Assembly (NCBI GenBank): GCA_938031175.1
Contig: CALHGZ010000004.1
Span: 317,635 to 381,634 of the forward strand
DNA: 64,000 bases
Origin: Candidatus Kapaibacterium sp.
Lineage (GTDB): Bacteria > Bacteroidota > Ignavibacteria > Kapaibacteriales > UBA2268
Reading direction: 5' to 3'
The number at the start of each line of letters is the position of its first letter. Positions within the stretch are counted from its first letter, which is position 1. Under the pieces are notes generated by a model. It worked only from the letters and a program-made list of their open reading frames with translations, had not been told where the DNA came from and did no database searches. Made by a program: the position numbers and the translations under genes. Below, one piece after another: positions 1-64,000 of the stretch.

Positions 1-1
1 T

Positions 2-385
2 CTTTGTGCTGGAGTTCAGGGAATTATATTGTCCAGAAGGAATTCTGCTCCAATTACAAGTATAGCAATTAAAGCATCTGCTGGTGCGATTGAACACATT
101 CCAATTGCAAAAGTTAATAATTTATTACAAGCTTTAATTGAATTGAAAAAAGCTGGATTTTGGATAATCGGAACAGATAATAAAGCCGATAGAATCTATA
201 CAGATGATATTTACAATTCGCCAGTTGTTCTAATTTTTGGCAGCGAAGGCGAGGGTATGAAACAGTCCCTAAAAAAACAATGTGATTACCTAATCAGAAT
301 TCCTATTTATGGAGAATTTGATTCGCTGAATGTATCAGTAGCAGCTGGAATAATTCTATACGAAATAAGAAGACAGAAGAGTTAA
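2..385 (+). CDS. rlmB: TrmH/SpoU-family 23S rRNA 2'-O-methyltransferase RlmB, 3' part
   Basis: C-terminal part of a SPOUT-fold RNA ribose methyltransferase; the reading frame is open to the left edge, so the start lies outside the window. Visible are the stretch RRNSAPITSIAIKASAGA-EHIPI, the motif VVLIFGSEGEGM (motif 2, S-adenosylmethionine knot) and SLNVSVAAGIILYEIRR (motif 3), which is the RlmB/TrmH signature. The family methylates a 23S rRNA guanosine (G2251 in E. coli) using S-adenosylmethionine. The TTG at 29 is not the real start, because conserved residues continue in frame before it. The last 4 bp overlap the end of the convergent NlpC/P60 gene. TrmH-type tRNA methylation cannot be excluded without the N-terminal substrate-binding domain. 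Confidence 0.85.
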   Translation, partial: LCAGVQGIILSRRNSAPITSIAIKASAGAIEHIPIAKVNNLLQALIELKKAGFWIIGTDNKADRIYTDDIYNSPVVLIFGSEGEGMKQSLKKQCDYLIRIPIYGEFDSLNVSVAAGIILYEIRRQKS

Positions 386-936
386 TTCAGTATTCTGCCA
401 AATCCAACCAATTTACTTCTTAAATGGTAATCATTCAAGGATTGTTTGATTACACCCATAGAAGTAGATGAATGGACAATCTCATTATTACCAATATAAA
501 TTCCGACGTGTGATATTTTGCTTTTACTTGCAAAGAAAACAAGGTCACCTATCTGAAGTTCACTTTCCTGTATCCTTTTTGTGTAGTAGTACTGTTCTTG
601 AGCAGTGCGTGGTAAAAAGATGCCGACGTTTTTAAAAACATTTACCACAAAACCAGAACAATCAAAGCAATTATCAGAATCACCGCCATAGCAATAAGGA
701 GTCCCCACTTTAGAAAGAGCATAACTAATTAAAGGGTTTTCGATATCCACTCTTTTGTTATAATCAGGGACTCTTTTTTCAGTTATAAATTCTTTTTCAG
801 TGTGTTTTTGAACGAATTTCTCATTAGTTCCTTTTGTAGTAAAGCGAATTGAGCTTTGGCATGCTGAAATGATGGAAAATATTATGAATATAACAAAATA
901 AGTTACTAAAAGCCTATATTTATAATTGTTTTTCAT
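382..936 (-). CDS. NlpC/P60-family cell-wall peptidase, lipoprotein
   Basis: A 184-residue protein with a hydrophobic leader ending in a lipobox-like IISAC (Cys26), so probably a lipoprotein facing the periplasm. The C-terminal half is an NlpC/P60 papain-like domain: the catalytic Cys93 sits in FDCSGFV and the His143 in SHVGIYIGN, with a later HSS. The family (Spr/MepS-like) cleaves peptide cross-bridges or stem peptides of peptidoglycan. Size fits single-domain Spr-type enzymes. The 3' end overlaps that of the rlmB-like gene by 4 bp (convergent), and cdsA lies 54 bp upstream on the same strand, so the two may be co-transcribed. Family assignment is firm; the exact bond cleaved is unknown. 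Confidence 0.9.
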   Translation of the reverse strand: MKNNYKYRLLVTYFVIFIIFSIISACQSSIRFTTKGTNEKFVQKHTEKEFITEKRVPDYNKRVDIENPLISYALSKVGTPYCYGGDSDNCFDCSGFVVNVFKNVGIFLPRTAQEQYYYTKRIQESELQIGDLVFFASKSKISHVGIYIGNNEIVHSSTSMGVIKQSLNDYHLRSKLVGFGRILN

Positions 937-990
937 TGATAGTCAAAATCTTTGACACTGAAAATATACAATATCTGTGCCAAAGAGTTA

Positions 991-1881
991 CTAAGTAAAC
1001 AAAAGGCATGTGAGATAGATAAAAACTAGTGGAAACACATACATTGGACTATCAAATCTGTCAAGAATACCACCGTGTCCCGGTAGTATAGTTGAGCTAT
1101 CTTTGATTCCGACATCTCTTTTTATTTGCGATTCAGCTAAATCCCCAATTTGAGCGAAAGCTGTTATTAACAAAGATAGTATAATTATATGAAAGATTGG
1201 AATATTTAATTTAGCAACAGAAACGAAAGCCCAAAAATAAAGCGAGCCCAGAATAATACCTGCAATTGTGCCTTCCCAAGTTTTTTTTGGACTTATTCTT
1301 TGATATAATTTATTTTTACCAATTGCCTTACCAATGAAATAAGCAGCACTATCGCATACCCAAATTGATGAAAATATTGCAAAAAAGAAAGTTGCCCAAT
1401 CCTGATAATCGTATAACACGAAAAAAGCCTGAGAATTTATTATATTCGGCGTTATATGATTTACGATATATTTGAATTCTCGTAATAGTAGTAAAGGTAA
1501 AAAAAGGAAATTAATATAAACTAATCCTGCCAAAGTTGAAAGTATGTTGTTAAAAGGATTAACTCTATTAGAAAATAATTCGATTGTACCAAGAACAATA
1601 ATGAAAAGAGAAATTAGAATTATTATAGCTAAAATCAGAAGTTCCAATTTAAATCTAATTAAGAAATAAGATGAGAAATGAATTATGAAAGTGAAAAATA
1701 TCGCAAGTGTGTAGTGTGGTTTGCTGTTTTTGAATGAAGTAAGTTTATAAAATTCAGCTAAGGCTGAAGAGCAAATAACAGAGATCAAAGCAACAAAAAT
1801 CAAACCACCGTACCAAATTACAAAAGCGCCAATAGGAATACCGATTGCAGCAATAATAATTCTCTTTGTCAACTCGTTCAA
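991..1881 (-). CDS. cdsA: Phosphatidate cytidylyltransferase CdsA
   Basis: A 296-residue polytopic membrane protein that makes CDP-diacylglycerol from phosphatidate and CTP, the branch point of phospholipid synthesis. The C-terminal CDP-diglyceride synthetase signature is complete: S-Q-I-K-R-D-V-G-I-K-D-S-S followed by LPGHGGILDRFDS at about residues 245-275. Several hydrophobic helices precede it. The start is TTG at 1881: GGAG lies about 8 nt before it and no in-frame ATG sits closer to the family start. The other acyl-lipid gene in the window, plsY, lies about 8.5 kb away, so there is no lipid operon here. Confidence 0.95.
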   Translation of the reverse strand: MNELTKRIIIAAIGIPIGAFVIWYGGLIFVALISVICSSALAEFYKLTSFKNSKPHYTLAIFFTFIIHFSSYFLIRFKLELLILAIIILISLFIIVLGTIELFSNRVNPFNNILSTLAGLVYINFLFLPLLLLREFKYIVNHITPNIINSQAFFVLYDYQDWATFFFAIFSSIWVCDSAAYFIGKAIGKNKLYQRISPKKTWEGTIAGIILGSLYFWAFVSVAKLNIPIFHIIILSLLITAFAQIGDLAESQIKRDVGIKDSSTILPGHGGILDRFDSPMYVFPLVFIYLTCLLFT

Positions 1882-2052
1882 AATATTAACTCCATTACTT
1901 TCTATTAATCAGGGATAAAAGTAAAAAAATTATATATTAATAAAACATATTTCAAATTTTCCGATAATAATATTACAAATGATCAAATAATGTTTAATTT
2001 TAATAAGAAAAAATTTTAATTTGTTAAATATTTTGCAATATAAAAATAAGCA

Positions 2053-2769
2053 ATGAAAAGGAATAACTCGCTAATCATTTACTGTGATTTTGATGGGACT
2101 ATTACATTAAAAGACATCAGTGATGAGCTTTTCAAAGAGTATGGAGATTTTGATATATATCAATCAAAATTACGTAATAAAGAAATTACAATTACCGAGT
2201 ATTGGTATCAGTTATGTACATATCTAAGCGGCAAAGTAACAAAAGAAGATATAGCTAATTTTGCTGACAAATTTGAAATTGATCAATATTTCAGAATGTT
2301 TTATAAATTTTGTAAAATTAACATAATAAATTTATACATCATAAGCGATGGATTCGTTGATTATATCGAACCAATTTTAAAAAAATATGAAATAGATGAT
2401 ATTAAAGTATTCGCTAATAAATTATTATTTGGAAATAATGTCAAAGCAATCTTTCCTTATGCAACTGAGTCATGTAATTGTAATTGTGCATCCTGCAAAA
2501 GGAATATTTTGCTAACAAAATCGGCATCAGAAGAAATAATTGTTTATATAGGAGATGGTTATTCTGATTTTTGTGCTGCTCAGCATTCAGATATAATTTT
2601 TGCTAAAAAGCATCTAGCCACATTTTGCAATGAAAACAAAATTCCTCATTATCCATATAAAAATTTTTGGGATATATACAATATCTTAAATAAAATAATT
2701 TTTAATAATAAAATAAAAAAACGAAGGCAAGCTGAGTTGATGAGGAAAAAAGCGTTTGAATGGGAATGA
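2053..2769 (+). CDS. MtnX-like HAD-IB phosphatase with cysteine cluster
   Basis: A 238-residue cytoplasmic haloacid-dehalogenase phosphatase. Motif I is YCDFDGTIT (nucleophile and acid Asp), motif II is IISDG, and motif IV is GDGYSDFCAAQ. Between the cap and the last motifs lies a cysteine-rich insert CNCNCASCK (about residues 138-146), as seen in the MtnX-like group (2-hydroxy-3-keto-5-methylthiopentenyl-1-phosphate phosphatase of methionine salvage), where such cysteines could bind a metal. No other methionine-salvage gene is visible, so the substrate is open; a phosphoserine phosphatase-like role is an alternative. The 3' end overlaps the start of the histidine kinase gene, which suggests co-translation. 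The C-terminus is rich in lysine and arginine. Confidence 0.72.
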   Translation: MKRNNSLIIYCDFDGTITLKDISDELFKEYGDFDIYQSKLRNKEITITEYWYQLCTYLSGKVTKEDIANFADKFEIDQYFRMFYKFCKINIINLYIISDGFVDYIEPILKKYEIDDIKVFANKLLFGNNVKAIFPYATESCNCNCASCKRNILLTKSASEEIIVYIGDGYSDFCAAQHSDIIFAKKHLATFCNENKIPHYPYKNFWDIYNILNKIIFNNKIKKRRQAELMRKKAFEWE

Positions 2770-4322
2770 AAATCAAGTTTATAAATACAGTATTAATTGT
2801 ACAGATTCTGATTCATCTCCAGATTTGGGGACAAGATATTGATATTGTTCCGATTAGAATAACTACAATTGATACTATTTTCATAAATTCACAAATATAT
2901 TTGCCCCCATTTACAGATGAAATAATTATTTCAGATAAAGATTCTATTGGATTCTCCTGGACTTGTAGAATCAAAAATGCCGAGCGTAGCCGTTTTCTGT
3001 TTCGAATTATTCTTTTCAATGAAACAGACACATCTAACCATGTTTTCAATATAACTTCACTTATATACAAAAATCTTCGTGAGCAAAATTATACATTCAA
3101 AGTTCAAGCATTTGACCCAACAGGCAATTGGACAACAGATCCGGCAATAATCAAATTCAAAGTCAACAACAAAGAAGCACAAGCACGAAAAGAACTTGAT
3201 AGTTTAAGGAAATTACTTGCCAAAGCTGATATTGATACAACAAAGTTTGAAAGTCAAGATTATGTTTCAGTACAGCTTTTAGAAATTATCATAATTGTAA
3301 CAGCGGTTGTTTTAAGCTTGCTTGCTATTACAGCTATAATTGTCAATTTTGGATTCAAAAAGAAAAGACAAATTAAAAAGAATTATAAACTATCTGAGGT
3401 AATAATGAACACACAGACAATTACACTTAGTCAAGAGGAATACAAAAGGTTGCTATCAGAAAATAGCGATCTAAAAGCTGAAGTAAAATCTTTAAGAGGG
3501 CAAATTGATACACTTCAGTTAAGAGGTGAAGAATTAACCAAACAAAATAAAGAACTTCAGGAAAAAGTTAACAAATTAGCAAGTAAAAAAGAAGAGCTCG
3601 AAGAGTTGCAAAAACAAAAAGATGATTTATTTGCAATGGTAATCCACGATATTAAAAATCCAGCCTCAATAATAAAAAGCCTTGTAGAACTTTTACGTTC
3701 CTACGATTTATCAGCAACAGAACAGCAAGAAGTGATCCAGGATATTGTCGAGACAACATCGAAAATTGTATCACTATCTCAGGAAGTTTCACGAATTTTG
3801 GCTCTTGAGAGCAGTAGATTAATTCTTGATATTGAATCAGTGCCAATAAATAATATTATCAATGATGTAATAAGAATAAACACAGCAAATGCAAATAAAA
3901 AGCAGATAAAAATTATTTCAGAACTTGATGACAAATTACCAAATGCACAGGTTGACCCTCAGAAATATGCAGAAATAGTTGATAATATTCTATCAAATGC
4001 TATAAAATTTACTCAAAAAGGAGGTATTGTCAAGATTAAATCATACAAATCGGATAATTCCATCGTTGTTGACATTACGGACAATGGTCTTGGGTTATCT
4101 GAAAATGATATAAAAAATGCCTTCCAGCGAGGGGCTAGATTAAGTACTCGACCAACTGAAGGAGAACCTTCTTCGGGGCTTGGGTTATGGATTGTGAAAA
4201 AGTTAGTCGAGGCTCACAAAGGTAAAGTATGGGTTAAAAGTGCATTAGGTAAAGGCTCAACATTTTCATTCTCTGTCCCAGTTGAATATAAAGCTGATAA
4301 TGATTCGCTTGAGCTTACTTGA
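2760..4322 (+). CDS. Membrane-bound sensor histidine kinase with Y_Y_Y-like sensor
   Basis: A 520-residue sensor kinase. A short signal-like leader is followed by an extracytoplasmic beta domain (about 25-135) resembling the Y_Y_Y domain, a transmembrane helix near 172-196, a long coiled coil (about 220-285), a HisKA box with His296 in MVIHDIKNPAS, and an HATPase_c domain with DNILSNAIKFT (N box), DITDNGLGLS (G1) and GLGLWIVKKLVEAHKG (G2). It should phosphorylate a response regulator on an extracytoplasmic signal. Start may be 2760, or the ATG at 2766 which makes an ATGA overlap with the preceding phosphatase gene. No cognate regulator is adjacent; PorX at 30.2-31.8 kb is the only response regulator seen. 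A possible internal start lies at 3405. Confidence 0.9.
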   Translation: MGMKIKFINTVLIVQILIHLQIWGQDIDIVPIRITTIDTIFINSQIYLPPFTDEIIISDKDSIGFSWTCRIKNAERSRFLFRIILFNETDTSNHVFNITSLIYKNLREQNYTFKVQAFDPTGNWTTDPAIIKFKVNNKEAQARKELDSLRKLLAKADIDTTKFESQDYVSVQLLEIIIIVTAVVLSLLAITAIIVNFGFKKKRQIKKNYKLSEVIMNTQTITLSQEEYKRLLSENSDLKAEVKSLRGQIDTLQLRGEELTKQNKELQEKVNKLASKKEELEELQKQKDDLFAMVIHDIKNPASIIKSLVELLRSYDLSATEQQEVIQDIVETTSKIVSLSQEVSRILALESSRLILDIESVPINNIINDVIRINTANANKKQIKIISELDDKLPNAQVDPQKYAEIVDNILSNAIKFTQKGGIVKIKSYKSDNSIVVDITDNGLGLSENDIKNAFQRGARLSTRPTEGEPSSGLGLWIVKKLVEAHKGKVWVKSALGKGSTFSFSVPVEYKADNDSLELT

Positions 4323-4327
4323 TTATT

Positions 4328-5005
4328 TCATTCTTTCCAGACAAAATCGAATAGAAGATATGAAGTAATTATGATTGCTCCGGTATATCCGAGCATTAAT
4401 TGGAAATTTGCTAAAATATTAATATTTGAATTTAACTGGAATGAACTTTGCGTAGTTTCGATTCCGATAATTATTAATGGGATGAGTACAGGAAATGATA
4501 AAACAGGAAAAAGGGCGTTTTTGGTATTAGCTTTTGCGATTATCGCCGATATTATTGTTGATGCTGAAGCTATTCCGATGCTGCCAGTAATTACAGAAAA
4601 CACTAAAATTAGGGGATGGTGAATAGTATCTTGCATAATAAATAAAAGGAACAGAGCAAGAGCAAACAAATTTAGCACAAGGCTCATCATAATATTAAAA
4701 ATTAATTTGCCAAAGAAAACAGTAGTTGAATTTGTATTGATTGCTAAAAGCATTGAAGTTCCTCTTTCTTCCTCGCTTACGAATGCTTTAGCAAGTCCGG
4801 TCATAGCAGAGAAAAACATTAAAATCCATAAAATACCAGCATATAAAAAATGGCTGATCTTTTCCTGGGCAAGTGAAAATACAATTATAGAAACAGCGGT
4901 GAGAACAAAAAGTAATATGGAAGATACGGCATATCTTGTCCTTAATTCACTTTTAATATCTTTTAGGAACAGGGCAGAAATTCTAGCAACTTGCAACATA
5001 GGCAT
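4328..5005 (-). CDS. ccmB: Cytochrome c biogenesis ABC permease CcmB
   Basis: A 225-residue protein with about six membrane helices, the size usual for CcmB. The N-terminal half has EEERGTSMLLAINTNS after the GLAKAFV segment, close to the CcmB pattern around the E-x(2)-xGT motif, and the later VLSFPVLIPLIIIGIE matches the conserved P-l-x-P-v-l-I segment. CcmB works with the ATPase CcmA in heme handling for c-type cytochrome maturation. It sits 5 nt behind the IgGFc-like gene and is probably transcribed with it. No ccmA, ccmC or ccmE is visible in the window, which is unusual because ccmB often sits with them. Confidence 0.85.
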   Translation of the reverse strand: MPMLQVARISALFLKDIKSELRTRYAVSSILLFVLTAVSIIVFSLAQEKISHFLYAGILWILMFFSAMTGLAKAFVSEEERGTSMLLAINTNSTTVFFGKLIFNIMMSLVLNLFALALFLLFIMQDTIHHPLILVFSVITGSIGIASASTIISAIIAKANTKNALFPVLSFPVLIPLIIIGIETTQSSFQLNSNINILANFQLMLGYTGAIIITSYLLFDFVWKE

Positions 5006-5010
5006 AGGAT

Positions 5011-7386
5011 TCAGATTCTATATTTTAGACCAAACTGAAGGGCTACTTGATTAATTCCCCACTTACCGTCGTCAATAATGTTACCGAAATGCATATTATA
5101 AATTGCTTCCATAAAGATGGACATCTGGTAATTTATTGAATGAGTTACTCCGATTCCGGCAAATGTTCCAAATCTTAGGAAATTGATGGAATTCAGTGTT
5201 TTAGGAGAATTATCTCCTAACTTAATGCGATTTCCATTTTGATAATAATAATTATCGGGTATGAGGATTCTATTGTAAACATTAATGGAGCGGGATAAAT
5301 TGAAAGCCAAATTAATACCAGCAATTAGATAAAGATATTTTTTCATATACCATTCAGCTGCTAAATCCAAATGCATAAATGTACCGTTCAAACTTAACTC
5401 ATAAGCCTCCTGGAATGGGAGCAATACACCTGTTATATCTCTTACATGTGATATTGCCGAATCCGGGGCACTTAATGTACCATTGTAATTTTGGAAAGAC
5501 AACCTTGCAGAAAATGTTAAGTCGTAAAAATAACGTCGACCGAATAACAAGCCGCCGATTCCGCTTATACCAAGAGCATCGGAAAATTTGCCATTAGCTA
5601 TTAATCCATCTGTTTTTATAAAGTCAGCATTATGAAATATTGCTGAAAGTTTAATGAATGCACCTAATTGAAAACCGGGATCTAATTGGCATTTTTCATT
5701 TTCTCCTTCAATGAAACTAAATATAAAACTCTCTGTTCTTGAATTGTATAAATAACATATATTGAATATGGTGGAATTTAAGTTAACGTCGGTGGCTGTA
5801 AATATTAATTTGCTTTCTTTATCAGGATATTTGATATTAATTTTAAAGGCAATTTGTGGAGTACCGGCAATAATCCTTGGAATTTCTGCATTAATTCCAT
5901 CTGAGAATATAACTTTGATGTCATTTATACCGCTGTCATCAATCCGATCATCCCGAATTATAATTTTAGCTTCTGAAGCCGAAGCAATTATCATTTCACC
6001 TGAGGGTGGTAGAGTATCTTTAGCAGGTTCGTATTCCATAAATGATTGTCCACCCATTGTGCCGTATGCATCGTAACTATCACTTGAATATCCGAAGCCG
6101 TAGGAATACATACCAAATGGCATAGCACAATCAATTACATAAGTTCCAAAAGGAATTTTGATAGAACCGGCTGAGTATCTGCTCAAACCGATTTGTTCAA
6201 AATTTTTGTCTACGTCAATAATTCTGCCATTTAATCTAAGTGTATTGATAGCATTTGTTGGTACAATCAAATTAACATAATGATTCCAAAATCCATTCAC
6301 CGGTGTGGCAAATCTATATTGTTTTAAAAATTGTTGTGTAGGGCTTATAAGTAGCATCATTGGGTCGCCGATTGAGTCTCCGTTTTTGAATCCCTGTGAA
6401 TATTGGGCTACAAGTATGGGTTTATCAGCTGTTACCTGTATATTTCTGTTGACTGTTCGCTCGATGAATTCGCCTTGGTTAAGTACCTTAATTAGTACAT
6501 TATCTTCAAAAACTTTTGTTTCTGGTTCGTGTGCAATGACTCTGTATGTATATTTTGAACGTTGTTGTAAGTTTGCGAGATAAAAATGCTTTCCCCAAGA
6601 ATGTACAGGTGGTATTTGTTCGACGAGGTGATTGCATGCTTGAATTCTTTCTGGTACATAAGCACATTGATGTCCACTGAATACTGCAATAGGTTTGTCT
6701 GAGATAATTAATGTACCTGTAAGATCGCATTTTTGAGAGAAATCAACGTTTGCTGCCACTTGATAAACATCACCAGCGTTAATTACTATAGTATGAGGTC
6801 TATTGCTTTGGTATCTTGGTGTAGGGAAAGTAGGAATAATTGTAACTTTTGTAGAATCCTCAGTGCCGACAACAGCAAATTGTGATACGAATCCCTCAGC
6901 AATTGAATATCCAACGACTCTATATTCTTTACCCAATACTCTTTTGGGTAAACCCAGATATGTATCGGTAGTTTGATGGCGGCGGTTCAATCCATAAACG
7001 GAAATGGGTTTTGTTGATGTGATTTTGACTGCTGCATTGCGTTCAATTATTTCATTACTTTGAATTTGTGCTTCTTGAGGAATTTTTACGTTATTAACTG
7101 TGCCAGCAGGAACAAAAAGTTTAGTTCTAAAATTTATATTTTTAATTTCAATAGTAACTTCAGTATTTTCATTACTTGTAATGAACAGTTCAAGGATAAG
7201 TTCATTTCTATCATCATTCCCCTCAGAACGATAATTTTTCATAAAACAAAGCCAAAATTCAGTACCTTCTGGATTTTTGACAATGAAATTTCTGTTTAAT
7301 TCTGTGTTTTCTTGTGATAATGAAATAGATTCTAATGAAAAGAGTAGAATAATTAGAAAGGTATATGTTTTAATGAACAATTTCAT
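5011..7386 (-). CDS. Exported IgGFc-binding-like protein with C-terminal outer-membrane barrel
   Basis: A 791-residue exported protein with a signal peptide (about 1-25). Residues about 35-420 resemble the IgGFc-binding N-terminal domain found in many Bacteroidota surface proteins: GTEFWLCFMKN near the start, ITSTKPISVYGLNR, DKPIAVFSGHQCAYVP and ADKPILVAQYSQG, with the recurring 'kPi.V' repeat. A beta-sandwich linker follows (about 440-540). The last 220 residues alternate glycine and aromatic residues (YLYLIAGINLAFNLSRS, FAGIGVTHSINYQ) and end in LKYRI, as expected of an outer-membrane beta-barrel. The name reflects homology to a mammalian mucin-associated protein; antibody binding is not implied. 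It follows directly on the 275-residue type IX cargo gene (start codon touches that stop) and precedes ccmB. Confidence 0.7.
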   Translation of the reverse strand: MKLFIKTYTFLIILLFSLESISLSQENTELNRNFIVKNPEGTEFWLCFMKNYRSEGNDDRNELILELFITSNENTEVTIEIKNINFRTKLFVPAGTVNNVKIPQEAQIQSNEIIERNAAVKITSTKPISVYGLNRRHQTTDTYLGLPKRVLGKEYRVVGYSIAEGFVSQFAVVGTEDSTKVTIIPTFPTPRYQSNRPHTIVINAGDVYQVAANVDFSQKCDLTGTLIISDKPIAVFSGHQCAYVPERIQACNHLVEQIPPVHSWGKHFYLANLQQRSKYTYRVIAHEPETKVFEDNVLIKVLNQGEFIERTVNRNIQVTADKPILVAQYSQGFKNGDSIGDPMMLLISPTQQFLKQYRFATPVNGFWNHYVNLIVPTNAINTLRLNGRIIDVDKNFEQIGLSRYSAGSIKIPFGTYVIDCAMPFGMYSYGFGYSSDSYDAYGTMGGQSFMEYEPAKDTLPPSGEMIIASASEAKIIIRDDRIDDSGINDIKVIFSDGINAEIPRIIAGTPQIAFKINIKYPDKESKLIFTATDVNLNSTIFNICYLYNSRTESFIFSFIEGENEKCQLDPGFQLGAFIKLSAIFHNADFIKTDGLIANGKFSDALGISGIGGLLFGRRYFYDLTFSARLSFQNYNGTLSAPDSAISHVRDITGVLLPFQEAYELSLNGTFMHLDLAAEWYMKKYLYLIAGINLAFNLSRSINVYNRILIPDNYYYQNGNRIKLGDNSPKTLNSINFLRFGTFAGIGVTHSINYQMSIFMEAIYNMHFGNIIDDGKWGINQVALQFGLKYRI

Positions 7387-8214
7387 TTATTTTACATTGA
7401 CCAGATGTTGATAGTAAACTCCAAAGTCAGTTTTCATTACCAAAGTATAAATCCCAGAAGCAAATCTCCAGGAAAGTGGATTAATATACAGAGTGTATTC
7501 ACCTCTTCTGAATAAATAATTCGGAGTAACAGCAAGGATTTGACCATTCTTATCGAAATATATTAGTTCGACAGAATTTTCATCATCCCAAGAATCCTGT
7601 ATAATTTCGCCGGAAGAAGAGAAAAAAATGAATCTAATTTTGGTTGTATTGTTGACAAAAAATGGAATTCTTGTATCTGAAAAAAAAGGATTTGGATAGT
7701 TATAACCCAAGCCTTCTTCAAAGTTAGGTTGGATAACGGTACCGATAATTTTAATCTTTGCAATTTTTGGAGTTAATTCATTTTGTTCAATATCATTAAT
7801 AAAAACTTTATCAATTTTCAAATACGCGAGTGAATCAAAACTAACCAGACCTTCAATTTCCAAAATGCAGATTGTATCATTGACTAATGATTGAACATTG
7901 TTATCGTATATTTCTAATTTAGCACTATCGAGATTTTCTAAGTTATTTATAAAAAGGGGTTTTTCGCTCCGCATCATAAAGTTGTTTTTGCCAATAACAT
8001 TATTGATGCTCAATCCATAGGCATTATAAATTATTATCAATTTAATACTTTGGATTGATTGATTATGAATTGTACCGATAATAGGAATTTTGGCTTTATT
8101 ATTTTCTCCTTGATAAATTATTGTATCTTGAATATTAATTTCAAGAGAGTATATTGGTTGGAAATTTATATATATAAAAAAAATTATTAACCAGCTAAGT
8201 AATCTAGTTTGCAT
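7387..8214 (-). CDS. Exported protein with type IX secretion sorting domain
   Basis: A 275-residue protein of unknown function with a signal peptide (about 1-23). The middle is a predicted beta-sandwich, perhaps cohesin-like (about 24-155), but this is weak. The C-terminus starts at YNYPNPFFSDTRIPF and ends with GIYTLVMKTDFGVYYQHLVNVK-like residues, the usual pattern of a type A Por (type IX) sorting domain: NYPNPF, then a 'GxYxL' strand, then a short final beta strand. It is therefore probably moved through the outer membrane by the type IX system. The stop codon abuts the start of the IgGFc-like gene, so the two are very likely one operon and may act together at the surface. Confidence 0.65.
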   Translation of the reverse strand: MQTRLLSWLIIFFIYINFQPIYSLEINIQDTIIYQGENNKAKIPIIGTIHNQSIQSIKLIIIYNAYGLSINNVIGKNNFMMRSEKPLFINNLENLDSAKLEIYDNNVQSLVNDTICILEIEGLVSFDSLAYLKIDKVFINDIEQNELTPKIAKIKIIGTVIQPNFEEGLGYNYPNPFFSDTRIPFFVNNTTKIRFIFFSSSGEIIQDSWDDENSVELIYFDKNGQILAVTPNYLFRRGEYTLYINPLSWRFASGIYTLVMKTDFGVYYQHLVNVK

Positions 8215-8301
8215 TTAATTATATGTAAAAAATAATAAAATCATAAAATACAATTTAACATTTTTTTAAATTTCTAAAGGTTTAATCTTTTGTTGAGTTG
8301 T

Positions 8302-9570
8302 TTATGTTTTTTGCTTCTTCTTTTTTGCTGCTGGGAACAGTATATTGTTAAGTATAAGTCTATATCCGGGAGAATTTTTGTGCAAACGTAAATCGGTAGG
8401 TGGATCACCGACGGCATGAGTGTAGTCTTCGGGATCATGTCCACCATACCATGTGAAAGTTCCACGTCCATAATTACCATGTATATATCGAACATGGTTA
8501 CTTCCTTCTTTCATGGCTAAAATGATAACAGAACTTTTAATCAATTCTTTTCGAAAAGCGGTAGTTTGCCCCATAAATCCACGGATAATATTGACATGGC
8601 ATTGGGTCAACATAGTAGGTACAGGATCGTATTTAGCTGAAAATTCGAATAAGGTGAAATAATCAGATTCTCGATTAATTTCATCTGGTTGTATATCAAT
8701 GTCTGAAAATTCGTAAATAGCAGGATGCATAACAAGTTTGAAATTTTCGAAAGCTAGAGTATTGTCGTAATTTAATTTTTCATTAGCATTAGGATCAGCA
8801 GGGTCGCCATCATAGACGACATCGCAAATATCTATGCCTTCTGCAGCTAGAGCTATATCGAAAGAATCTGTAGCGCTACACATAGCAAACATAAAACCTC
8901 CGTTTGCTATGTATTCTTTAATTTTTTTTACAACTGCTAATTTTAATTGAGATACTTTCGAAAATCCGAGTTTTCGGGCTATTCCCTCATTCATCGCTAC
9001 TTGTTGGATGTACCAGGGTTGATTGCTGAAAGAATAGTAGAACTTACCGTATTGACCAGTGAAGTCTTCATGGTGTAAATGGATCCAATCGTATTCGTCA
9101 AGACTTCCTTTGAGTACTTCTTCGTCATAAACTACCTCATATTTGACTTCAGCATAATCAAGAGCGAGTTTGACAGCGTCGTCCCAAGGCTGGTCGGTCG
9201 GTGGTGCGTAAAGTGCAATTTTTGGGGCTTTTTCGAGACGAACAACATCCATATTTACATTTTCATCCTGAACTTTTGCAAGAATTGTTGCAGCTGTTGC
9301 ACCATCAATTGTCTCAAAAAAAACACCTCGAATCAAACATTCGGTTGCAATTGTTTCACTATAGTCCATAAGGAAAGAACCACCACGATAATTAAGTAGC
9401 CAATCAACATGTTGTCCTTGCTCTAAAGTCCAATAAGCGATACCGTATGACTTAAGATGATCTGTTTGAGCCAGATCCATTGGGATTAAAATTTTCTGAG
9501 ATAAAAGAATTGTAGAATGTATGATAAAAAATGCAATAATATTTATGAATATTATAATTTTGCTGAACAT
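8302..9570 (-). CDS. Conserved 'asparagine synthetase B'-like exported protein of unknown function
   Basis: A 422-residue protein with a signal peptide (about 1-24) followed by ILIPMDLAQTDHLKSYGIAYW. From memory, this matches a highly conserved Bacteroidota family often labelled 'asparagine synthetase B'. It has none of the marks of AsnB: no N-terminal nucleophile Cys of a class II amidotransferase and no SGGxDS PP-loop. Conserved stretches include WIHLHHEDFTGQYGKFY, GGFMFAMCSATDSFDIAL (a flavodoxin/DJ-1-like nucleophile-elbow pattern), GGHDPEDY and the strongly basic tail FPAAKKKKQKT. A ThuA- or glutamine-amidotransferase-like fold is possible. It lies 87 bp upstream of the type IX cargo gene on the same strand. 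Function unknown. Confidence 0.75.
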   Translation of the reverse strand: MFSKIIIFINIIAFFIIHSTILLSQKILIPMDLAQTDHLKSYGIAYWTLEQGQHVDWLLNYRGGSFLMDYSETIATECLIRGVFFETIDGATAATILAKVQDENVNMDVVRLEKAPKIALYAPPTDQPWDDAVKLALDYAEVKYEVVYDEEVLKGSLDEYDWIHLHHEDFTGQYGKFYYSFSNQPWYIQQVAMNEGIARKLGFSKVSQLKLAVVKKIKEYIANGGFMFAMCSATDSFDIALAAEGIDICDVVYDGDPADPNANEKLNYDNTLAFENFKLVMHPAIYEFSDIDIQPDEINRESDYFTLFEFSAKYDPVPTMLTQCHVNIIRGFMGQTTAFRKELIKSSVIILAMKEGSNHVRYIHGNYGRGTFTWYGGHDPEDYTHAVGDPPTDLRLHKNSPGYRLILNNILFPAAKKKKQKT

Positions 9571-9714
9571 TTCTTTAAGCTCCAGTAGAATAAAATTAAA
9601 AATACTAACGTCAATAAATTGTTATTATTTTTGAAATCGTGTTTTAATCATTTTGCTGATTGGCTTCATTAGTATATTAGAAGTGATTCTTTATATTAAA
9701 GTATAAAAAAGAAA

Positions 9715-10317
9715 TTGAAAAACTTGATAAAATATTACGGTAAATTTATTCTTGCATCAGCATCGCCAAGAAGGAGAAAATTACTTGAATTGCTTGGCAT
9801 TGATTTCTCAGTAATGGCTGCCGATATAGACGAAGAAGAGCATAACAATGGTTCAGATCCAATATTTTATGTTACAAATTTAGCTGAATTAAAAGCTAAA
9901 AAGATAGCAGAAAGTATAAATTTTCCGGCTATAGTTATTGGTGCAGATACAATTGTTGTTCTCAATGGGGAGATAATTAATAAGCCAAATGACAAACTGG
10001 ATGCTTACAGAATCCTGAGGAAGCTCAGTGGTAAAACACACCAAGTTTTCACTGGTATTGTATTAATAGAAACAAATTCCAATAGAAAATTGATTGATTG
10101 CAAGGAGACCAAAGTTACTTTCAGGCATTTGACTGATGATGAGATAAATTCTTATATTGCTACTGGTTCACCATTGGATAAAGCTGGTGCTTATGGCATA
10201 CAAGATGATTTTGGTGCTGTATTTGTAAGTCATATTGAGGGATGTTATTATAACATTGTTGGATTGCCACTCGAATTGTTATATAGAAAAATTATTGAGA
10301 TTGTTAAGCAAAATTAG
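9715..10317 (+). CDS. maf: Maf-family nucleotide pyrophosphatase
   Basis: A 200-residue Maf/Ham1-superfamily enzyme that hydrolyses non-canonical or modified nucleoside triphosphates (dTTP, UTP or methylated forms, depending on subgroup). The signature LASASPRRRKLLELLGI is near the N-terminus, GADTIVVLNGEIINKP (catalytic Asp) near residue 80, and KAGAYGIQDDFGAVFV near 155-170, which is the YhdE-like subgroup pattern. The start is TTG at 9715 or TTG at 9724; there is no suitable ATG before the conserved LASASPRR. The plsY start is 8 nt past the stop, so the two are probably co-transcribed. Confidence 0.92.
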   Translation: MKNLIKYYGKFILASASPRRRKLLELLGIDFSVMAADIDEEEHNNGSDPIFYVTNLAELKAKKIAESINFPAIVIGADTIVVLNGEIINKPNDKLDAYRILRKLSGKTHQVFTGIVLIETNSNRKLIDCKETKVTFRHLTDDEINSYIATGSPLDKAGAYGIQDDFGAVFVSHIEGCYYNIVGLPLELLYRKIIEIVKQN

Positions 10318-10324
10318 TGATTAT

Positions 10325-10954
10325 ATGGAATACATAGTTATTATTATTGTATCATATTTATTAGGAACAATACCTGCTGCTTATTTAATAGTTAAATTAA
10401 CCATGGGAGAAGACATTAGACAGAAAGGTAGCAGGAATATTGGAGCTATGAATAGTTACGAAGTTAGTGGCAAAAAATGGATTGGTATTACTGTCCTTTT
10501 AATAGATTTAACAAAGGGGATTTTATCAGTTTTGTTAGCTAAATATATTTCGAATAACGATTTTTTTGGAGTTGCACTTGCCTCTGTGTTCGCGGTAATG
10601 GGACATAATTTTAATATTTTTCTTGGATTTAAAGGTGGTAGAGGACTTGCAACGGCAGCTGGATCATCGTTATTAATCAATCCACTTTTCGTTTTGCATT
10701 GGGTGATAATGTGGATATTGGGCTTTTTTGTGATTAAAAGAAATGTCCACGTAGGTAATCTGGTTGCATCTGTTTTCGCACCTGTCCTTGTATTCTCAAC
10801 TCCAGAAAGTCTTTTTGAATCTACTACTTTTGTCCTTTATGAAAATTCTTTGCATTTAAAAATATTATCGGCAATTATTTGTTTCATCATTTTAACTCGT
10901 CATATTCAGCCAATAAAAGAATTAATTGCACAAAGTAAAGACAATCCTATTTAA
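10325..10954 (+). CDS. plsY: Glycerol-3-phosphate acyltransferase PlsY
   Basis: Integral-membrane acyl-phosphate:glycerol-3-phosphate acyltransferase, first step of phosphatidate synthesis, feeding CdsA. Conserved loops are present: SYLLGTIPAAYLIVK, DIRQKGSRNIGAMNSYEV (glycerol-phosphate loop, usually GSGNxGATN), GHNFNIFLGFKGGRGLATAAG and GNLVAS. About seven hydrophobic helices. I place the start at the ATG 10325 (MEYIVIII), 8 nt after the maf stop; the longer open frame back to 10235 only runs through maf coding sequence and adds no family residues. The 3' end overlaps the convergent rhomboid gene by 4 bp. Confidence 0.93.
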   Translation: MEYIVIIIVSYLLGTIPAAYLIVKLTMGEDIRQKGSRNIGAMNSYEVSGKKWIGITVLLIDLTKGILSVLLAKYISNNDFFGVALASVFAVMGHNFNIFLGFKGGRGLATAAGSSLLINPLFVLHWVIMWILGFFVIKRNVHVGNLVASVFAPVLVFSTPESLFESTTFVLYENSLHLKILSAIICFIILTRHIQPIKELIAQSKDNPI

Positions 10955-11556
10955 TGAAAGACTTTTTCTATAAAACGTGTTATAACAGCGGGATTAAGTA
11001 TAACCGCAAGAGCTACACCAACTGCAGCACCCCAGAAGTGAGCTTCGTGATTGATGTTATCTTTTGAATATTTTGCTGCAAAATGGCAATACAACAAATA
11101 GAGAAATGCAAATAAAGGAGCTGGTATTCCGATTGCGAAATATAAATATATGTTAAATTCCGGATAGTAAAGAATAAATGCGAAGATAATTCCAGAAACA
11201 CCTCCAGAAGCACCTAGCGATCGATAATAAGGATCATCTTTGTATTTTATAATACTTGTAACACTACTTAAAATCATACTACCGAAATAAATAATGATAA
11301 ATTCAAGTGAGCCAATTGTGTTCTCTAAAATAGGTGCGAAGAAGTAGAATGTAAGCATATTAAACAAAAGGTGGATAAAATCTGCATGAAGGAATCCACT
11401 TGTAATCAATAGATACCATTTCCTTTGATTAATGAAAATATAAGGTGATAGGGAATATCTTTCAATTAATGTACTTCGTTGTGAAAATGCTATGAAACTG
11501 ATTATTACAGTAACTAATAAAGTTATGATTGAAATTGGTGAATTTTCCAATGTCAT
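10951..11556 (-). CDS. Rhomboid-family intramembrane serine protease
   Basis: A 201-residue membrane protein with about six helices. The catalytic serine is in GASGGVSGIIFAF (GxSG) and the catalytic histidine in HEAHFWGAAVGVALAV. The L1-loop/TM2 motif appears as LHADFIHLLFNMLTFYFF (H-x2-x2-HLLFNM). Rhomboids cut helices within the membrane; the substrate is unknown. It is convergent with plsY, overlapping it by 4 bp, and divergent from the lipoate gene across about 100 bp that must hold both promoters. Confidence 0.92.
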   Translation of the reverse strand: MTLENSPISIITLLVTVIISFIAFSQRSTLIERYSLSPYIFINQRKWYLLITSGFLHADFIHLLFNMLTFYFFAPILENTIGSLEFIIIYFGSMILSSVTSIIKYKDDPYYRSLGASGGVSGIIFAFILYYPEFNIYLYFAIGIPAPLFAFLYLLYCHFAAKYSKDNINHEAHFWGAAVGVALAVILNPAVITRFIEKVFH

Positions 11557-11657
11557 AGATTTCAGCCGTAATTAATAAAACGAAAAAATTAAATTCCTTT
11601 CGCTTTAACACGTCATAAAGGTTAATTAATTTTGAATTATAAAATCAGATCTTTTTT

Positions 11658-12464
11658 ATGGAAGAAGTACAAATAGCTTTGCAAAATATATTCAACACAG
11701 AATTTGAGCTAATTCATACTGGATACAATACCGGCAAGTTTAATATGGATTATGATCTTGAGCTAACTCATAAGGTTGCGCAAGGATACTCAAGACCAAT
11801 TTTTCGACTATATGGTTGGGATCCCTGGGCAGTTTCTCTTGGTGCTAATCAGAAACTAAGCGATATTGATTTAGATAAGTGTAATGAATTGGGTTGGTCA
11901 GTTGTCTTTAGGCCTACTGGAGGTAGAGCAGTCTTGCACGCTAATGAAATTACATATTCAGTAATAACTCGCTTATCAGCAGGACAAACTTCTCATTCAG
12001 TTTATAGGGATATACACATTATTTTACTAAAAGCTTTTGAAAAAATCGGTTGCAAAGGATTAGAATTCCACAAAGCACAGCCCGATTTCCGAGAATTTTA
12101 CAAAAAAGAAGATATTTCAGTATCTTGTTTTGCGAGTACAGCACGATATGAAATTGCTTTTGAAGGCAGAAAAGTAGTTGGCAGCGCTCAGAGGTTATAT
12201 GGCGATACATTGCTCCAGCATGGCTCAATACCATTGTATTATGGATATGAGCAAATAGCTGATGTTTTAAATTCCAAAGATCCCGAAAAAAAGATTAAAT
12301 TAAAAGAATTTTTACTAAAACATAGTGCTACAATTTCTGAATCAGCCGGAAGGATAGTAAATTATAATGAAGCTCTCAAGGCGATTACTGGCATAATTAC
12401 AGAAAATTACTTTGTAAAAGATAATGAAAACAAATATTCCAAAAAAATTATTAATTTAACTTAA
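11658..12464 (+). CDS. LipM-like octanoyltransferase / lipoate-protein ligase family
   Basis: A 268-residue member of the biotin/lipoate A/B ligase fold. Seen: FRPTGGRAVLHANEITYSV (the RRxxGGGAVxHD-type motif, residues about 85-101), Cys157 in VSCFASTARYEIAF, and GRKVVGSAQRLYG with the conserved lysine (about 172). A cysteine at this place is the acyl-carrying residue of LipM octanoyltransferases, whereas LplA ligases lack it, so octanoyl transfer from ACP is the favoured role. Plausible acceptors are GcvH (encoded at 38.8 kb) and 2-oxoacid dehydrogenases. The N-terminus before residue 20 is variable. No strong ribosome binding site is visible before the ATG. Confidence 0.8.
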   Translation: MEEVQIALQNIFNTEFELIHTGYNTGKFNMDYDLELTHKVAQGYSRPIFRLYGWDPWAVSLGANQKLSDIDLDKCNELGWSVVFRPTGGRAVLHANEITYSVITRLSAGQTSHSVYRDIHIILLKAFEKIGCKGLEFHKAQPDFREFYKKEDISVSCFASTARYEIAFEGRKVVGSAQRLYGDTLLQHGSIPLYYGYEQIADVLNSKDPEKKIKLKEFLLKHSATISESAGRIVNYNEALKAITGIITENYFVKDNENKYSKKIINLT

Positions 12465-12528
12465 ATAATTAACACATTTCAATTCTTTGTCGTAGTATTT
12501 GTTTTAATAATATTAAGGAGTATAAATT

Positions 12529-12870
12529 ATGTCTCTTCCAATTCATTTAACAGAAGAAAATTTTGAAAATGAGGTACTAAAATCAGACAAACTTGTAATG
12601 ATTGACTTTTGGGCAGCCTGGTGTGGTCCTTGTAAAATGATAGCTCCAACAATTGAGGAATTAGCAATTGAATATGATGGGAAAGCGAAAATTTGTAAAT
12701 TAGATGTTGACAATAATCAAAGAATAGCAATGCAATATGGTATCCGTTCAATACCAACATTACTTTTTTTTAAAAATGGTCAATTAGTCGATCAATTAGT
12801 TGGTGCGGTACCAAAGAGTATGATAGTTGAAAAATTAGATAACAATCTAAATAAAGAGGTAATCAAATGA
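12529..12870 (+). CDS. trxA: Thioredoxin
   Basis: A 113-residue cytoplasmic thioredoxin with the redox site WAAWCGPCKMIAP (WCGPC) and the cis-proline loop IRSIPTLLFFKNGQ, ending in LVGAVPKS. It reduces protein disulfides using electrons from thioredoxin reductase. Length is normal. An AAGGAG element lies 11 nt before the ATG. The stop overlaps the start of the pterin dehydratase gene (ATGA), so these two genes are translationally coupled. Confidence 0.97.
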   Translation: MSLPIHLTEENFENEVLKSDKLVMIDFWAAWCGPCKMIAPTIEELAIEYDGKAKICKLDVDNNQRIAMQYGIRSIPTLLFFKNGQLVDQLVGAVPKSMIVEKLDNNLNKEVIK

Positions 12871-13160
12871 AAAGACCCGATTTAGCTTCAGATGAAGATA
12901 TAAGGCTATTTTTATCAGAATATCCTCAATGGCGATTAGATAACAAAACAATTGTTCGTGAGATCGTTGCCTCGAATTTTACTATGATAATTGGTATAGT
13001 TAATTCAATTGCAATACTTGCAGAGGCAATGAATCACCATCCCGATTTATTTGTTTATGGTTGGAATAAGCTTAGAATTATATTATCTACACATGACAAA
13101 GGGGGAATAACAGAATTAGATTTTCAACTTGCAAAAAAAATAGAAGAACTGAAGTTTTAA
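12867..13160 (+). CDS. phhB: Pterin-4a-carbinolamine dehydratase
   Basis: A 97-residue PCD/DCoH-family protein. The active-site pattern is present as AEAMNHHPDLFVYGWNKLRI (HHP) followed by LSTHDKGGITELDFQLA. It dehydrates 4a-hydroxytetrahydropterin, which recycles the cofactor of aromatic amino-acid hydroxylases; in many bacteria without such hydroxylases the protein has a molybdopterin-related or unknown role. Its start overlaps the trxA stop by 4 bp. No phenylalanine hydroxylase is in the window. Confidence 0.93.
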   Translation: MKRPDLASDEDIRLFLSEYPQWRLDNKTIVREIVASNFTMIIGIVNSIAILAEAMNHHPDLFVYGWNKLRIILSTHDKGGITELDFQLAKKIEELKF

Positions 13161-13163
13161 TAA

Positions 13164-14459
<1,296 letters not shown>

Positions 14460-14484
14460 TATGTAAAATTTTATTGAAAATATT

Positions 14485-15885
14485 ATGATAAAATTTGGAA
14501 CTGATGGATGGCGGGGACTAATTGCCCGTGATTTTACTTTCGAGAATTTGTCTTATGTAGCGATTGCTACAGCTAGATTGATAAAAAAGCATTATTATGA
14601 TAATCCCACAGCAGTTGTAGGATATGATACACGTTTTTTATCTAAAGAATTTGCTGAAGAGGTTGCCCAGATATTAGCCTGGCAGGGCATTAATGTTTAT
14701 CTTTCAGATAATTTTTCTTCAACACCTCAAATTTCCTTTCATAGCAAGCAAAAAAAAGTAGCTCTTGGAGTAATGATTACTGCGAGTCATAATCCTCCGC
14801 AATACAATGGATATAAATTGAAAGCAAATTTTGGTGGTCCTGCTACTCCTGAGCAAATAAGCTTACTTGAAAATGAATTGAAAAAAGTACTATCAAGACC
14901 CCCTCAAATAAAATATAAAACTTTTAAAAATTATCTTGATTTACAAAAAATTAAATTATTCGATGCAAAAGAATCTTATTTGAGGCATATAAGAAAAAAA
15001 ATTAATATTGAAGCAATTTTGAAAGCGAATTTCAAGATTATTGTTGACCCGATGTATGGTGCAGGTTTGAAAACATTTGAATTGCTTTTGCCAAATGTAG
15101 ATTCCCTCCATAATGAATACAACCCCGGTTTTGGCGATTTAGGCCATCCTGAGCCAATATTTGAATATTTAGGTGAATTAATACAAGTTGTCAAGGAGAA
15201 ACGCTATGACATTGGTTTAGCTACCGATGGAGATGCTGATAGATTAGGGGTAATTGATGAAGATGGTAATTTTGTTGATTCCCATAGAGTGTTTATGATA
15301 TTATTAAAGTATCTTTATGAAATCAAAAAGAAACGTGGAGCAGTGGTCAAGACCGTTTCGTTAACATCGATGGTAAACAAATATTGCGAAAAGCACGGAA
15401 TAGAACTATATGAAACACCTGTCGGATTTAAACATACTGCCAAATTAATGAATGAAAAAAATGTCCTCATTGGTGGCGAGGAATCTGGTGGATTAGGTAC
15501 TTCTATTCATATACCAGAGCGTGATGGCATATTCAACGGTTTGCTGCTGCTTGAAGTTATGGCGACTCAGAATAAAAGTTTAAAGCAGCTTTGTAAGGAG
15601 CTTGATGATGAATTTGGTGTTCATCGTTATCAAAGAAAAGATATAAGAATGACTCCCCTTGAGAAAAAGCAAATACTTACAGCATTATCGAAAAAACCTA
15701 AAAAGATTGGAAATTATGTAGTACTAAATTACGATACAAGGGATGGATATAAGTTTTTCATCGAAAATGGATGGTTGCTTGTCAGAGCTTCGGGGACTGA
15801 GCCGTTATTGCGATTTTATGCAGAAGCAGATTCTGATAAGAAAGTTGTTGAGCTACTCAATGAAGCATTAAAATTCGCATCATAG
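14485..15885 (+). CDS. Phosphoglucomutase/phosphomannomutase family protein
   Basis: A 466-residue alpha-D-phosphohexomutase. All four functional loops are visible: the phosphoserine loop ITASHNPPQYNGYKLK, the metal loop ATDGDADRLGVID, the sugar-binding loop GGEESGGLG, and the phosphate-binding loop RASGTEPLLRFYAEA. The N-terminus IKFGTDGWRG is typical. The family moves phosphate between C1 and C6 of glucose, mannose or glucosamine; sequence alone does not settle the sugar. It probably feeds nucleotide-sugar synthesis for the polysaccharide genes in this window. It sits 25 bp after enolase on the same strand. Confidence 0.93.
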   Translation: MIKFGTDGWRGLIARDFTFENLSYVAIATARLIKKHYYDNPTAVVGYDTRFLSKEFAEEVAQILAWQGINVYLSDNFSSTPQISFHSKQKKVALGVMITASHNPPQYNGYKLKANFGGPATPEQISLLENELKKVLSRPPQIKYKTFKNYLDLQKIKLFDAKESYLRHIRKKINIEAILKANFKIIVDPMYGAGLKTFELLLPNVDSLHNEYNPGFGDLGHPEPIFEYLGELIQVVKEKRYDIGLATDGDADRLGVIDEDGNFVDSHRVFMILLKYLYEIKKKRGAVVKTVSLTSMVNKYCEKHGIELYETPVGFKHTAKLMNEKNVLIGGEESGGLGTSIHIPERDGIFNGLLLLEVMATQNKSLKQLCKELDDEFGVHRYQRKDIRMTPLEKKQILTALSKKPKKIGNYVVLNYDTRDGYKFFIENGWLLVRASGTEPLLRFYAEADSDKKVVELLNEALKFAS

Positions 15886-15916
15886 TCACATTATTTAAAA
15901 TGTCATTACCGGTTAA

Positions 15917-16777
15917 TTACCCCTTTTGGGTCATAATTACACCGGTAATTATTATTATACCACCAGCAATGAAAGTAAGTGTTAAATCAAATTGGAAAAA
16001 AATTACTGTCATAAGAGTTGTGAAAATTGGTTGAAGATTATTATAAACAGATAATTTGCTTGCTTCAATTTTTTTTAAAGCATAGTACCAAAGGGCATAA
16101 GCCAATCCTGATGTCAAAATGCCTAAATACAAAATTTGAAGCCAATTAATAGCGCTGAAATTATAAATGGAAGTTTTAGATGGAAGAACTAAGTAGATTG
16201 GTAGATATAAAAAGAATCCCCAGATCATACTCAATCCTGTACTGTAAATAGCTCCATATTTTGTAGAGAAATTTTTACCGACAACAGTATAAATAGCCCA
16301 AGAAAGGCTTGCTACTAACGCTAATATATCGCCAATGAAATAGCCTTTATTAAAATCAACTCCCTTTTCTAAAATAACAATGAATGTACCGGCTATTGCG
16401 AGAATTACACCAAATAATTTCAATTTTGTAGTACGTTCCTTGAGAAAAATAGCTGCGATAATAAATACAAAAGCGGGTGTTAGTGCATAAGCTAAGGCAA
16501 CTTTCGGGGGTGTAGTTAATTCGATACTAGCAAAGAATAAAAATTGATTTAATGGAATATTTAGAAAAGCAAGTAGAATTAGAGTCCAATAATCTTTCGA
16601 TTCAATTTTTTTGAACTTTCGCTCATTAATGAAAAACCAGACTAAGTAAACAAAGGCAGCTATTGCAGAACGGTAAAAAAGAACTGTATGTGGTGCTATT
16701 TCATCTGTTATCCCTTTGGCTATAATATGAGTACCCGAGGCAATTAACTGTTGGACAATGAGAATGATTTCAATCAT
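15917..16777 (-). CDS. EamA/RhaT-family (DMT) transporter
   Basis: A 286-residue membrane protein with about ten predicted helices in two EamA repeats: the first around residues 5-130 (LIASGTHIIAKGITDEIAPHTVLFYR; PPKVALAYALTPAFVFIIAA) and the second around 145-285 (DILALVASLSWAIYTVVGK; SVYNNLQPIFTTLMTVIF). The drug/metabolite transporter family exports amino acids, nucleotide sugars or other small molecules; the substrate is unknown. Its start overlaps the stop of the glycosyltransferase gene by 4 bp, so it is the last gene of a three-gene unit. Confidence 0.88.
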   Translation of the reverse strand: MIEIILIVQQLIASGTHIIAKGITDEIAPHTVLFYRSAIAAFVYLVWFFINERKFKKIESKDYWTLILLAFLNIPLNQFLFFASIELTTPPKVALAYALTPAFVFIIAAIFLKERTTKLKLFGVILAIAGTFIVILEKGVDFNKGYFIGDILALVASLSWAIYTVVGKNFSTKYGAIYSTGLSMIWGFFLYLPIYLVLPSKTSIYNFSAINWLQILYLGILTSGLAYALWYYALKKIEASKLSVYNNLQPIFTTLMTVIFFQFDLTLTFIAGGIIIITGVIMTQKG

Positions 16778-17913
16778 ATTTGATACACTTTTTTGATTAC
16801 AGGGATTTGTGACTCGTAATTATATTTTTTTGAAGCCTCGATTGCTTGAGAGCTATAATAAGAGTAATTTTCCATAATTTTTTTTGTAGCTATTGCAATT
16901 TCTTCAGGATTTGCATATGGTTCAACGATTTCACCGATTTTAAATTCATCATATATTTTTATCATAGCTGGCAATTTGCTCATCAAGACTGGAATACCAG
17001 CCATACAATATTCAAAAAGCTTATTAGGTAGAGCTAATTCGTATGAATATGAAATTGGTTCAATAAGGGCAATTCCTATGTCAGCAGAGCAAGTCCATTG
17101 ATGTAGTTCATCATAAGGGATCAAACCGCAGAAAAACACCTTTGAATTTAATTCATTTTGATGAACCAGTTTTTCAAGAATGGGTTTTTGTCTGCCCTCA
17201 CCAAATATGCAAAGTACATTGGAATCTGAGTATTTTAGAGATAAAATTAATTTTTCAATACCTCTACCTTGCAATAACATTCCTTGGTAAATTAATATGT
17301 TTTTATACTGCTCAATTTTATATTTCCCTCGTATTAAATTCTTTTGGGAAATATCTTTTCTCAAAGGTAAATTCATAATAATTTCAATATTGTGTTTTCT
17401 TTTGAAATATTTTTTTAAAAATAGTGCATCGAGATCTCCAGAAACAGTAATATAATCAACGAATTTTACAAAATAATTTTCGTAAAAGTTTAATACTATT
17501 TGAGAAAGTTTTCTTTTTGTCAATGTGCTTAATGCGGAGTAAATTTCTCTTGAATCATAGACGAGTCGGGCAGAGTACTTAAATTTTAAATAAGATGCAA
17601 TAGCGAGGGAGTAAATATCCATAGCTGCATAACAATTAGCATTCAGATGCTTTGCAATCTTAAATACTGAATATGAAAATTTTAAGACTTTTACGATTAA
17701 TCTAATGGATGAATTGATTGGTAAAAGTAAATATTCAACACCATCTTTTATGGAATGAATTTTCTTTTTCTGATCAGTTAGCCCGATTACAATCACTTTT
17801 TTTTGTAATTGCACAAAAATGGTGGCAAGATTTTGACAACGGGCATCAATAAAAGGGTTCGATAAGGTGAATAAACAATAATCGTATTTGTTATTTTTTG
17901 TATATAGCGACAT
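16774..17913 (-). CDS. GT-B fold glycosyltransferase
   Basis: A 379-residue protein with a group 1-like (GT4) layout. The N-terminal domain holds an acceptor-side segment (YAAMDIYSLAIASYLKFKY, RLVYDSREIYS). The C-terminal domain has NILIYQGMLLQGRGIEKLILSL, FCGLIPYDELHQW, and the donor-binding E-x7-E-like stretch ALPNKLFEYCMAGIPVLMSKLPAM. It likely adds a sugar to a surface glycan from a nucleotide-sugar donor. It lies 1 nt after the FemAB-like gene and overlaps the EamA gene by 4 bp, so the three are one operon. Confidence 0.88.
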   Translation of the reverse strand: MSLYTKNNKYDYCLFTLSNPFIDARCQNLATIFVQLQKKVIVIGLTDQKKKIHSIKDGVEYLLLPINSSIRLIVKVLKFSYSVFKIAKHLNANCYAAMDIYSLAIASYLKFKYSARLVYDSREIYSALSTLTKRKLSQIVLNFYENYFVKFVDYITVSGDLDALFLKKYFKRKHNIEIIMNLPLRKDISQKNLIRGKYKIEQYKNILIYQGMLLQGRGIEKLILSLKYSDSNVLCIFGEGRQKPILEKLVHQNELNSKVFFCGLIPYDELHQWTCSADIGIALIEPISYSYELALPNKLFEYCMAGIPVLMSKLPAMIKIYDEFKIGEIVEPYANPEEIAIATKKIMENYSYYSSQAIEASKKYNYESQIPVIKKVYQI

Positions 17914-17914
17914 T

Positions 17915-18907
17915 TTATTTGAATTTATAGTGATATGTAGTTCTTAATAATCCACGGGCGTGGAATCGCTCTTTGAAGTATATAAGATTATGTGAAGGTG
18001 TCATAGGATTGTCTGAACTAGTATCTTGGGAAACTCCAATATCGAACCATTGATAGCCATTTTGATAAGCCCATTTACAATTTTCATAAATACCTAAAAA
18101 TGTTGGCTTCAAATTTTTATACTCGTATTCCATCATTATATAAAAGCACAAGGCAACTTTGGGATTTGTTAAGAACAATAGTGAACCAGCAATTGGTGTC
18201 TCATTATAATAAATCATAAATAATTTTATATCATCGGGGACCAATTCGTGCAATCTTTTCAAATCACGTAATGAATGTGTAGGTTTTGATTTGTGTTTAG
18301 CTTTGTTTTTTACAAGAATTGGGTAAAAAGCATCGAAATCGGTGCTTTCCATAATTGAAATATTATTGTCACGATATATTTTGTTGATAATACGTTGGGT
18401 TTTTATATCGAATTTATTGAAGAAATTTCCATCGCTGATTTCAATTGCATGTGAGATATAATGGTATTCGAAATCAAATTTACGGTATAGCATAGCGTAT
18501 TCAAAATGTTGATTATAGACTTTGTTGTATATGATGGGCGGGGGAATAAGGAATAATTCATTGATTCCTTTTTGCGCAGCAAACTCAAGCAAAGTATCAA
18601 CCATTTGTAAAGCTAAGCGGAAAGGAATATCTTCGGCTACTATACCACCGTAGCTTGCACCGACTGGGGACCAGAATACTTTTCCAGAATCAGTTAATCC
18701 GCCAGGTAAAAGACCAATTATTTTGTCATTTTGGATAAACATTAAGTGATAAAAGTCAAATTTCCCGCTTTCGTGATAATCGAGAAAAGATTGTTTATGG
18801 AACATTGTGCCATTGTTTGATTTCAGAACGAAAGAATCCCAATCTTGGCGATATTTTTCGCTGTACTCGATGATTTCAATTTTTTCTTTTTTGTACACTT
18901 CAATCAA
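17915..18907 (-). CDS. FemAB/BioF2-like acyltransferase (GNAT fold)
   Basis: A 330-residue protein resembling the 'GNAT family/FemAB' proteins seen in polysaccharide clusters: WDSFVLKSNNGTMFHKQSFLDYH at the N-terminus, then VFWSPVGASYGGIVAE, and a C-terminal half with TPIAGSLLFLTNPKVALCFYIMM and WFDIGVSQDTSSDNP. FemAB-like enzymes transfer an amino acid or acyl group to a peptide or sugar. The start is TTG at 18907; there is no ATG nearby in frame. First gene of the three-gene unit with the glycosyltransferase and EamA transporter, suggesting modification of a surface glycan or lipid. The acyl donor is unknown. Confidence 0.75.
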   Translation of the reverse strand: MIEVYKKEKIEIIEYSEKYRQDWDSFVLKSNNGTMFHKQSFLDYHESGKFDFYHLMFIQNDKIIGLLPGGLTDSGKVFWSPVGASYGGIVAEDIPFRLALQMVDTLLEFAAQKGINELFLIPPPIIYNKVYNQHFEYAMLYRKFDFEYHYISHAIEISDGNFFNKFDIKTQRIINKIYRDNNISIMESTDFDAFYPILVKNKAKHKSKPTHSLRDLKRLHELVPDDIKLFMIYYNETPIAGSLLFLTNPKVALCFYIMMEYEYKNLKPTFLGIYENCKWAYQNGYQWFDIGVSQDTSSDNPMTPSHNLIYFKERFHARGLLRTTYHYKFK

Positions 18908-18982
18908 ATTGATAATTTAAGTAAATGCAAAATTAATGATATTATAAATTTTGATTGAATTAATATTTAAAAGATTGGTAAT

Positions 18983-21313
18983 TTATTCTTTAATGATGGG
19001 AATTGTTTTGGTATATTCAAAATATTTTAAAATTAAATAATAGATACCATTACTTAGATTAGATATATCGAATGAAAATTTACAAGTATAGACTTGAGAT
19101 TCAGATTCTTTATTGATTAAAGTTATTTGTGGTTTTATGTTGATTTGCTCGCCAATGTGATTATAGAGATCAATATCTAAATCTTGTAAAAACTGAAAAT
19201 CACCTTGAAATGAGATGTCAAAGTGAGTCAAACTGTTTGAAGGATTTGGGTATGGTTGGGAAATATTTATCACAGGTACTTCAGTACCTTTTTCAGTTAA
19301 TCTAATTGGTAACCCACATCGACTTTGTCCATCGTATATAATTTCTACTCCTTCGCCAATTAGTGATATAAAGTGGTCATTACAAATATCTGGGATGAAA
19401 ATTGTGTCTTTTAATTCCTTAGCAACTGTTGGATGGAAGCATACTATTGCATTAATTGTCGAATATGGTTGTATGATAATTGGCAAGGTACTTTGTGGTA
19501 TTGAGAAATAAAGGTTTCTAAATAATATAATATTATTTAGTTCAATATTTTGTGAAGTATTATTTCGAATTGTGAAATTTTTGCAAGATAAATTTCTGAT
19601 TTTAATGTTTCCAAAGGAAATTGATTTTGTTTCTCCTTCAATTATAAGAGAGAGTTGATTGCTATCTTGGCGAACTACAATATCTACTGTATCAGATATG
19701 TTGATACAACCGTTGGAATTTTCAGAAATCACAAAATATTTACCCGATTTAGTTACGAAAAGAGTATTTGTTTGTGAAGCAATAGGTTGTTCAATACCTA
19801 CCTGGTACCATTTGCTTGAAAATCCGGTTGTGGTAAGTATTGTAGTATCGCCTTCACAGAAATTCTTTTTACCTATAATATCAATTTTAGGTTTAGGATT
19901 TGGTAAAAAGTTGACGTCTATTTCAGCAGTCCAAATACAATCATATTCATCAATAACGGAAACTGAGTATTTTCCAGATTGAAATACTTCTATAGATTTT
20001 GAGTTACTTCCATTGATCCATAGATAGGATTTAAAATCCTCATTTACAGTAATGACGGCTGTATCACCTTCGCAAAGTGGATTTTTTGAGTGTATAGATA
20101 ATGTTAAGTTTGGTTTTGGACGCTGATAGATTGTTATACTTTCTGATAGACCGTAATTGCAGGTGTCAATATAAGCATAGACCCAGTATGAACCTGGATT
20201 TCTGACAATAATTGAACGTGTAGTTTCACCGGTAGACCATTTATACATTGGATAAATTTTATCAACGGATAAAATTATACTATCCCCTGGGCAATAAAGT
20301 GTATCAGAAGAGGCCGTAATGGAGGGTTTAATCGTTTTTGAAACTCTATATCTATAAATACCTGCGCCAACGACAAAACCTGTCGTATCATCAATGAACC
20401 ATATATCATCCATATCCCTGCCGTTAAGACCACAAGGCTGTAAGAACCAGCTTCGACCACCGTCATTTGTAAAATAAACTTTGCCATTATGTCCGCAAGC
20501 CCATCCCCTAAGAGAGTCGTGTAAAAAAGCACCGAACATAGGAACTCCGGTTCTAAACTCTCTCCAAGTTTTTCCGAGGTCGTTAGAAGAACGAATGCCA
20601 CCACTACCACCACCTGTACAACCTTGGGAAAATGGGACTATGAAAGTATTTCCCTGATGAGTAATTTCTTCCTGCCAGTCTTCTCGTCCGCTAATTGAAA
20701 AGATTGACCAGGTACGACCGCCATCGGTGGTACGCCAAATACGTCCACTGCTTGATGCATAACCCAGACCATTAGCGTCATAAAGTATGAGATCGCATAG
20801 ACCGGTATTAGGTACATTTGCACGAAAAAGACTCCAAGTTAAGCCTCCGTCAGTAGTACGATAAAAATGCTGGAAATCATTACATCCACCACCAATGACT
20901 AATCCAATGTTTGGTGTTATAAAAAAATTTCCCCATAGATTCGTGTTAGAGCCATTTGGAGTAATGTCGAACCAGGTGCGGCCTCCATCTGTAGATTTAT
21001 AAATAACGCCGCCAGCGAGTTCACCGAGTCCGGAGGTATAACCAATATCTTTGTTGGCAAAGTGGATACTTTCTAATTGATAAGCACCTCTGATAGTAGT
21101 TCCTTCCCAGCTTTGTCCGCCGTTTGTTGTTCTTAGTACCGCGCCGTTATATCCACAAACCCAACCGTAGCGTGGATCACTTTCGAGAAAATATACGTCA
21201 AGCCAATAATTTCCTGCATAGGCGCTTGGTAATGCAACGTTTTCCCAGTATTGCGATTTCAAACCTGATTGCAGTACAACAAAAATTAATGTTATAACTA
21301 ATATTATCTTCAT
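18983..21313 (-). CDS. Ycf48-like beta-propeller protein with type IX sorting domain
   Basis: A 776-residue exported protein. After a signal peptide (about 1-20) come about six repeats of the Ycf48/BNR type, each ending in a [ST]-x-[DN]-G-G-x-[ST]-W motif (TTNGGQSW, STDGGRTW, TTDGGLTW, TTDGGRTW, FTNDGGRSW), up to about residue 320. Three Ig-like repeats follow (about 335-560), each with a C-[PE]-G-D-[ST] motif (LYCPGDS, PLCEGDT, NFCEGDT). The C-terminus (about 690-776) has ISQPYPNPSNSLTHFDI and LSNGIYYLILKY, a type A Por sorting domain. It should be secreted by the type IX system. Ycf48 homology does not mean a role in photosynthesis here; such propellers are common adhesion or scaffold modules in this group. 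Confidence 0.8.
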   Translation of the reverse strand: MKIILVITLIFVVLQSGLKSQYWENVALPSAYAGNYWLDVYFLESDPRYGWVCGYNGAVLRTTNGGQSWEGTTIRGAYQLESIHFANKDIGYTSGLGELAGGVIYKSTDGGRTWFDITPNGSNTNLWGNFFITPNIGLVIGGGCNDFQHFYRTTDGGLTWSLFRANVPNTGLCDLILYDANGLGYASSSGRIWRTTDGGRTWSIFSISGREDWQEEITHQGNTFIVPFSQGCTGGGSGGIRSSNDLGKTWREFRTGVPMFGAFLHDSLRGWACGHNGKVYFTNDGGRSWFLQPCGLNGRDMDDIWFIDDTTGFVVGAGIYRYRVSKTIKPSITASSDTLYCPGDSIILSVDKIYPMYKWSTGETTRSIIVRNPGSYWVYAYIDTCNYGLSESITIYQRPKPNLTLSIHSKNPLCEGDTAVITVNEDFKSYLWINGSNSKSIEVFQSGKYSVSVIDEYDCIWTAEIDVNFLPNPKPKIDIIGKKNFCEGDTTILTTTGFSSKWYQVGIEQPIASQTNTLFVTKSGKYFVISENSNGCINISDTVDIVVRQDSNQLSLIIEGETKSISFGNIKIRNLSCKNFTIRNNTSQNIELNNIILFRNLYFSIPQSTLPIIIQPYSTINAIVCFHPTVAKELKDTIFIPDICNDHFISLIGEGVEIIYDGQSRCGLPIRLTEKGTEVPVINISQPYPNPSNSLTHFDISFQGDFQFLQDLDIDLYNHIGEQINIKPQITLINKESESQVYTCKFSFDISNLSNGIYYLILKYFEYTKTIPIIKE

Positions 21314-21700
21314 CTTATTTTTTTACTTTTCTATAATTGTTGACACAATATGTTGAAAATTAGTTTAAAAAGTTGTGGAAATATAATAAGTAATTAATAA
21401 ATCATTGTATTTCAATAATTTACAGGTACAAAAAAATTCTATATCATAAAAATTAACATATTATTTTACAAATAATTAACAAAAGATTTTTCAAATAGCT
21501 TTTTAATTTATTGATTTTATTGATATTTATAATTTCCAAGTAAAAAATTTTCTATTTTAAAATTTTTGTGCTTGTATGATAAAAAATTTTGTTACAAATT
21601 TTCGTAGAAAAATTAAAGCATAGTAAAAATATTAACAGATGAACTGAAATTTAGTTTCAGAAGAAATTTTGTTCGCAATAATTCAATCTAAGGAGTGTAT
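21314..21700. other. 387-bp AT-rich spacer before dnaA, possible origin region
   Basis: This is the only stretch over 300 bp without a gene. It separates the divergent Ycf48-like gene and dnaA and is strongly AT-rich, with runs of A and T such as those around 21540-21610. The best DnaA-box-like site is TGTGGAAAT at 21375-21383 (7 of 9 bases of the inverted consensus TGTGGATAA). I see no perfect box, no box cluster and no 13-mer array. It must at least hold the dnaA promoter and that of the opposite gene. A strong AAGGAG ribosome binding site ends the spacer. Origin function is only a possibility. Confidence 0.35.
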
Positions 21701-23185
21701 ATGATCAAAGATAATACCGGGTTAGAAGCTAAATTAATAATGACTGACACTTTCATTGATAATTTAACTGATAATACCGGCACAGAGGAAGTTAAATTCA
21801 AACTCGCAGTGAATTATTGGAATAAATGCCTCGAGTTTATCCGGGACAATGTGTCGAAGCAGGTATTTAAAACTTGGTTTGAACCTGTTAAAGCAATCAA
21901 GTTAGAGAATAATATGTTAACTGTGCAGGTACCAAGCCAGTTTTTCTATGAATGGATCGAGGAGCACTATTACTCTCTTTTGCAAAAGACTATAAATAAG
22001 ATTTTAGGTCCCGAAGCACGTTTGCAATACGAAGTTATTGTAGATGAAGGTGACGATACTCTTGAGAGTCGTACTATTAAAGTACCAGCATTTAAAAATC
22101 AACCAGTTACACAGCCAAGCCTTGCATTTGGTAAAAATACAAAAGAAATCGATTTTAAAACGAATTTAAATAATAGATACTCTTTCGAAAATTTTGTAAT
22201 TGGTGAAAGCAACCAGTTTGCTAGCTCAGCTGCTCTTGCAGTTGCTAAAAATCCTGGAGGTACAAAATATAATCCTTTGGTAATTTATGGTAATACAGGG
22301 CTTGGTAAAACACATTTAATTCAGGCTATTGGTAATTATGTGGTACGTAATAATAGCATTGCAAAAGTTTTTTATACAACTAGTGACGAATTTACATCTG
22401 AATTTGTAAATGCAATACAAAATAATAAGTTAAGTGAATTTATTAATTACTATCGCAGTGTAGATGTACTAATTGTAGATGATATACAATTTTTTGCTGG
22501 TAAAGAGAAAACACAGGATAACTTCTTCCATACATTTAATGCTTTACATCAGGCGGGTAAGCAACTTGTTCTTACAAGCGACAAACCACCGAGAGAGTTA
22601 CAAGATGTTGATGAAAGACTAATTTCTAGATTTCAGTGGGGATTAATTACTGATATTCAACAGCCAGACCTTGAAATGAGAATGGCTATCATTCAGAAAA
22701 AAAGCAATGATGAAGGTATCGAATTACCTATGGAAATTGTAGAGTATTTGGCTCGCAATATTAAATCAAGTATTAGAGAAATCGAAGGTGCTTTAATTAC
22801 TCTTATTGCGATGGTCACTTTTGACAAAAGGAAAATAACTCTAGAACTAGCGAAAGAAGTTGTCGAGGGATTAATTAAACCGAAGAATACCACAATTACC
22901 ATTGATTATATCAAAGAAATCGTCGCCGACTATTATAACCTGACTTGCGAGCAAATAGCTTCAAAATCGAGAAAACAAGAAATTGCTTTAGCCCGCCAGA
23001 TGGCTATGTATTTAGCTAAAAAATATACACAATGCTCACTTAAAACTATTGGTTCTTATTTCGGTAATAGAGACCATTCAACAGTTTTACATTCCTGCCA
23101 AACTATAGAAGGCTATATCAGTGTAGATTCGATGGTCAGAACTGCTTATGAAATTCTGTGCAAAAGGCTGAATGGTGAATTTTAA
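21701..23185 (+). CDS. dnaA: Chromosomal replication initiator DnaA
   Basis: A 494-residue initiator ATPase that binds DnaA boxes and melts the origin. Domain I is at about 25-110 (WNKCLEFIRDNVSKQVFKTWFEPV). The AAA+ domain has NPLVIYGNTGLGKTHLIQAIG (Walker A), VLIVDDIQFFAGKEKTQDNFFHTFNAL (Walker B) and DERLISRFQWGL (arginine-finger region). Domain IV has QIASKSRKQEIALARQMAMYL and the signature GSYFGNRDHSTVLHSC. I choose ATG 21701, 5 nt after AAGGAG; the GTG at 21695 lies inside that site. The first 30 residues contain a repeated DNTG stretch absent from most DnaA proteins. dnaN and recF, common neighbours, are not here. A hairpin terminator follows. Confidence 0.97.
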   Translation: MIKDNTGLEAKLIMTDTFIDNLTDNTGTEEVKFKLAVNYWNKCLEFIRDNVSKQVFKTWFEPVKAIKLENNMLTVQVPSQFFYEWIEEHYYSLLQKTINKILGPEARLQYEVIVDEGDDTLESRTIKVPAFKNQPVTQPSLAFGKNTKEIDFKTNLNNRYSFENFVIGESNQFASSAALAVAKNPGGTKYNPLVIYGNTGLGKTHLIQAIGNYVVRNNSIAKVFYTTSDEFTSEFVNAIQNNKLSEFINYYRSVDVLIVDDIQFFAGKEKTQDNFFHTFNALHQAGKQLVLTSDKPPRELQDVDERLISRFQWGLITDIQQPDLEMRMAIIQKKSNDEGIELPMEIVEYLARNIKSSIREIEGALITLIAMVTFDKRKITLELAKEVVEGLIKPKNTTITIDYIKEIVADYYNLTCEQIASKSRKQEIALARQMAMYLAKKYTQCSLKTIGSYFGNRDHSTVLHSCQTIEGYISVDSMVRTAYEILCKRLNGEF

Positions 23186-23207
23186 CTTTGATTTAATTCA
23201 AAGTGAG

Positions 23208-23233
23208 CTGATTGGAATTAATTTTCCAATCAG
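23208..23233. terminator. Bidirectional hairpin terminator between dnaA and the HdrD-like gene
   Basis: A perfect 10-bp inverted repeat, CTGATTGGAA / TTCCAATCAG, around a 6-nt loop, followed by TTAATTTT on the plus strand. It sits between the 3' ends of two convergent genes (stops at 23185 and 23240) and can serve both. A smaller stem (ACTTTGA/TCAAAGT) precedes it near 23184. Confidence 0.7.
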
Positions 23234-23239
23234 TTAATT

Positions 23240-25249
23240 TTATTCCTCTATGTAATCAAGCAATAATTCGGCAATATCTTTGATTTTAATATTCTCCCGA
23301 TCCAAAGTTTTAACCCCATCAGAAATCATGGTCATGCAGAAAGGGCAATTTACAGCAATCTGGTTCGGATTTGAGCTAATTAACTCTTCAGTTCGTTCTA
23401 TATTTACACGTTTACCTTGGGTTTCCTCCATAAACATTTGTCCGCCACCAGCACCACAGCATAAACCTTTGTCTCGGTTTCGTTTTGGTTCAAGGATCTG
23501 AAGAGTTGGAATACTATTGATGATTTCACGTGGTGCTTTGTATTCGTCATTGTACCGCCCTAAATAACAAGAATCATGATAGGAGATGGATATTTTGTTG
23601 TTTGCATTTTTTTTGATTTTCAATTTCCCATTGTTTATGAGCATGTTTAAATATTGAGAATGATGATAAACTTTATAATTTCCACCATAAGCAGGGTATT
23701 CATTTTTAAGAGTATTATAACAATGTGGACAAAATGTAATAATTTCTTTAACATTATATTTTTTTAAAGTTTCAATATTCATTTTTGTTAACATATCAGC
23801 GAGATATTCATTACCACTTCTACGAGCTACATCACCTGTGCAATTCTCCTCGGTACCGAGTATAGCAAAGTTAATATTTGCATTTTGTAACAGCTTTGCT
23901 ACTGCAACTGAAACTTTTTTAGCACGGTCATCATAACTGCCAGCACATCCTACCCAAAATAGTAATTCAAAATTGGGATTTTCAGCAGCTATTTTGACAC
24001 CTGTGCCTTCAATCCAATCGGCTCTTGAAGATTGTGGGAATGCCCAAGGGGTTGAATTATTTTCCAGATTAGAAAATGCAGTTTGCAAAAGTAAAGGGAA
24101 ATCGGCTTCCATCATTACAAGCGAGCGTCTCATATCAATAATAGCCGGCACGTGTTCTATCATTATTGGACATTCCTGCATACAAGCACCACAGGTTGTG
24201 CATTGCCACAAAGCTTCGATGTTTTGATAGTCACCAATGAATTTTTTATTAAATATTGCCTCAGATTCTTTTGTTGGTATATTATTTTTCTTTTGCGCCA
24301 GTAGTAACGGACCTTTGTCATTTGTCCGATTTCGTATTTGTATGATAATGTCTCTAGGACTTAGCACTTTACCGGTGATATTTGCCGGGCATACACTGTC
24401 GCAACGACCACAGTGAGTACAAGAATAAGAATCCAGTATTTGTTTCCAGGTTAAATCCTCGAAATCAACAACACCATATTTTTCAATTGTTTCATCTTCG
24501 AAATTTATTGTTTTTAGCTTGTTCACAGGTCCTATATTGGCAAAAAATACATTAATTACAGAGGTGTATACATGGAAGTGCTTTGAAAAAGGTAAATAAT
24601 TCATAAAAGCTAAAATAGCAACTATATGAATCCACCAGAAAATATCATGATATGTTGAAGCTGTTGAGTGTGTAAAAATGGTACTTATATAATTAGCAAA
24701 AGGTTTAGAACTCCATTCATCTACAAATGCATTTGCCACGTTGGCAGCATTCTCAAGTAATAATGAACTGACAATAATGAAAATGGAAAGCAAAACTATA
24801 ATTGCATCGAGCTTTTCTTTTTTATCTCCCTGTAGTCGTTTTACTTTTAATACAAAACGTCGATATAAAGCTATTATTACAGAAATTATGATAATGACAC
24901 AGAAAACATCGTTAGAGAAACTAATTACCGTATAAACGGGACCTAAAAATGCCCATGAAAAACTATTATAAAATCCTTGAATTACAGCTTCAATTGCCGA
25001 AAGAAGTAACACAAGAAAACCCCAAAATATGCCGACGTGAATTATACCGGCTAAAGGCTCTCTCAAAATTTTGCTCTGAGCTAATGCAATTATTAATGTT
25101 TGTTTGATTCTTTTGCCAATAGCATCGAAACGGTTTTCTCTTTTAGCTATTATGTGGAAATCTATTATTTTTTTAAGATTTATGCCTAATATTATAAATG
25201 ATGCTATAAATATTATTCCAAATATGATTGTTTTGGCAGAAACATCCAT
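23240..25249 (-). CDS. Membrane-anchored HdrD/GlpC-like iron-sulfur oxidoreductase
   Basis: A 669-residue protein with three parts. The N-terminus (about 1-235) has five or six helices resembling a nitrate reductase gamma/HdrE-like heme b subunit. Then come two 4Fe-4S motifs, CTHCGRCDSVCPANITG and CTTCGACMQECPIMIEH (about 280-380). The C-terminus has two cysteine-rich CCG domains: a first with WVGCAGS, ENCTGD and CPHCYNT, and a second with SCYLGRY, GLCCGAGGG and CPFCMT. Such proteins pass electrons between a soluble donor (often ETF or a disulfide) and membrane quinones. The first CCG domain has CTG in place of CCG. No etfAB or acyl-CoA dehydrogenase is adjacent. Confidence 0.85.
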   Translation of the reverse strand: MDVSAKTIIFGIIFIASFIILGINLKKIIDFHIIAKRENRFDAIGKRIKQTLIIALAQSKILREPLAGIIHVGIFWGFLVLLLSAIEAVIQGFYNSFSWAFLGPVYTVISFSNDVFCVIIIISVIIALYRRFVLKVKRLQGDKKEKLDAIIVLLSIFIIVSSLLLENAANVANAFVDEWSSKPFANYISTIFTHSTASTYHDIFWWIHIVAILAFMNYLPFSKHFHVYTSVINVFFANIGPVNKLKTINFEDETIEKYGVVDFEDLTWKQILDSYSCTHCGRCDSVCPANITGKVLSPRDIIIQIRNRTNDKGPLLLAQKKNNIPTKESEAIFNKKFIGDYQNIEALWQCTTCGACMQECPIMIEHVPAIIDMRRSLVMMEADFPLLLQTAFSNLENNSTPWAFPQSSRADWIEGTGVKIAAENPNFELLFWVGCAGSYDDRAKKVSVAVAKLLQNANINFAILGTEENCTGDVARRSGNEYLADMLTKMNIETLKKYNVKEIITFCPHCYNTLKNEYPAYGGNYKVYHHSQYLNMLINNGKLKIKKNANNKISISYHDSCYLGRYNDEYKAPREIINSIPTLQILEPKRNRDKGLCCGAGGGQMFMEETQGKRVNIERTEELISSNPNQIAVNCPFCMTMISDGVKTLDRENIKIKDIAELLLDYIEE

Positions 25250-25531
25250 TTTTTAAAACCCATATATAACAATAATTAAACTTTTAAACTTAATACTCTA
25301 TTTTGAAATTAGAAAATACTAAATTTTATTGTAACCTTAATGTGGTACTAATTTGAATATTCTACTAAGTCTAATGGAAGCAATGTAATAGACAATTTTT
25401 AAAAATAATTCTTGAAGACTTGGTAAATATGTAGAAACTTAAAAAATTTTAAAATTGTGTTAATAATGATAATTTTGGATAAGTTTTTTTATCGAATTTT
25501 ATAAATTATGTTAAATTTTTAAGGCAGAATA

Positions 25532-27790
25532 ATGAAAATCAGAAAAGAAGATGCCCTTCTGTATCATAGTATGGGGCGGAAAGGTAAAATTGAGGTAATT
25601 ACTACAAAACCTTGTATAACACAAAGAGATCTATCGCTTGCTTATTCTCCAGGTGTAGCAGAGCCATGCCGTGAAATTGAAAAAAATCCAGCACTTGTTT
25701 TCGAATACACAACTAAAGGAAATCTTGTAGCAGTGATATCCAATGGCACTGCAGTTTTAGGCTTGGGCGATATAGGTCCTTTGGCAGGTAAGCCAGTTAT
25801 GGAGGGTAAAGGTGTATTATTTAAAGTATTTGCTGATATTGATGTTTTTGACATAGAACTTGATAGCAAAAATGTCGATGAAATTGTGAGGGTGATTGAA
25901 GTCATAAGTCCAACCTTCGGAGGTATCAATCTCGAAGATATTAAGGGACCTGAGTGTTTCGAAATAGAGGAGGAATTGAAGCGAAGATTGAAAATACCTG
26001 TATTTCATGATGACCAACATGGTACTGCCATAATAAGCGGTGCAGCACTTTTAAATGCAGCAGAACTCGCAGGAAAGAAACTTGAGGATATGAAGGCTGT
26101 TTATAATGGTGCTGGAGCCTCTGGTATAGCCTGTGCTAAATTCCACATAAGTTTAGGTTTGAAAAAAGAAAATATAATTCTTTGCGATACTAAGGGAGTA
26201 ATTTATAAGGGACGAACCGAGGGAATGAATAAATATAAAGAGGAATTTGCAATTGAAACTCAAGCAAGGACTTTAGAGGATGCTTTGAAGGGTGCGGATA
26301 TTTTCTTCGGGCTATCCATTGGTAATTGTGTAACAAAAGAGATGGTTCGTTCAATGGCTGATAATCCAATAATTTTTGCAATGGCTAATCCTGATCCGGA
26401 AATATCTTACGAAGATGCACTTGATGCCAGATCAGATGTAATTATGGCAACCGGTCGTTCAGACTATCCAAATCAAGTAAATAACGTTCTCGGTTTTCCA
26501 TTTATTTTTCGTGGTGCACTCGATGTACAAGCAACAGCTATAAATGAGGAAATGAAAAAAGCTGCTGCATACGCATTAGCCAAATTAGCTAAGGAGGATG
26601 TTCCAGAAAGTGTGAAAAAAGCATATGGAGTTAAGGAATTGAGCTTTGGTCGTGAATATATTATTCCAAAGCCGTTCGATCCTCGTGTTTTGACATGGGT
26701 AGCTCCAGCTGTTGCAAAAGCAGCTATAGATTCAGGAGTAGCACAAAAGCCTATAACAAATTTTGATGAGTACAAGATGCAATTGGATATACGAATGGGA
26801 CGTGCTGAAAAGTTGATGACAAAAATTTATCATAAAGCAAAACTAAACCCAAAGCGATTAGTGTTTCCTGAAGGAGTTGAGCCTAAAATTATCAAAGCAG
26901 CTCAATTGTGTGTAGATGAGGGCATTGCATATCCTATTCTTTTAGGAGATCCAGAAAAAATTGCTGATGTTGCCAAAGAATATAATTATGATCTTAATGG
27001 TATCGAAATAATTAAGCCCAATAAATCTGAAAAATTAATGGAATATGTTGAAGAGTTGTTTAGATTGAGACAAAGAAAAGGGATTACAAAAGTTGAGGCT
27101 GAGAAAAAACTTTGCACATTGAATACTTATTTCGGTTCGATGATGGTTCGCAAAGGAGATGCTGATGCAATGTTATCTGGTTTGACAACTCATTATTCCG
27201 ATACAATAAAACCAGCACTTGAAATTATTGGCCGCGATAAGAGATTTAACAAAGTGTCTGGTTTGTATATTGTTTCAACCAAACAGGAAACTTATTTTTT
27301 GTCAGATACCACAGTAAATATAGACCCAACAGCTGAAGATATAGCAGATATTACTTTACAAGCCGCTGAATTTGTCGAAACATTTGATATCACACCAAGG
27401 GTTGCCTTATTATCATATAGTAATTTTGGTTCGGCTAAAGGTACGTCACCAGCAAAGATGCAAGAAGCATTAAAGATAATCAGGCAGAGAGCACCTGAAT
27501 TAATAGTTGACGGTGAAATGCAAGCGAATACTGCTGTTTCCCCGGATATAATAAATTCAACATATCCTTTCAGCGTTTTAAAAAATGGAGCTAATGTTTT
27601 GATTTTCCCTGAATTGAATTCTGGTAACATATCCTATAAATTATTAAATAAATTAGGTGGTGCTCACTTAATAGGACCAATATTATTAGGATTATCCAAG
27701 TCTGTTCATATATTACAACGCGGTGATGATGTAAACGAAATATTAAATATGGCAGCCATTGCTGTTGTTGCTTCACAATATTTGGATTAA
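25532..27790 (+). CDS. maeB: NADP-dependent malic enzyme (MaeB type, with phosphotransacetylase-like domain)
   Basis: A 752-residue two-domain protein. Residues about 1-425 form the malic enzyme: [48 protein letters not shown] and the nucleotide fold [12 protein letters not shown]. Residues about 430-752 form a phosphotransacetylase-like domain ([35 protein letters not shown]) that in MaeB is regulatory rather than catalytic. It decarboxylates malate to pyruvate with reduction of NADP. Length is normal. The start has AAGG about 8 nt before it. A strong terminator follows. The 282-bp region upstream is shared with the divergent HdrD-like gene. Confidence 0.95.
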
Positions 27791-27797
27791 TTTTTAC

Positions 27798-27822
27798 AAA
27801 GGGCTGGTTCTGCCAGCCCTTT
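27798..27822 (+). terminator. Rho-independent terminator after maeB
   Basis: A perfect 10-bp stem, AAAGGGCTGG / CCAGCCCTTT, with loop TTCTG, 8 nt past the maeB stop. The stem ends in T residues and runs into TATATAAAA. This is among the clearest terminators in the window and separates maeB from pepF. Confidence 0.88.
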
Positions 27823-27847
27823 ATATAAAAAGTATAAGAGGTATCAA

Positions 27848-29746
27848 ATGTACAGGATTTTAATATTTGTTTTTTTATTGGGTTTATTTATGATAAAGTT
27901 TCAAAGTTTTGAATTATTTAGCCAACAATCTAATCAATTACATATAAAAGATTTACCTAAAAGGGAAGAAATTGAGGATAAATATAAATGGAATTTACAA
28001 GATATATATCCTGATGAAACTAAATGGAAAGAAGATTATGATTGGATACTAAATAACTTAGATAAATATAAAAATTTTGAAGGTAAATTAGGAAGCTCTG
28101 CACAGCATTTATTAACTTTTTTGAAATTTGATGAAGAAGTTGGTGTAAAATTTCAAAAGGTTCGATTATATTCATCATTAGCCAGGGATTTAGATCTCGC
28201 AAACGCAAAATATATGGCAATGTATGATAATGTAACTAACCTATCATCGAAATTGATGGCAGCTTCATCTTTTTTCAGACCTGAATTTTTGTCAATAGAT
28301 GAGAATAAATTACAAGGTTTTCTTATAGAAAATGATGAATTGAAAATTTATAGCCATTTATTTGATGATATATTGAGGCAAAAAGTTCATACTTTGGAAA
28401 AAACTAATGAAGAAATCTTAGCCCTTGCATCTCCAATTATGCAAACACCGTATAATGTATTTTCTATTTTCAAAAATGCAGATATCCAATATCCTACAAT
28501 CAAAGATGATGCTGGGAATGAAATAAAATTATCTGATGGTAGATTTTATGCTGCAATATATTCGCAAGATAGGGGTTTCAGGGAAAGAGCCTATAGAAAT
28601 TATTATAAACCATATATTGAATATAAAAATACTCTTGCTACACTTTTCAATTCACAACAAAAAGTACTTTTATTTAATGCACAGGTAAGAAAATTTAAAT
28701 CATCACTTGTTGCTGCTTTAAGTGAAAATAATATAGATAAGCAGATTTATTATAATTTAATAAACACAGTAAATCAGAACCTAACACCCCAACACCGCTG
28801 GTGTACTTTACGTAAACAAGTTTTGGGACTTGAAAAACTTCACGTATATGATACTTATGTGTCTTTGTTCGAGGAACATAACAAAATTTATACTTATGAT
28901 GAAGCGGTAGAATTGATAATTGAAGCATTAAAACCATTAGGCGAGGACTATATTAATAATCTAAAATTTGCTTTTGAGAATAGATGGGTAGATGTTTTCG
29001 AGACAAAAGGTAAACGAAGCGGTGCATATTCAACTGGTGCAACAATCGGAGTGCATCCTTTTGTATTAATGAATTGGAATGGAACATTGAATGATGTGTT
29101 TACTTTAGCTCATGAAATGGGACATAATATGCATTCGTTTTACTCAGCTAATAATCAACCTTATGTTTACGCTGACTATCCAATATTCCTCGCTGAAGTA
29201 GCATCTACATTGAATGAGGCTTTATTGCTAGATTATATGATAAAGAATTCAAAAACAAAAACAGAAAAAATGGCTCTTATTGAAAGATATATTACAAACA
29301 TAATGCAAACATTTTATCGCCAAACTCAGTTTGCAGAATTTGAGTTGAAAGCAAGCGAATTAATTCAGCAAGGTGAATCTTTAACCCCTGATAGATTATC
29401 CGATATATTTGGTGAGATTTATCAAAAATATTGGGGCGATGATATGGATATGGACGAGGAGGAAAAGTATTGCTGGGCAAGAATACCACATTTCTATTAT
29501 AATTTTTATGTTTATCAATATGCAGTATGTTTTGCCGCATCGGAAGCGATAGCGGAGAAAATTTTCAGCGAGGGGCAACCGGCTATTGACAGATATTTGA
29601 GCTTTTTAAAATCCGGCAGTAGTGATTATCCAATTCCTACATTAATTAAAGCAGGTGTTGATATGAGTAAAAATGAACCTATTTTGGCTGTTACTAAAAA
29701 GATGAATAAACTTATTGATGAATTAAAAAAATTATTAAATGAATAG
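27848..29746 (+). CDS. pepF: Oligoendopeptidase F (M3B metallopeptidase), probably exported
   Basis: A 632-residue zinc peptidase. The metal site is LAHEMGHNMHSF (HExxH at 422-426), with the third ligand expected in FLAEVASTLNEALL. The segment after residue 40 (KYKWNLQDIYPDETKW) is typical of the PepF start. PepF cuts short peptides of about 7-17 residues. Most PepF proteins are cytoplasmic, but here about 35 extra residues precede the family start, beginning MYRILIFVFLLGLFMIKF, which look like a signal peptide or membrane anchor. The 3' end is 2 bp from the convergent tsaE stop. It stands alone after the maeB terminator. Confidence 0.93.
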   Translation: MYRILIFVFLLGLFMIKFQSFELFSQQSNQLHIKDLPKREEIEDKYKWNLQDIYPDETKWKEDYDWILNNLDKYKNFEGKLGSSAQHLLTFLKFDEEVGVKFQKVRLYSSLARDLDLANAKYMAMYDNVTNLSSKLMAASSFFRPEFLSIDENKLQGFLIENDELKIYSHLFDDILRQKVHTLEKTNEEILALASPIMQTPYNVFSIFKNADIQYPTIKDDAGNEIKLSDGRFYAAIYSQDRGFRERAYRNYYKPYIEYKNTLATLFNSQQKVLLFNAQVRKFKSSLVAALSENNIDKQIYYNLINTVNQNLTPQHRWCTLRKQVLGLEKLHVYDTYVSLFEEHNKIYTYDEAVELIIEALKPLGEDYINNLKFAFENRWVDVFETKGKRSGAYSTGATIGVHPFVLMNWNGTLNDVFTLAHEMGHNMHSFYSANNQPYVYADYPIFLAEVASTLNEALLLDYMIKNSKTKTEKMALIERYITNIMQTFYRQTQFAEFELKASELIQQGESLTPDRLSDIFGEIYQKYWGDDMDMDEEEKYCWARIPHFYYNFYVYQYAVCFAASEAIAEKIFSEGQPAIDRYLSFLKSGSSDYPIPTLIKAGVDMSKNEPILAVTKKMNKLIDELKKLLNE

Positions 29747-29748
29747 GT

Positions 29749-30204
29749 TTAAGCTTGTAGTGGCATTTGTATTTCGAAAATTCTTTCATTTTCGTTAACA
29801 TTACTTGAGGTGATCTTTACTCGGTAGATATTGTCAGGGAAAATTCCATTAGCTTTGTCTGCCCATTCGACAACTTTGATAGCTCTATCGTCAGCTAAAC
29901 AATCAAGCAAGCCAATTTCCTCGAATTCGTTTTTAGCTTTTATACGATATAAATCAATGTGGTAGATGCTTAGCACCTCGTCACCAAATTTGCCAGTGTA
30001 TTGGTTAATGATTGTAAAAGTGGGGCTTGTGACTATTTCCTGAACTTCGAAAAATTTACAAATACCTTTTATAAATTCAGTTTTACCGGAACCTAATGAA
30101 CCTTCTATCGCAATAATATCGCCGGGTTTTAGCATTTCAGCGAATTTTTTACCAAGTTCAATAGTTTCTTCTTCGCTATATGTGATATAATGATCCGTTT
30201 CCAT
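29749..30204 (-). CDS. tsaE: tRNA threonylcarbamoyladenosine biosynthesis ATPase TsaE
   Basis: A 151-residue P-loop protein with IAIEGSLGSGKTEFIKGI (Walker A), VTSPTFTIINQY and IYHIDLYRI, the TsaE pattern. It is the ATPase that supports TsaB/TsaD in making t6A37 on ANN-reading tRNAs. Length is normal. It follows porX in this strand order (34 bp after the porX 5' end is not the case; tsaE lies downstream of porX's stop side by 34 bp in map order and is transcribed in the same direction). The neighbour order tsaE-porX in the same direction is, from memory, also seen in other Bacteroidota. Confidence 0.93.
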   Translation of the reverse strand: METDHYITYSEEETIELGKKFAEMLKPGDIIAIEGSLGSGKTEFIKGICKFFEVQEIVTSPTFTIINQYTGKFGDEVLSIYHIDLYRIKAKNEFEEIGLLDCLADDRAIKVVEWADKANGIFPDNIYRVKITSSNVNENERIFEIQMPLQA

Positions 30205-30238
30205 AACTTATATAAAACGGATTTTATATTTTATTATT

Positions 30239-31810
30239 TTATTGACGAGGAATTAATTCAACCACAGGTATTATAATTTCCTCCAGTGAAATACCACCAT
30301 GTTGGAAACTATCTCTATAACGTTGTAAGTAAAAGTGATAATCAGTTGGATAGACAAAATAGTAGTCTTCTTTTGCAATGATATTACTGACAGTAATGCC
30401 CTGACGAGGAATTTTATATTTTTCGGGGTCGCTTATCTGCATTGCAAATTTAGAATCGGCTTTTACATTTTTCCCAAATTTATATCTTAAGCAAGTGCTT
30501 GTATCTCGGTCACCAAGTACTTTGGCACCTCTTAGACATCTAATTGAACCGTGGTCAGTAGTTAATAATATTTTAATATTCTCAATTTTTGAGAGTGTTT
30601 TAAAAATGCTGAAAAGGCTTGAATGTTGGAACCAGGAGCGAGTTAAGGAACGGTATGCTGATTCATCAGGAGCTATTTCTTTTAAAATTGCAAAGTCTGA
30701 ACGTGAATGGGCTATCATATCAACAGCATTTATAACGATAACATTTATTTGATTTGATAAATATTGCAGAATTTCACGTTCAATTTTTTTCCCAAATTCT
30801 GTTTCGAAAATTTTTATAAATCCGGGTTTTGTACTTAAACTAATTCTTTTTCTTTTTAGCCAGCTTTCAAAAAGTTCGCTTTCATAAGCATTTTGCTTAT
30901 GATCTTCACTATTTGAGTCAACAGTCCAAAATTGCGGGTAATATTTTTTTATATCGAGTGGAGTTAAACCGGCAAAAATTGAATTGCGGGCATAGGGTGT
31001 TGCTGTAGGAAGGATTGAATAATAATAATTTGTTTTGAATGTATAAAATGGGTTGAGAATCTCCTGCATCATTAGCCATTGATCTAATCTCAGGCAATCA
31101 ATAACGAAAAAGAATATATTACTTTTTGAATTAATTAATGGTAAAAGATAATTATCTGTTAGCTGGTGTGATAATATAGGACCAGTATCATAGTTATTTA
31201 TCCAGTCAAAGTATTTTTCTTCGATATATTTGCAAAATGAAGTGTTGCATTCCTTCCACAAATCATTGAGGCTTTGACTTAATCCGCTATCGGAAATTTT
31301 ATCTAACTCGATAGACCAGTTAACCAATTTTGTATAGATTTCAATCCAATCTTCCCAATCAGGAAATTGCATAATTTGAGCATTAATTTCAGCAAATCCT
31401 TTGAGGTAACTTTGTATAAAGTGTTCACTTTCGATGCGACCGGCTTCGAGAAATTTTTTGCAAACAGCTAGTATTTGGGCAGGGTTTACAGGTTTTGTAA
31501 GGTAATCGTCGATTTTTTTGCCAATGGCTTCTTCCATAACTAATTCAGCTTCATTTTTTGTAACCATTACGACAGGAGTTAATTTGTCAATTTCTTTAAG
31601 TAAGGGAAGAGTTTCCAAACCGCTGATACCAACCATCATTTCATCGAGGAAAATTAAGTCGTAGTGCTGTTTTTTAACCATTTCCAAAGCATCTTCTCCG
31701 TTTGTAGCTTTGTCAACATAATATCCCCTTTGCTCGAGTAGCATAATGTGTGGTTTGAGTAGTTCAATCTCATCGTCAATCCAGAGAATTTTATTTTTAG
31801 TCTGTTCCAT
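30239..31810 (-). CDS. porX: PorX-type response regulator with PglZ phosphodiesterase domain
   Basis: A 523-residue two-domain regulator. Residues 1-125 are a CheY-like receiver: WIDDE acidic pair near 11-13, phosphoacceptor Asp56 in LIFLDEMMVG, and Lys106 in LTKPVNP. A helical linker follows (about 125-205). The C-terminal PglZ domain (alkaline-phosphatase fold) has FFVIDCLRLDQW (Asp238), SILPTATPYARNSIFAG (Thr271 as the nucleophile-like residue), VINAVDMIAHSRSD and LTTDHGSIR. PorX in Bacteroidota controls type IX secretion with the kinase PorY and the sigma factor SigP, and its PglZ domain cuts oligonucleotides. No porY or sigP is adjacent. The presence of type IX cargo genes in this window fits. 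Confidence 0.93.
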   Translation of the reverse strand: MEQTKNKILWIDDEIELLKPHIMLLEQRGYYVDKATNGEDALEMVKKQHYDLIFLDEMMVGISGLETLPLLKEIDKLTPVVMVTKNEAELVMEEAIGKKIDDYLTKPVNPAQILAVCKKFLEAGRIESEHFIQSYLKGFAEINAQIMQFPDWEDWIEIYTKLVNWSIELDKISDSGLSQSLNDLWKECNTSFCKYIEEKYFDWINNYDTGPILSHQLTDNYLLPLINSKSNIFFFVIDCLRLDQWLMMQEILNPFYTFKTNYYYSILPTATPYARNSIFAGLTPLDIKKYYPQFWTVDSNSEDHKQNAYESELFESWLKRKRISLSTKPGFIKIFETEFGKKIEREILQYLSNQINVIVINAVDMIAHSRSDFAILKEIAPDESAYRSLTRSWFQHSSLFSIFKTLSKIENIKILLTTDHGSIRCLRGAKVLGDRDTSTCLRYKFGKNVKADSKFAMQISDPEKYKIPRQGITVSNIIAKEDYYFVYPTDYHFYLQRYRDSFQHGGISLEEIIIPVVELIPRQ

Positions 31811-31898
31811 CGGTACTCCATTTATATTTGATTAATGAGGCAAAAATGTAGAAATATTTAAGGGGCTCAATACCAATGATTATACAAAACTATTTGCA

Positions 31899-31928
31899 TT
31901 GACAAATTAATTCATCGTTTATTATAAT
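31899..31928 (+). promoter_or_regulatory. Sigma-70-type promoter of the clpB-like gene
   Basis: TTGACA at 31899-31904, an 18-nt spacer, and TATAAT at 31923-31928: both hexamers match the sigma-70 consensus fully. Transcription would start near 31935, about 55 bp before the ATG at 31989, which has AAGGAG (31977-31982) in front. A 10-bp palindrome, CTAAGCTTAG (31958-31967), lies in the untranslated leader. Confidence 0.6.
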
Positions 31929-31988
31929 TAAAAATTAATTAATTAATAATGACGTCTCTAAGCTTAGTTAAAAATTAAGGAGTACATT

Positions 31989-33302
31989 ATGAATTTTCAG
32001 AAATTTACATTAAAATCACAGGAAGCTATTCAAACAGCTCAAGAAATTGCAGCATCTTATGATAATCAAGCAATCGAACCAGCACATCTTTTCGCAGCAT
32101 TAATTCAGGATACATCAGGTTTGGCAAGCGAAATGCTAATGAAAGCTGGTCTAAATTTGAATTATGCAAAAATAAAAGCTAATGAATTGATCGAGGGATT
32201 ACCTAAAGTATCGGGAACTGGAATTTCGGGACAATATTTTTCTAATACTCTTGGAAAAGTTTTAGAGCATGCTTTAAAAGAAGCAAATGCCTTAAAAGAT
32301 GAATACATTAGCATTGAACACTTGCTAATTGCATTAATTGAAATCCATTCTAATGTATCTCAATTTTTAAAATCTCAAGGACTTAATCGGGAAAGCATTT
32401 TGAGAATTATGCAGGAATTTCGAGGAACCCGACGAGTAACCGATCAAACACCAGAGGAAAAATACCAGGCATTGAAAAAGTATGGAAGAATTCTCAACGA
32501 TGAAGCAAAAAAAGGTAAACTTGACCCAGTTATTGGTAGAGAAGACGAAATAAGAAGAGTTTTACAAGTGCTTTCCCGACGAAAGAAGAATAATCCAGTA
32601 TTAATTGGAGATCCCGGTGTAGGGAAAACGGCTGTTGTAGAGGGAATAGCACACAGGATAGTATCCGGCGACGTACCGGATATGCTTAGAACTAAGCAGA
32701 TCGTCGCACTCGATATGGGGGCATTAGTTGCAGGAACAAGCTTTAGAGGACAGTTTGAAGAAAGACTTAAGGCTGTGATAAATGAGGTAACAGAATCTAA
32801 TGGCGAAATAATTTTATTTATTGATGAATTGCACACTTTAATAGGTGCTGGCTCGGCTGGCCAAGGCACTATGGATGCTGCAAATATTCTCAAACCAGCT
32901 CTTGCACGAGGTGATTTGCATTGCATTGGAGCTACAACGCTTGACGAATATCAAAAATATATTGAAAAAGATCCTGCATTAGAACGAAGATTTCAAAAAG
33001 TTCTGATTGAACCACCTTCAGTACAGGATACAATTTCGATTTTGCGTGGATTGAAAGACCGATATGAAGTACATCACGGCGTACGTATTACTGATGCTGC
33101 ATTAATCGCAGCTGCTGAACTTTCCGATAGATATATTTCAGATAGGTTTTTACCTGATAAAGCAATTGATTTAGTAGATGAAGCAGCAAGCAAACTTAGA
33201 ATTGAGATTGACTCGATGCCCGAAGAATTAGATTCTATTGAAAGGAAAATCCGGCAACTGGAAATTGAAAAACAAGCTCTTATAAGAGAAATTGCAGGTT
33301 GA
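31989..33302 (+). pseudogene. clpB: Truncated ClpB: N-domain and first AAA+ domain only
   Basis: A 437-residue reading frame that matches the first half of ClpB, a disaggregase normally about 860 residues long. Present: the repeat N-domain (about 1-145), NBD1 with Walker A GDPGVGKT (207-214), Walker B ILFIDE (275-280), the arginine-finger ERRF (332-335), and [23 protein letters not shown]. The frame stops at residue 437, about 30 residues into the coiled-coil middle domain; NBD2 is absent. The 70 bp after the stop are non-coding and the next gene follows. NBD2 is needed for stable hexamers in the family, so disaggregase activity is unlikely. Everything before the stop is well conserved and has a good promoter and ribosome binding site, so this is a recent deletion, an assembly join, or a kept short form. 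Confidence 0.8.
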
Positions 33303-33374
33303 TTATACAAATGCTTTTTGATTAAATATAATTAAATTATTATATTAATTTTGTTTTATTTTTTATTGTGCTAA

Positions 33375-33596
33375 ATGATTGTTTTAACAAAAATAGACGG
33401 GACTGAGATTGTTGTAAATGCTGATGAAATTGAGACTATTGATCCATTCCATCATTCAACGATTAGTCTTAAGAGTGGCAAAAAAATTATCGTAACAGAA
33501 AATGCAAATGACATTATTGAAAAAGTGATTGAATATAAAAGAAAATGCTTTTCAGAAATCTTATTGAAAATCCCACAAATAAAAGATAATGAATAG
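33375..33596 (+). CDS. FlbD-family protein
   Basis: A 73-residue protein with the FlbD pattern: MIVLTKIDGTEIVVNADEIE, then TISLKSGKKIIV and DIIEKVIEYKRK. FlbD-family proteins are small beta-rich proteins usually encoded in flagellar clusters between motor or hook genes; their exact role is not settled. No flagellar gene is visible within this window. Its last 8 bp overlap the next gene, an outer-membrane-like protein. It begins 72 bp after the truncated clpB. Confidence 0.78.
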   Translation: MIVLTKIDGTEIVVNADEIETIDPFHHSTISLKSGKKIIVTENANDIIEKVIEYKRKCFSEILLKIPQIKDNE

Positions 33597-35475
33597 ATTA
33601 TTTTTATTTTTTTTTCTTCTATTCCTGCAAATGAATTATTATCCTTTATTTACTCAAAGTTTAAATTCACTAGATACTGCAGATTCAACGGAAGGGAATT
33701 TTATTAATTTTTCAACAAATAGATATTTAAATACATACATATTCAAAAATTTAACGAGCTATGATTATTCAGGTATTTTCGGCGATTTACGTTTAATTCA
33801 AAATTATACTGGTAATGCAATTTTAAGTACACAAACAACATTCAGGGACGATTACAATTTACTTGCCCAATATGGCTATAGATTCAGTGAGCTTCTTGGA
33901 TCTGTGGCAAGGTTCAATTGGTTACTTTCATCTGATACACGCTCGATTGACTTAAATAAGGTTGAAATTTCAAAATCTCTATTAGGTTTGAAATTACACT
34001 CAGAAAATATTTTCGATTTTACTATATTATCTGGCTATGAATCAAATCGTCAGTTGGGATTCAATTCAGTTGGTATGGCTTATGCAGTTGAGGCTTTGTT
34101 GCATAAAATTGATTTTGAACAATATGAGGTTAATGCCTCTGCTAATGGTTATTTGAGCAATTTGACTAATGATAGAACTAATTCGAACCTCAATATAGTT
34201 CTAAATTTGAAAAATGATTATGATGAAAATAATAGGATTGCTTTGTATGTTGGATATTTAAATACGCAAAGTGCTAATTTCATTCCAATAAAAAATTTAG
34301 ATAAGATCGATTATAATATCGAAAATAGAGCTAAAAATCATTTAATAGCTGATTTAAATTTAAAATTCAAAATATTTCAACTTGATTTTGATAATATATT
34401 GTCTATAAGCAATAGATTGGAAGATAAGTACTATAATCAATATTTCCAGAATACAGCGATAACTGGGGTTAATAGACAAAATCATGAGTTGATCCTCTTG
34501 ATTAATTCAAATTTATCTCTTCAAAATGAAATTATGTACCAATCAATTGGTTTATTTTTAGAGCATCGAGATGAAAATTTTTTACTTAGAAATAGATTCG
34601 ATATAGCATTGGATGAGGAGTTACTCTTAAGGGATTTGGAAAATCGAAAGGATAATACATTAGAAACAAGAAGATTGTTTTATAATGGATTTGTCAGATT
34701 GTCCAGAATAGATACAATAAGAACAAGTACATCTGTTTCCATATTTCGATTTGATACTCCAAGTGAAAAAAATGATGATGACTATGATAAATTGATGATT
34801 TTAGGAGCGGTTTCATATTTGAGAAAGTTTACAAATCAATTAACAGGTGGTTTAACTTTAGAAACTCAGCACATACATTTAGTCAATCTCAAGGCAAAAC
34901 AAAGCGCTTTGAACAATTGGTACAGAAGCTTAAGGTTAGGGACAAATTTTTCGTATAATGATGTCAGTTTTTCGATGAACCCAAGATTTGACTTAATTGC
35001 AAATTATACCATTTATGATTTTGAGGACATTTTACCGAATGTTAATAGTATTAGCTTCCGTCAGATAGGTATCAGAGATTCTATATATATGTGCCTTGAT
35101 AAAGAATATTATTTAAATTTGTCATATATAATGAATTATAACGAAAGAGGTATTTTGTATTGGAGGAATTTTGCGGAATCTCCGCAAAGGAACAACTTAG
35201 AAATATTTATAAAATTATTATTTTTCTTTGAATTAAAAGACAAATTTAAGGTTGGTCTTGGAGGCCGATACTATAATTTATCACAAAAAAATTTAGCTTT
35301 AATTACACAAGGTATAACATTTCTGAATACTTTCTTTGGGCCTGAAGTTTATGTAGATTTTCGCCTTATTTCGAATTCTTTTATTAGATTTGAAGGGTGG
35401 GGCGATTTTCAACCGAAAAAATCTATGAATAATATGCGTCCAAATTTTTATTTAACAACATTTTATAAATTGTAA
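33589..35475 (+). CDS. Exported protein, probable outer-membrane beta-barrel, function unknown
   Basis: A 628-residue protein with a signal peptide (about 1-22, FFLLFLQMNYYPLFTQ). The rest alternates short strands with aromatic ends and asparagine/aspartate-rich turns (for example YGYRFSELLGSVARFNWLL, LRLGTNFSYNDVSFSMNPRFD, KVGLGGRYYNLS), which is how large outer-membrane barrels look, and the C-terminus ends in FYLTTFYKL, close to a barrel end strand. I recognise no enzyme motif. It overlaps the FlbD-like gene by 8 bp and precedes the RsbW-like gene by 3 bp, so the three are likely co-transcribed. Confidence 0.55.
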   Translation: MNRLFLFFFLLFLQMNYYPLFTQSLNSLDTADSTEGNFINFSTNRYLNTYIFKNLTSYDYSGIFGDLRLIQNYTGNAILSTQTTFRDDYNLLAQYGYRFSELLGSVARFNWLLSSDTRSIDLNKVEISKSLLGLKLHSENIFDFTILSGYESNRQLGFNSVGMAYAVEALLHKIDFEQYEVNASANGYLSNLTNDRTNSNLNIVLNLKNDYDENNRIALYVGYLNTQSANFIPIKNLDKIDYNIENRAKNHLIADLNLKFKIFQLDFDNILSISNRLEDKYYNQYFQNTAITGVNRQNHELILLINSNLSLQNEIMYQSIGLFLEHRDENFLLRNRFDIALDEELLLRDLENRKDNTLETRRLFYNGFVRLSRIDTIRTSTSVSIFRFDTPSEKNDDDYDKLMILGAVSYLRKFTNQLTGGLTLETQHIHLVNLKAKQSALNNWYRSLRLGTNFSYNDVSFSMNPRFDLIANYTIYDFEDILPNVNSISFRQIGIRDSIYMCLDKEYYLNLSYIMNYNERGILYWRNFAESPQRNNLEIFIKLLFFFELKDKFKVGLGGRYYNLSQKNLALITQGITFLNTFFGPEVYVDFRLISNSFIRFEGWGDFQPKKSMNNMRPNFYLTTFYKL

Positions 35476-35478
35476 TGT

Positions 35479-35901
35479 ATGAATGAGACAAACTTCCATC
35501 TTGAGCTACAGTTGACAAGCGATAAAGAAGCTTTAATTTTGATTGAGAAGAAATTACAGGATTTGAAAAGTCTTTATTCTTTATCTGATGAAGAATTTTT
35601 TAATCTAATGATTGCAATTACAGAAGGTATTAATAACGCTATTTCTCACGGTAATCAATACAATACTGAAAAAAAAGTTTTTTTTTCATTATTTGCTGAC
35701 GAGGATGAAATTAGAGTGACTATTCACGACGAAGGACTTGGATTTAATCCGGATGATGTCCCGGATCCGCGAGCTCCTGAGAATGTAATGAAAGATAGCG
35801 GTAGAGGTATATTTATTATCAAATCATTGATGAATGAAGTTAGTTACGATTTTACCCATGGCACTAAGTTAATTTTCAAATATAAATTTAAATCGAAATA
35901 A
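35479..35901 (+). CDS. RsbW-like ATP-binding protein (anti-sigma factor kinase family)
   Basis: A 140-residue GHKL ATPase domain (HATPase_c_2). Seen: NLMIAITEGINNAISHGNQ (N box), VTIHDEGLGFNPDDVPDP (G1 box) and DSGRGIFIIKSLMNEVSYDFTHGTKLIFKYK (G2 box). RsbW/SpoIIAB-like proteins hold a sigma factor inactive and phosphorylate an antagonist with a STAS domain; other members act in signalling without a sigma factor. No STAS-domain antagonist, PP2C phosphatase or sigma factor gene is next to it. It starts 3 bp after the outer-membrane-like gene and converges with pdxH. Confidence 0.85.
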   Translation: MNETNFHLELQLTSDKEALILIEKKLQDLKSLYSLSDEEFFNLMIAITEGINNAISHGNQYNTEKKVFFSLFADEDEIRVTIHDEGLGFNPDDVPDPRAPENVMKDSGRGIFIIKSLMNEVSYDFTHGTKLIFKYKFKSK

Positions 35902-35909
35902 TTAATTAT

Positions 35910-36566
35910 TTAAGGATACAACCTTTTAATTTCCCAATTATATTCAATCAGTCTGTATTGAAATCTGTCGTGCAGCCGATTAGGTCTACCTTGCCAAAAT
36001 TCGAATAATTCGGGAATAAGGCGATAACCGCCCCAGTTAGGTGGTAGCGGAACATATATGGGATATTTGAGCATTAATTTTGCTACTTCCCTAAGAAGTG
36101 TAAAGCGTGAACGTAGTTCACGGCTTTGTTTCGAAGCCCAAGCACCAATTTTGCTCGTATATGGCCGAGTCTGGAAATATTTATCTGATTCTTCGATTGA
36201 AATTTTTTCAATTCTACCTTCGATCCTAACCTGGCGTTCCAATACATCCCAGAAAAACAGCAAAGCTCCGTAGGGATTCTCTTCTATATCAGCAGCTTTG
36301 CGGCTTTCATAGTTGGTATAAAAAACAAAACCATTGTTATCAAAATCTTTAAGCAATACCATACGTGAGGAAGGTTTGCCATTTTTATTTGCAGTGGATA
36401 AACACATTGCATTTGGATCTGGAAATCCAGCTTTTATAGCTTCTTCGAACCATTTGTTAAACTGTTCTGTTGGATTTTTACATAAGTTATTTATATCAAG
36501 AGAGCTTTTTTTATAGTCCCGATGAGTATCTTTTAAAAGCTCTCTGAAAGAGTAATCTTCAGCCAT
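35910..36566 (-). CDS. pdxH: Pyridoxamine 5'-phosphate oxidase
   Basis: A 218-residue FMN enzyme that oxidises pyridoxamine or pyridoxine phosphate to pyridoxal phosphate. Marks: AMCLSTANKNGKPSSRMVLLKDFDNNGFVFYTNYESRKA-type FMN-binding stretch (about 55-95), RQVRIEGRIEKIS, and the C-terminal WQGRPNRLHDRFQYR signature. Length is normal. Upstream by 16 bp and on the same strand lies the CAP/fibronectin gene, so the two may be co-transcribed despite unrelated roles. Confidence 0.96.
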   Translation of the reverse strand: MAEDYSFRELLKDTHRDYKKSSLDINNLCKNPTEQFNKWFEEAIKAGFPDPNAMCLSTANKNGKPSSRMVLLKDFDNNGFVFYTNYESRKAADIEENPYGALLFFWDVLERQVRIEGRIEKISIEESDKYFQTRPYTSKIGAWASKQSRELRSRFTLLREVAKLMLKYPIYVPLPPNWGGYRLIPELFEFWQGRPNRLHDRFQYRLIEYNWEIKRLYP

Positions 36567-36582
36567 TGCATAAATATTTTTT

Positions 36583-38718
36583 TTATTTAATATGTTGAAT
36601 TAGAATACTTTTTATTATTTCATTACCTTTTAATTTAAGTATGTAGGTACCACTTGTCATTTCCCTGGAATCAATTTGAAAATGATGTAATCCTTGTTCT
36701 ATTGTACCTGAATAAAGTGTAGTAATTTTTTGTCCAAGTTGATTGTATAATGCCAAATCAATATGACCACCTTGACTTGTAATAAGCTCGATTTTGGCAT
36801 CTGTTGAAAATGGATTCGGTTTGATAATTAGTATGGGTTCTTCATGATTTGGAAGTATATGTTCAACGCTGGTAATGTTACCAGTTCTGAAAAATGACAC
36901 TTCAGACCATGGACTAAATTCAGGTTCAATACTTCGTACCTGCCAATAATAGATTGTTTCATATTCTAAAATCTCATTTTCATCTATTTTATATGTTGTA
37001 TCATAAGAGATTATCTTGTTTAAATGCAATTGATTTGGAAGTAAATCTGGATCTTTGGAAATCTGAAGTTGATATTTTTTTGCTCCGGGAATACTTCCCC
37101 ACTTGAATTGTGGTTTTGTAGTCAAACTCGATTCCCCTTCTAATGGATAAATAAGATTTGGTCCAAAGGCATTAGCTGGTTTTGTTGTAAACATAAAAAC
37201 TTCAGACCATTTTCCTTCATTGGGTTGAGATTGCCTTACTCTCCAGTAATAGGTTCTATTTTCAGCAAGTTTGCTTGCTGTACTAAGCTTGAATTTAGTA
37301 TTATTTATGTTTTGCTCGTTTATTATAAGAGTTTGGGCTAAAAAATTTGAGTTTGTGGCAACCTGCAATTGGTAGGCGCTTGCATCCTTAGTAGAAGTCC
37401 AAATAAATGTTGGTGTAAGAGAGACCATTATTTCATTATCAGGTGGTAAAATTAAGCCAGGCATTTGTGCTGCCTGTTGTTGAGTAGTGAAATTCCATGT
37501 TGCTGACCAGGGACCACTACCATAAGAATTTTCAGCAGCCACACGCCAGTAGTATTTAGTTGAGGCTTTAAGGTTAGTTAAACCGTATGTTGTTGTGTTT
37601 CCTACGTTCATTTCTAAGATGGCAGGAATGAAATTTTCATTCTCAGCAAGTTGTAATCTGTATGATGTTGCATTTATTAAACTATTCCATTTTAAAGTAA
37701 GATCAGTTGGTTGATTAATAGAGTTATTAGCTGGTTCTGAAAGAACAACTTGTCCGGGAGGATTCTGACCTCCTGAATCCTGAAGATTGAACCAATATGT
37801 GTAAGATTTTGCTACATTATTGACTCTGATATTTGAAATTTTTACAGTGTAAGTTATACCATCCTGTAAACCATCTACTTTCCATTTTAAACAATTCATT
37901 AATCCACCCCAGCCTTGATTATCGAAAGAAATGGAATGTACATTCATTTTCCTGTTTTGAGGATCAGTAACTTCTATAACTGCATTAGAGTAATCAACAT
38001 TTTGATTATTCCACCAATTATTTTTATCGTATATAGCGGAAAATGATAGTAACCAGTTTTTATTAAATAAGTTTGGTGGGTAATTGTTATGTGGATATGC
38101 GACGAATTCAATATCAGTATCTGATATTTTCTGATTAAGATTATCGAGATATTTTAAGGACATTGTAGTTACATATTTATACGATGATTGTACTTTAGGT
38201 GTACCGTCGGACCTTCCGAAAGAGATGCTAGCTAAAAAAGGGTTTATTATTGCTCTACGGTGTCCCAACTCTGGTTGATTAAGGTCATACATCCAGCTTA
38301 ATATTGAAACTTCGGACTGAGGATAATTTGGTGCTCCCATCCATTGGATATACAAATTTGAGTTCAAAGTACCGTACTTTGCTTTTTCGCTATAACATTG
38401 CCAGCTTGGTGGTATATCATGTTGAATGTTTGCATTAGCTGCACAGACCATAGCTCCTTTCATTGCTGCTTCGTCGCCTGCATAATCATAGGTAACAGGT
38501 TTAAGTCCGTGAATGGCACGAATTTTATTTACATAAGCTAATATTTTTTGTTTTTCAGATTCTTTCAAAGCACCTTCACTGCAATTTGCAATGTTTGGTG
38601 GTGTTATGTACAAATCTGGATTAGCTATCTCATCAGTTTCGAAATTGTAACAAAGTGAGAGTTGAACAGAATATAGAAATAATATTATGATGTAGCTTAT
38701 TTTGTAGAATATTTTCAT
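36583..38718 (-). CDS. CAP/SCP-domain protein with fibronectin type III repeats and type IX sorting domain
   Basis: A 711-residue exported protein. A signal peptide (about 1-23) is followed by a CAP (SCP/PR1-like) domain (about 45-190: VNKIRAIHGLKPVTYD at the N-terminal side, LGHRRAIINPFLASISFG at the other), then a beta region and three fibronectin-type-III-like repeats (about 320-620) sharing 'P-L-A-x-N-x-x-F-P'-type strands and YYWRV motifs (KYYWRVAAENSYGSGPWSA, TYYWRVRQSQPNEGKWSE, IYYWQVRSIEPEFSPWSE). The C-terminus has IIKPNPFSTDAKIEL and MTSGTYILKLKG, a type A Por sorting domain. It should be secreted or surface-bound; the enzymatic role of bacterial CAP domains is unsettled. Confidence 0.8.
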   Translation of the reverse strand: MKIFYKISYIIILFLYSVQLSLCYNFETDEIANPDLYITPPNIANCSEGALKESEKQKILAYVNKIRAIHGLKPVTYDYAGDEAAMKGAMVCAANANIQHDIPPSWQCYSEKAKYGTLNSNLYIQWMGAPNYPQSEVSILSWMYDLNQPELGHRRAIINPFLASISFGRSDGTPKVQSSYKYVTTMSLKYLDNLNQKISDTDIEFVAYPHNNYPPNLFNKNWLLSFSAIYDKNNWWNNQNVDYSNAVIEVTDPQNRKMNVHSISFDNQGWGGLMNCLKWKVDGLQDGITYTVKISNIRVNNVAKSYTYWFNLQDSGGQNPPGQVVLSEPANNSINQPTDLTLKWNSLINATSYRLQLAENENFIPAILEMNVGNTTTYGLTNLKASTKYYWRVAAENSYGSGPWSATWNFTTQQQAAQMPGLILPPDNEIMVSLTPTFIWTSTKDASAYQLQVATNSNFLAQTLIINEQNINNTKFKLSTASKLAENRTYYWRVRQSQPNEGKWSEVFMFTTKPANAFGPNLIYPLEGESSLTTKPQFKWGSIPGAKKYQLQISKDPDLLPNQLHLNKIISYDTTYKIDENEILEYETIYYWQVRSIEPEFSPWSEVSFFRTGNITSVEHILPNHEEPILIIKPNPFSTDAKIELITSQGGHIDLALYNQLGQKITTLYSGTIEQGLHHFQIDSREMTSGTYILKLKGNEIIKSILIQHIK

Positions 38719-38775
38719 AATTAATTGAATAGATTGTTAATAATAATATTAACAAATTTAACAAAAAATCAAAAA

Positions 38776-38797
38776 GGCAGGTATAAATCTACCTGCC
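38776..38797 (-). terminator. Rho-independent terminator after gcvH
   Basis: Read on the minus strand: an 8-bp stem GGCAGGTA / TACCTGCC with a 6-nt loop, followed directly by TTTTT and then GATTTTTTG. It lies 24 bp past the gcvH stop and ends the accB-accC-gcvH transcription unit. Confidence 0.88.
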
Positions 38798-38820
38798 CTT
38801 GTAATACGATTAATAAAAAT

Positions 38821-39201
38821 TTATTGACCAATTAACTGCTTATATTGTTCAGCAGTGAGTAGTTCGTCAAGCTCTTCTTTGTTTGAAAATTCGATTTTAA
38901 TTATCCAACCAGCACCATATGGGTCTTTATTTACTACTTCTGGGTTGTCATTTATTGAACGATTGACTGATATAATTTTACCGGAAAGTGGGGCAAATAT
39001 GTCAGCAACAGTTTTAACTGCCTCGATAGTACCAAAGCTTTCGTCTTTTCTGACAGTATTAATATCGTTTGGTATGTCAATATAAACTATATCACCTAAC
39101 TCGCTTTGAGCATGGTCAGTTATACCGACAACAGCGACATTCCCCTCGATTCTGACCCACTCGTGCTCTTTTGTGTACTTTAAATCATCTGGAATAATCA
39201 T
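38821..39201 (-). CDS. gcvH: Glycine cleavage system H protein
   Basis: A 126-residue lipoyl carrier that shuttles the aminomethyl group in the glycine cleavage system. The lipoyl-lysine is Lys63 in FGTIEAVKTVADIF (usual E-S-V-K-A-x-S-D), and the N-terminus KYTKEHEWVRIEG and the C-terminal GAGWIIKIEF are family marks. Length is normal. An AAAGGAGAA element precedes the ATG. gcvP and gcvT are not here; it lies 33 bp behind accC in the same direction, and a strong terminator follows. A LipM-like octanoyltransferase is encoded at 11.7 kb. Confidence 0.96.
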   Translation of the reverse strand: MIIPDDLKYTKEHEWVRIEGNVAVVGITDHAQSELGDIVYIDIPNDINTVRKDESFGTIEAVKTVADIFAPLSGKIISVNRSINDNPEVVNKDPYGAGWIIKIEFSNKEELDELLTAEQYKQLIGQ

Positions 39202-39234
39202 AATTTCTCCTTTTGAAAATGAACAAATAACAAT

Positions 39235-40578
39235 TTAAAGATTTTTCCAATCATTTTTTTCTAAAAATTTTGTATCGAAATTCCCATTGATAAAATCAAT
39301 ACTATTCATCATCTTTTTGTGGAAAGGAATTGTTGTTTTTACACCTTCAATAACGAATTCGTCAAGTGCTCGCCTCATTTTTGCGATGGCTTGTTGTCTT
39401 GAAGGAGCAGTGACAATTAACTTTGCTAACAATGAGTCGTAAAATGGTGGCATATTATATCCCTGAAAAATATGCGAATCGATTCTAACACCTGGGCCAC
39501 CAGGGAAATGTAAACTTTCGATCTTACCAGGCGAAGGCATAAAATTATTTTCAGGGTCTTCAGCATTAATTCTACATTCAATTGAATGCCTGACCGGGTC
39601 ACGTGGGCTTATTGATAATTTTTCACCGGCAGCAACTTTTATCTGCTCGCATATTAAATCCACATCAATTGATTCTTCAGTAACGGGATGCTCAACCTGG
39701 ATTCTGGTGTTCATTTCCATAAAGTAAAAATTATTTTTGTCATCGACTAAAAACTCGATAGTACCGGGACCATAATAGTTAACAGCTCTTGCGCCTTCAA
39801 CGGCAGCTTCACCCATAGCTTTGCGAAGGGCAGGAGTCATAATAGGTGAAGGAGCTTCTTCTATTAATTTTTGATGACGTCTTTGTATTGAACACTCTCG
39901 TTCATTTAGATGGATAATATTGCCATATTTATCGCCAATCACTTGGATTTCAATATGACGAGCAGTTTCGATTAATTTTTCGATATATAAATCAGGGTTA
40001 TTAAAAGCTGATTCGGCTTCGTTTCTGGTTAAAGCAAAGAATCTTTCGAGTTCGTCCATAGATTCAACCCTTCGCATACCTTTACCCCCGCCACCAGCAA
40101 CGGCTTTCAGTAGGATCGGGAATCCGATATCGGATGCAATTCTTTGTGCATCTTTAAGATTTTTAACGATTCCGTTACTGCCAGGTACAACGGGAACATT
40201 GGCTTTTGCCATTGATTCTTTTGCAATAGATTTATTGCCCATTTTTCTAATAGCGTCGGCGGGAGGTCCAATAAATATAATACCGTGATCATCACATATT
40301 TCAGCAAAATTTTCATTTTCGGCTAAAAAGCCGTAGCCAGGATGAATAGCATCAGCATTAGTAACGTTCGCTGCCGCAATAATTGCAGGGATATTTAAAT
40401 AACTTTCTTTACTTGATGGAGGTCCAATACATACTGCTTCATCGGCGAAAGTTACGTGAAGAGAAACTTTGTCAGCTTCGGAGTAAACAGCAACTGTTTT
40501 GATACCAAGTTCTTTACAAGCACGTATAACTCTTAAAGCTATTTCGCCGCGATTTGCGATTAATATTTTTTTTATCAT
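39235..40578 (-). CDS. accC: Acetyl-CoA carboxylase biotin carboxylase subunit
   Basis: A 447-residue ATP-grasp enzyme that carboxylates biotin on BCCP, the first half of the acetyl-CoA carboxylase reaction in fatty acid synthesis. Marks: [34 protein letters not shown] (glycine-rich ATP loop), [23 protein letters not shown], and [17 protein letters not shown]. Length is normal. It is encoded between accB (38 bp upstream) and gcvH. The carboxyltransferase genes accA and accD are not in the window. Confidence 0.97.
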
Positions 40579-40616
40579 CTATTTAATGGGGTTTATTTAA
40601 CAAATCAAAGTAAAGT

Positions 40617-41123
40617 TTAATCAAGTTTTATTGTAAAAAGAACTTGATTATACTCAACAGGTTTACCGTTTTCGACATGTATGTTGACAATTGTGCCAGC
40701 AACGTCGCTTTCAATCTCATTCATCAATTTCATTGCTTCAACAATGCAGAGCGTTGTACCGGGAGAAACACGTGTGCCAATTTCGACGAATGGATCAGAA
40801 TCAGGTGATGGTGCTCGATAGAATGTTCCAACAATTGGTGAAACGATTTGATGGAGTTTGCTTGTATCAGTTGTTTCTTCCTTTTCGACTGCTTGAGTCT
40901 TGATTGCTTGAGGTTGTTCAATGACCTGTACAGTTGGTGGAACTTGCATTTGAGGTGCTTGTATGAATGGATATGCCGGCATTGGCATTAATCCGTTTTC
41001 GGGTATTTTAATTTCATTTTTACGAGATAATTGTAATTTAATTCCTTCTTCTTCGATTGTCAATTCTGTTACTGTGCTTTCATCAAAGATTTTGAGAAGT
41101 TTTCGTAAATAATTTAAGTCCAT
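40617..41123 (-). CDS. accB: Biotin carboxyl carrier protein of acetyl-CoA carboxylase
   Basis: A 168-residue carrier. The N-terminal helix LNYLRKLLKIFDESTVTELTI is typical of AccB; a proline/glutamine-rich linker (about 43-80) joins it to the C-terminal biotinyl domain (IVSPIVGTFYRAPSPD; biotin Lys132 in IVEAMKLMNEIE). It carries carboxybiotin between AccC and the carboxyltransferase. First gene of the accB-accC-gcvH run. Confidence 0.97.
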   Translation of the reverse strand: MDLNYLRKLLKIFDESTVTELTIEEEGIKLQLSRKNEIKIPENGLMPMPAYPFIQAPQMQVPPTVQVIEQPQAIKTQAVEKEETTDTSKLHQIVSPIVGTFYRAPSPDSDPFVEIGTRVSPGTTLCIVEAMKLMNEIESDVAGTIVNIHVENGKPVEYNQVLFTIKLD

Positions 41124-41275
41124 AATTTCATTTTTATATTACTTTAACATTAATTTCTGAAATTAAAAAAAATTGGTGTGGAAATATACTAATTTTGACT
41201 GAAATACAATATAAGCACGTCAATGTATAGGATATTATGGATAATATTGTTCATAAAAACTATTATTTTTTACCG

Positions 41276-41346
41276 AGGTGCTGGCCGGATTCGAACCGGC
41301 GTTCACGGTTTTGCAGACCGCTGCCTAACCACTTGGCTACAGCACC
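41276..41346 (-). tRNA. tRNA-Cys (GCA)
   Basis: On the minus strand a 71-nt cloverleaf folds with acceptor stem GGTGCTG/CAGCACC, discriminator U73 (typical of tRNA-Cys), anticodon GCA in the loop CTGCAAA, and T arm GCCGG-TTCGAAT-CCGGC. The 3' CCA is not encoded. Confidence 0.95.
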
Positions 41347-41471
41347 ATAAGATTTACAAAATTAATATGTTTAAGTCCAATTTCCAAATTGATTTATTGA
41401 AGAATTGAATAAAAAAAGAAATAAACTATTGCTAAATTCAATAAAGGATTGTATTTTTGCAAACAGAAACT

Positions 41472-41553
41472 GCGGAAGTGGTGAAACTGGCAGACACGCC
41501 ATCTTGAGGGGGTGGTGCCTAAGGGCGTGGGGGTTCGAGTCCCCCCTTCCGCA
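41472..41553 (+). tRNA. tRNA-Leu (GAG)
   Basis: An 82-nt class II tRNA: acceptor GCGGAAG/CTTCCGC with discriminator A73, anticodon stem CCATC/GGTGG with loop TTGAGGG (GAG), a long variable arm (TGCCTAAGGGCGT) and T arm closed by GGGGG/CCCCC. CCA is not encoded. It reads CUC and CUU codons. Confidence 0.95.
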
Positions 41554-41667
41554 CTAATCTTCATTGATAGTCATTAAATGTCAACCTGTAGATTTAATTC
41601 AATTTGATTTAGAATATAATTTAAATCCCTTTCGATTTTATTTATTAATCTGGTATTATTTTAGATA

Positions 41668-41692
41668 ATACTAAACAATAATTTAGTATAAT
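41668..41692 (+). promoter_or_regulatory. Inverted repeat overlapping a TATAAT box before yceI (candidate MarR operator)
   Basis: Perfect 8-bp arms ATACTAAA (41668-41675) and TTTAGTAT (41682-41689) with a 6-nt spacer. A TATAAT hexamer at 41687-41692 overlaps the right arm, about 70 bp before the yceI ATG. A MarR-family regulator is encoded just after yceI, and MarR dimers bind palindromes of this size over promoters. The operator role is inferred; no -35 box is clear. Confidence 0.5.
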
Positions 41693-41762
41693 AAAATATG
41701 TTTTAACATTTAACGTTACAACACTATATTTTATATGTGTTCAAATAAACGAAAGGATTTCT

Positions 41763-42353
41763 ATGAAACGATTATATTTAATTGCATTAATTTTAGTATT
41801 CCCATTTTTGCTAAATGCACAAGATACTAAATGGGTATTCGACAAAGCTCATAGCGAGGTAAAATTTATTGTATCTCATATGGTCATTTCTGACGTTACG
41901 GGTAGATTTAATGACTTCGATGGTACGATTTTAACTAATGGCGATAATTTCGAAAATGCAAAAATTGATTTTACCGTCCAGGTTAAAAGCATAAATACTG
42001 ATAACGAAAAAAGAGATGGACACCTTCGTTCCGATGATTTTTTTGATGCAGAAAAATTCCCGACAATGACTTTTAAAAGTAAGTCCATGAAAAAATCGGG
42101 TAAAAATAAATACAAGTTAGTTGGTGATTTGACAATAAGAGATGTTACAAAACAGGTTACGCTTGATGTTGAGTATCGTGGGATGGTAAATGATCCATGG
42201 GGAAATACAAAGGCTGGTTTTAGAATTAAGGGCAAAATCAATCGCTTTGATTTTGGTTTAAAATGGAATAACTTACTTGAAAGTGGTGGATTGATTGTTG
42301 GCAAAGATGTAGAAATTTTATGTAATATCGAATTAAACAAGCAAAAATCATAA
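41763..42353 (+). CDS. YceI-family periplasmic lipid-binding protein
   Basis: A 196-residue protein with a signal peptide (about 1-19, ending LLNAQ) followed by the YceI lipocalin-like fold: KWVFDKAHSEVKFIVSHMVISDV at the N-terminus, FTVQVKSINTDNEKRDGHLRSDDFFDAEKFPTM in two pieces typical of the family, and VGDLTIRDVTKQVTLDVEY. YceI proteins bind polyisoprenoid or other lipids in the periplasm and are often induced by stress. Length is normal. It starts after AAAGGA and precedes a marR gene by 15 bp, a common pairing for regulated envelope genes. Confidence 0.93.
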   Translation: MKRLYLIALILVFPFLLNAQDTKWVFDKAHSEVKFIVSHMVISDVTGRFNDFDGTILTNGDNFENAKIDFTVQVKSINTDNEKRDGHLRSDDFFDAEKFPTMTFKSKSMKKSGKNKYKLVGDLTIRDVTKQVTLDVEYRGMVNDPWGNTKAGFRIKGKINRFDFGLKWNNLLESGGLIVGKDVEILCNIELNKQKS

Positions 42354-42368
42354 ATATTTGAATTAAAT

Positions 42369-42821
42369 ATGTCCAACTGCAAGCAAAATATTCTTGATAT
42401 TCAAGATGATAAACATATCTTGTGTTTTAACTTGATGTATGCTTATGGTTGGCTTATGAATTATTATAATTCGAAGTTGAAAAAGTTTGGGATAACTACT
42501 AATCAGTATTTAATTTTAAAATATCTCGAGAAGTATTATCCCAAACCAACTTCGATAAATGATCTAAGGCTATCTATGCCCGAGAAACAGTCAGACGTTT
42601 CGCGTTTAATTGACAGACTCGTCAAAAATGGTTTAGTAATTAGGAACATTTGTCCATTGGACCGGCGTAAATTGGATGTTACATTAAATGAAAAGGGATT
42701 GCAATTGATCAGGCAATTAATTAATGAAGAAAAATTATGGATCGATGAACTTGTAATGATTGATAATAACGAAGTCAGAACTATTAATAGTATTTTATTG
42801 AAATTGATTTGGGATAAGTAA
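42369..42821 (+). CDS. MarR-family transcriptional regulator
   Basis: A 150-residue winged-helix regulator. The N-terminal dimer helix is followed by LKKFGITTNQYLILKYLEK, the recognition region MPEKQSDVSRLIDRLVKNGLV, and the wing ICPLDRRKLDVTLNEKGLQLI (D-x-R-x(2-3)-V-x-L-T-like). It follows yceI by 15 bp and is probably autoregulated together with it; a palindrome lies before yceI. The N-terminus MSNCKQNILDIQDD has one Cys, but I see no clear redox pair. Its 3' end overlaps the convergent helicase gene by 27 bp. Confidence 0.92.
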   Translation: MSNCKQNILDIQDDKHILCFNLMYAYGWLMNYYNSKLKKFGITTNQYLILKYLEKYYPKPTSINDLRLSMPEKQSDVSRLIDRLVKNGLVIRNICPLDRRKLDVTLNEKGLQLIRQLINEEKLWIDELVMIDNNEVRTINSILLKLIWDK

Positions 42822-45800
42822 ATTTTCGAATTCATCAGTGGTTAAGTAAATACCAAAATCTTTTATATATTGAATCAAATCGGCATATACTTTTGACTTA
42901 TTTAGAATTCTACTATTGCCCAAAATTATTAGAGACTTTTTTGCCCTCGTTATAGCAACATTTAATTTCCTATCAATAACATTTCCATCAAATTCACATA
43001 AAGATTGAATAGAACTTAGCAGTTGTACGGTATTAATAGCAAATGAGATAATGATGATATCTTTTTCAGATCCTTGAAATCTTTCTATTGTGTCGATAAT
43101 TACCGAGTTATGCCAGGAATGCGGTAATTTTGTATAAATTTCAGTACATTGAGCTCTGAATGGTGAGATAATACCAATGTCAATGTTCCCGATGTAATCG
43201 CTTAATTTATTTAAAATTAATTTTATTACTTCTGCTTCGAATCTGTTTACCTTAAAATTAGTTTCAATTTTAGATTCAATGAAAATAATTCTATTTTCAT
43301 TCAAAAGAGTGATTATTGAATTTTTAGAGATATTTTTTTCATCAAAAAGACTAAAATCTGAACTTGGATTTGTAATTAATTGATTATTGTAATAATGTTT
43401 ATTCACAAATTCCAGAATTTGGGGATGCATACGCGATTGTTCATTGAGCATACCGTAGGCTCTAAACCAGCCATTTTCCTTGCAAATTCTCAGGAGCCTC
43501 TCAAAATAAGACATTGCAAAATTATTGAGTTTTATTGATTTAAGTAATTCATTATTGCAAATTTGATGTGCTTGATGTTGAATAGTTACTGCTGGTAGCT
43601 GTTTTTCATCACCGATAATTATAAACTTATTAACTCCAGATAATATACCAATTAAATCAGATTCTAGGATTTGCGAAGCTTCGTCCACAATTGCTATATC
43701 AAATTTTTTTAGCTCTAATATTTCAGAATTGTAATTAATTGATGCAACTGTTGCAACATATACACGCGTTATATGAATTTTTTCAAATAATTGACCAAGC
43801 GTGAGGCGTTCTGCTAATTCTGCTAGTAAATTTTCTTTAAGTTGAGTAGATTCTTTTGCACCTATGCGGATATAGTTTACTTTGGGTTCAACTCTGTCAA
43901 GTGTTTTGCATATTTCATCAATAGCTCTATTAGTGTATGCAAGGAGTAATAAATTAATATCTGGTTTCTGGTAATAGTATTCAACAAGAGCTTTAAGCAT
44001 ATAAGAGGTTTTACCGGTACCAGGTGGTCCCTGAATCAAATAATAATTTTTTGCAGATGTTGCTGAATGGAAGGTTTCTTTTTGTTTTCTATTCAAGTAT
44101 GAAGGAGCGTTTGTTTCAATTTGGTCGAATTCTGGTTCAGAAAGTCCCAGTAATAATTTCCTTTTGTCAGGTGAAGAATAAATTAACTTAGTAAGCGATT
44201 GTATTGTTTTTTTTGTGGAATCAATGAAATCGGGTTCGAGCACCCAATTTTCTTTGAATTTTAACAATGATTTATCGATACATTTGTTTCGTAAGTTAAA
44301 GACTATTTTTTCCGAATTAATACTTTTAATTGTGCCTTTAATGATTTGAGTTTTGTATGGTGTCAGATTTAAATTCGAATTGTATAGAATTGCTATATCG
44401 CCTGTTCTGAATGATGTCCCAAAATATTGATAGGGAGCGGGTTTGAATACTATATATAAACTCTCCAAATCACTTTCATCTTCTATTATAGTCAAATTTG
44501 ATAATACAGTATTATTTTCCTCTTTTTCTTCAAGTGTTTCATTCCACAATGCTGAAAATCCGTTACGATTAGAATCGTTAGGGCCAATTTTTTGAGCTAA
44601 TTTTTCTCTATAAATAAAAGAGATTAATTCTGTGATATAGCTTTTTTCAAGTTCGTCTAAATTTTGTAAAGTTTTCTTCAAGCTTTTAAGGTTTTCAAGT
44701 TTAAAAGTGGGTATTTTATTTTCATCGTAAGCCAATAGCCTATCAATGAGTTTGTACTTATTATTAGCTATTGCTTTTTCAATTCCGATAATATTATTTC
44801 TCAGATCCATTAATTCTTGTTTGTATTTTAATATATTAGGTATATTTCGGAGTAAAAAGTTTTTATCAATGGAGTATAAAATTCCAGAGCTTCCTATTCT
44901 ATTTTCATAGCAACTATCGAGTAATAAATTATAGCAAGTGGCTTGTGCTAAGTGTTCCGCCCATACACCTATTGTATATTTATTTCCTTCATTATCGGTG
45001 ATGTAAAATTCAGATTTTGGGGCTGTACCTGATTTTAGCTCAATTACATCTTTACGATTAGGCTCATCATTATATTCAACCAATGCATCTAAACGCCCCT
45101 GAAGACCATAATCCGGTGAAATAAATGTTGGTTCTATGCTTATTTTATCGTATGTGAATGTATTAATAAAGTTAGATAATTGTTGAAAATGAGAATAAGC
45201 TGAGCTTCTCAAGATTTTACGACTATTATCATCTTTTTGGGCTAATAATAGTGTTTTGAGAATGTTTTTTCTTAATGCTCGGATAAATGATGTTTCAAAA
45301 TCGATTTTTTTATCAATTATTAATAAATCGAAAAATTCGTTGATTATAATTCCTAAAAAAAGTGGGTAATTCACTTGTACTTTTTCGAAAAAATCAATTA
45401 GATATAGTTCGGGATTTACTGTATTATGATTAAAACACTTTGCTAAATCAGTTACATCAACTAATATGTCCGGTTCAAAAACTATAATTGTCTCCTTTGT
45501 TGTTCTATAAGTATTGAGCTGATCTTTTACTTGAGAGAAATTAAAAATATTAACCATCGCACCACGACGAGCTATTTTGAGAATATAACTTTTCTCCGGA
45601 CCAATAAATAATTTAAATTTTTCAACTTCTTCAGTTGCTAATTCAATGAATGGCAATGATTTATCATTATATTTTTTATCGATTATGATAGCATTCTTAA
45701 TACTTTTTAATTCTGAAATAGTGGAAAAGCTGTGTATAGTAATTTTACTTTCAACTTTATCTCCAGCAAAGGCTCCAATTATATATCGAGAAATCTCAAA

Positions 45801-46103
45801 AAAATTTGCAATCTCTTTGTCTTCAGGATTTATGTCTTTATTTTTTGAAATTTGATTTAGTGCATAAATCAATCGTTTGTAGTTTTGAAATAAGTTTTGT
45901 TCGATTTTGTATTTATCGAACAAATAAATACTGCGTGAAAAATTGGAAGGGAAATATTGATTTTCATTTTCAGTAAGGAATTTAAAGAATTGATTTAGAA
46001 GACTTTTCAGTTTGATAGCTTTTTTGCGGTTGATTAAATTTTGTGTCTGGTATAAATTTTCTAATTGATTAATAAAAATTAGAGCTGCTTCATCGGTCAA
46101 CAT
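42795..46103 (-). CDS. Dna2-like nuclease-helicase (PD-(D/E)XK nuclease fused to SF1B helicase)
   Basis: A 1102-residue protein. A PD-(D/E)XK (Cas4/Dna2/RecB-like) nuclease core lies at about 320-395: GRLDALVEY (Asp339), VIELKSG (Glu355, Lys357) and HLAQATCYN (Gln387). The C-terminal half (about 670-1090) is a UPF1/Dna2-type superfamily 1 helicase: IQGPPGTGKTSYM (Walker A, 690-702), VDEASQI (Walker B, 806-812), GDEKQLPAV (831-839), EQSRMHPQI, and the motif V/VI stretches ERFQGSEKDII and NVAITRAKKSL. Dna2 and many Cas4 proteins hold an iron-sulfur cluster with spaced cysteines; here I see no such CxxC set around the nuclease. Start is 3 nt after the recJ stop, so it is co-transcribed with recJ. 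A role in end resection or flap removal is inferred. Confidence 0.85.
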   Translation of the reverse strand: MLTDEAALIFINQLENLYQTQNLINRKKAIKLKSLLNQFFKFLTENENQYFPSNFSRSIYLFDKYKIEQNLFQNYKRLIYALNQISKNKDINPEDKEIANFFEISRYIIGAFAGDKVESKITIHSFSTISELKSIKNAIIIDKKYNDKSLPFIELATEEVEKFKLFIGPEKSYILKIARRGAMVNIFNFSQVKDQLNTYRTTKETIIVFEPDILVDVTDLAKCFNHNTVNPELYLIDFFEKVQVNYPLFLGIIINEFFDLLIIDKKIDFETSFIRALRKNILKTLLLAQKDDNSRKILRSSAYSHFQQLSNFINTFTYDKISIEPTFISPDYGLQGRLDALVEYNDEPNRKDVIELKSGTAPKSEFYITDNEGNKYTIGVWAEHLAQATCYNLLLDSCYENRIGSSGILYSIDKNFLLRNIPNILKYKQELMDLRNNIIGIEKAIANNKYKLIDRLLAYDENKIPTFKLENLKSLKKTLQNLDELEKSYITELISFIYREKLAQKIGPNDSNRNGFSALWNETLEEKEENNTVLSNLTIIEDESDLESLYIVFKPAPYQYFGTSFRTGDIAILYNSNLNLTPYKTQIIKGTIKSINSEKIVFNLRNKCIDKSLLKFKENWVLEPDFIDSTKKTIQSLTKLIYSSPDKRKLLLGLSEPEFDQIETNAPSYLNRKQKETFHSATSAKNYYLIQGPPGTGKTSYMLKALVEYYYQKPDINLLLLAYTNRAIDEICKTLDRVEPKVNYIRIGAKESTQLKENLLAELAERLTLGQLFEKIHITRVYVATVASINYNSEILELKKFDIAIVDEASQILESDLIGILSGVNKFIIIGDEKQLPAVTIQHQAHQICNNELLKSIKLNNFAMSYFERLLRICKENGWFRAYGMLNEQSRMHPQILEFVNKHYYNNQLITNPSSDFSLFDEKNISKNSIITLLNENRIIFIESKIETNFKVNRFEAEVIKLILNKLSDYIGNIDIGIISPFRAQCTEIYTKLPHSWHNSVIIDTIERFQGSEKDIIIISFAINTVQLLSSIQSLCEFDGNVIDRKLNVAITRAKKSLIILGNSRILNKSKVYADLIQYIKDFGIYLTTDEFENLLIPNQFQ

Positions 46104-46106
46104 AAA

Positions 46107-47807
46107 TTAATCGTCCGGTCTTATATCCTTAATGCTTATTTGGGGTGTCCATCTACCATTTACAGAGTTGACCTCAATATTGTAAACAATTGAAAATGGT
46201 TTATTTGAATTGAAAATTTCGAGTTTATCGGCTAATCCAAAAGCAATGGCGTCAATAACAAAATGTGATTGAATGGCACGAAACTTGATATTGTTGTATC
46301 CAAATACTCTGACACCATTGACGGATTTTACACCTCTGCTGAAGAAATTAGGCTTATAATTTTCGAAGCCAAAAGGAGCGAATTTTTCAAGAATTTCGAG
46401 GAATTTTGGTGATAATTCACTGAATTTTAGCTCTGTATCGAGCATGATTTCAGGTACAAGCATATCATTTGTAATATTTTCTTGGGCAATTGAGTCGAAG
46501 AGTTCTCTAAAGGTATTGATATTATCTTCCCTGAGTGTGAGTCCTGCTGCATGTTTATGACCACCGAACTCCTCAAAGAGATAAGAACACTTTTTAAGGG
46601 CGTTGTAGATGTCGAAACCTGTAATCGATCGTGCAGAGCCTTTTGCTTTGTTATCAATTGTTGTTAATAAAACAGTAGGTAAATTGAACATATCAACTAA
46701 TCGTGAAGCAACGATGCCGATGACGCCAGCGTGCCAATGGGGCGAATGCAATACTAATGCCTTTCTATTGTATTTTTCTATTTGTTCCCTTGCTAAAGGT
46801 ATAGCTTCTTCGAATGTTTGCTCGTCGTAAACTCTTCTTCGTCTGTTTTCGTGTTCGAGTTGTTGTGCAATTCTGAAAGCTGCAATAAAATCTTTTTCAA
46901 TCATCATATTGACAGAGCGTAAAGCATCTCCCATCCTACCAGCAGCATTAATCAATGGTGCTAAGGCGTAAATTATGTTAGATGTGGTTATGTAACCTGG
47001 CTTTAAGCCTGTGCATTCAATTAAACCCTTTAATCCGGGACGTGGGTCATTATTTAATTTGTCGAGGCCATAACGTACAAGTATGCGATTTTCACCAATC
47101 AGAGGTACCATATCAGCAGCTGATGCAATTGCAACTAAATCCAAGTATGAATATGCTAACTCAGGTTTATTGAATTTTTGTGCTATTGCCTGAATAAATT
47201 TAAAGGCTACACCACAAGCTGAGAGATATTTAAACGGGTAAGGGCAATCCTTTTGCAATGGGTCAATTATTGCAAAAACATCAGGTATAATTTCCCCCGG
47301 TTCGTGATGGTCGCAAATGATACAATCAATTCCCAAATTTTTGGCATATTCAAGGGGTTCAAAAGAGGTGATACCAACATCGACTGTTATTAATACTTTA
47401 GCACCTTTACTGTGAGCGAGCTGAACACTTTTTATAGATAATCCGTATCCTTCTTCAAAACGGTCAGGTATATAAAAATCAACACGTGCACCAACTTCTT
47501 TTAGAAATTGGAACATTAAGGCAGTGCTTGCGGTACCATCCACATCATAATCGCCGTGAATCCAAATCAACCCACCTTGCTTTATCACTTCTAAGACTCT
47601 TCCAACAGCTTTTTCCATATCCTTCATTAGAAATGGATCATGCAAATCTTCTAATGAAGGTTCAAAGTATTTTTTTGCCTCCTCTACGTTACTAATTCCA
47701 CGTGCAGCAAGTACACTTGCCAAGCTGTACGGGATTTTAAGTATTTTCGATAATGTGTGGATAGTTTCTTCATCAGACTTTTTTCTAAATGTCCAACGAT
47801 AATCCAA
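46107..47807 (-). CDS. recJ: Single-stranded-DNA exonuclease RecJ
   Basis: A 566-residue DHH-DHHA1 nuclease that degrades single-stranded DNA 5' to 3' in recombination and mismatch repair. Marks: WIHGDYDVDGTASTALM (motif I), KVLITVDVGITSFE (motif II), IDCIICDHHEPGEIIPD (DHH motif), and the DHHA1 region with GSARSITGFDIYNAL and EFGGHKHAAGLTL (GGH). Length is normal. The start is TTG at 47807, giving the usual RWTFRKK opening. It is followed after 3 nt by the Dna2-like gene. Upstream lies a 164-bp AT-rich divergent region shared with rsgA. Confidence 0.96.
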   Translation of the reverse strand: MDYRWTFRKKSDEETIHTLSKILKIPYSLASVLAARGISNVEEAKKYFEPSLEDLHDPFLMKDMEKAVGRVLEVIKQGGLIWIHGDYDVDGTASTALMFQFLKEVGARVDFYIPDRFEEGYGLSIKSVQLAHSKGAKVLITVDVGITSFEPLEYAKNLGIDCIICDHHEPGEIIPDVFAIIDPLQKDCPYPFKYLSACGVAFKFIQAIAQKFNKPELAYSYLDLVAIASAADMVPLIGENRILVRYGLDKLNNDPRPGLKGLIECTGLKPGYITTSNIIYALAPLINAAGRMGDALRSVNMMIEKDFIAAFRIAQQLEHENRRRRVYDEQTFEEAIPLAREQIEKYNRKALVLHSPHWHAGVIGIVASRLVDMFNLPTVLLTTIDNKAKGSARSITGFDIYNALKKCSYLFEEFGGHKHAAGLTLREDNINTFRELFDSIAQENITNDMLVPEIMLDTELKFSELSPKFLEILEKFAPFGFENYKPNFFSRGVKSVNGVRVFGYNNIKFRAIQSHFVIDAIAFGLADKLEIFNSNKPFSIVYNIEVNSVNGRWTPQISIKDIRPDD

Positions 47808-47971
47808 TTAACAAACCTATATTTAAAATAACTGCAACAAATATAAAAAAAATTATTACACAATCAAAATAAAAGTGTGAAATTTTTTACACATTTTTAT
47901 TTTTTTAAACAATTAATAAAATTTTGTTTAATATTGTAATATTATTGCAACAATGTAAGTAATTTAATATT

Positions 47972-48997
47972 ATGAATGATTTTGATGAGCTTACTTATAA
48001 TAAATTTGATGCATTTAAACATAAGAAATCGAAAAAGAGGATTTTAATAAAAGATTCTGACTTATCTAAATCGGAACGGGGAAAAGGGATAATTAGCCAA
48101 TCACTTGGCAAGGTATTTAGAGTATTTGATGAATCCAATGGGAAATTTTATGAATGTGTATTAGCTGGTGCGATATCTTCACCCCATAAAAATTCTTCGA
48201 TAATTAGTACAGGAGATTTTGTTGAATTCATACCTATCGATTATCAGGATAGTGGCAATGACATTCCTTTGGGAGTAATCACTAAAGTTTTCGAGAGGAA
48301 CACCTTTTTATCGAGACGATCGACCGGGAAAAATCCATATGAACAAGTGATAGCAAGCAACATAGAAAAAGTTTTAATGTTTTTCTCTTATGATTTGCCA
48401 AAATACAATAAAAGATTGATTGATAGAATACTTATAGCTTGTGAAGTTGGGCTGGTTACCCCTTTGATTTGCATTAATAAGATTGATTTAGCAATGTATG
48501 ATGATTACGTTGAGGATTTTTATGTTTATGAAAAGCTTGGTGTTAGTATATTTTTCATTAGTATAACCCAAAATCTTGGACTTGATGATTTAATAATGTC
48601 ATTAATAAATAAACGGACACTTATTATAGGTCCTTCCGGGACAGGTAAATCTACATTCGTCAATTTTCTTATGAAACGTCCAATTCAAAAAATTCAAGAA
48701 ATTAGCTACAAAACAGGTAAAGGACGTCATACGACAAGTTATTCAAGAATGTTTTTTCTACCTGATGGTGGTGCTATTATAGATACTCCGGGGATAAGAG
48801 AATTTGGAATCTGGGGCATAGAAAAAAGTGAATTAGCACTTCACTTTCATGATTTCGACGAATTTGCTAAAAATTGTAAATATTATCCCTGTACCCATAT
48901 TCACGAACCGGGCTGTGCCGTAATTGAGGAAGTGGAAAGAGGGAATATTGATGTTGAAAGGTATGAAAGCTATTTGAGCATATATGACAGTATGTAA
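47972..48997 (+). CDS. rsgA: Ribosome small subunit-dependent GTPase A (RsgA)
   Basis: A 341-residue circularly permuted GTPase that helps mature the 30S subunit. An OB-fold domain (about 65-135) precedes the GTPase motifs in permuted order: LICINKIDLA (G4), LIIGPSGTGKSTFVNFL (G1), GRHTTSYSRM (G2) and IIDTPGIREFGIWG (G3). A C-terminal zinc knuckle has the C-x4-C-x-H-x5-C arrangement (CKYYPCTHIHEPGC). The N-terminal 55 residues are lysine-rich and longer than usual. Two tRNA genes follow 72 bp downstream. Confidence 0.96.
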   Translation: MNDFDELTYNKFDAFKHKKSKKRILIKDSDLSKSERGKGIISQSLGKVFRVFDESNGKFYECVLAGAISSPHKNSSIISTGDFVEFIPIDYQDSGNDIPLGVITKVFERNTFLSRRSTGKNPYEQVIASNIEKVLMFFSYDLPKYNKRLIDRILIACEVGLVTPLICINKIDLAMYDDYVEDFYVYEKLGVSIFFISITQNLGLDDLIMSLINKRTLIIGPSGTGKSTFVNFLMKRPIQKIQEISYKTGKGRHTTSYSRMFFLPDGGAIIDTPGIREFGIWGIEKSELALHFHDFDEFAKNCKYYPCTHIHEPGCAVIEEVERGNIDVERYESYLSIYDSM

Positions 48998-49069
48998 TAA
49001 AATGTATTTTTTTGACAAAAGGACTGTAAATAAATTATGATAAAATATTATTTTTGTAAAAGTTGTTAT

Positions 49070-49157
<88 letters not shown>

Positions 49158-49162
49158 CTCAA

Positions 49163-49246
49163 GCCCGGATGGCGGAACTGGTAGACGCGCTACATTCAGG
49201 GTGTAGTATCCGTTCGGATGTGCAGGTTCGACTCCTGTTCCGGGCA
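49163..49246 (+). tRNA. tRNA-Leu (CAG)
   Basis: An 84-nt class II tRNA, 5 nt after tRNA-Ser: acceptor GCCCGGA/TCCGGGC with discriminator A73, anticodon stem CTACA/TGTAG with loop TTCAGGG (CAG), variable arm TATCCGTTCGGATG and T arm CAGG-TTCGACT-CCTG. CCA is not encoded. It reads CUG. The last 51 nt are also the 3' end of the opposite-strand dihydrouridine synthase frame. Confidence 0.95.
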
Positions 49247-50224
49247 CTCTTTAATTAAAATATATTTTAATTCTTCTAAATTCTTGGCTTGCATCAATTT
49301 TGAACGTAAGTCTGAGGCGCCATCAAAATTGGATATATAGATTTTGAAAAATCTATTTAAAATTGCAAAGTTTTTACTTTTTCCCCAAGTATTGCAAAAA
49401 AGTACTGAATGCTCCCATAATTCTTTTATTTTTTCCTCCTTTGAAATATGATTTTTGCTTGCGAAAAACCACGGATTAGAAAAAATACCTCTGCCGACCA
49501 TAAATCCATCGGCACCGCTTTTGTTAGTTAATTCTAATGCTTGTTCATAAGAGAAGATATCACCATTCCCGATAATTATACATTCGGACAGGGATTTATT
49601 TCTAAGCTCTACAGCTTTTTTAACTTCATTCCAATCAGCAGGATAATCAGTCATCATTTTTTGAGTGCGGGCATGCAAAATAATAGCTTCAGGCTTAGTA
49701 TTGAGTAAGTGTGAAATCCATTCCTCAGTTTTATGGTGTTTTATTCCGGTTCGGGTTTTAACACTTACCGGCAGATTAGTTCCTTCCTTTACTGCCAAGA
49801 TAATCTCTTTGGCAAGTTCGGGTTGTTCAATTAAAGCTGAGCAACAGCCCTGCTTAATTATTTTTTTCACGGGACAACCCATATTAATGTCAATTCCATC
49901 GAATTGCTCCATTTCAGTAATCATTTTTGCAGATTTGTAATTTTTTTCCGGGTCGTTTCCCCAAATTTGGGCAACTATTTTGACATTTTTCTGCTTGAGT
50001 AATTGCTTTTCGCTGGGATTTATTTTTAGTCTCTGGCTCACTTTTGGGTTACCAATAGGATGGCACAAGCCATCGGTAGATGTAAATTCAGAAAAAATTA
50101 CATTGAGTTTGCCTTTTTCAGATTTTCGTAGTGTTAGTTCTCGAAAAACTGTATCGGTAACATCTTCCATCGGAGCGAGTGTAGCTATTGGCTTATTAAG
50201 CTCTTTCCAGAAATTTCTGTTCAT
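49196..50224 (-). CDS. tRNA-dihydrouridine synthase (Dus family)
   Basis: A 342-residue flavin enzyme that reduces uridines in the tRNA D-loop. Marks: IATLAPMEDVTDTVFREL (FMN-binding start), IDINMGCPVKKIIKQGCCSALI (catalytic Cys in GCPVKK), VSVKTRTGIK, ILHARTQKMMTDYPADW and VMVGRG-like GFMVGRGIFSNPWFF. The last 17 codons or so run antisense through the tRNA-Leu(CAG) gene, ending in CPEQESNLHIRTDTTP, a tail made only of tRNA antisense. The functional protein probably ends before this; the natural tail is a by-product of the missing stop. DusB subgroup is likely but not certain. Confidence 0.9.
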   Translation of the reverse strand: MNRNFWKELNKPIATLAPMEDVTDTVFRELTLRKSEKGKLNVIFSEFTSTDGLCHPIGNPKVSQRLKINPSEKQLLKQKNVKIVAQIWGNDPEKNYKSAKMITEMEQFDGIDINMGCPVKKIIKQGCCSALIEQPELAKEIILAVKEGTNLPVSVKTRTGIKHHKTEEWISHLLNTKPEAIILHARTQKMMTDYPADWNEVKKAVELRNKSLSECIIIGNGDIFSYEQALELTNKSGADGFMVGRGIFSNPWFFASKNHISKEEKIKELWEHSVLFCNTWGKSKNFAILNRFFKIYISNFDGASDLRSKLMQAKNLEELKYILIKECPEQESNLHIRTDTTP

Positions 50225-50376
50225 TATTGTTACGTATCAAATTAAATTAAAAATGTTCTTTCAACATAAAATTATCATATGTTACTAAAAATAGAAAATA
50301 GTTTTATTATTAATAAAAAAAGATTATTTTCATTTTTTTATTGTAATTAATATGTTAAATAAACTAAAAGCTGATT

Positions 50377-51354
50377 ATGGGTAAGGATTTTAGTAAAATA
50401 TTGATAACTGGTGCATTAGGTCAAATTGGATCAGAACTCACATTGGCACTAAGGCGAAGATATGGCAATGAAAATGTAATTGCATCTGATATCCGAGTTA
50501 ATCCACCTGCTGAGATTGCTGAATCAGGTCCTTATTTAGTAATTGATGTAACAAAGCCAGAATCAATAAGACAAGTTATAATCAAAAATGATATTGATGC
50601 GATTATCCATTTAGCAGCAATCTTATCTGCTGTTGGAGAAAAAGATCCCCATCTTTGCTGGAATGTCAATATGAACGGCACGATGAATGTTCTTGATTTA
50701 GGCGTTAAGTACAATTTAAAAAGAGTATTAATTCCTTCCTCTATGGCTGTCTGGGGTAAGGGTATTCAAAAGGAGATGGTTCCACAAGATAGTGTTTTAA
50801 AGCCGACATCAATGTATGGAATTACAAAAGTTGCAGGCGAAAGATTATGCGATTACTATGTCTATAAATATAACCTCGATTGCCGAGGTTTGCGTTTCCC
50901 TGGAATTATATCTTATGAAACATTGCCAGGTGGAGGTACTACGGATTATGCTGTCGAGATATTTTATGAAGCTTTAAGGAATAATTATTATAGGTGTTTC
51001 TTATCTGAAGATACAGTACTTCCAATGATGTATATGCCAGATTGCATCAAATCAATTATTAATTTAATGGAAGCTGATTTCGAAAAATTAGAGCATCACA
51101 GTGATTTCAATGTTTCAGCAATGAGCTTTAGCCCTAAAGAATTAGCCAATGAGATAAAAAAATATATACCTGATTTTGTAATTGAGTACTCGCCTGATTA
51201 TCGTCAGGCAATAGCGGATTCCTGGCCTCGTTCGATTGATGATTCCTGTGCTAGAAAAGAGTGGGGCTGGCAACCTGATTACGATCTGCAGTCAATGACC
51301 TATGATATGATTAAGCAGCTTTCAAAAAAGCTTAATATTCCTATTTTGGTGTAA
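50377..51354 (+). CDS. NAD-dependent epimerase/dehydratase, L-threonine 3-dehydrogenase type
   Basis: A 325-residue extended short-chain dehydrogenase. The Rossmann motif is ILITGALGQIGSEL (GxxGxxG), and the active-site pair is YGITKVAGERL (Y-x3-K) with Ser/Thr in IPSSMAVWG. The stretches PGGGTTDYAVEIFYEAL and RCFLSEDTVLPMMYMPDCI match the SDR-type threonine dehydrogenases that oxidise L-threonine to 2-amino-3-oxobutyrate. The partner kbl (2-amino-3-ketobutyrate CoA ligase) is not adjacent. Its stop touches the end of the convergent methyltransferase gene. Confidence 0.85.
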   Translation: MGKDFSKILITGALGQIGSELTLALRRRYGNENVIASDIRVNPPAEIAESGPYLVIDVTKPESIRQVIIKNDIDAIIHLAAILSAVGEKDPHLCWNVNMNGTMNVLDLGVKYNLKRVLIPSSMAVWGKGIQKEMVPQDSVLKPTSMYGITKVAGERLCDYYVYKYNLDCRGLRFPGIISYETLPGGGTTDYAVEIFYEALRNNYYRCFLSEDTVLPMMYMPDCIKSIINLMEADFEKLEHHSDFNVSAMSFSPKELANEIKKYIPDFVIEYSPDYRQAIADSWPRSIDDSCARKEWGWQPDYDLQSMTYDMIKQLSKKLNIPILV

Positions 51355-52161
51355 CTATGTGATCTTTTTAAGCTTGATTGCTAGATTATATGAAGCACAG
51401 GAATAGCTAATACTATAGTCAAAGCTTGCTAATTTTCTGAGTGGATTCATTATTAACGAAAGCTTTGGTTCTTTAACAAAAAATTGCAATAATCTTTCAA
51501 CATTTAGTGCCAGTGGTTCCAATATTAGACCTGTTTTTTGTTTTGAAATTATTTTATAATTATTTGCAAATGCGGATTTATCTATGAGTTCGAAAAGTTC
51601 TTTTTCTGAATAGTGGTAATGTTTTATATTATGAATAGGATTTCCAAATTCATTTCCATTTTGAGTTTTTTTGCCCTTAATTATTTTGTAGAGTAATCTG
51701 TAAAAGAAGGGGGAATGCTTTTTAAGATAGTAACCGTAATTGTAAGGATCTAAAAATGCGAATAATCCTTTATGAGGAACTGTAATTATTATATCACCTC
51801 CAATTTGAAGGATTCTGTATAATTCGTTTAATGCTTTAATTGGTTCTTTTATATGTTCAAGAACGTCGCTTAGAACAATTATATCAAAAAATTGGTCTGA
51901 AAAGGGAAGATTTTCAAGTTCCGATACTTGGAAATTGATATTTTTATATTTCGTTTTAGCAATTTCAATCATCTCAAAATCAATATCGACAGCGTAAACT
52001 TCTTTACATTTTATTGTATATAATCTTGTTGCATATCCATAAGAACATCCGGCATCGAGTAATCTTTTGTAATATTTATCGAGCCATTTAAAGACGCATT
52101 TAGTGCGACCACTTAACTCGTGGTCAGGATATTTATCAAGTATTTCTTTTTTGAATTCCAT
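51355..52161 (-). CDS. Class I SAM-dependent methyltransferase
   Basis: A 268-residue methyltransferase: LLDAGCSYGYATRLY (motif I), VYAVDIDFEMIEIAK (motif II) and FDIIVLSDVLEHIKEPIKALNELYRILQIGG, in which the DVLEH stretch is motif IV. The domain covers about 45-160; the C-terminal 100 residues (YLKKHSPFFYRLLYK) resemble methyltransferases of polysaccharide clusters. The substrate is unknown. It is divergent from the O-antigen ligase-like gene across 80 bp and converges on the threonine dehydrogenase gene. Confidence 0.88.
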   Translation of the reverse strand: MEFKKEILDKYPDHELSGRTKCVFKWLDKYYKRLLDAGCSYGYATRLYTIKCKEVYAVDIDFEMIEIAKTKYKNINFQVSELENLPFSDQFFDIIVLSDVLEHIKEPIKALNELYRILQIGGDIIITVPHKGLFAFLDPYNYGYYLKKHSPFFYRLLYKIIKGKKTQNGNEFGNPIHNIKHYHYSEKELFELIDKSAFANNYKIISKQKTGLILEPLALNVERLLQFFVKEPKLSLIMNPLRKLASFDYSISYSCASYNLAIKLKKIT

Positions 52162-52241
52162 TTATATTTTGAATTACTAATACTGAAAAGTACAATTTAA
52201 GTGTTAATTTAGTTAGATGATATAATCGAGTTTAATAAAAA

Positions 52242-53651
52242 ATGTATTTTGCTTTAATCCTTATATTTATATCGTTCCATCTGGGCATTTTCCACGTATT
52301 TTCAATAGGTACGTATGGTGTTACTTTTTCGGATTTGTCAACATTACTTTTTTTTGTTTTAGTACTCAAAAGATTGTTTTGGGATGGTGAGCCTTTAAAG
52401 TTTGTACCAAATAGTGCTCTATATTTTGTTTTATTATTGTTATTAGCTGCTATTGTATCTGGAATTAATCCACTATTATCTACATCGGAAGATCAGATTA
52501 TTCAATATTTTAAGACTTTTTCTCATTTTTTATTTTTAATATCTTTTGCATTAGTTTGCGCATTATACCCTATCAATAGCGATATTTGGACAAAAATTAT
52601 AAAAATATGGCTTATATTGTCCATATTCATAAATATATTTGGCATATATCAGATTATGGCTCGTGCATTTGATTTGCCGTTTGGTTGGATTGATATAACC
52701 AATCCTTCATTTACTGCTCGTGGCAGTTATGATGAAGAATTAGCAAGCAGGCAATTGAGCTTAAGATTTGGTAATTTTTTCCGGGCAACATCTATTTATT
52801 CTGAACCATCAGCTTTAGCCGGTTTTAATTTATTTATTTTAACATTTACCGCAATTCCTTTTATACAAAGAAAACCACCTTTTTTTAATAAGACTTTGAC
52901 GATTTTTATATTTATTCTTTGTATTATATCGTTGCTTATGGCATATTCTTTGACGGGATTATTAGGTTCCGTTATGATATTAGGTACAGCCATTTTTCTT
53001 CATTTCTCTCCAAGGATTATCAAATCAATTCCTATAATAGTAACTTTAATCTGTGCTATTATTATAACTGATATTATAGTCTATAATTATACACAGGCAA
53101 GTATATTGAAACTTTTTGAGATTAGAATTACTGGAATTATGAACCCAAGAGCAAGTGAATCAATGGCTGGTGAATCTTTTTTCACAAGAGTAGAAACTAT
53201 TGAAAAGACGATTTCGATTTGGCAAAGACATCCATTACTTGGTATTGGTTTAGGTTTAATCGAATATGATGAATATAGTGATCTTGTATTTAGCGATAAT
53301 GGAGTTTCCACTACACTTGCAGAAATGGGGCTTTTAGGCTTCGTTTCCTTTATCGGAATGTTTGCTGCTTTGTTTTACCTGACATTTAAATTACTTAAGC
53401 AAAGCAACAATTCCTTAACAATTGATAACAGAGTAACTGGTTTATTATTTTATCTGATGTTTATTTTGTTTATTCAAAATTACATATCTGGTAATTCGCT
53501 CGTTTACTATAGTCTTTGGAATTTTGTTGGGATGCTGTTTTCTATTCTTAATCAATATCATCAATCAATAGGATTACCTGTTAAAATTATACGGATGACT
53601 GAAAAGCCCTTTAAATATTATTTTAGTAAATATATTTCTCTATTTGATTAG
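52242..53651 (+). CDS. O-antigen ligase/polymerase-like membrane protein (Wzy_C family)
   Basis: A 469-residue polytopic membrane protein with about eleven helices. A large periplasmic loop (about 300-345) ends in HPLLGIGLGLIEYDEYSD and is followed by NGVSTTLAEMGLLGFVSFIGMF, the usual Wzy_C (WaaL/Wzy) pattern. These enzymes polymerise O-units or attach glycans to a lipid or protein acceptor in the periplasm. The 3' end overlaps the NYN nuclease gene by 12 bp. With the neighbouring methyltransferase it suggests surface glycan work. Confidence 0.85.
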   Translation: MYFALILIFISFHLGIFHVFSIGTYGVTFSDLSTLLFFVLVLKRLFWDGEPLKFVPNSALYFVLLLLLAAIVSGINPLLSTSEDQIIQYFKTFSHFLFLISFALVCALYPINSDIWTKIIKIWLILSIFINIFGIYQIMARAFDLPFGWIDITNPSFTARGSYDEELASRQLSLRFGNFFRATSIYSEPSALAGFNLFILTFTAIPFIQRKPPFFNKTLTIFIFILCIISLLMAYSLTGLLGSVMILGTAIFLHFSPRIIKSIPIIVTLICAIIITDIIVYNYTQASILKLFEIRITGIMNPRASESMAGESFFTRVETIEKTISIWQRHPLLGIGLGLIEYDEYSDLVFSDNGVSTTLAEMGLLGFVSFIGMFAALFYLTFKLLKQSNNSLTIDNRVTGLLFYLMFILFIQNYISGNSLVYYSLWNFVGMLFSILNQYHQSIGLPVKIIRMTEKPFKYYFSKYISLFD

Positions 53652-54155
53652 TTCATCATTATCGAGTGGATTGTCAAACAAATTTTTATAAAATTCCACT
53701 TCTCTCGAATTAATATGTTGGGGTTTATCTATCTCAGGTTTGTTTTGTATATTTATATCTTTGTTTTTATTATTCGAAGCAATCATTTTGCAAAATTCTT
53801 GGGGGGTGATATTTTTTATTGTGTAAAGTTTGGCAAAATTGATGATTTCGATATCATTTGTAACAATATAGGTTTCAGCATAAGTATCCAATCCTGTAAT
53901 AATTTTACGTATTAAGTTGTCGGCGCTATTATTTTTATGTGATTGTTTAATTATTATGTTATTGTAGTTACTTTCTAAGCCATTTATAAAGCCATCAATG
54001 ACAAAATAAAATTTAAATCTCGAATGAATTGATGAGTAAGATTGAATAGCTTGAAGCAAAGAAAACACAGTATTCTCAAAGGATTTATTAATTAATTTCC
54101 TGAACTCTTTACATTTGTATAAAATATTATAAATATCTAGGATGAAAATCTTCAT
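53640..54155 (-). CDS. NYN-domain protein (YacP/Rae1-like putative RNase)
   Basis: A 171-residue protein resembling YacP-like NYN domains: IFILDIYNIL at the N-terminus (Asp, Asn), FYFVIDGFINGL, NSADNLIRKII and YIVTNDIEIINFAKL, giving the acidic residues spaced as in PIN/NYN nucleases. YacP/Rae1 in Bacillus is a ribosome-linked endonuclease; the role here is inferred. The C-terminal 55 residues are polar and low in complexity. Its 3' end overlaps the convergent O-antigen ligase-like gene by 12 bp, and it follows the TPR gene by 2 bp, so it is likely co-transcribed with it. Confidence 0.7.
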   Translation of the reverse strand: MKIFILDIYNILYKCKEFRKLINKSFENTVFSLLQAIQSYSSIHSRFKFYFVIDGFINGLESNYNNIIIKQSHKNNSADNLIRKIITGLDTYAETYIVTNDIEIINFAKLYTIKNITPQEFCKMIASNNKNKDINIQNKPEIDKPQHINSREVEFYKNLFDNPLDNDELIK

Positions 54156-54157
54156 TG

Positions 54158-54859
54158 TTAAAAAACAATATTACTGAAATCTTCGCAAGCTGCAAGACCA
54201 TTTTTAGCTTTTTGATCGTTTGGGTCTAATTCAAGGGAACGTTTATAGCATTTTCTAGCTTCAATTTTATTCTCCAGATTTAAGTAAGCATCACCAAGTA
54301 AAGCCCATGCAGCAGGGCTTTCGGGGTTGCGTTTTATTAATTCCTCGAAATTTGAGATAGCGTCTTTGTAAAATCCGAGTCTTAAATTAACAACACCTAA
54401 ATGGAAAAAAGCGATTGTAAAATCGGGTGCTTTAATAGTAACATACTTATATTCGTCTCTTGCTTGATGATAGTCACCACTATGATAGCTTAAAATACCC
54501 TTCCAATAGTGAGCCATGAGGAAATCCCCATCTAGTTCAATAACTTTATTCATACAATTAATAGCTTTTTTAATGTGTCCTTTCCTATAATATGCGAGGC
54601 CGAGTTCATAAATTGCCGTCGGGTAATCAGGTAATAATTCAACTGCTTTTTCTAAACACTCCACTGCTTTATCGAGCATACCAAGTCTGTAGTATATATT
54701 GCCTTTATGTTTGTGTACAATTCCTATATTAGGGTCTTTCTCCAAAGCTTTATTATAATGCTCAATAGCCTCCATATATTCACCGTTGGTTTCAGCTTGA
54801 TAAGCTTTCAATATTTCAGGGTCGTCTGAATCAAATCGTTGTTTTTTTGAACCTCGCAT
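54158..54859 (-). CDS. TPR-repeat protein
   Basis: A 233-residue protein built almost wholly of tetratricopeptide repeats (about six, from residue 16), such as AIEHYNKALEKDPNIGIVHKHKGNIYYRLG, here in shortened form, and repeats ending in YPTAIYELGLAYYRKG and AWALLGDAYLNLEN. No signal peptide or membrane helix is seen, so it acts in the cytoplasm as a protein-protein scaffold. A TTGGAG element precedes the ATG. It lies between the hydroxyacyl-CoA dehydrogenase gene (upstream) and the NYN gene. Confidence 0.9.
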   Translation of the reverse strand: MRGSKKQRFDSDDPEILKAYQAETNGEYMEAIEHYNKALEKDPNIGIVHKHKGNIYYRLGMLDKAVECLEKAVELLPDYPTAIYELGLAYYRKGHIKKAINCMNKVIELDGDFLMAHYWKGILSYHSGDYHQARDEYKYVTIKAPDFTIAFFHLGVVNLRLGFYKDAISNFEELIKRNPESPAAWALLGDAYLNLENKIEARKCYKRSLELDPNDQKAKNGLAACEDFSNIVF

Positions 54860-54901
54860 ATTATAGACTCCAAATTTTAAAAAATGTATTTCTATTTATA
54901 A

Positions 54902-55780
54902 TTAAAATTTCAATGGAACAGGATTTTCTCCGCTATAGTCATAAAATCCTTTACCTGACTTTCTGCCGAGATAACCTGCAGCAACCATCTTTTTAAGTAG
55001 TGGAGCAGGTCTGAATCTTGGATCTCCTATGTCATTGTGTAATACCTGCATAATAGCGAGAGTAACATCAAGTCCGATTAGGTCGGCAAGAGCTAATGGT
55101 CCCATAGGATGTGCTAATCCAAGCTTAGCCACTTCATCAATAGCGTCGACAGTACCGACATTTTCCATAACAGCAAATATGGCTTCGTTAATAAGAGGCA
55201 TAAGTATTCTATTTGCTATAAAACCGGGATAATCGTTAGCTAAGACGGGTGCTTTACCGAGCTTTTTGGATAAATCAACTATAGTAATGTATGTTTCCTC
55301 ACTAGTAGCTAGTCCTTTAATAACTTCTACTAATTTCATCATTGGCACCGGATTCATAAAATGCATACCAATGACTTTATCTGGACGCTTTGTATGAGCA
55401 GCAATTTCTGTGATGGAGATAGTTGAAGTATTTGTGGCAAGTATAACATCTGGCCGTAATTTTGCATCGAGTTCACTGAATAATTTAAATTTTATTTCTT
55501 TGTTTTCAATAGCTGCTTCGATTGCAAAATCTGCATCTTTACCATCTTCTAAATTCATACTTGTTTTAATTTTAGATAAAGTTTCTTTGGCTTGTTCTTC
55601 AGTAATAGAGCCTTTTTTAATTTGCCTGCTAAGGTTCTTTTCAATTGTTGATAATGCTTTCGTAAGGGCTGACTCGTAGGGATCAACTAAAATTACATTA
55701 TAATCATTTTGAGCAAAAACATGAGCAATGCCATTGCCCATTGTTCCAGCGCCAAGGACTAATACATTTTTAATTTCCAT
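54902..55780 (-). CDS. hbd: 3-hydroxyacyl-CoA (3-hydroxybutyryl-CoA) dehydrogenase
   Basis: A 292-residue NAD(P)-dependent enzyme that interconverts 3-hydroxyacyl-CoA and 3-oxoacyl-CoA. Marks: [17 protein letters not shown] (Rossmann GxGxMG), [16 protein letters not shown] (Ser region), [17 protein letters not shown] (catalytic His/Glu) and [21 protein letters not shown] start it at ATG 55780, 5 nt after GGAGA; a longer frame to 55792 would start at a TTG before that site. No thiolase or crotonase gene is adjacent. It is followed after 42 bp by the TPR gene. Confidence 0.93.
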
Positions 55781-55900
55781 ATTTTTCTCCAAAAATTTGT
55801 AAATGATTTAAAAAAGTTATGTAAGTTAATTATAAAAGTAATAAATTGTGATTGAAAATAAAAGAAGCTTATAAAATTTTGATTTAATTGTTGATTTAAA

Positions 55901-56902
55901 ATGGAAGACAAAGAATTTTTTGCATTAGTCAGCGAGGAAATATCGGAAGGTAATTTTCAAAGATATATTGCAAAAAAGAGAATATCAGACTTGCCATCAA
56001 ATGATACCTTAATAAAAGTTCAATATTCAGCACTAAACTATAAAGATGCACTTTCGGCACGAGGACATAAGGGAATAACTCGTCGGTATCCACATACTCC
56101 TGGTATTGATGCTGCTGGCGTTATTATTGAATCTACATCTGAATTCAAACCTGGAGATAAAGTACTTGTTACAGGTTATGACCTCGGTATGAATACATCC
56201 GGTGGTTTTGCTGAATATATCAAAGTGCCACATAATTGGGTCATAAAATTACCTGAACACATTAGCACAGAAGAAGCAATGATTTATGGAACTGCGGGTT
56301 TTACAGCCGGAATTGCAATTTATGAATTAATTAATCATAACGTTTTACCTGAAAGTGGACAAATCCTTGTAACTGGTTCTACTGGTGGTGTTGGATCTTT
56401 GAGTATTGCTCTGTTATCCAATTTAGGATATCACGTAGTTGCAGCAACAAGCAAACCGGAACAATTCGAATTTTTAAGAAAATGCGGTGCAAAAGAAACA
56501 GTAAAATATGATGAGATTATTGACCAAAGCGGTAAACCTTTATTACGTGGACAATGGGCTGGAGCTATTGAAAATATCGGTACACTTGTGTTATCATCAG
56601 TGATTCGCTCGATTAAGCCGCGTGGAGCTGTTGCTATTATTGGAAATGTTACTGGTGATACCTTGCAAACGAGTATCTATCCTTTCATTTTAAGAGGAAT
56701 TAATTTATTAGGGATTGACTCAGCCGAAAGACCTATGGATTATAGAATAAAAATCTGGGACAAATTGTTCAATGATTGGAGATTGAAGAATACATCACAC
56801 TTTGTGAAAAAAATTAATTTCTCTGATTTAAATGAAAACATAGATTTAATGCTTGCCGGAAAACAGATTGGCAAGGTAGTGGTTAAGATATCGGAGCATT
56901 AA
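55901..56902 (+). CDS. Acrylyl-CoA reductase-like quinone oxidoreductase (YhdH/AcuI family)
   Basis: A 333-residue zinc-free medium-chain dehydrogenase/reductase. Marks: VQYSALNYKDALSARGHKGI at the N-terminus, HTPGIDAAGVI, AMIYGTAGFTAGIAIYEL, and the NADP-binding VTGSTGGVGSLSIALLSNLG. YhdH/AcuI enzymes reduce acrylyl-CoA to propionyl-CoA. Absence of the catalytic and structural zinc cysteines fits the family. It is followed 14 bp later by the WG-repeat lipoprotein gene. Confidence 0.9.
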   Translation: MEDKEFFALVSEEISEGNFQRYIAKKRISDLPSNDTLIKVQYSALNYKDALSARGHKGITRRYPHTPGIDAAGVIIESTSEFKPGDKVLVTGYDLGMNTSGGFAEYIKVPHNWVIKLPEHISTEEAMIYGTAGFTAGIAIYELINHNVLPESGQILVTGSTGGVGSLSIALLSNLGYHVVAATSKPEQFEFLRKCGAKETVKYDEIIDQSGKPLLRGQWAGAIENIGTLVLSSVIRSIKPRGAVAIIGNVTGDTLQTSIYPFILRGINLLGIDSAERPMDYRIKIWDKLFNDWRLKNTSHFVKKINFSDLNENIDLMLAGKQIGKVVVKISEH

Positions 56903-56916
56903 TTGATGAGGTAAAT

Positions 56917-57510
56917 GTGAAAAAAATATGTTTTTTAATTTTCCTTTTATTACTCAGTTGTCAGAATGAAAATATTGAAGATATGGAATTTATCCCTTTT
57001 CAAGAGAATAACTTATGGGGCTATAAAAATACCAAAGGGGAAGTAATGATTGAAGCTTTATATTTATATGCTTATGAGTTCAATGAATTTAATATAGCTT
57101 TGGTTGCTGATTTAAAGGGTTGGAAATACATTGACAAATCAGGAACGGAAATAATTAGACCATATCAATATAAAGGTTCACCTGATACATTTAGTCAAGG
57201 ATTAGCCCGCTACAAAGATAAAGGTAAATTTGGATTTTTCAATCAACGAGGTAAAATTGTCATATATGCAATCTATGATTATGTTCAACCATTTAGTGAT
57301 AGTTTGGCGGCGTATTATCAGGGTAAAATTTCATTTATCGAGGATGAAATTTATTTTGATAATGGATTCTGGGGCTTCATTGATATGACTGGTTATGAAG
57401 TAATACCTGCTCAATTCGAAGAAGTTACTGATTTCAAGGGTGGTATAGCTCAAGTTATGATTAGAGGAGATTGGTACACTATAAATAAAAAAGGAAAAAT
57501 AATAAAATAA
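56917..57510 (+). CDS. WG-repeat lipoprotein
   Basis: A 197-residue protein with a lipoprotein signal (FLLLLSCQN, Cys15 or so) and about four WG repeats (KG-W/F-G-Y/F-x-[ND]-x-x-G-K), for example LWGYKNTKGEVMIEALY, GKFGFFNQRGKIVIYAIYD and GFWGFIDMTGYEVIPAQF. WG repeats form beta structures of unknown role and are common in surface proteins of this group. The start is GTG at 56917, with GATGAGG about 4 nt before it. It follows the reductase gene by 14 bp and precedes the OmpA-family gene by 26 bp. Confidence 0.88.
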   Translation: MKKICFLIFLLLLSCQNENIEDMEFIPFQENNLWGYKNTKGEVMIEALYLYAYEFNEFNIALVADLKGWKYIDKSGTEIIRPYQYKGSPDTFSQGLARYKDKGKFGFFNQRGKIVIYAIYDYVQPFSDSLAAYYQGKISFIEDEIYFDNGFWGFIDMTGYEVIPAQFEEVTDFKGGIAQVMIRGDWYTINKKGKIIK

Positions 57511-57536
57511 GTTACCTAAATTACATTAATAAAATA

Positions 57537-59717
57537 ATGAAATATTATAAATATCTCTTTTTTCCCTTTCTGATAATTATATTTTGTATTATTCATTATC
57601 AATTATTTACACAAATTAATTCAGAACCTGTTTCTTCGCCTAAATTTAACCCCCGTCCGTTATTTTATATTGGTGGAACTGTTGCTTATAATTTTAATCG
57701 TATCAGCACCAATTTTAATGAAATACCTAAAGTTGAATTTAGTAATTTCAATATAAATTCAGGGATTGGTAATGGTTTTTCGTATTCTGTAATTTTTAAA
57801 AAGTATTTAGGTGAGAATTTTTTGCTCGATATACAATCCGGCTTAATGGACCATAATGCTATCATATCAGAGAAGCAGGAGATCGGTGTGCAAGATGTGA
57901 GAGAAATTGATAATCCTGAGATAGTAAAACGAGTTCCAGTCAAAGTTGATAAATTATTAGAATCGGTTGTGATAAGTGCCGGATTAGAAGCGACTTTTGG
58001 ATACGAATTATTTGATAATCTTTTTATTTCGGCAGCTGGTAGAGTTGCTTATGCTTTTGCCTCTAGATTTAACTTGACTGAAAAAATTACTGAACCAAGC
58101 AATGTGATATTTTTAAATAATGATGACCATAGGTTTAATTATACTAATGTAAGCATTACAGATAAAAACACATTATTATTCCACGGATTGATTAAAGTGA
58201 ACTATGATATTGAAATAATCTCGTTTTTTAAAGTAAATCCAACTTTAAAATTCTATTTCCCTCTGAACAGTTCATCAAATTCCTTGGGATGGTACACTAA
58301 TTCATTGGTTGCTGGAATTGAATTGATGCTACCAATAATGCCAAAGAAACCAGAACTTAAAGATACACTATTTATAAGAGATACAAATAAAATTGAAATT
58401 GTAGGGCTTGAAAAGAGTAAAATCTACCTTAGCAATCGTTATTCGAAATTAGCTCTTGAAGAAAGGGATGAAGCGAATGTACTCTGGACGGTTGTTTATG
58501 AGACATATACAAAAGAGATACCAAAAAAAGTCAAATTGGAATCAAATTTGGAGCTTATTGGTATTCACGATGATGGTACAAAAGAGAAAAATCCCACAAT
58601 TATCATAGAGGAAATTGAATTTGTTAAAGAGACTATTCCTCTATTGCCATATATATTTTTCCAAGAAGGTGATGCTAACTTAAGTAATACAAATTTGCAT
58701 TTATTGAAACCCGAAGAAACTCAAAACTTTTATGATGATTCACTTAGTCCCAAACCTCTTATAGCCTATACAGAGCTTCTCAATATAGTCGGTTTCAGAA
58801 TGCGAAAATATCCAGATGCATCACTAACTATCACCGGTTGTACTAATAATTTAGGAATAGAAAATAATAATTTCGATCTTTCTAAGATGAGAGCTGAGGT
58901 CATAAAAAAATATCTGACGCAGGTTTGGCAAATTGATGGCAATAGAATTAAAACAATTTATCGTTTGTTACCACAGCAACCAGCAAATAACAGTCATAGG
59001 GATGGGCAGGTGGAAAATCAGAGAGCAGAATTATCTTCAGATCATAAATTACTCCTTTCGCATATTTTTATTCGCTCTGTTACAAAAAAAACAAAAATAC
59101 CAAAGGTTGAAATTTATCCTGAGGTTTCAACCGAAATTGGTCTTAAAGATTGGAGACTGTCTTTGATTCAATCAGGTAAACAAATTCGTAACTATGATGG
59201 CAAAGAAAATTTGCAATCAGTCATAAATTGGAATATATTAGAAGAGCCAATTCCACAGTTAGAAACAAATGTTTATGCGATTTTTACAGCAACAGACAAA
59301 ATTAATCAATCTACACAAGCTGAAACAAGTTGTCAAATACAACATAAACACATAAAATTGAGTGGTGATGATATTAGTGGCGGATGGTTAGTCGAAAAAT
59401 TTTATTTGATTGCACACTTTGCCAGTCCTGATATAATAGCTAATCATCGTTCATTTATTGAACATATTAAAACAAGGATAAAAGCCAATTCTAAAGTTAC
59501 GATTGCTGGATACGCAGACAGAACAGGTACACAAGAAATAAACAAAGAGTTAGCACGCAAAAGAGTAAATCAGATACAGGAAATTCTTCAGGTGAAGGCT
59601 GAAAATTTAAAAAAACTTCCTGTCGGAAGCGAAATACTTATATATGATAATGATTTACCAGAGGGCAGAAGTTATAGTAGGACAATAATGATTATTATAG
59701 AAACTTATAGAAATTGA
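57537..59717 (+). CDS. OmpA-family outer-membrane protein with two OmpA-like domains
   Basis: A 726-residue exported protein. After a signal peptide (about 1-25) comes a predicted eight-strand-like barrel (about 40-260: GGTVAYNFNRI, LESVVISAGLEATFGYELF). A linker then leads to two regions of OmpA/Pal type: the first at about 370-500 (YIFFQEGDANLSN, SLTITGCTNNLGIENNNFDLSKMRAEVIKKYL) and the second at about 620-720 (VTIAGYADRTGTQEINKELARKRVNQI). The second holds the D-R-x-G pattern that contacts peptidoglycan; the first has CTNNLGIE in that place and may be degenerate. It ties the outer membrane to the cell wall. Its stop is adjacent to the uvrB stop. Confidence 0.85.
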   Translation: MKYYKYLFFPFLIIIFCIIHYQLFTQINSEPVSSPKFNPRPLFYIGGTVAYNFNRISTNFNEIPKVEFSNFNINSGIGNGFSYSVIFKKYLGENFLLDIQSGLMDHNAIISEKQEIGVQDVREIDNPEIVKRVPVKVDKLLESVVISAGLEATFGYELFDNLFISAAGRVAYAFASRFNLTEKITEPSNVIFLNNDDHRFNYTNVSITDKNTLLFHGLIKVNYDIEIISFFKVNPTLKFYFPLNSSSNSLGWYTNSLVAGIELMLPIMPKKPELKDTLFIRDTNKIEIVGLEKSKIYLSNRYSKLALEERDEANVLWTVVYETYTKEIPKKVKLESNLELIGIHDDGTKEKNPTIIIEEIEFVKETIPLLPYIFFQEGDANLSNTNLHLLKPEETQNFYDDSLSPKPLIAYTELLNIVGFRMRKYPDASLTITGCTNNLGIENNNFDLSKMRAEVIKKYLTQVWQIDGNRIKTIYRLLPQQPANNSHRDGQVENQRAELSSDHKLLLSHIFIRSVTKKTKIPKVEIYPEVSTEIGLKDWRLSLIQSGKQIRNYDGKENLQSVINWNILEEPIPQLETNVYAIFTATDKINQSTQAETSCQIQHKHIKLSGDDISGGWLVEKFYLIAHFASPDIIANHRSFIEHIKTRIKANSKVTIAGYADRTGTQEINKELARKRVNQIQEILQVKAENLKKLPVGSEILIYDNDLPEGRSYSRTIMIIIETYRN

Positions 59718-61778
59718 TTAACCAGCGGTTTTTCGTTTGAGTTTTTTGCCAGATTCGTTTAATTCTTTTAATCGTGCTATTTCATCACGTAGTTCGGCGG
59801 CTCGTTCGAAATCTAAATTTTTTGCGGCTTCTTTCATTTCAGCAAATAATTGTTCGATTAGTTCATTTCTTTGTTCTTTTGTTAAATATTGAACTAAGGG
59901 TTGCGCTACTTTATGTAGTTTTTTGTTTTCAGTATATTCGATGCGCTTTATTTTACTTGAGTGTATATCAGCAACAGAGGTAGAACTGAGAATTTCTTCC
60001 AATGATTTATAAACTGTTTTGGGATTGATACCCATTTTTTTATTATACTCAATTTGCAATTGCCTTCTTCTGTTTGTTTCATCAATAAAATTTTGCATTG
60101 AACGAGTAATTTTATCGGCATATAGAATGACAACACCATCAATGTTTCGAGCTGTTCTACCTGCAATTTGTAATAAAGAGCGTTCGCTTCTAAGAAAACC
60201 TTCCTTGTCAGCATCTAAAATAGCAACAAGTGATACCTCGGGCAGATCGAGACCCTCCCTTAGCAAATTTACACCAACTAATACATCATATTGACCGATT
60301 CGCAAATCTCTTATTATTTCAACACGTTCAAGTGCATCTATATCAGAATGTATGTATGCTACTTTTATATTTAGATTTTCTAAGTACTCGGCTAAATCTT
60401 CAGACATTCTTTTGGTTAGAGTAGTGACAAGGACTCTTTGATTAGACTTAACCCTTCCGCGGATTTCATTTATGAGGTCATCAATTTGATTTTTAACAGG
60501 TCTTACTGAGACCTCCGGATCAATCAATCCTGTTGGTCTTATAACTTGTTCGACGATGACACCACCAGTTTTTTCAAGTTCATAAGGTCCCGGTGTTGCG
60601 CTCATATAAATACATTGATTAACAAGTGACTCGAACTCTTCAAATTTTAGTGGCCGATTTTCAAGGGCTGAAGGTAATCGGAATCCGTGTTCGACAAGAT
60701 TCATTTTTCTGGAGCGATCGCCATTGTACATTGCCCTCAATTGTGGTATTGTAACGTGACTTTCATCAATGATTAAAAGATAATCTTCTGGGAAATAATC
60801 GAATATGCATTGAGGACGTTCACCAAAATTCCTCCCTGAAAGATGCATTGAGTAATTTTCAATCCCAGAACAGTAACCGACCTCACGCATCATTTCTAAA
60901 TCGAATAATGTGCGCTGTTCGAGTCTTTGAGCTTCAAGTAATTTCCCTTGGGAATTTAATTCTTTTAATCTTTGATATAGCTCCTCACGAATTTTTATCA
61001 TTCCTCGATTTAATTGATCATCAGTTGTTACAAATAGTTTAGCAGGCATTAAATTGATGCTATAAATCGGTTCTATTACTTTACCTGTAAGGGCTTCTAT
61101 GTACATTAGTTTTTCGATTTCATCATCGAAAATCTGGACCCTGATAGCAAGTTCATTCTCATAAGCTGGAATTATATCAATTGTATCACCCCTAACACGG
61201 AATGTACCACGCTTGAAGTCATAGTCATTTCTTTCGTAATACATATCAATGAGGCGTTTAATGAGTGATTTCCTGCTAAGTTGTTGGCCAATATGCATAG
61301 GAAATACGTATGCCATAAAGTCTTCTTTACGTCCGATTGAATAGATACAACTAACGGAAGCTACTATAATTACATCTCTACGTTCTTCAATTAAGGCACT
61401 TGTTGCTCTTAATCTTAATCTGTCAATTTCATCATTGATTGAAAAATCCTTTTCTATATAAGTATCAGTTGAGGGAATATAAGCTTCAGGTTGATAATAA
61501 TCATAATATGATATAAAGTATTCGACCGCATTTTTAGGGAAGAAGCTTTTGAATTCACTATATAACTGGGCTGCAAGTGTTTTATTCGGGGAAATAACAA
61601 GTGTAGGCTTTTGCACTTGATAAATGACATTGGATATTGTAAAGGTTTTACCAGATCCTGTAACTCCGAGAAGAACCTGATGTTTTTGGCCAAGCCTAAT
61701 TCCATCAACCAATTCTTTAATTGCTTTAGGTTGGTCTCCTGCTGGTTCGTAATTGGATACTAATTCAAATTTATCCAC
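59718..61778 (-). CDS. uvrB: UvrABC system protein B
   Basis: A 686-residue excision-repair helicase that loads onto UvrA-marked damage and recruits UvrC. Marks: [35 protein letters not shown] (Walker A), [24 protein letters not shown] (the beta-hairpin), [12 protein letters not shown] (Walker B), SATPGPYE, and the C-terminal UvrC-binding UVR domain ([21 protein letters not shown]). Length is normal. The start is GTG at 61778, giving the usual [14 protein letters not shown]. The stop abuts the convergent OmpA-family gene. Confidence 0.98.
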
Positions 61779-61836
61779 TTAATTTGCCAATTTTTATTAT
61801 CTTAAATTAGAATTTACTATCATCTTTTAAGAATGT

Positions 61837-62607
61837 ATGACGGATGAAAATGAAATTTTGATTGCTAATTCTGTATCAAATAAAAAAATTGATACAAATA
61901 AAATTGCTGCAATATTCATAGGTGTTTTTGCAATTGTAACTGTTATCATATGGCAAATTCCAGGTGGTAACTTTATCTTATATCCATTTACAATATTAGG
62001 AACTTGGTTTCACGAAATGGGACATGGCTTAGCAGCAATTTTCCTTGGGGGTAATTTTATAAAACTTGAGTTATTTCCTGATGGTTCAGGAGTAGCAACG
62101 TATTCGGGTAATTTATTTTTGGGTGATTTAGGTAAAGCTTTTGTTGCTGCCTCAGGTCCACTTGGTCCAACATTTTTCGGTGTTATTTTAATTCTTTCAA
62201 CCAGAAAACAGGAATTGGCAAAATTCGTTCTGATAATTTTATCAATTTTACTAATAATATCTTTAATTCTTTGGATAAGGCCAGTATTTTCTTTTGGATT
62301 CATAATTATCATTCTTTTTTCGATACTTTTTTTTCTTGTCGCATTTTCGAAAAGTTCAAAATTGCAAATTGCTTTTATTTCTTTTTTAGGTGTTCAATCT
62401 ATTATTAGTGTATATAGTTCACTTGATTATTTGTTTTCTCCTTATGGTGATCTTCTGCGTTCAGATACTTATGTAATGCAGGAAATATTACTTTTGCCTT
62501 ATTGGTTCTGGGCGATTCTTATTTTATTAATTTCAACAATTGCATTTTTATATTCATTTAAAATACTATTGTTTACAAAACATAGCAATTACACAAAAAA
62601 TGTATAA
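61837..62607 (+). CDS. M50-family (site-2-protease-like) membrane metallopeptidase
   Basis: A 256-residue polytopic membrane protein. The zinc-binding motif FHEMGHGLAAIFLGG (HExxH) is at about 64-72 in the second helix, followed by GVATYSGN, GDLGKAFVAASGPLGP and several helices. It resembles the M50B-like group found in many bacteria; the usual NxxPxxxLDG second motif is not clear, so the third ligand is open. Its substrate is unknown. It is divergent from uvrB (58 bp) and precedes the S9 peptidase gene by 19 bp. Confidence 0.8.
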   Translation: MTDENEILIANSVSNKKIDTNKIAAIFIGVFAIVTVIIWQIPGGNFILYPFTILGTWFHEMGHGLAAIFLGGNFIKLELFPDGSGVATYSGNLFLGDLGKAFVAASGPLGPTFFGVILILSTRKQELAKFVLIILSILLIISLILWIRPVFSFGFIIIILFSILFFLVAFSKSSKLQIAFISFLGVQSIISVYSSLDYLFSPYGDLLRSDTYVMQEILLLPYWFWAILILLISTIAFLYSFKILLFTKHSNYTKNV

Positions 62608-62626
62608 TAATTATATCGGGAAAGTT

Positions 62627-64000
62627 ATGATTAATCGATCAATAAGATTGATGTTGTTTGTTCTAACATTTGTTCCCTTGAGCTTATTTGCACAAACAAA
62701 AAAGTCAATGACCTTTGAAGATATTCTTAAATTTAAATACATTAGCAATAGTGTTATTTCTGATAGTGGGGATTGGGTTGCTTATACAATAAGTATGGAA
62801 CGTGGTGATCCGGAAACCATTATCAAAAAAGTTGATGATACTTTAGAATATAATGTTAAACAGGGAATCAGACCACTTATCTCTACAAATTCAAAGTGGT
62901 GTGCGTTGTCCTTGATTCCCAATGCAATTGAACGTGAAAATAAAGAAAAAAACAAATTAAAAAATCATTTGAAATTGTTGAATTTGCAAAATGGTAAAGA
63001 GTATGAAATTCAGAATGTTGTATCATATGAATTTTCAAATGATTCGCGTTGGCTCTTATTTAAATTAACTGATGATAACGAGAAAAAATCTGATGATGAT
63101 AAGAAAAGCAAAAAGAAGCTGGGTTTTAAATTAGTATTAAAACATCTGGAAAGTGGTACAGAAATCTTGATATCGGATGTTACTGAATATAAAATTGATA
63201 GTTTAAACAGATATCTATTTTATACCATATCAGATAATAACGGTAAAAGAGATGGAATTTATTATCGGGATTTATTAGCCGAATTTTGTCCTGAATATAC
63301 AATTTACGCCGAGAATAATTTTGGTTTTTCCAATATTTGTTGGTATGCCCAAAACCAAGTGCTTGCATTTCTTTCTTCAAATCTAACTAAAGAAGGTGAG
63401 CCTTATCGTTCATCCTTATGGCTATGGTTCGGAGAAGATAAAATGCTCAAATCAATTTATCCAGCTGAATTAGTCGAAAAAAATTGGTTCATACCTTTCA
63501 AAAATAATTTAAAATGGAACGAAACTGGGAATATTTTATATTTTGGAATGAAACCCGAATCCGAAAGATTTAGAAAAGAAGATCGCAAAATTATTTTTAA
63601 TGATACAAATTTCTACAATATTGATACAATATTGAGCAAAGTTAATTTAAGGATTTGGCATTGGAATGATGATAAAATTATACCACATCAGGAAAAAAAT
63701 TGGGAAAACGAACGAGATAAGATATATTACGCTATATATCGTATGGATTCGGCAAAAGTTATTAGACTTTGTGATACTTTTATGAGCGATATTGAAATTA
63801 CAGATAATGACAGATGGACACTTGGTTACAGTGATAAACCATATCTGAAGGAGATCACTTGGGATGGATGGTATTGGGATATGTATCTTGTAAATCTGAG
63901 GACAGGCGAAAGAAAGCTTATAAACAAGAGAATGCAAAATAAGGGATATTTATCCCCCAATGGATATCTAGTTGCTTACTATAAAGATAGGAATTGGTAT
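62627..64000 (+). CDS. S9-family (prolyl oligopeptidase-like) exported peptidase, 5' part
   Basis: The reading frame starts at ATG 62627 and is open to the right edge (458 codons seen), so the gene is cut off. A signal peptide (MINRSIRLMLFVLTF... to LFAQ) is followed by MTFEDILKFKYISNSVISDSGDWVAYTIS, here the usual opening of a beta-propeller S9 peptidase, and by blade-like segments such as GWYWDMYLVNLRTGERK. The catalytic Ser/Asp/His domain lies outside the window. A lysine/aspartate-rich insert near residue 152 (EKKSDDDKKSKKK) interrupts one blade. It lies 19 bp after the M50 peptidase gene. Confidence 0.75.
   Translation, partial: MINRSIRLMLFVLTFVPLSLFAQTKKSMTFEDILKFKYISNSVISDSGDWVAYTISMERGDPETIIKKVDDTLEYNVKQGIRPLISTNSKWCALSLIPNAIERENKEKNKLKNHLKLLNLQNGKEYEIQNVVSYEFSNDSRWLLFKLTDDNEKKSDDDKKSKKKLGFKLVLKHLESGTEILISDVTEYKIDSLNRYLFYTISDNNGKRDGIYYRDLLAEFCPEYTIYAENNFGFSNICWYAQNQVLAFLSSNLTKEGEPYRSSLWLWFGEDKMLKSIYPAELVEKNWFIPFKNNLKWNETGNILYFGMKPESERFRKEDRKIIFNDTNFYNIDTILSKVNLRIWHWNDDKIIPHQEKNWENERDKIYYAIYRMDSAKVIRLCDTFMSDIEITDNDRWTLGYSDKPYLKEITWDGWYWDMYLVNLRTGERKLINKRMQNKGYLSPNGYLVAYYKDRNWY

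What the first reader, a model, noticed from the sequence alone, without database searches (positions are those of the whole stretch)
31989..33374. clpB cut to N-domain plus first ATPase domain, with a clean upstream promoter
The 437-residue frame is well conserved ClpB up to about 30 residues into the middle domain and then stops; NBD2 is absent and the next 70 bp are non-coding. The promoter (TTGACA, 18 bp, TATAAT) and AAGGAG are intact. An old pseudogene would have decayed in the conserved part, so this is a fresh deletion, an assembly join between clpB copies, or a retained short form that could act on full-length ClpB or hold unfolded protein.
Basis: partly seen in the sequence, partly recalled or inferred. 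Interest (0 to 1): 0.6.

Follow-up and report, generated by a model that had tools for sequence, protein, structure and literature searches.

The report
ClpB chaperone split between two genes
This bacterium makes the protein-rescuing machine ClpB, normally one long chain, as two separate proteins from two distant genes, as do most relatives examined in its order and the green sulfur bacteria examined; the short gene is a conserved half of a machine and not a damaged copy.

Summary
The short clpB is real, but neither a fresh deletion nor an assembly join. The 437-aa frame (31989-33302) is the first half of a ClpB made as two proteins. The other half (rest of the M domain plus NBD2, 442 aa) lies on another contig of the same genome; no full-length ClpB was found. 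Of 61 genomes (60 relatives and this one), 56 carry the N half, none in a frame over 497 aa, and 53 carry both halves. In the class, short frames fill whole families (54 short, 78 long, 2 unclear, of 134). They also occur in families bearing the FMO protein of green sulfur bacteria (11 of 11 genomes tested). The break falls between E. coli ClpB residues 432 and 435, inside M-domain motif 1. Both halves keep their ATPase motifs, show purifying selection in relatives and are conserved like fused ClpB. Best reading: the halves co-assemble into a normal two-ring disaggregase. Binding and activity are inferred. Engineered ClpB pieces cut elsewhere are reported to work in trans (PMC7343390, passage). 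Seven searches of open-access papers aimed at it turned up no natural split.

The parts
31899..31928 (+). sigma-70-type promoter TTGACA-18-TATAAT upstream of clpB-N
   Evidence: exact pattern match
31977..31982 (+). ribosome-binding site AAGGAG
   Evidence: exact match
31989..33302 (+). clpB-N: N domain, NBD1 and the first helix of the M domain; 437 aa plus stop
   Evidence: ORF; TIGR03346 positions 1-427; Clp_N, AAA and AAA_lid_9; short frame in 56 of 56 N halves among 61 genomes
33219..33290 (+). codons 411-434: last helix, first strand of M-domain motif 1; proposed docking site for the C half
   Evidence: predicted helix 389-436; as conserved in split as in fused ClpB, 0.837 against 0.842; ends at E. 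coli residue 432
33291..33302 (+). three-residue variable tail and TGA stop: the break. The other half is outside the window at G000:C9:39076-40404, minus strand (L033:1477-2805, minus)
   Evidence: tail of 1-15 residues in 81 of 82 short frames held, some of them the same gene under two loci; C half starts at E. coli residue 435

Best explanation
The gene encodes the N-terminal half of a two-piece ClpB. A second, unlinked gene encodes the rest of the coiled-coil M domain, the segment that returns to NBD1, and NBD2. The two proteins most likely pair one-to-one: the last helix of the N half rebuilds the motif 1 hairpin with the first helix of the C half, and the C half's post-M segment packs on NBD1. 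Six such pairs would form the usual two-ring disaggregase that works with DnaK. Shown here: two conserved genes, a shared break site, intact ATPase motifs, purifying selection, unchanged constraint. Inferred: binding, hexamer, disaggregation.
For: The two frames abut in ClpB coordinates, model 1-427 and 430-849, E. coli 432 and 435, and no full-length ClpB was found. Both halves occur in 53 of 61 genomes of the family and order, and in 41 of the 43 that are at least 95% complete, the other 2 having neither (sorted by eye). ATPase motifs are kept in 36 N and 38 C halves. dN/dS is 0.013-0.125 in the 11 of 20 comparisons that give a value. C/N distance ratios and conservation by domain are close to those of fused ClpB. 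Predicted models match ClpB structures, with lowest confidence where the partner should pack. Engineered Thermus ClpB pieces are reported to work in trans (passages of PMC7343390 and PMC4239642).
Against: Some genomes show one half only: G010, G022, G031 (N), G030 (C), G188, G231, G284, G288 (C), mostly in assemblies of over 100 contigs, yet G188 and G288 are rated 99-100% complete. No shared heat-shock operator was found. The reported trans-acting pieces were cut at another place, after the M domain. Low model confidence may also come from the small alignments.
Confidence: 0.85

Rival explanations
1. The N half works mainly on its own, as a holdase or regulator, and the C half has a separate job; they no longer form one machine.
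For: Unlinked genes without a shared operator; a few genomes show only one half.
Against: The terminal helix of the N half and the NBD1-return segment of the C half, useful only as contacts, are as conserved as in fused ClpB or nearly so (0.837 against 0.842; 0.835 against 0.875). Presence and absence go together in all 43 genomes at least 95% complete.
Confidence: 0.1
2. One ancient split before green sulfur bacteria and this class parted, followed by re-fusion in the lineages that now have full-length ClpB (a rival on history, not on function).
For: The AU test does not reject all split rows as one clade, p 0.146; the C-half tree needs 2 changes and its starred branches force only 1.
Against: The joint tree needs 3 changes and its starred branches force 2. 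Fused rows of families f11, f12, f13, f14, f17 and f19 keep a junction spacing of 41 residues, as do a KSB1 and a Calditrichia row and E. coli (counted); re-fusion of two unlinked genes would hardly restore it.
Confidence: 0.25
3. The halves are joined after all, by a split intein or by trans-splicing.
For: None found; it would restore one chain.
Against: The N half ends 1-15 residues past the ClpB match in 81 of 82 frames held and the C half's match starts at its residue 8; Pfam finds no intein domain in either.
Confidence: 0.02
4. Fresh deletion, pseudogene or assembly join.
For: Only the short frame itself.
Against: The same short frame in 56 of 56 N halves among 61 genomes, in 54 of 134 matching genomes of the class, by whole families, and purifying selection in relatives.
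Confidence: 0.01

Closest known systems
Full-length ClpB / Hsp104 disaggregase (TIGR03346; PDB 4d2q, 1qvr)
   Same: All domains, ATPase motifs and M domain are present between the two halves
   Different: Two polypeptides from unlinked genes; the chain is broken between E. coli residues 432 and 435
Engineered two-piece ClpB of Thermus thermophilus (Beinker et al. 2005, not read; cited in PMC7343390 and PMC4239642, passages)
   Same: Reported to be reconstituted in trans from separate proteins
   Different: Laboratory construct, cut after the M domain (NTD-NBD1-MD plus NBD2); the natural cut leaves most of the M domain with NBD2
E. coli ClpB motif 1 variants, E432A and deletion of E410-Y455 (PMC4023160, passages)
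   Same: Same spot of the M domain: E432 is the last matched residue of the N half
   Different: Point change (repressed) or deletion (hyperactive, toxic) in one chain, not a break
UniProt ClpB 1 and ClpB 2 of Chlorobaculum tepidum (recalled, from no call)
   Same: Two entries of about 440 aa, probably the two halves
   Different: As I recall, labelled like two ClpB proteins and not as halves of one; unverified here

Membership tests
ClpB | N domain and NBD1 with ClpB-type sequence | tested here: met
   TIGR03346 653.7 bits over positions 1-427; Clp_N and AAA; G207, G210-T214, D279, E280, R333 and R334 invariant in 36 split N halves
ClpB | Long coiled-coil M domain | tested here: met
   Carried by the C half: alignment to E. 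coli from residue 435, predicted helices 3-64 and 68-97; its first helix is at the end of the N half
ClpB | NBD2 with Walker A, Walker B, pore loop and arginine finger | tested here: met
   AAA_2 and ClpB_D2-small; G181, G184, G186, K187, T188, Y229, D253, E254 and R339 invariant in 38 C halves
ClpB | One chain of about 850-880 aa above the family cut-off | tested here: not met
   Two frames of 437 and 442 aa with 652.7 and 613.5 bits, each under 1232.1
ClpB | Hexamer that rescues aggregated protein together with DnaK | not testable with these tools
   Needs purified proteins
ClpC | Short M domain and ClpP-binding loop | tested here: not met
   Only the M domain was tested: the C half aligns with E. 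coli ClpB from its residue 8, with ClpC only from residue 45 or later. A separate 848-aa ClpC-like gene exists. The ClpP loop was not examined
Split intein | Intein halves at the break | tested here: not met
   No room at the ends and no intein domain in Pfam

The most novel reading that the evidence does not exclude
Splitting ClpB at its regulatory hairpin is an adaptation reached independently, at the same residue, in green sulfur bacteria and in Kapabacteria-like bacteria. Two loose chain ends in motif 1 would change the head-to-tail M-domain brake, and two separately controlled genes would let the cell set the amount of active disaggregase by the scarcer half.
Probability: 0.2. Interest if true: 0.78.

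Novelty: new variant of a known kind. Interest (0 to 1): 0.6.

Why it matters
ClpB is usually studied as one chain whose two ATPase rings and M domain communicate through covalent links. Natural groups that run it as two proteins give a ready-made test of which links matter. They also show how gene surveys can miss it: a 2007 survey called one Chlorobium species the only Chlorobi species containing ClpB (PMC1887533, passage). The break lies in motif 1, a known control element, so the regulation of disaggregases becomes testable in natural variants.

Tried and rejected
Fresh deletion or assembly join: rejected by relatives. A full-length copy elsewhere: none found. Frameshift or read-through joining the halves: rejected for this genome, since they lie on different contigs with 72 bp to the next gene. 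One other genome, G238, has the two parts in overlapping frames; I read that as a simple frameshift and left it out of the split and fused labels. Shared heat-shock operator: one CIRCE site in the genome, at neither half; none of 84 N and 52 C upstream stretches had fewer than 6 CIRCE mismatches, and sigma-32-like sites had at least 3. Origin by tandem duplication: only hinted at in G215, where the C half lies about 11.6 kb upstream of the N half on the same strand; not pursued.

My first pattern for the junction motif was wrong (3 of 77 rows). Corrected, it matched 44 of 77 full-length rows. The 33 misses are 13 rows with long loops (spacing 48-55), 18 with spacing 38 or 44 or none found, and 2 with spacing 41 (L085, L188). 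I rely on the spacing alone. Several of the 77 rows are the same gene held under two loci.

Trees: the 62 rows are genomes for which I held both halves or a fused gene; 19 genomes with one half fetched were dropped. The trees are quick searches with SH-aLRT support only, and the chosen outgroup was not one side of any branch in the joint tree. The AU test of the split rows of this class as one clade gave p 0.74, the held tree scoring better than the free one. The distance and conservation comparison used 33 of the 37 split rows; f16, f18 and f20 were not in its groups.

Full report
What is there. The window (G000:C4:317635-381634) holds a 437-aa frame at 31989-33302. It matches the ClpB model over positions 1-427 of 853 with 653.7 bits, and Pfam finds Clp_N, AAA and AAA_lid_9.

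The missing half. Searching the same genome with TIGR03346 gives, besides the window gene and a ClpC-like protein on C8 (848 aa), a match over model positions 430-849 on contig C9, and one weak match (23.7 bits) of an unrelated ATPase. The C9 frame is a 442-aa ORF (L033:1477-2805 minus, that is G000:C9:39076-40404) with AAA_2 and ClpB_D2-small. No full-length ClpB was found; the genome is rated 97% complete. Against E. coli ClpB (PDB 4d2q) the window protein's match ends at residue 432 and the C9 protein's starts at 435. So the genome encodes all of ClpB in two unlinked pieces that abut.

Relatives. Of 61 genomes (60 of the same family and order, plus this one), 56 have an N half, none in a frame over 497 aa; 54 have a C half, in frames of 438-572 aa, in contig-end pieces, or in one case in two frames (G037). 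Both are present in 53, N only in 3 (G010, G022, G031), C only in 1 (G030), neither in 4 (G001, G025, G026, G036). I sorted these by eye, setting aside frames that belong to ClpC. Among the 43 genomes at least 95% complete, 41 have both and 2 (G026, G036) neither; by bare counting that pattern has a chance of 1 in 903, but relatives are not independent. Against a strict rule, in the wider sample G188 (rated 100% complete, 130 contigs), G231, G284 and G288 show the C half only, and G122 and G166 show a whole N half but only part of a C half.

How far it reaches. In a sample of 149 genomes of the class, 134 matched at E 1e-150 or better. I counted 54 short frames (at most 515 aa): 20 in the window's order, 4 in family f16, 11 in f18, 10 in f20 and 9 in f54. 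There are 78 long frames (774 aa or more), all in other families, and 2 unclear ones (G300, G296). The 15 without a match include G036 and G188 and members of both kinds of family. For f54, and for most genomes of f16, f18 and f20, only the N frame was seen; a separate C half was confirmed in G180, G215, G256 and G230. In the phylum sample of 247 genomes, short frames also occur in families f24, f26 and f39 wherever a frame is printed; the list was cut off. The FMO protein PF02327, which I recall as a mark of green sulfur bacteria, is found in 11 of 11 of their genomes tested, in 0 of 5 others and in 0 of 14 control genomes. Of 80 named loci (the best 80 of 570 relatives), 29 have short frames, 50 long ones, and 1 is cut by its contig. 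Short ones include the records titled Candidatus Kapaibacterium or Kapabacteria, long ones Rhodothermus, Balneolaceae, Stygiobacter and most Melioribacter; but MAG titles are mixed, and some titled Ignavibacteria, one Melioribacter roseus and one Bradyrhizobiaceae have the short form.

Same place in sister genomes. The window's neighbour PorX (30239-31810) has a relative beside the N half in 8 loci (L041, L042, L052, L054, L088, L099, L102, L169) and FlbD in 4 (L041, L042, L052, L054), out of the named and fetched loci searched, many with short flanks; one fused locus (L051) has a partial 37% match to PorX over 117 aa. The name PorX is recalled from its make-up, not searched.

Anatomy of the break. 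N halves end in a sequence like [17 protein letters not shown] plus a short variable tail; C halves begin with a short stretch and then the next M-domain helix. Motif 1 of the E. coli M domain spans E410-Y455 (PMC4023160, passage), so the cut lies inside motif 1, just past E432. The same passages place E432A and Y503D at opposite ends of the coiled coil, call E432A repressed, and describe the motif 1 deletion as hyperactive and toxic. The predicted N half ends in a helix 389-436 (mean pLDDT 80.1); the C half begins with M-domain helices 3-64 and 68-97 (mean pLDDT 84.9). Confidence is lowest at about 381-410 of the N half and 101-130 of the C half, the segment that returns to NBD1; that fits a missing partner but may also reflect the small alignments. 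Both models match ClpB structures (1qvr for C, TM 0.76; 6w6j for N, TM 0.76), and ClpC as well.

Function kept. In 36 split N halves G207, G210-T214 (Walker A), D279, E280 (Walker B) and R333/R334 are invariant; in 38 C halves G181, G184, G186-T188, Y229, D253, E254 and R339 are. dN/dS is 0.013-0.125 in 11 of 20 comparisons; the other 9 are saturated at silent sites, including all four with this genome, where pN is 0.16-0.22 against pS 0.78-0.83. C/N distance ratios are 1.30 (22 order rows) and 1.41 (11 green sulfur rows) against 1.32 (17) and 1.30 (7) in fused ClpB. Conservation by domain is close: N domain 0.609 against 0.634, NBD1 0.871 and 0.871, last helix 0.837 against 0.842, M domain 0.626 against 0.639, NBD1-return 0.835 against 0.875, NBD2 0.736 against 0.758; the first 11 residues of the C half are looser, 0.533 against 0.690. 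The halves evolve nearly as if still one protein.

One origin or several. On the joint tree of 62 genomes (37 split, 24 fused, 1 frameshifted) the label needs 3 changes, starred branches forcing 2; the N tree gives 3 and 2, the C tree 2 and 1. The AU test does not reject all split rows as one clade (p 0.146), nor the split rows of this class as one clade (p 0.74). At the junction, 46 of 77 full-length rows (some the same gene twice) have 41 residues from the LEIE motif to the tryptophan, including the rows of f11, f12, f13, f14, f17 and f19 and one KSB1 and one Calditrichia row; 16 have 38, 13 have 48-55, 1 has 44, and 1 was not found. E. coli also has 41, counted. The two f15 rows have 50, and the fused rows of the other classes in the tree have 38 or were not found, so the spacing does vary without a split. 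I favour two or more independent breaks at one place, but this is not settled.

Mechanism proposed. Each N half pairs with one C half through the motif 1 hairpin and the completion of NBD1, and six pairs form the two-ring machine. That separate ClpB pieces can work in trans was reported for engineered proteins cut after the M domain (Beinker 2005, not read; stated in PMC7343390 and referred to in the introduction of PMC4239642, passages). The natural cut is at another place, so this is support by analogy.

Literature. Ten searches of the held open-access library were made, seven aimed at a natural split and three at related work. From listings and passages I saw no paper describing a natural two-gene ClpB; 'split ClpB' has 0 papers. 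I saw passages of PMC1175084, PMC1887533, PMC12283024, PMC4239642, PMC4023160, PMC5540906 and PMC7343390 and listings of the rest. Most subscription papers are not held. I recall two ClpB entries of about 440 aa for Chlorobaculum tepidum in UniProt, so the genes may be annotated without being known as halves.

Noticed in passing
G036 (same order, family f2; rated 100% complete, 20 contigs): Only ClpC-like matches; neither half of ClpB was found.
   Followed up: partly
L204 (G238:C1:1161500-1170000): clpB of a single-contig genome in an otherwise fused family is broken by a frameshift near the same junction, the two frames overlapping; an error or a recent mutation.
   Followed up: partly
L199 (G215:C4:276500-295500): The C half lies about 11.6 kb upstream of the N half on the same strand, the order that loss of opposite halves from a tandem duplicate would leave.
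   Followed up: no
G130:C1:1687396-1687998: The FMO match covers only model positions 1-202 and lies in an open frame of 3524 aa, odd for a gene of about 360 aa.
   Followed up: no
L168 (G037:C1:982000-989000): The C half is broken into two frames, while a genome of the same genus (G053) has it whole.
   Followed up: partly
G000:C4:109450-109476: The only CIRCE-like site of the genome within 3 mismatches, a perfect one; the gene behind it was not examined.
   Followed up: no
window 33375-33596: A 73-aa FlbD-family protein (flagellar and swarming motility) follows clpB-N; a relative lies beside the N half in four other loci.
   Followed up: partly
named full-length loci such as L046, L051, L061, L066, L077: Some fused ClpB have a loop 7-14 residues longer at the very spot where others are split.
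   Followed up: partly
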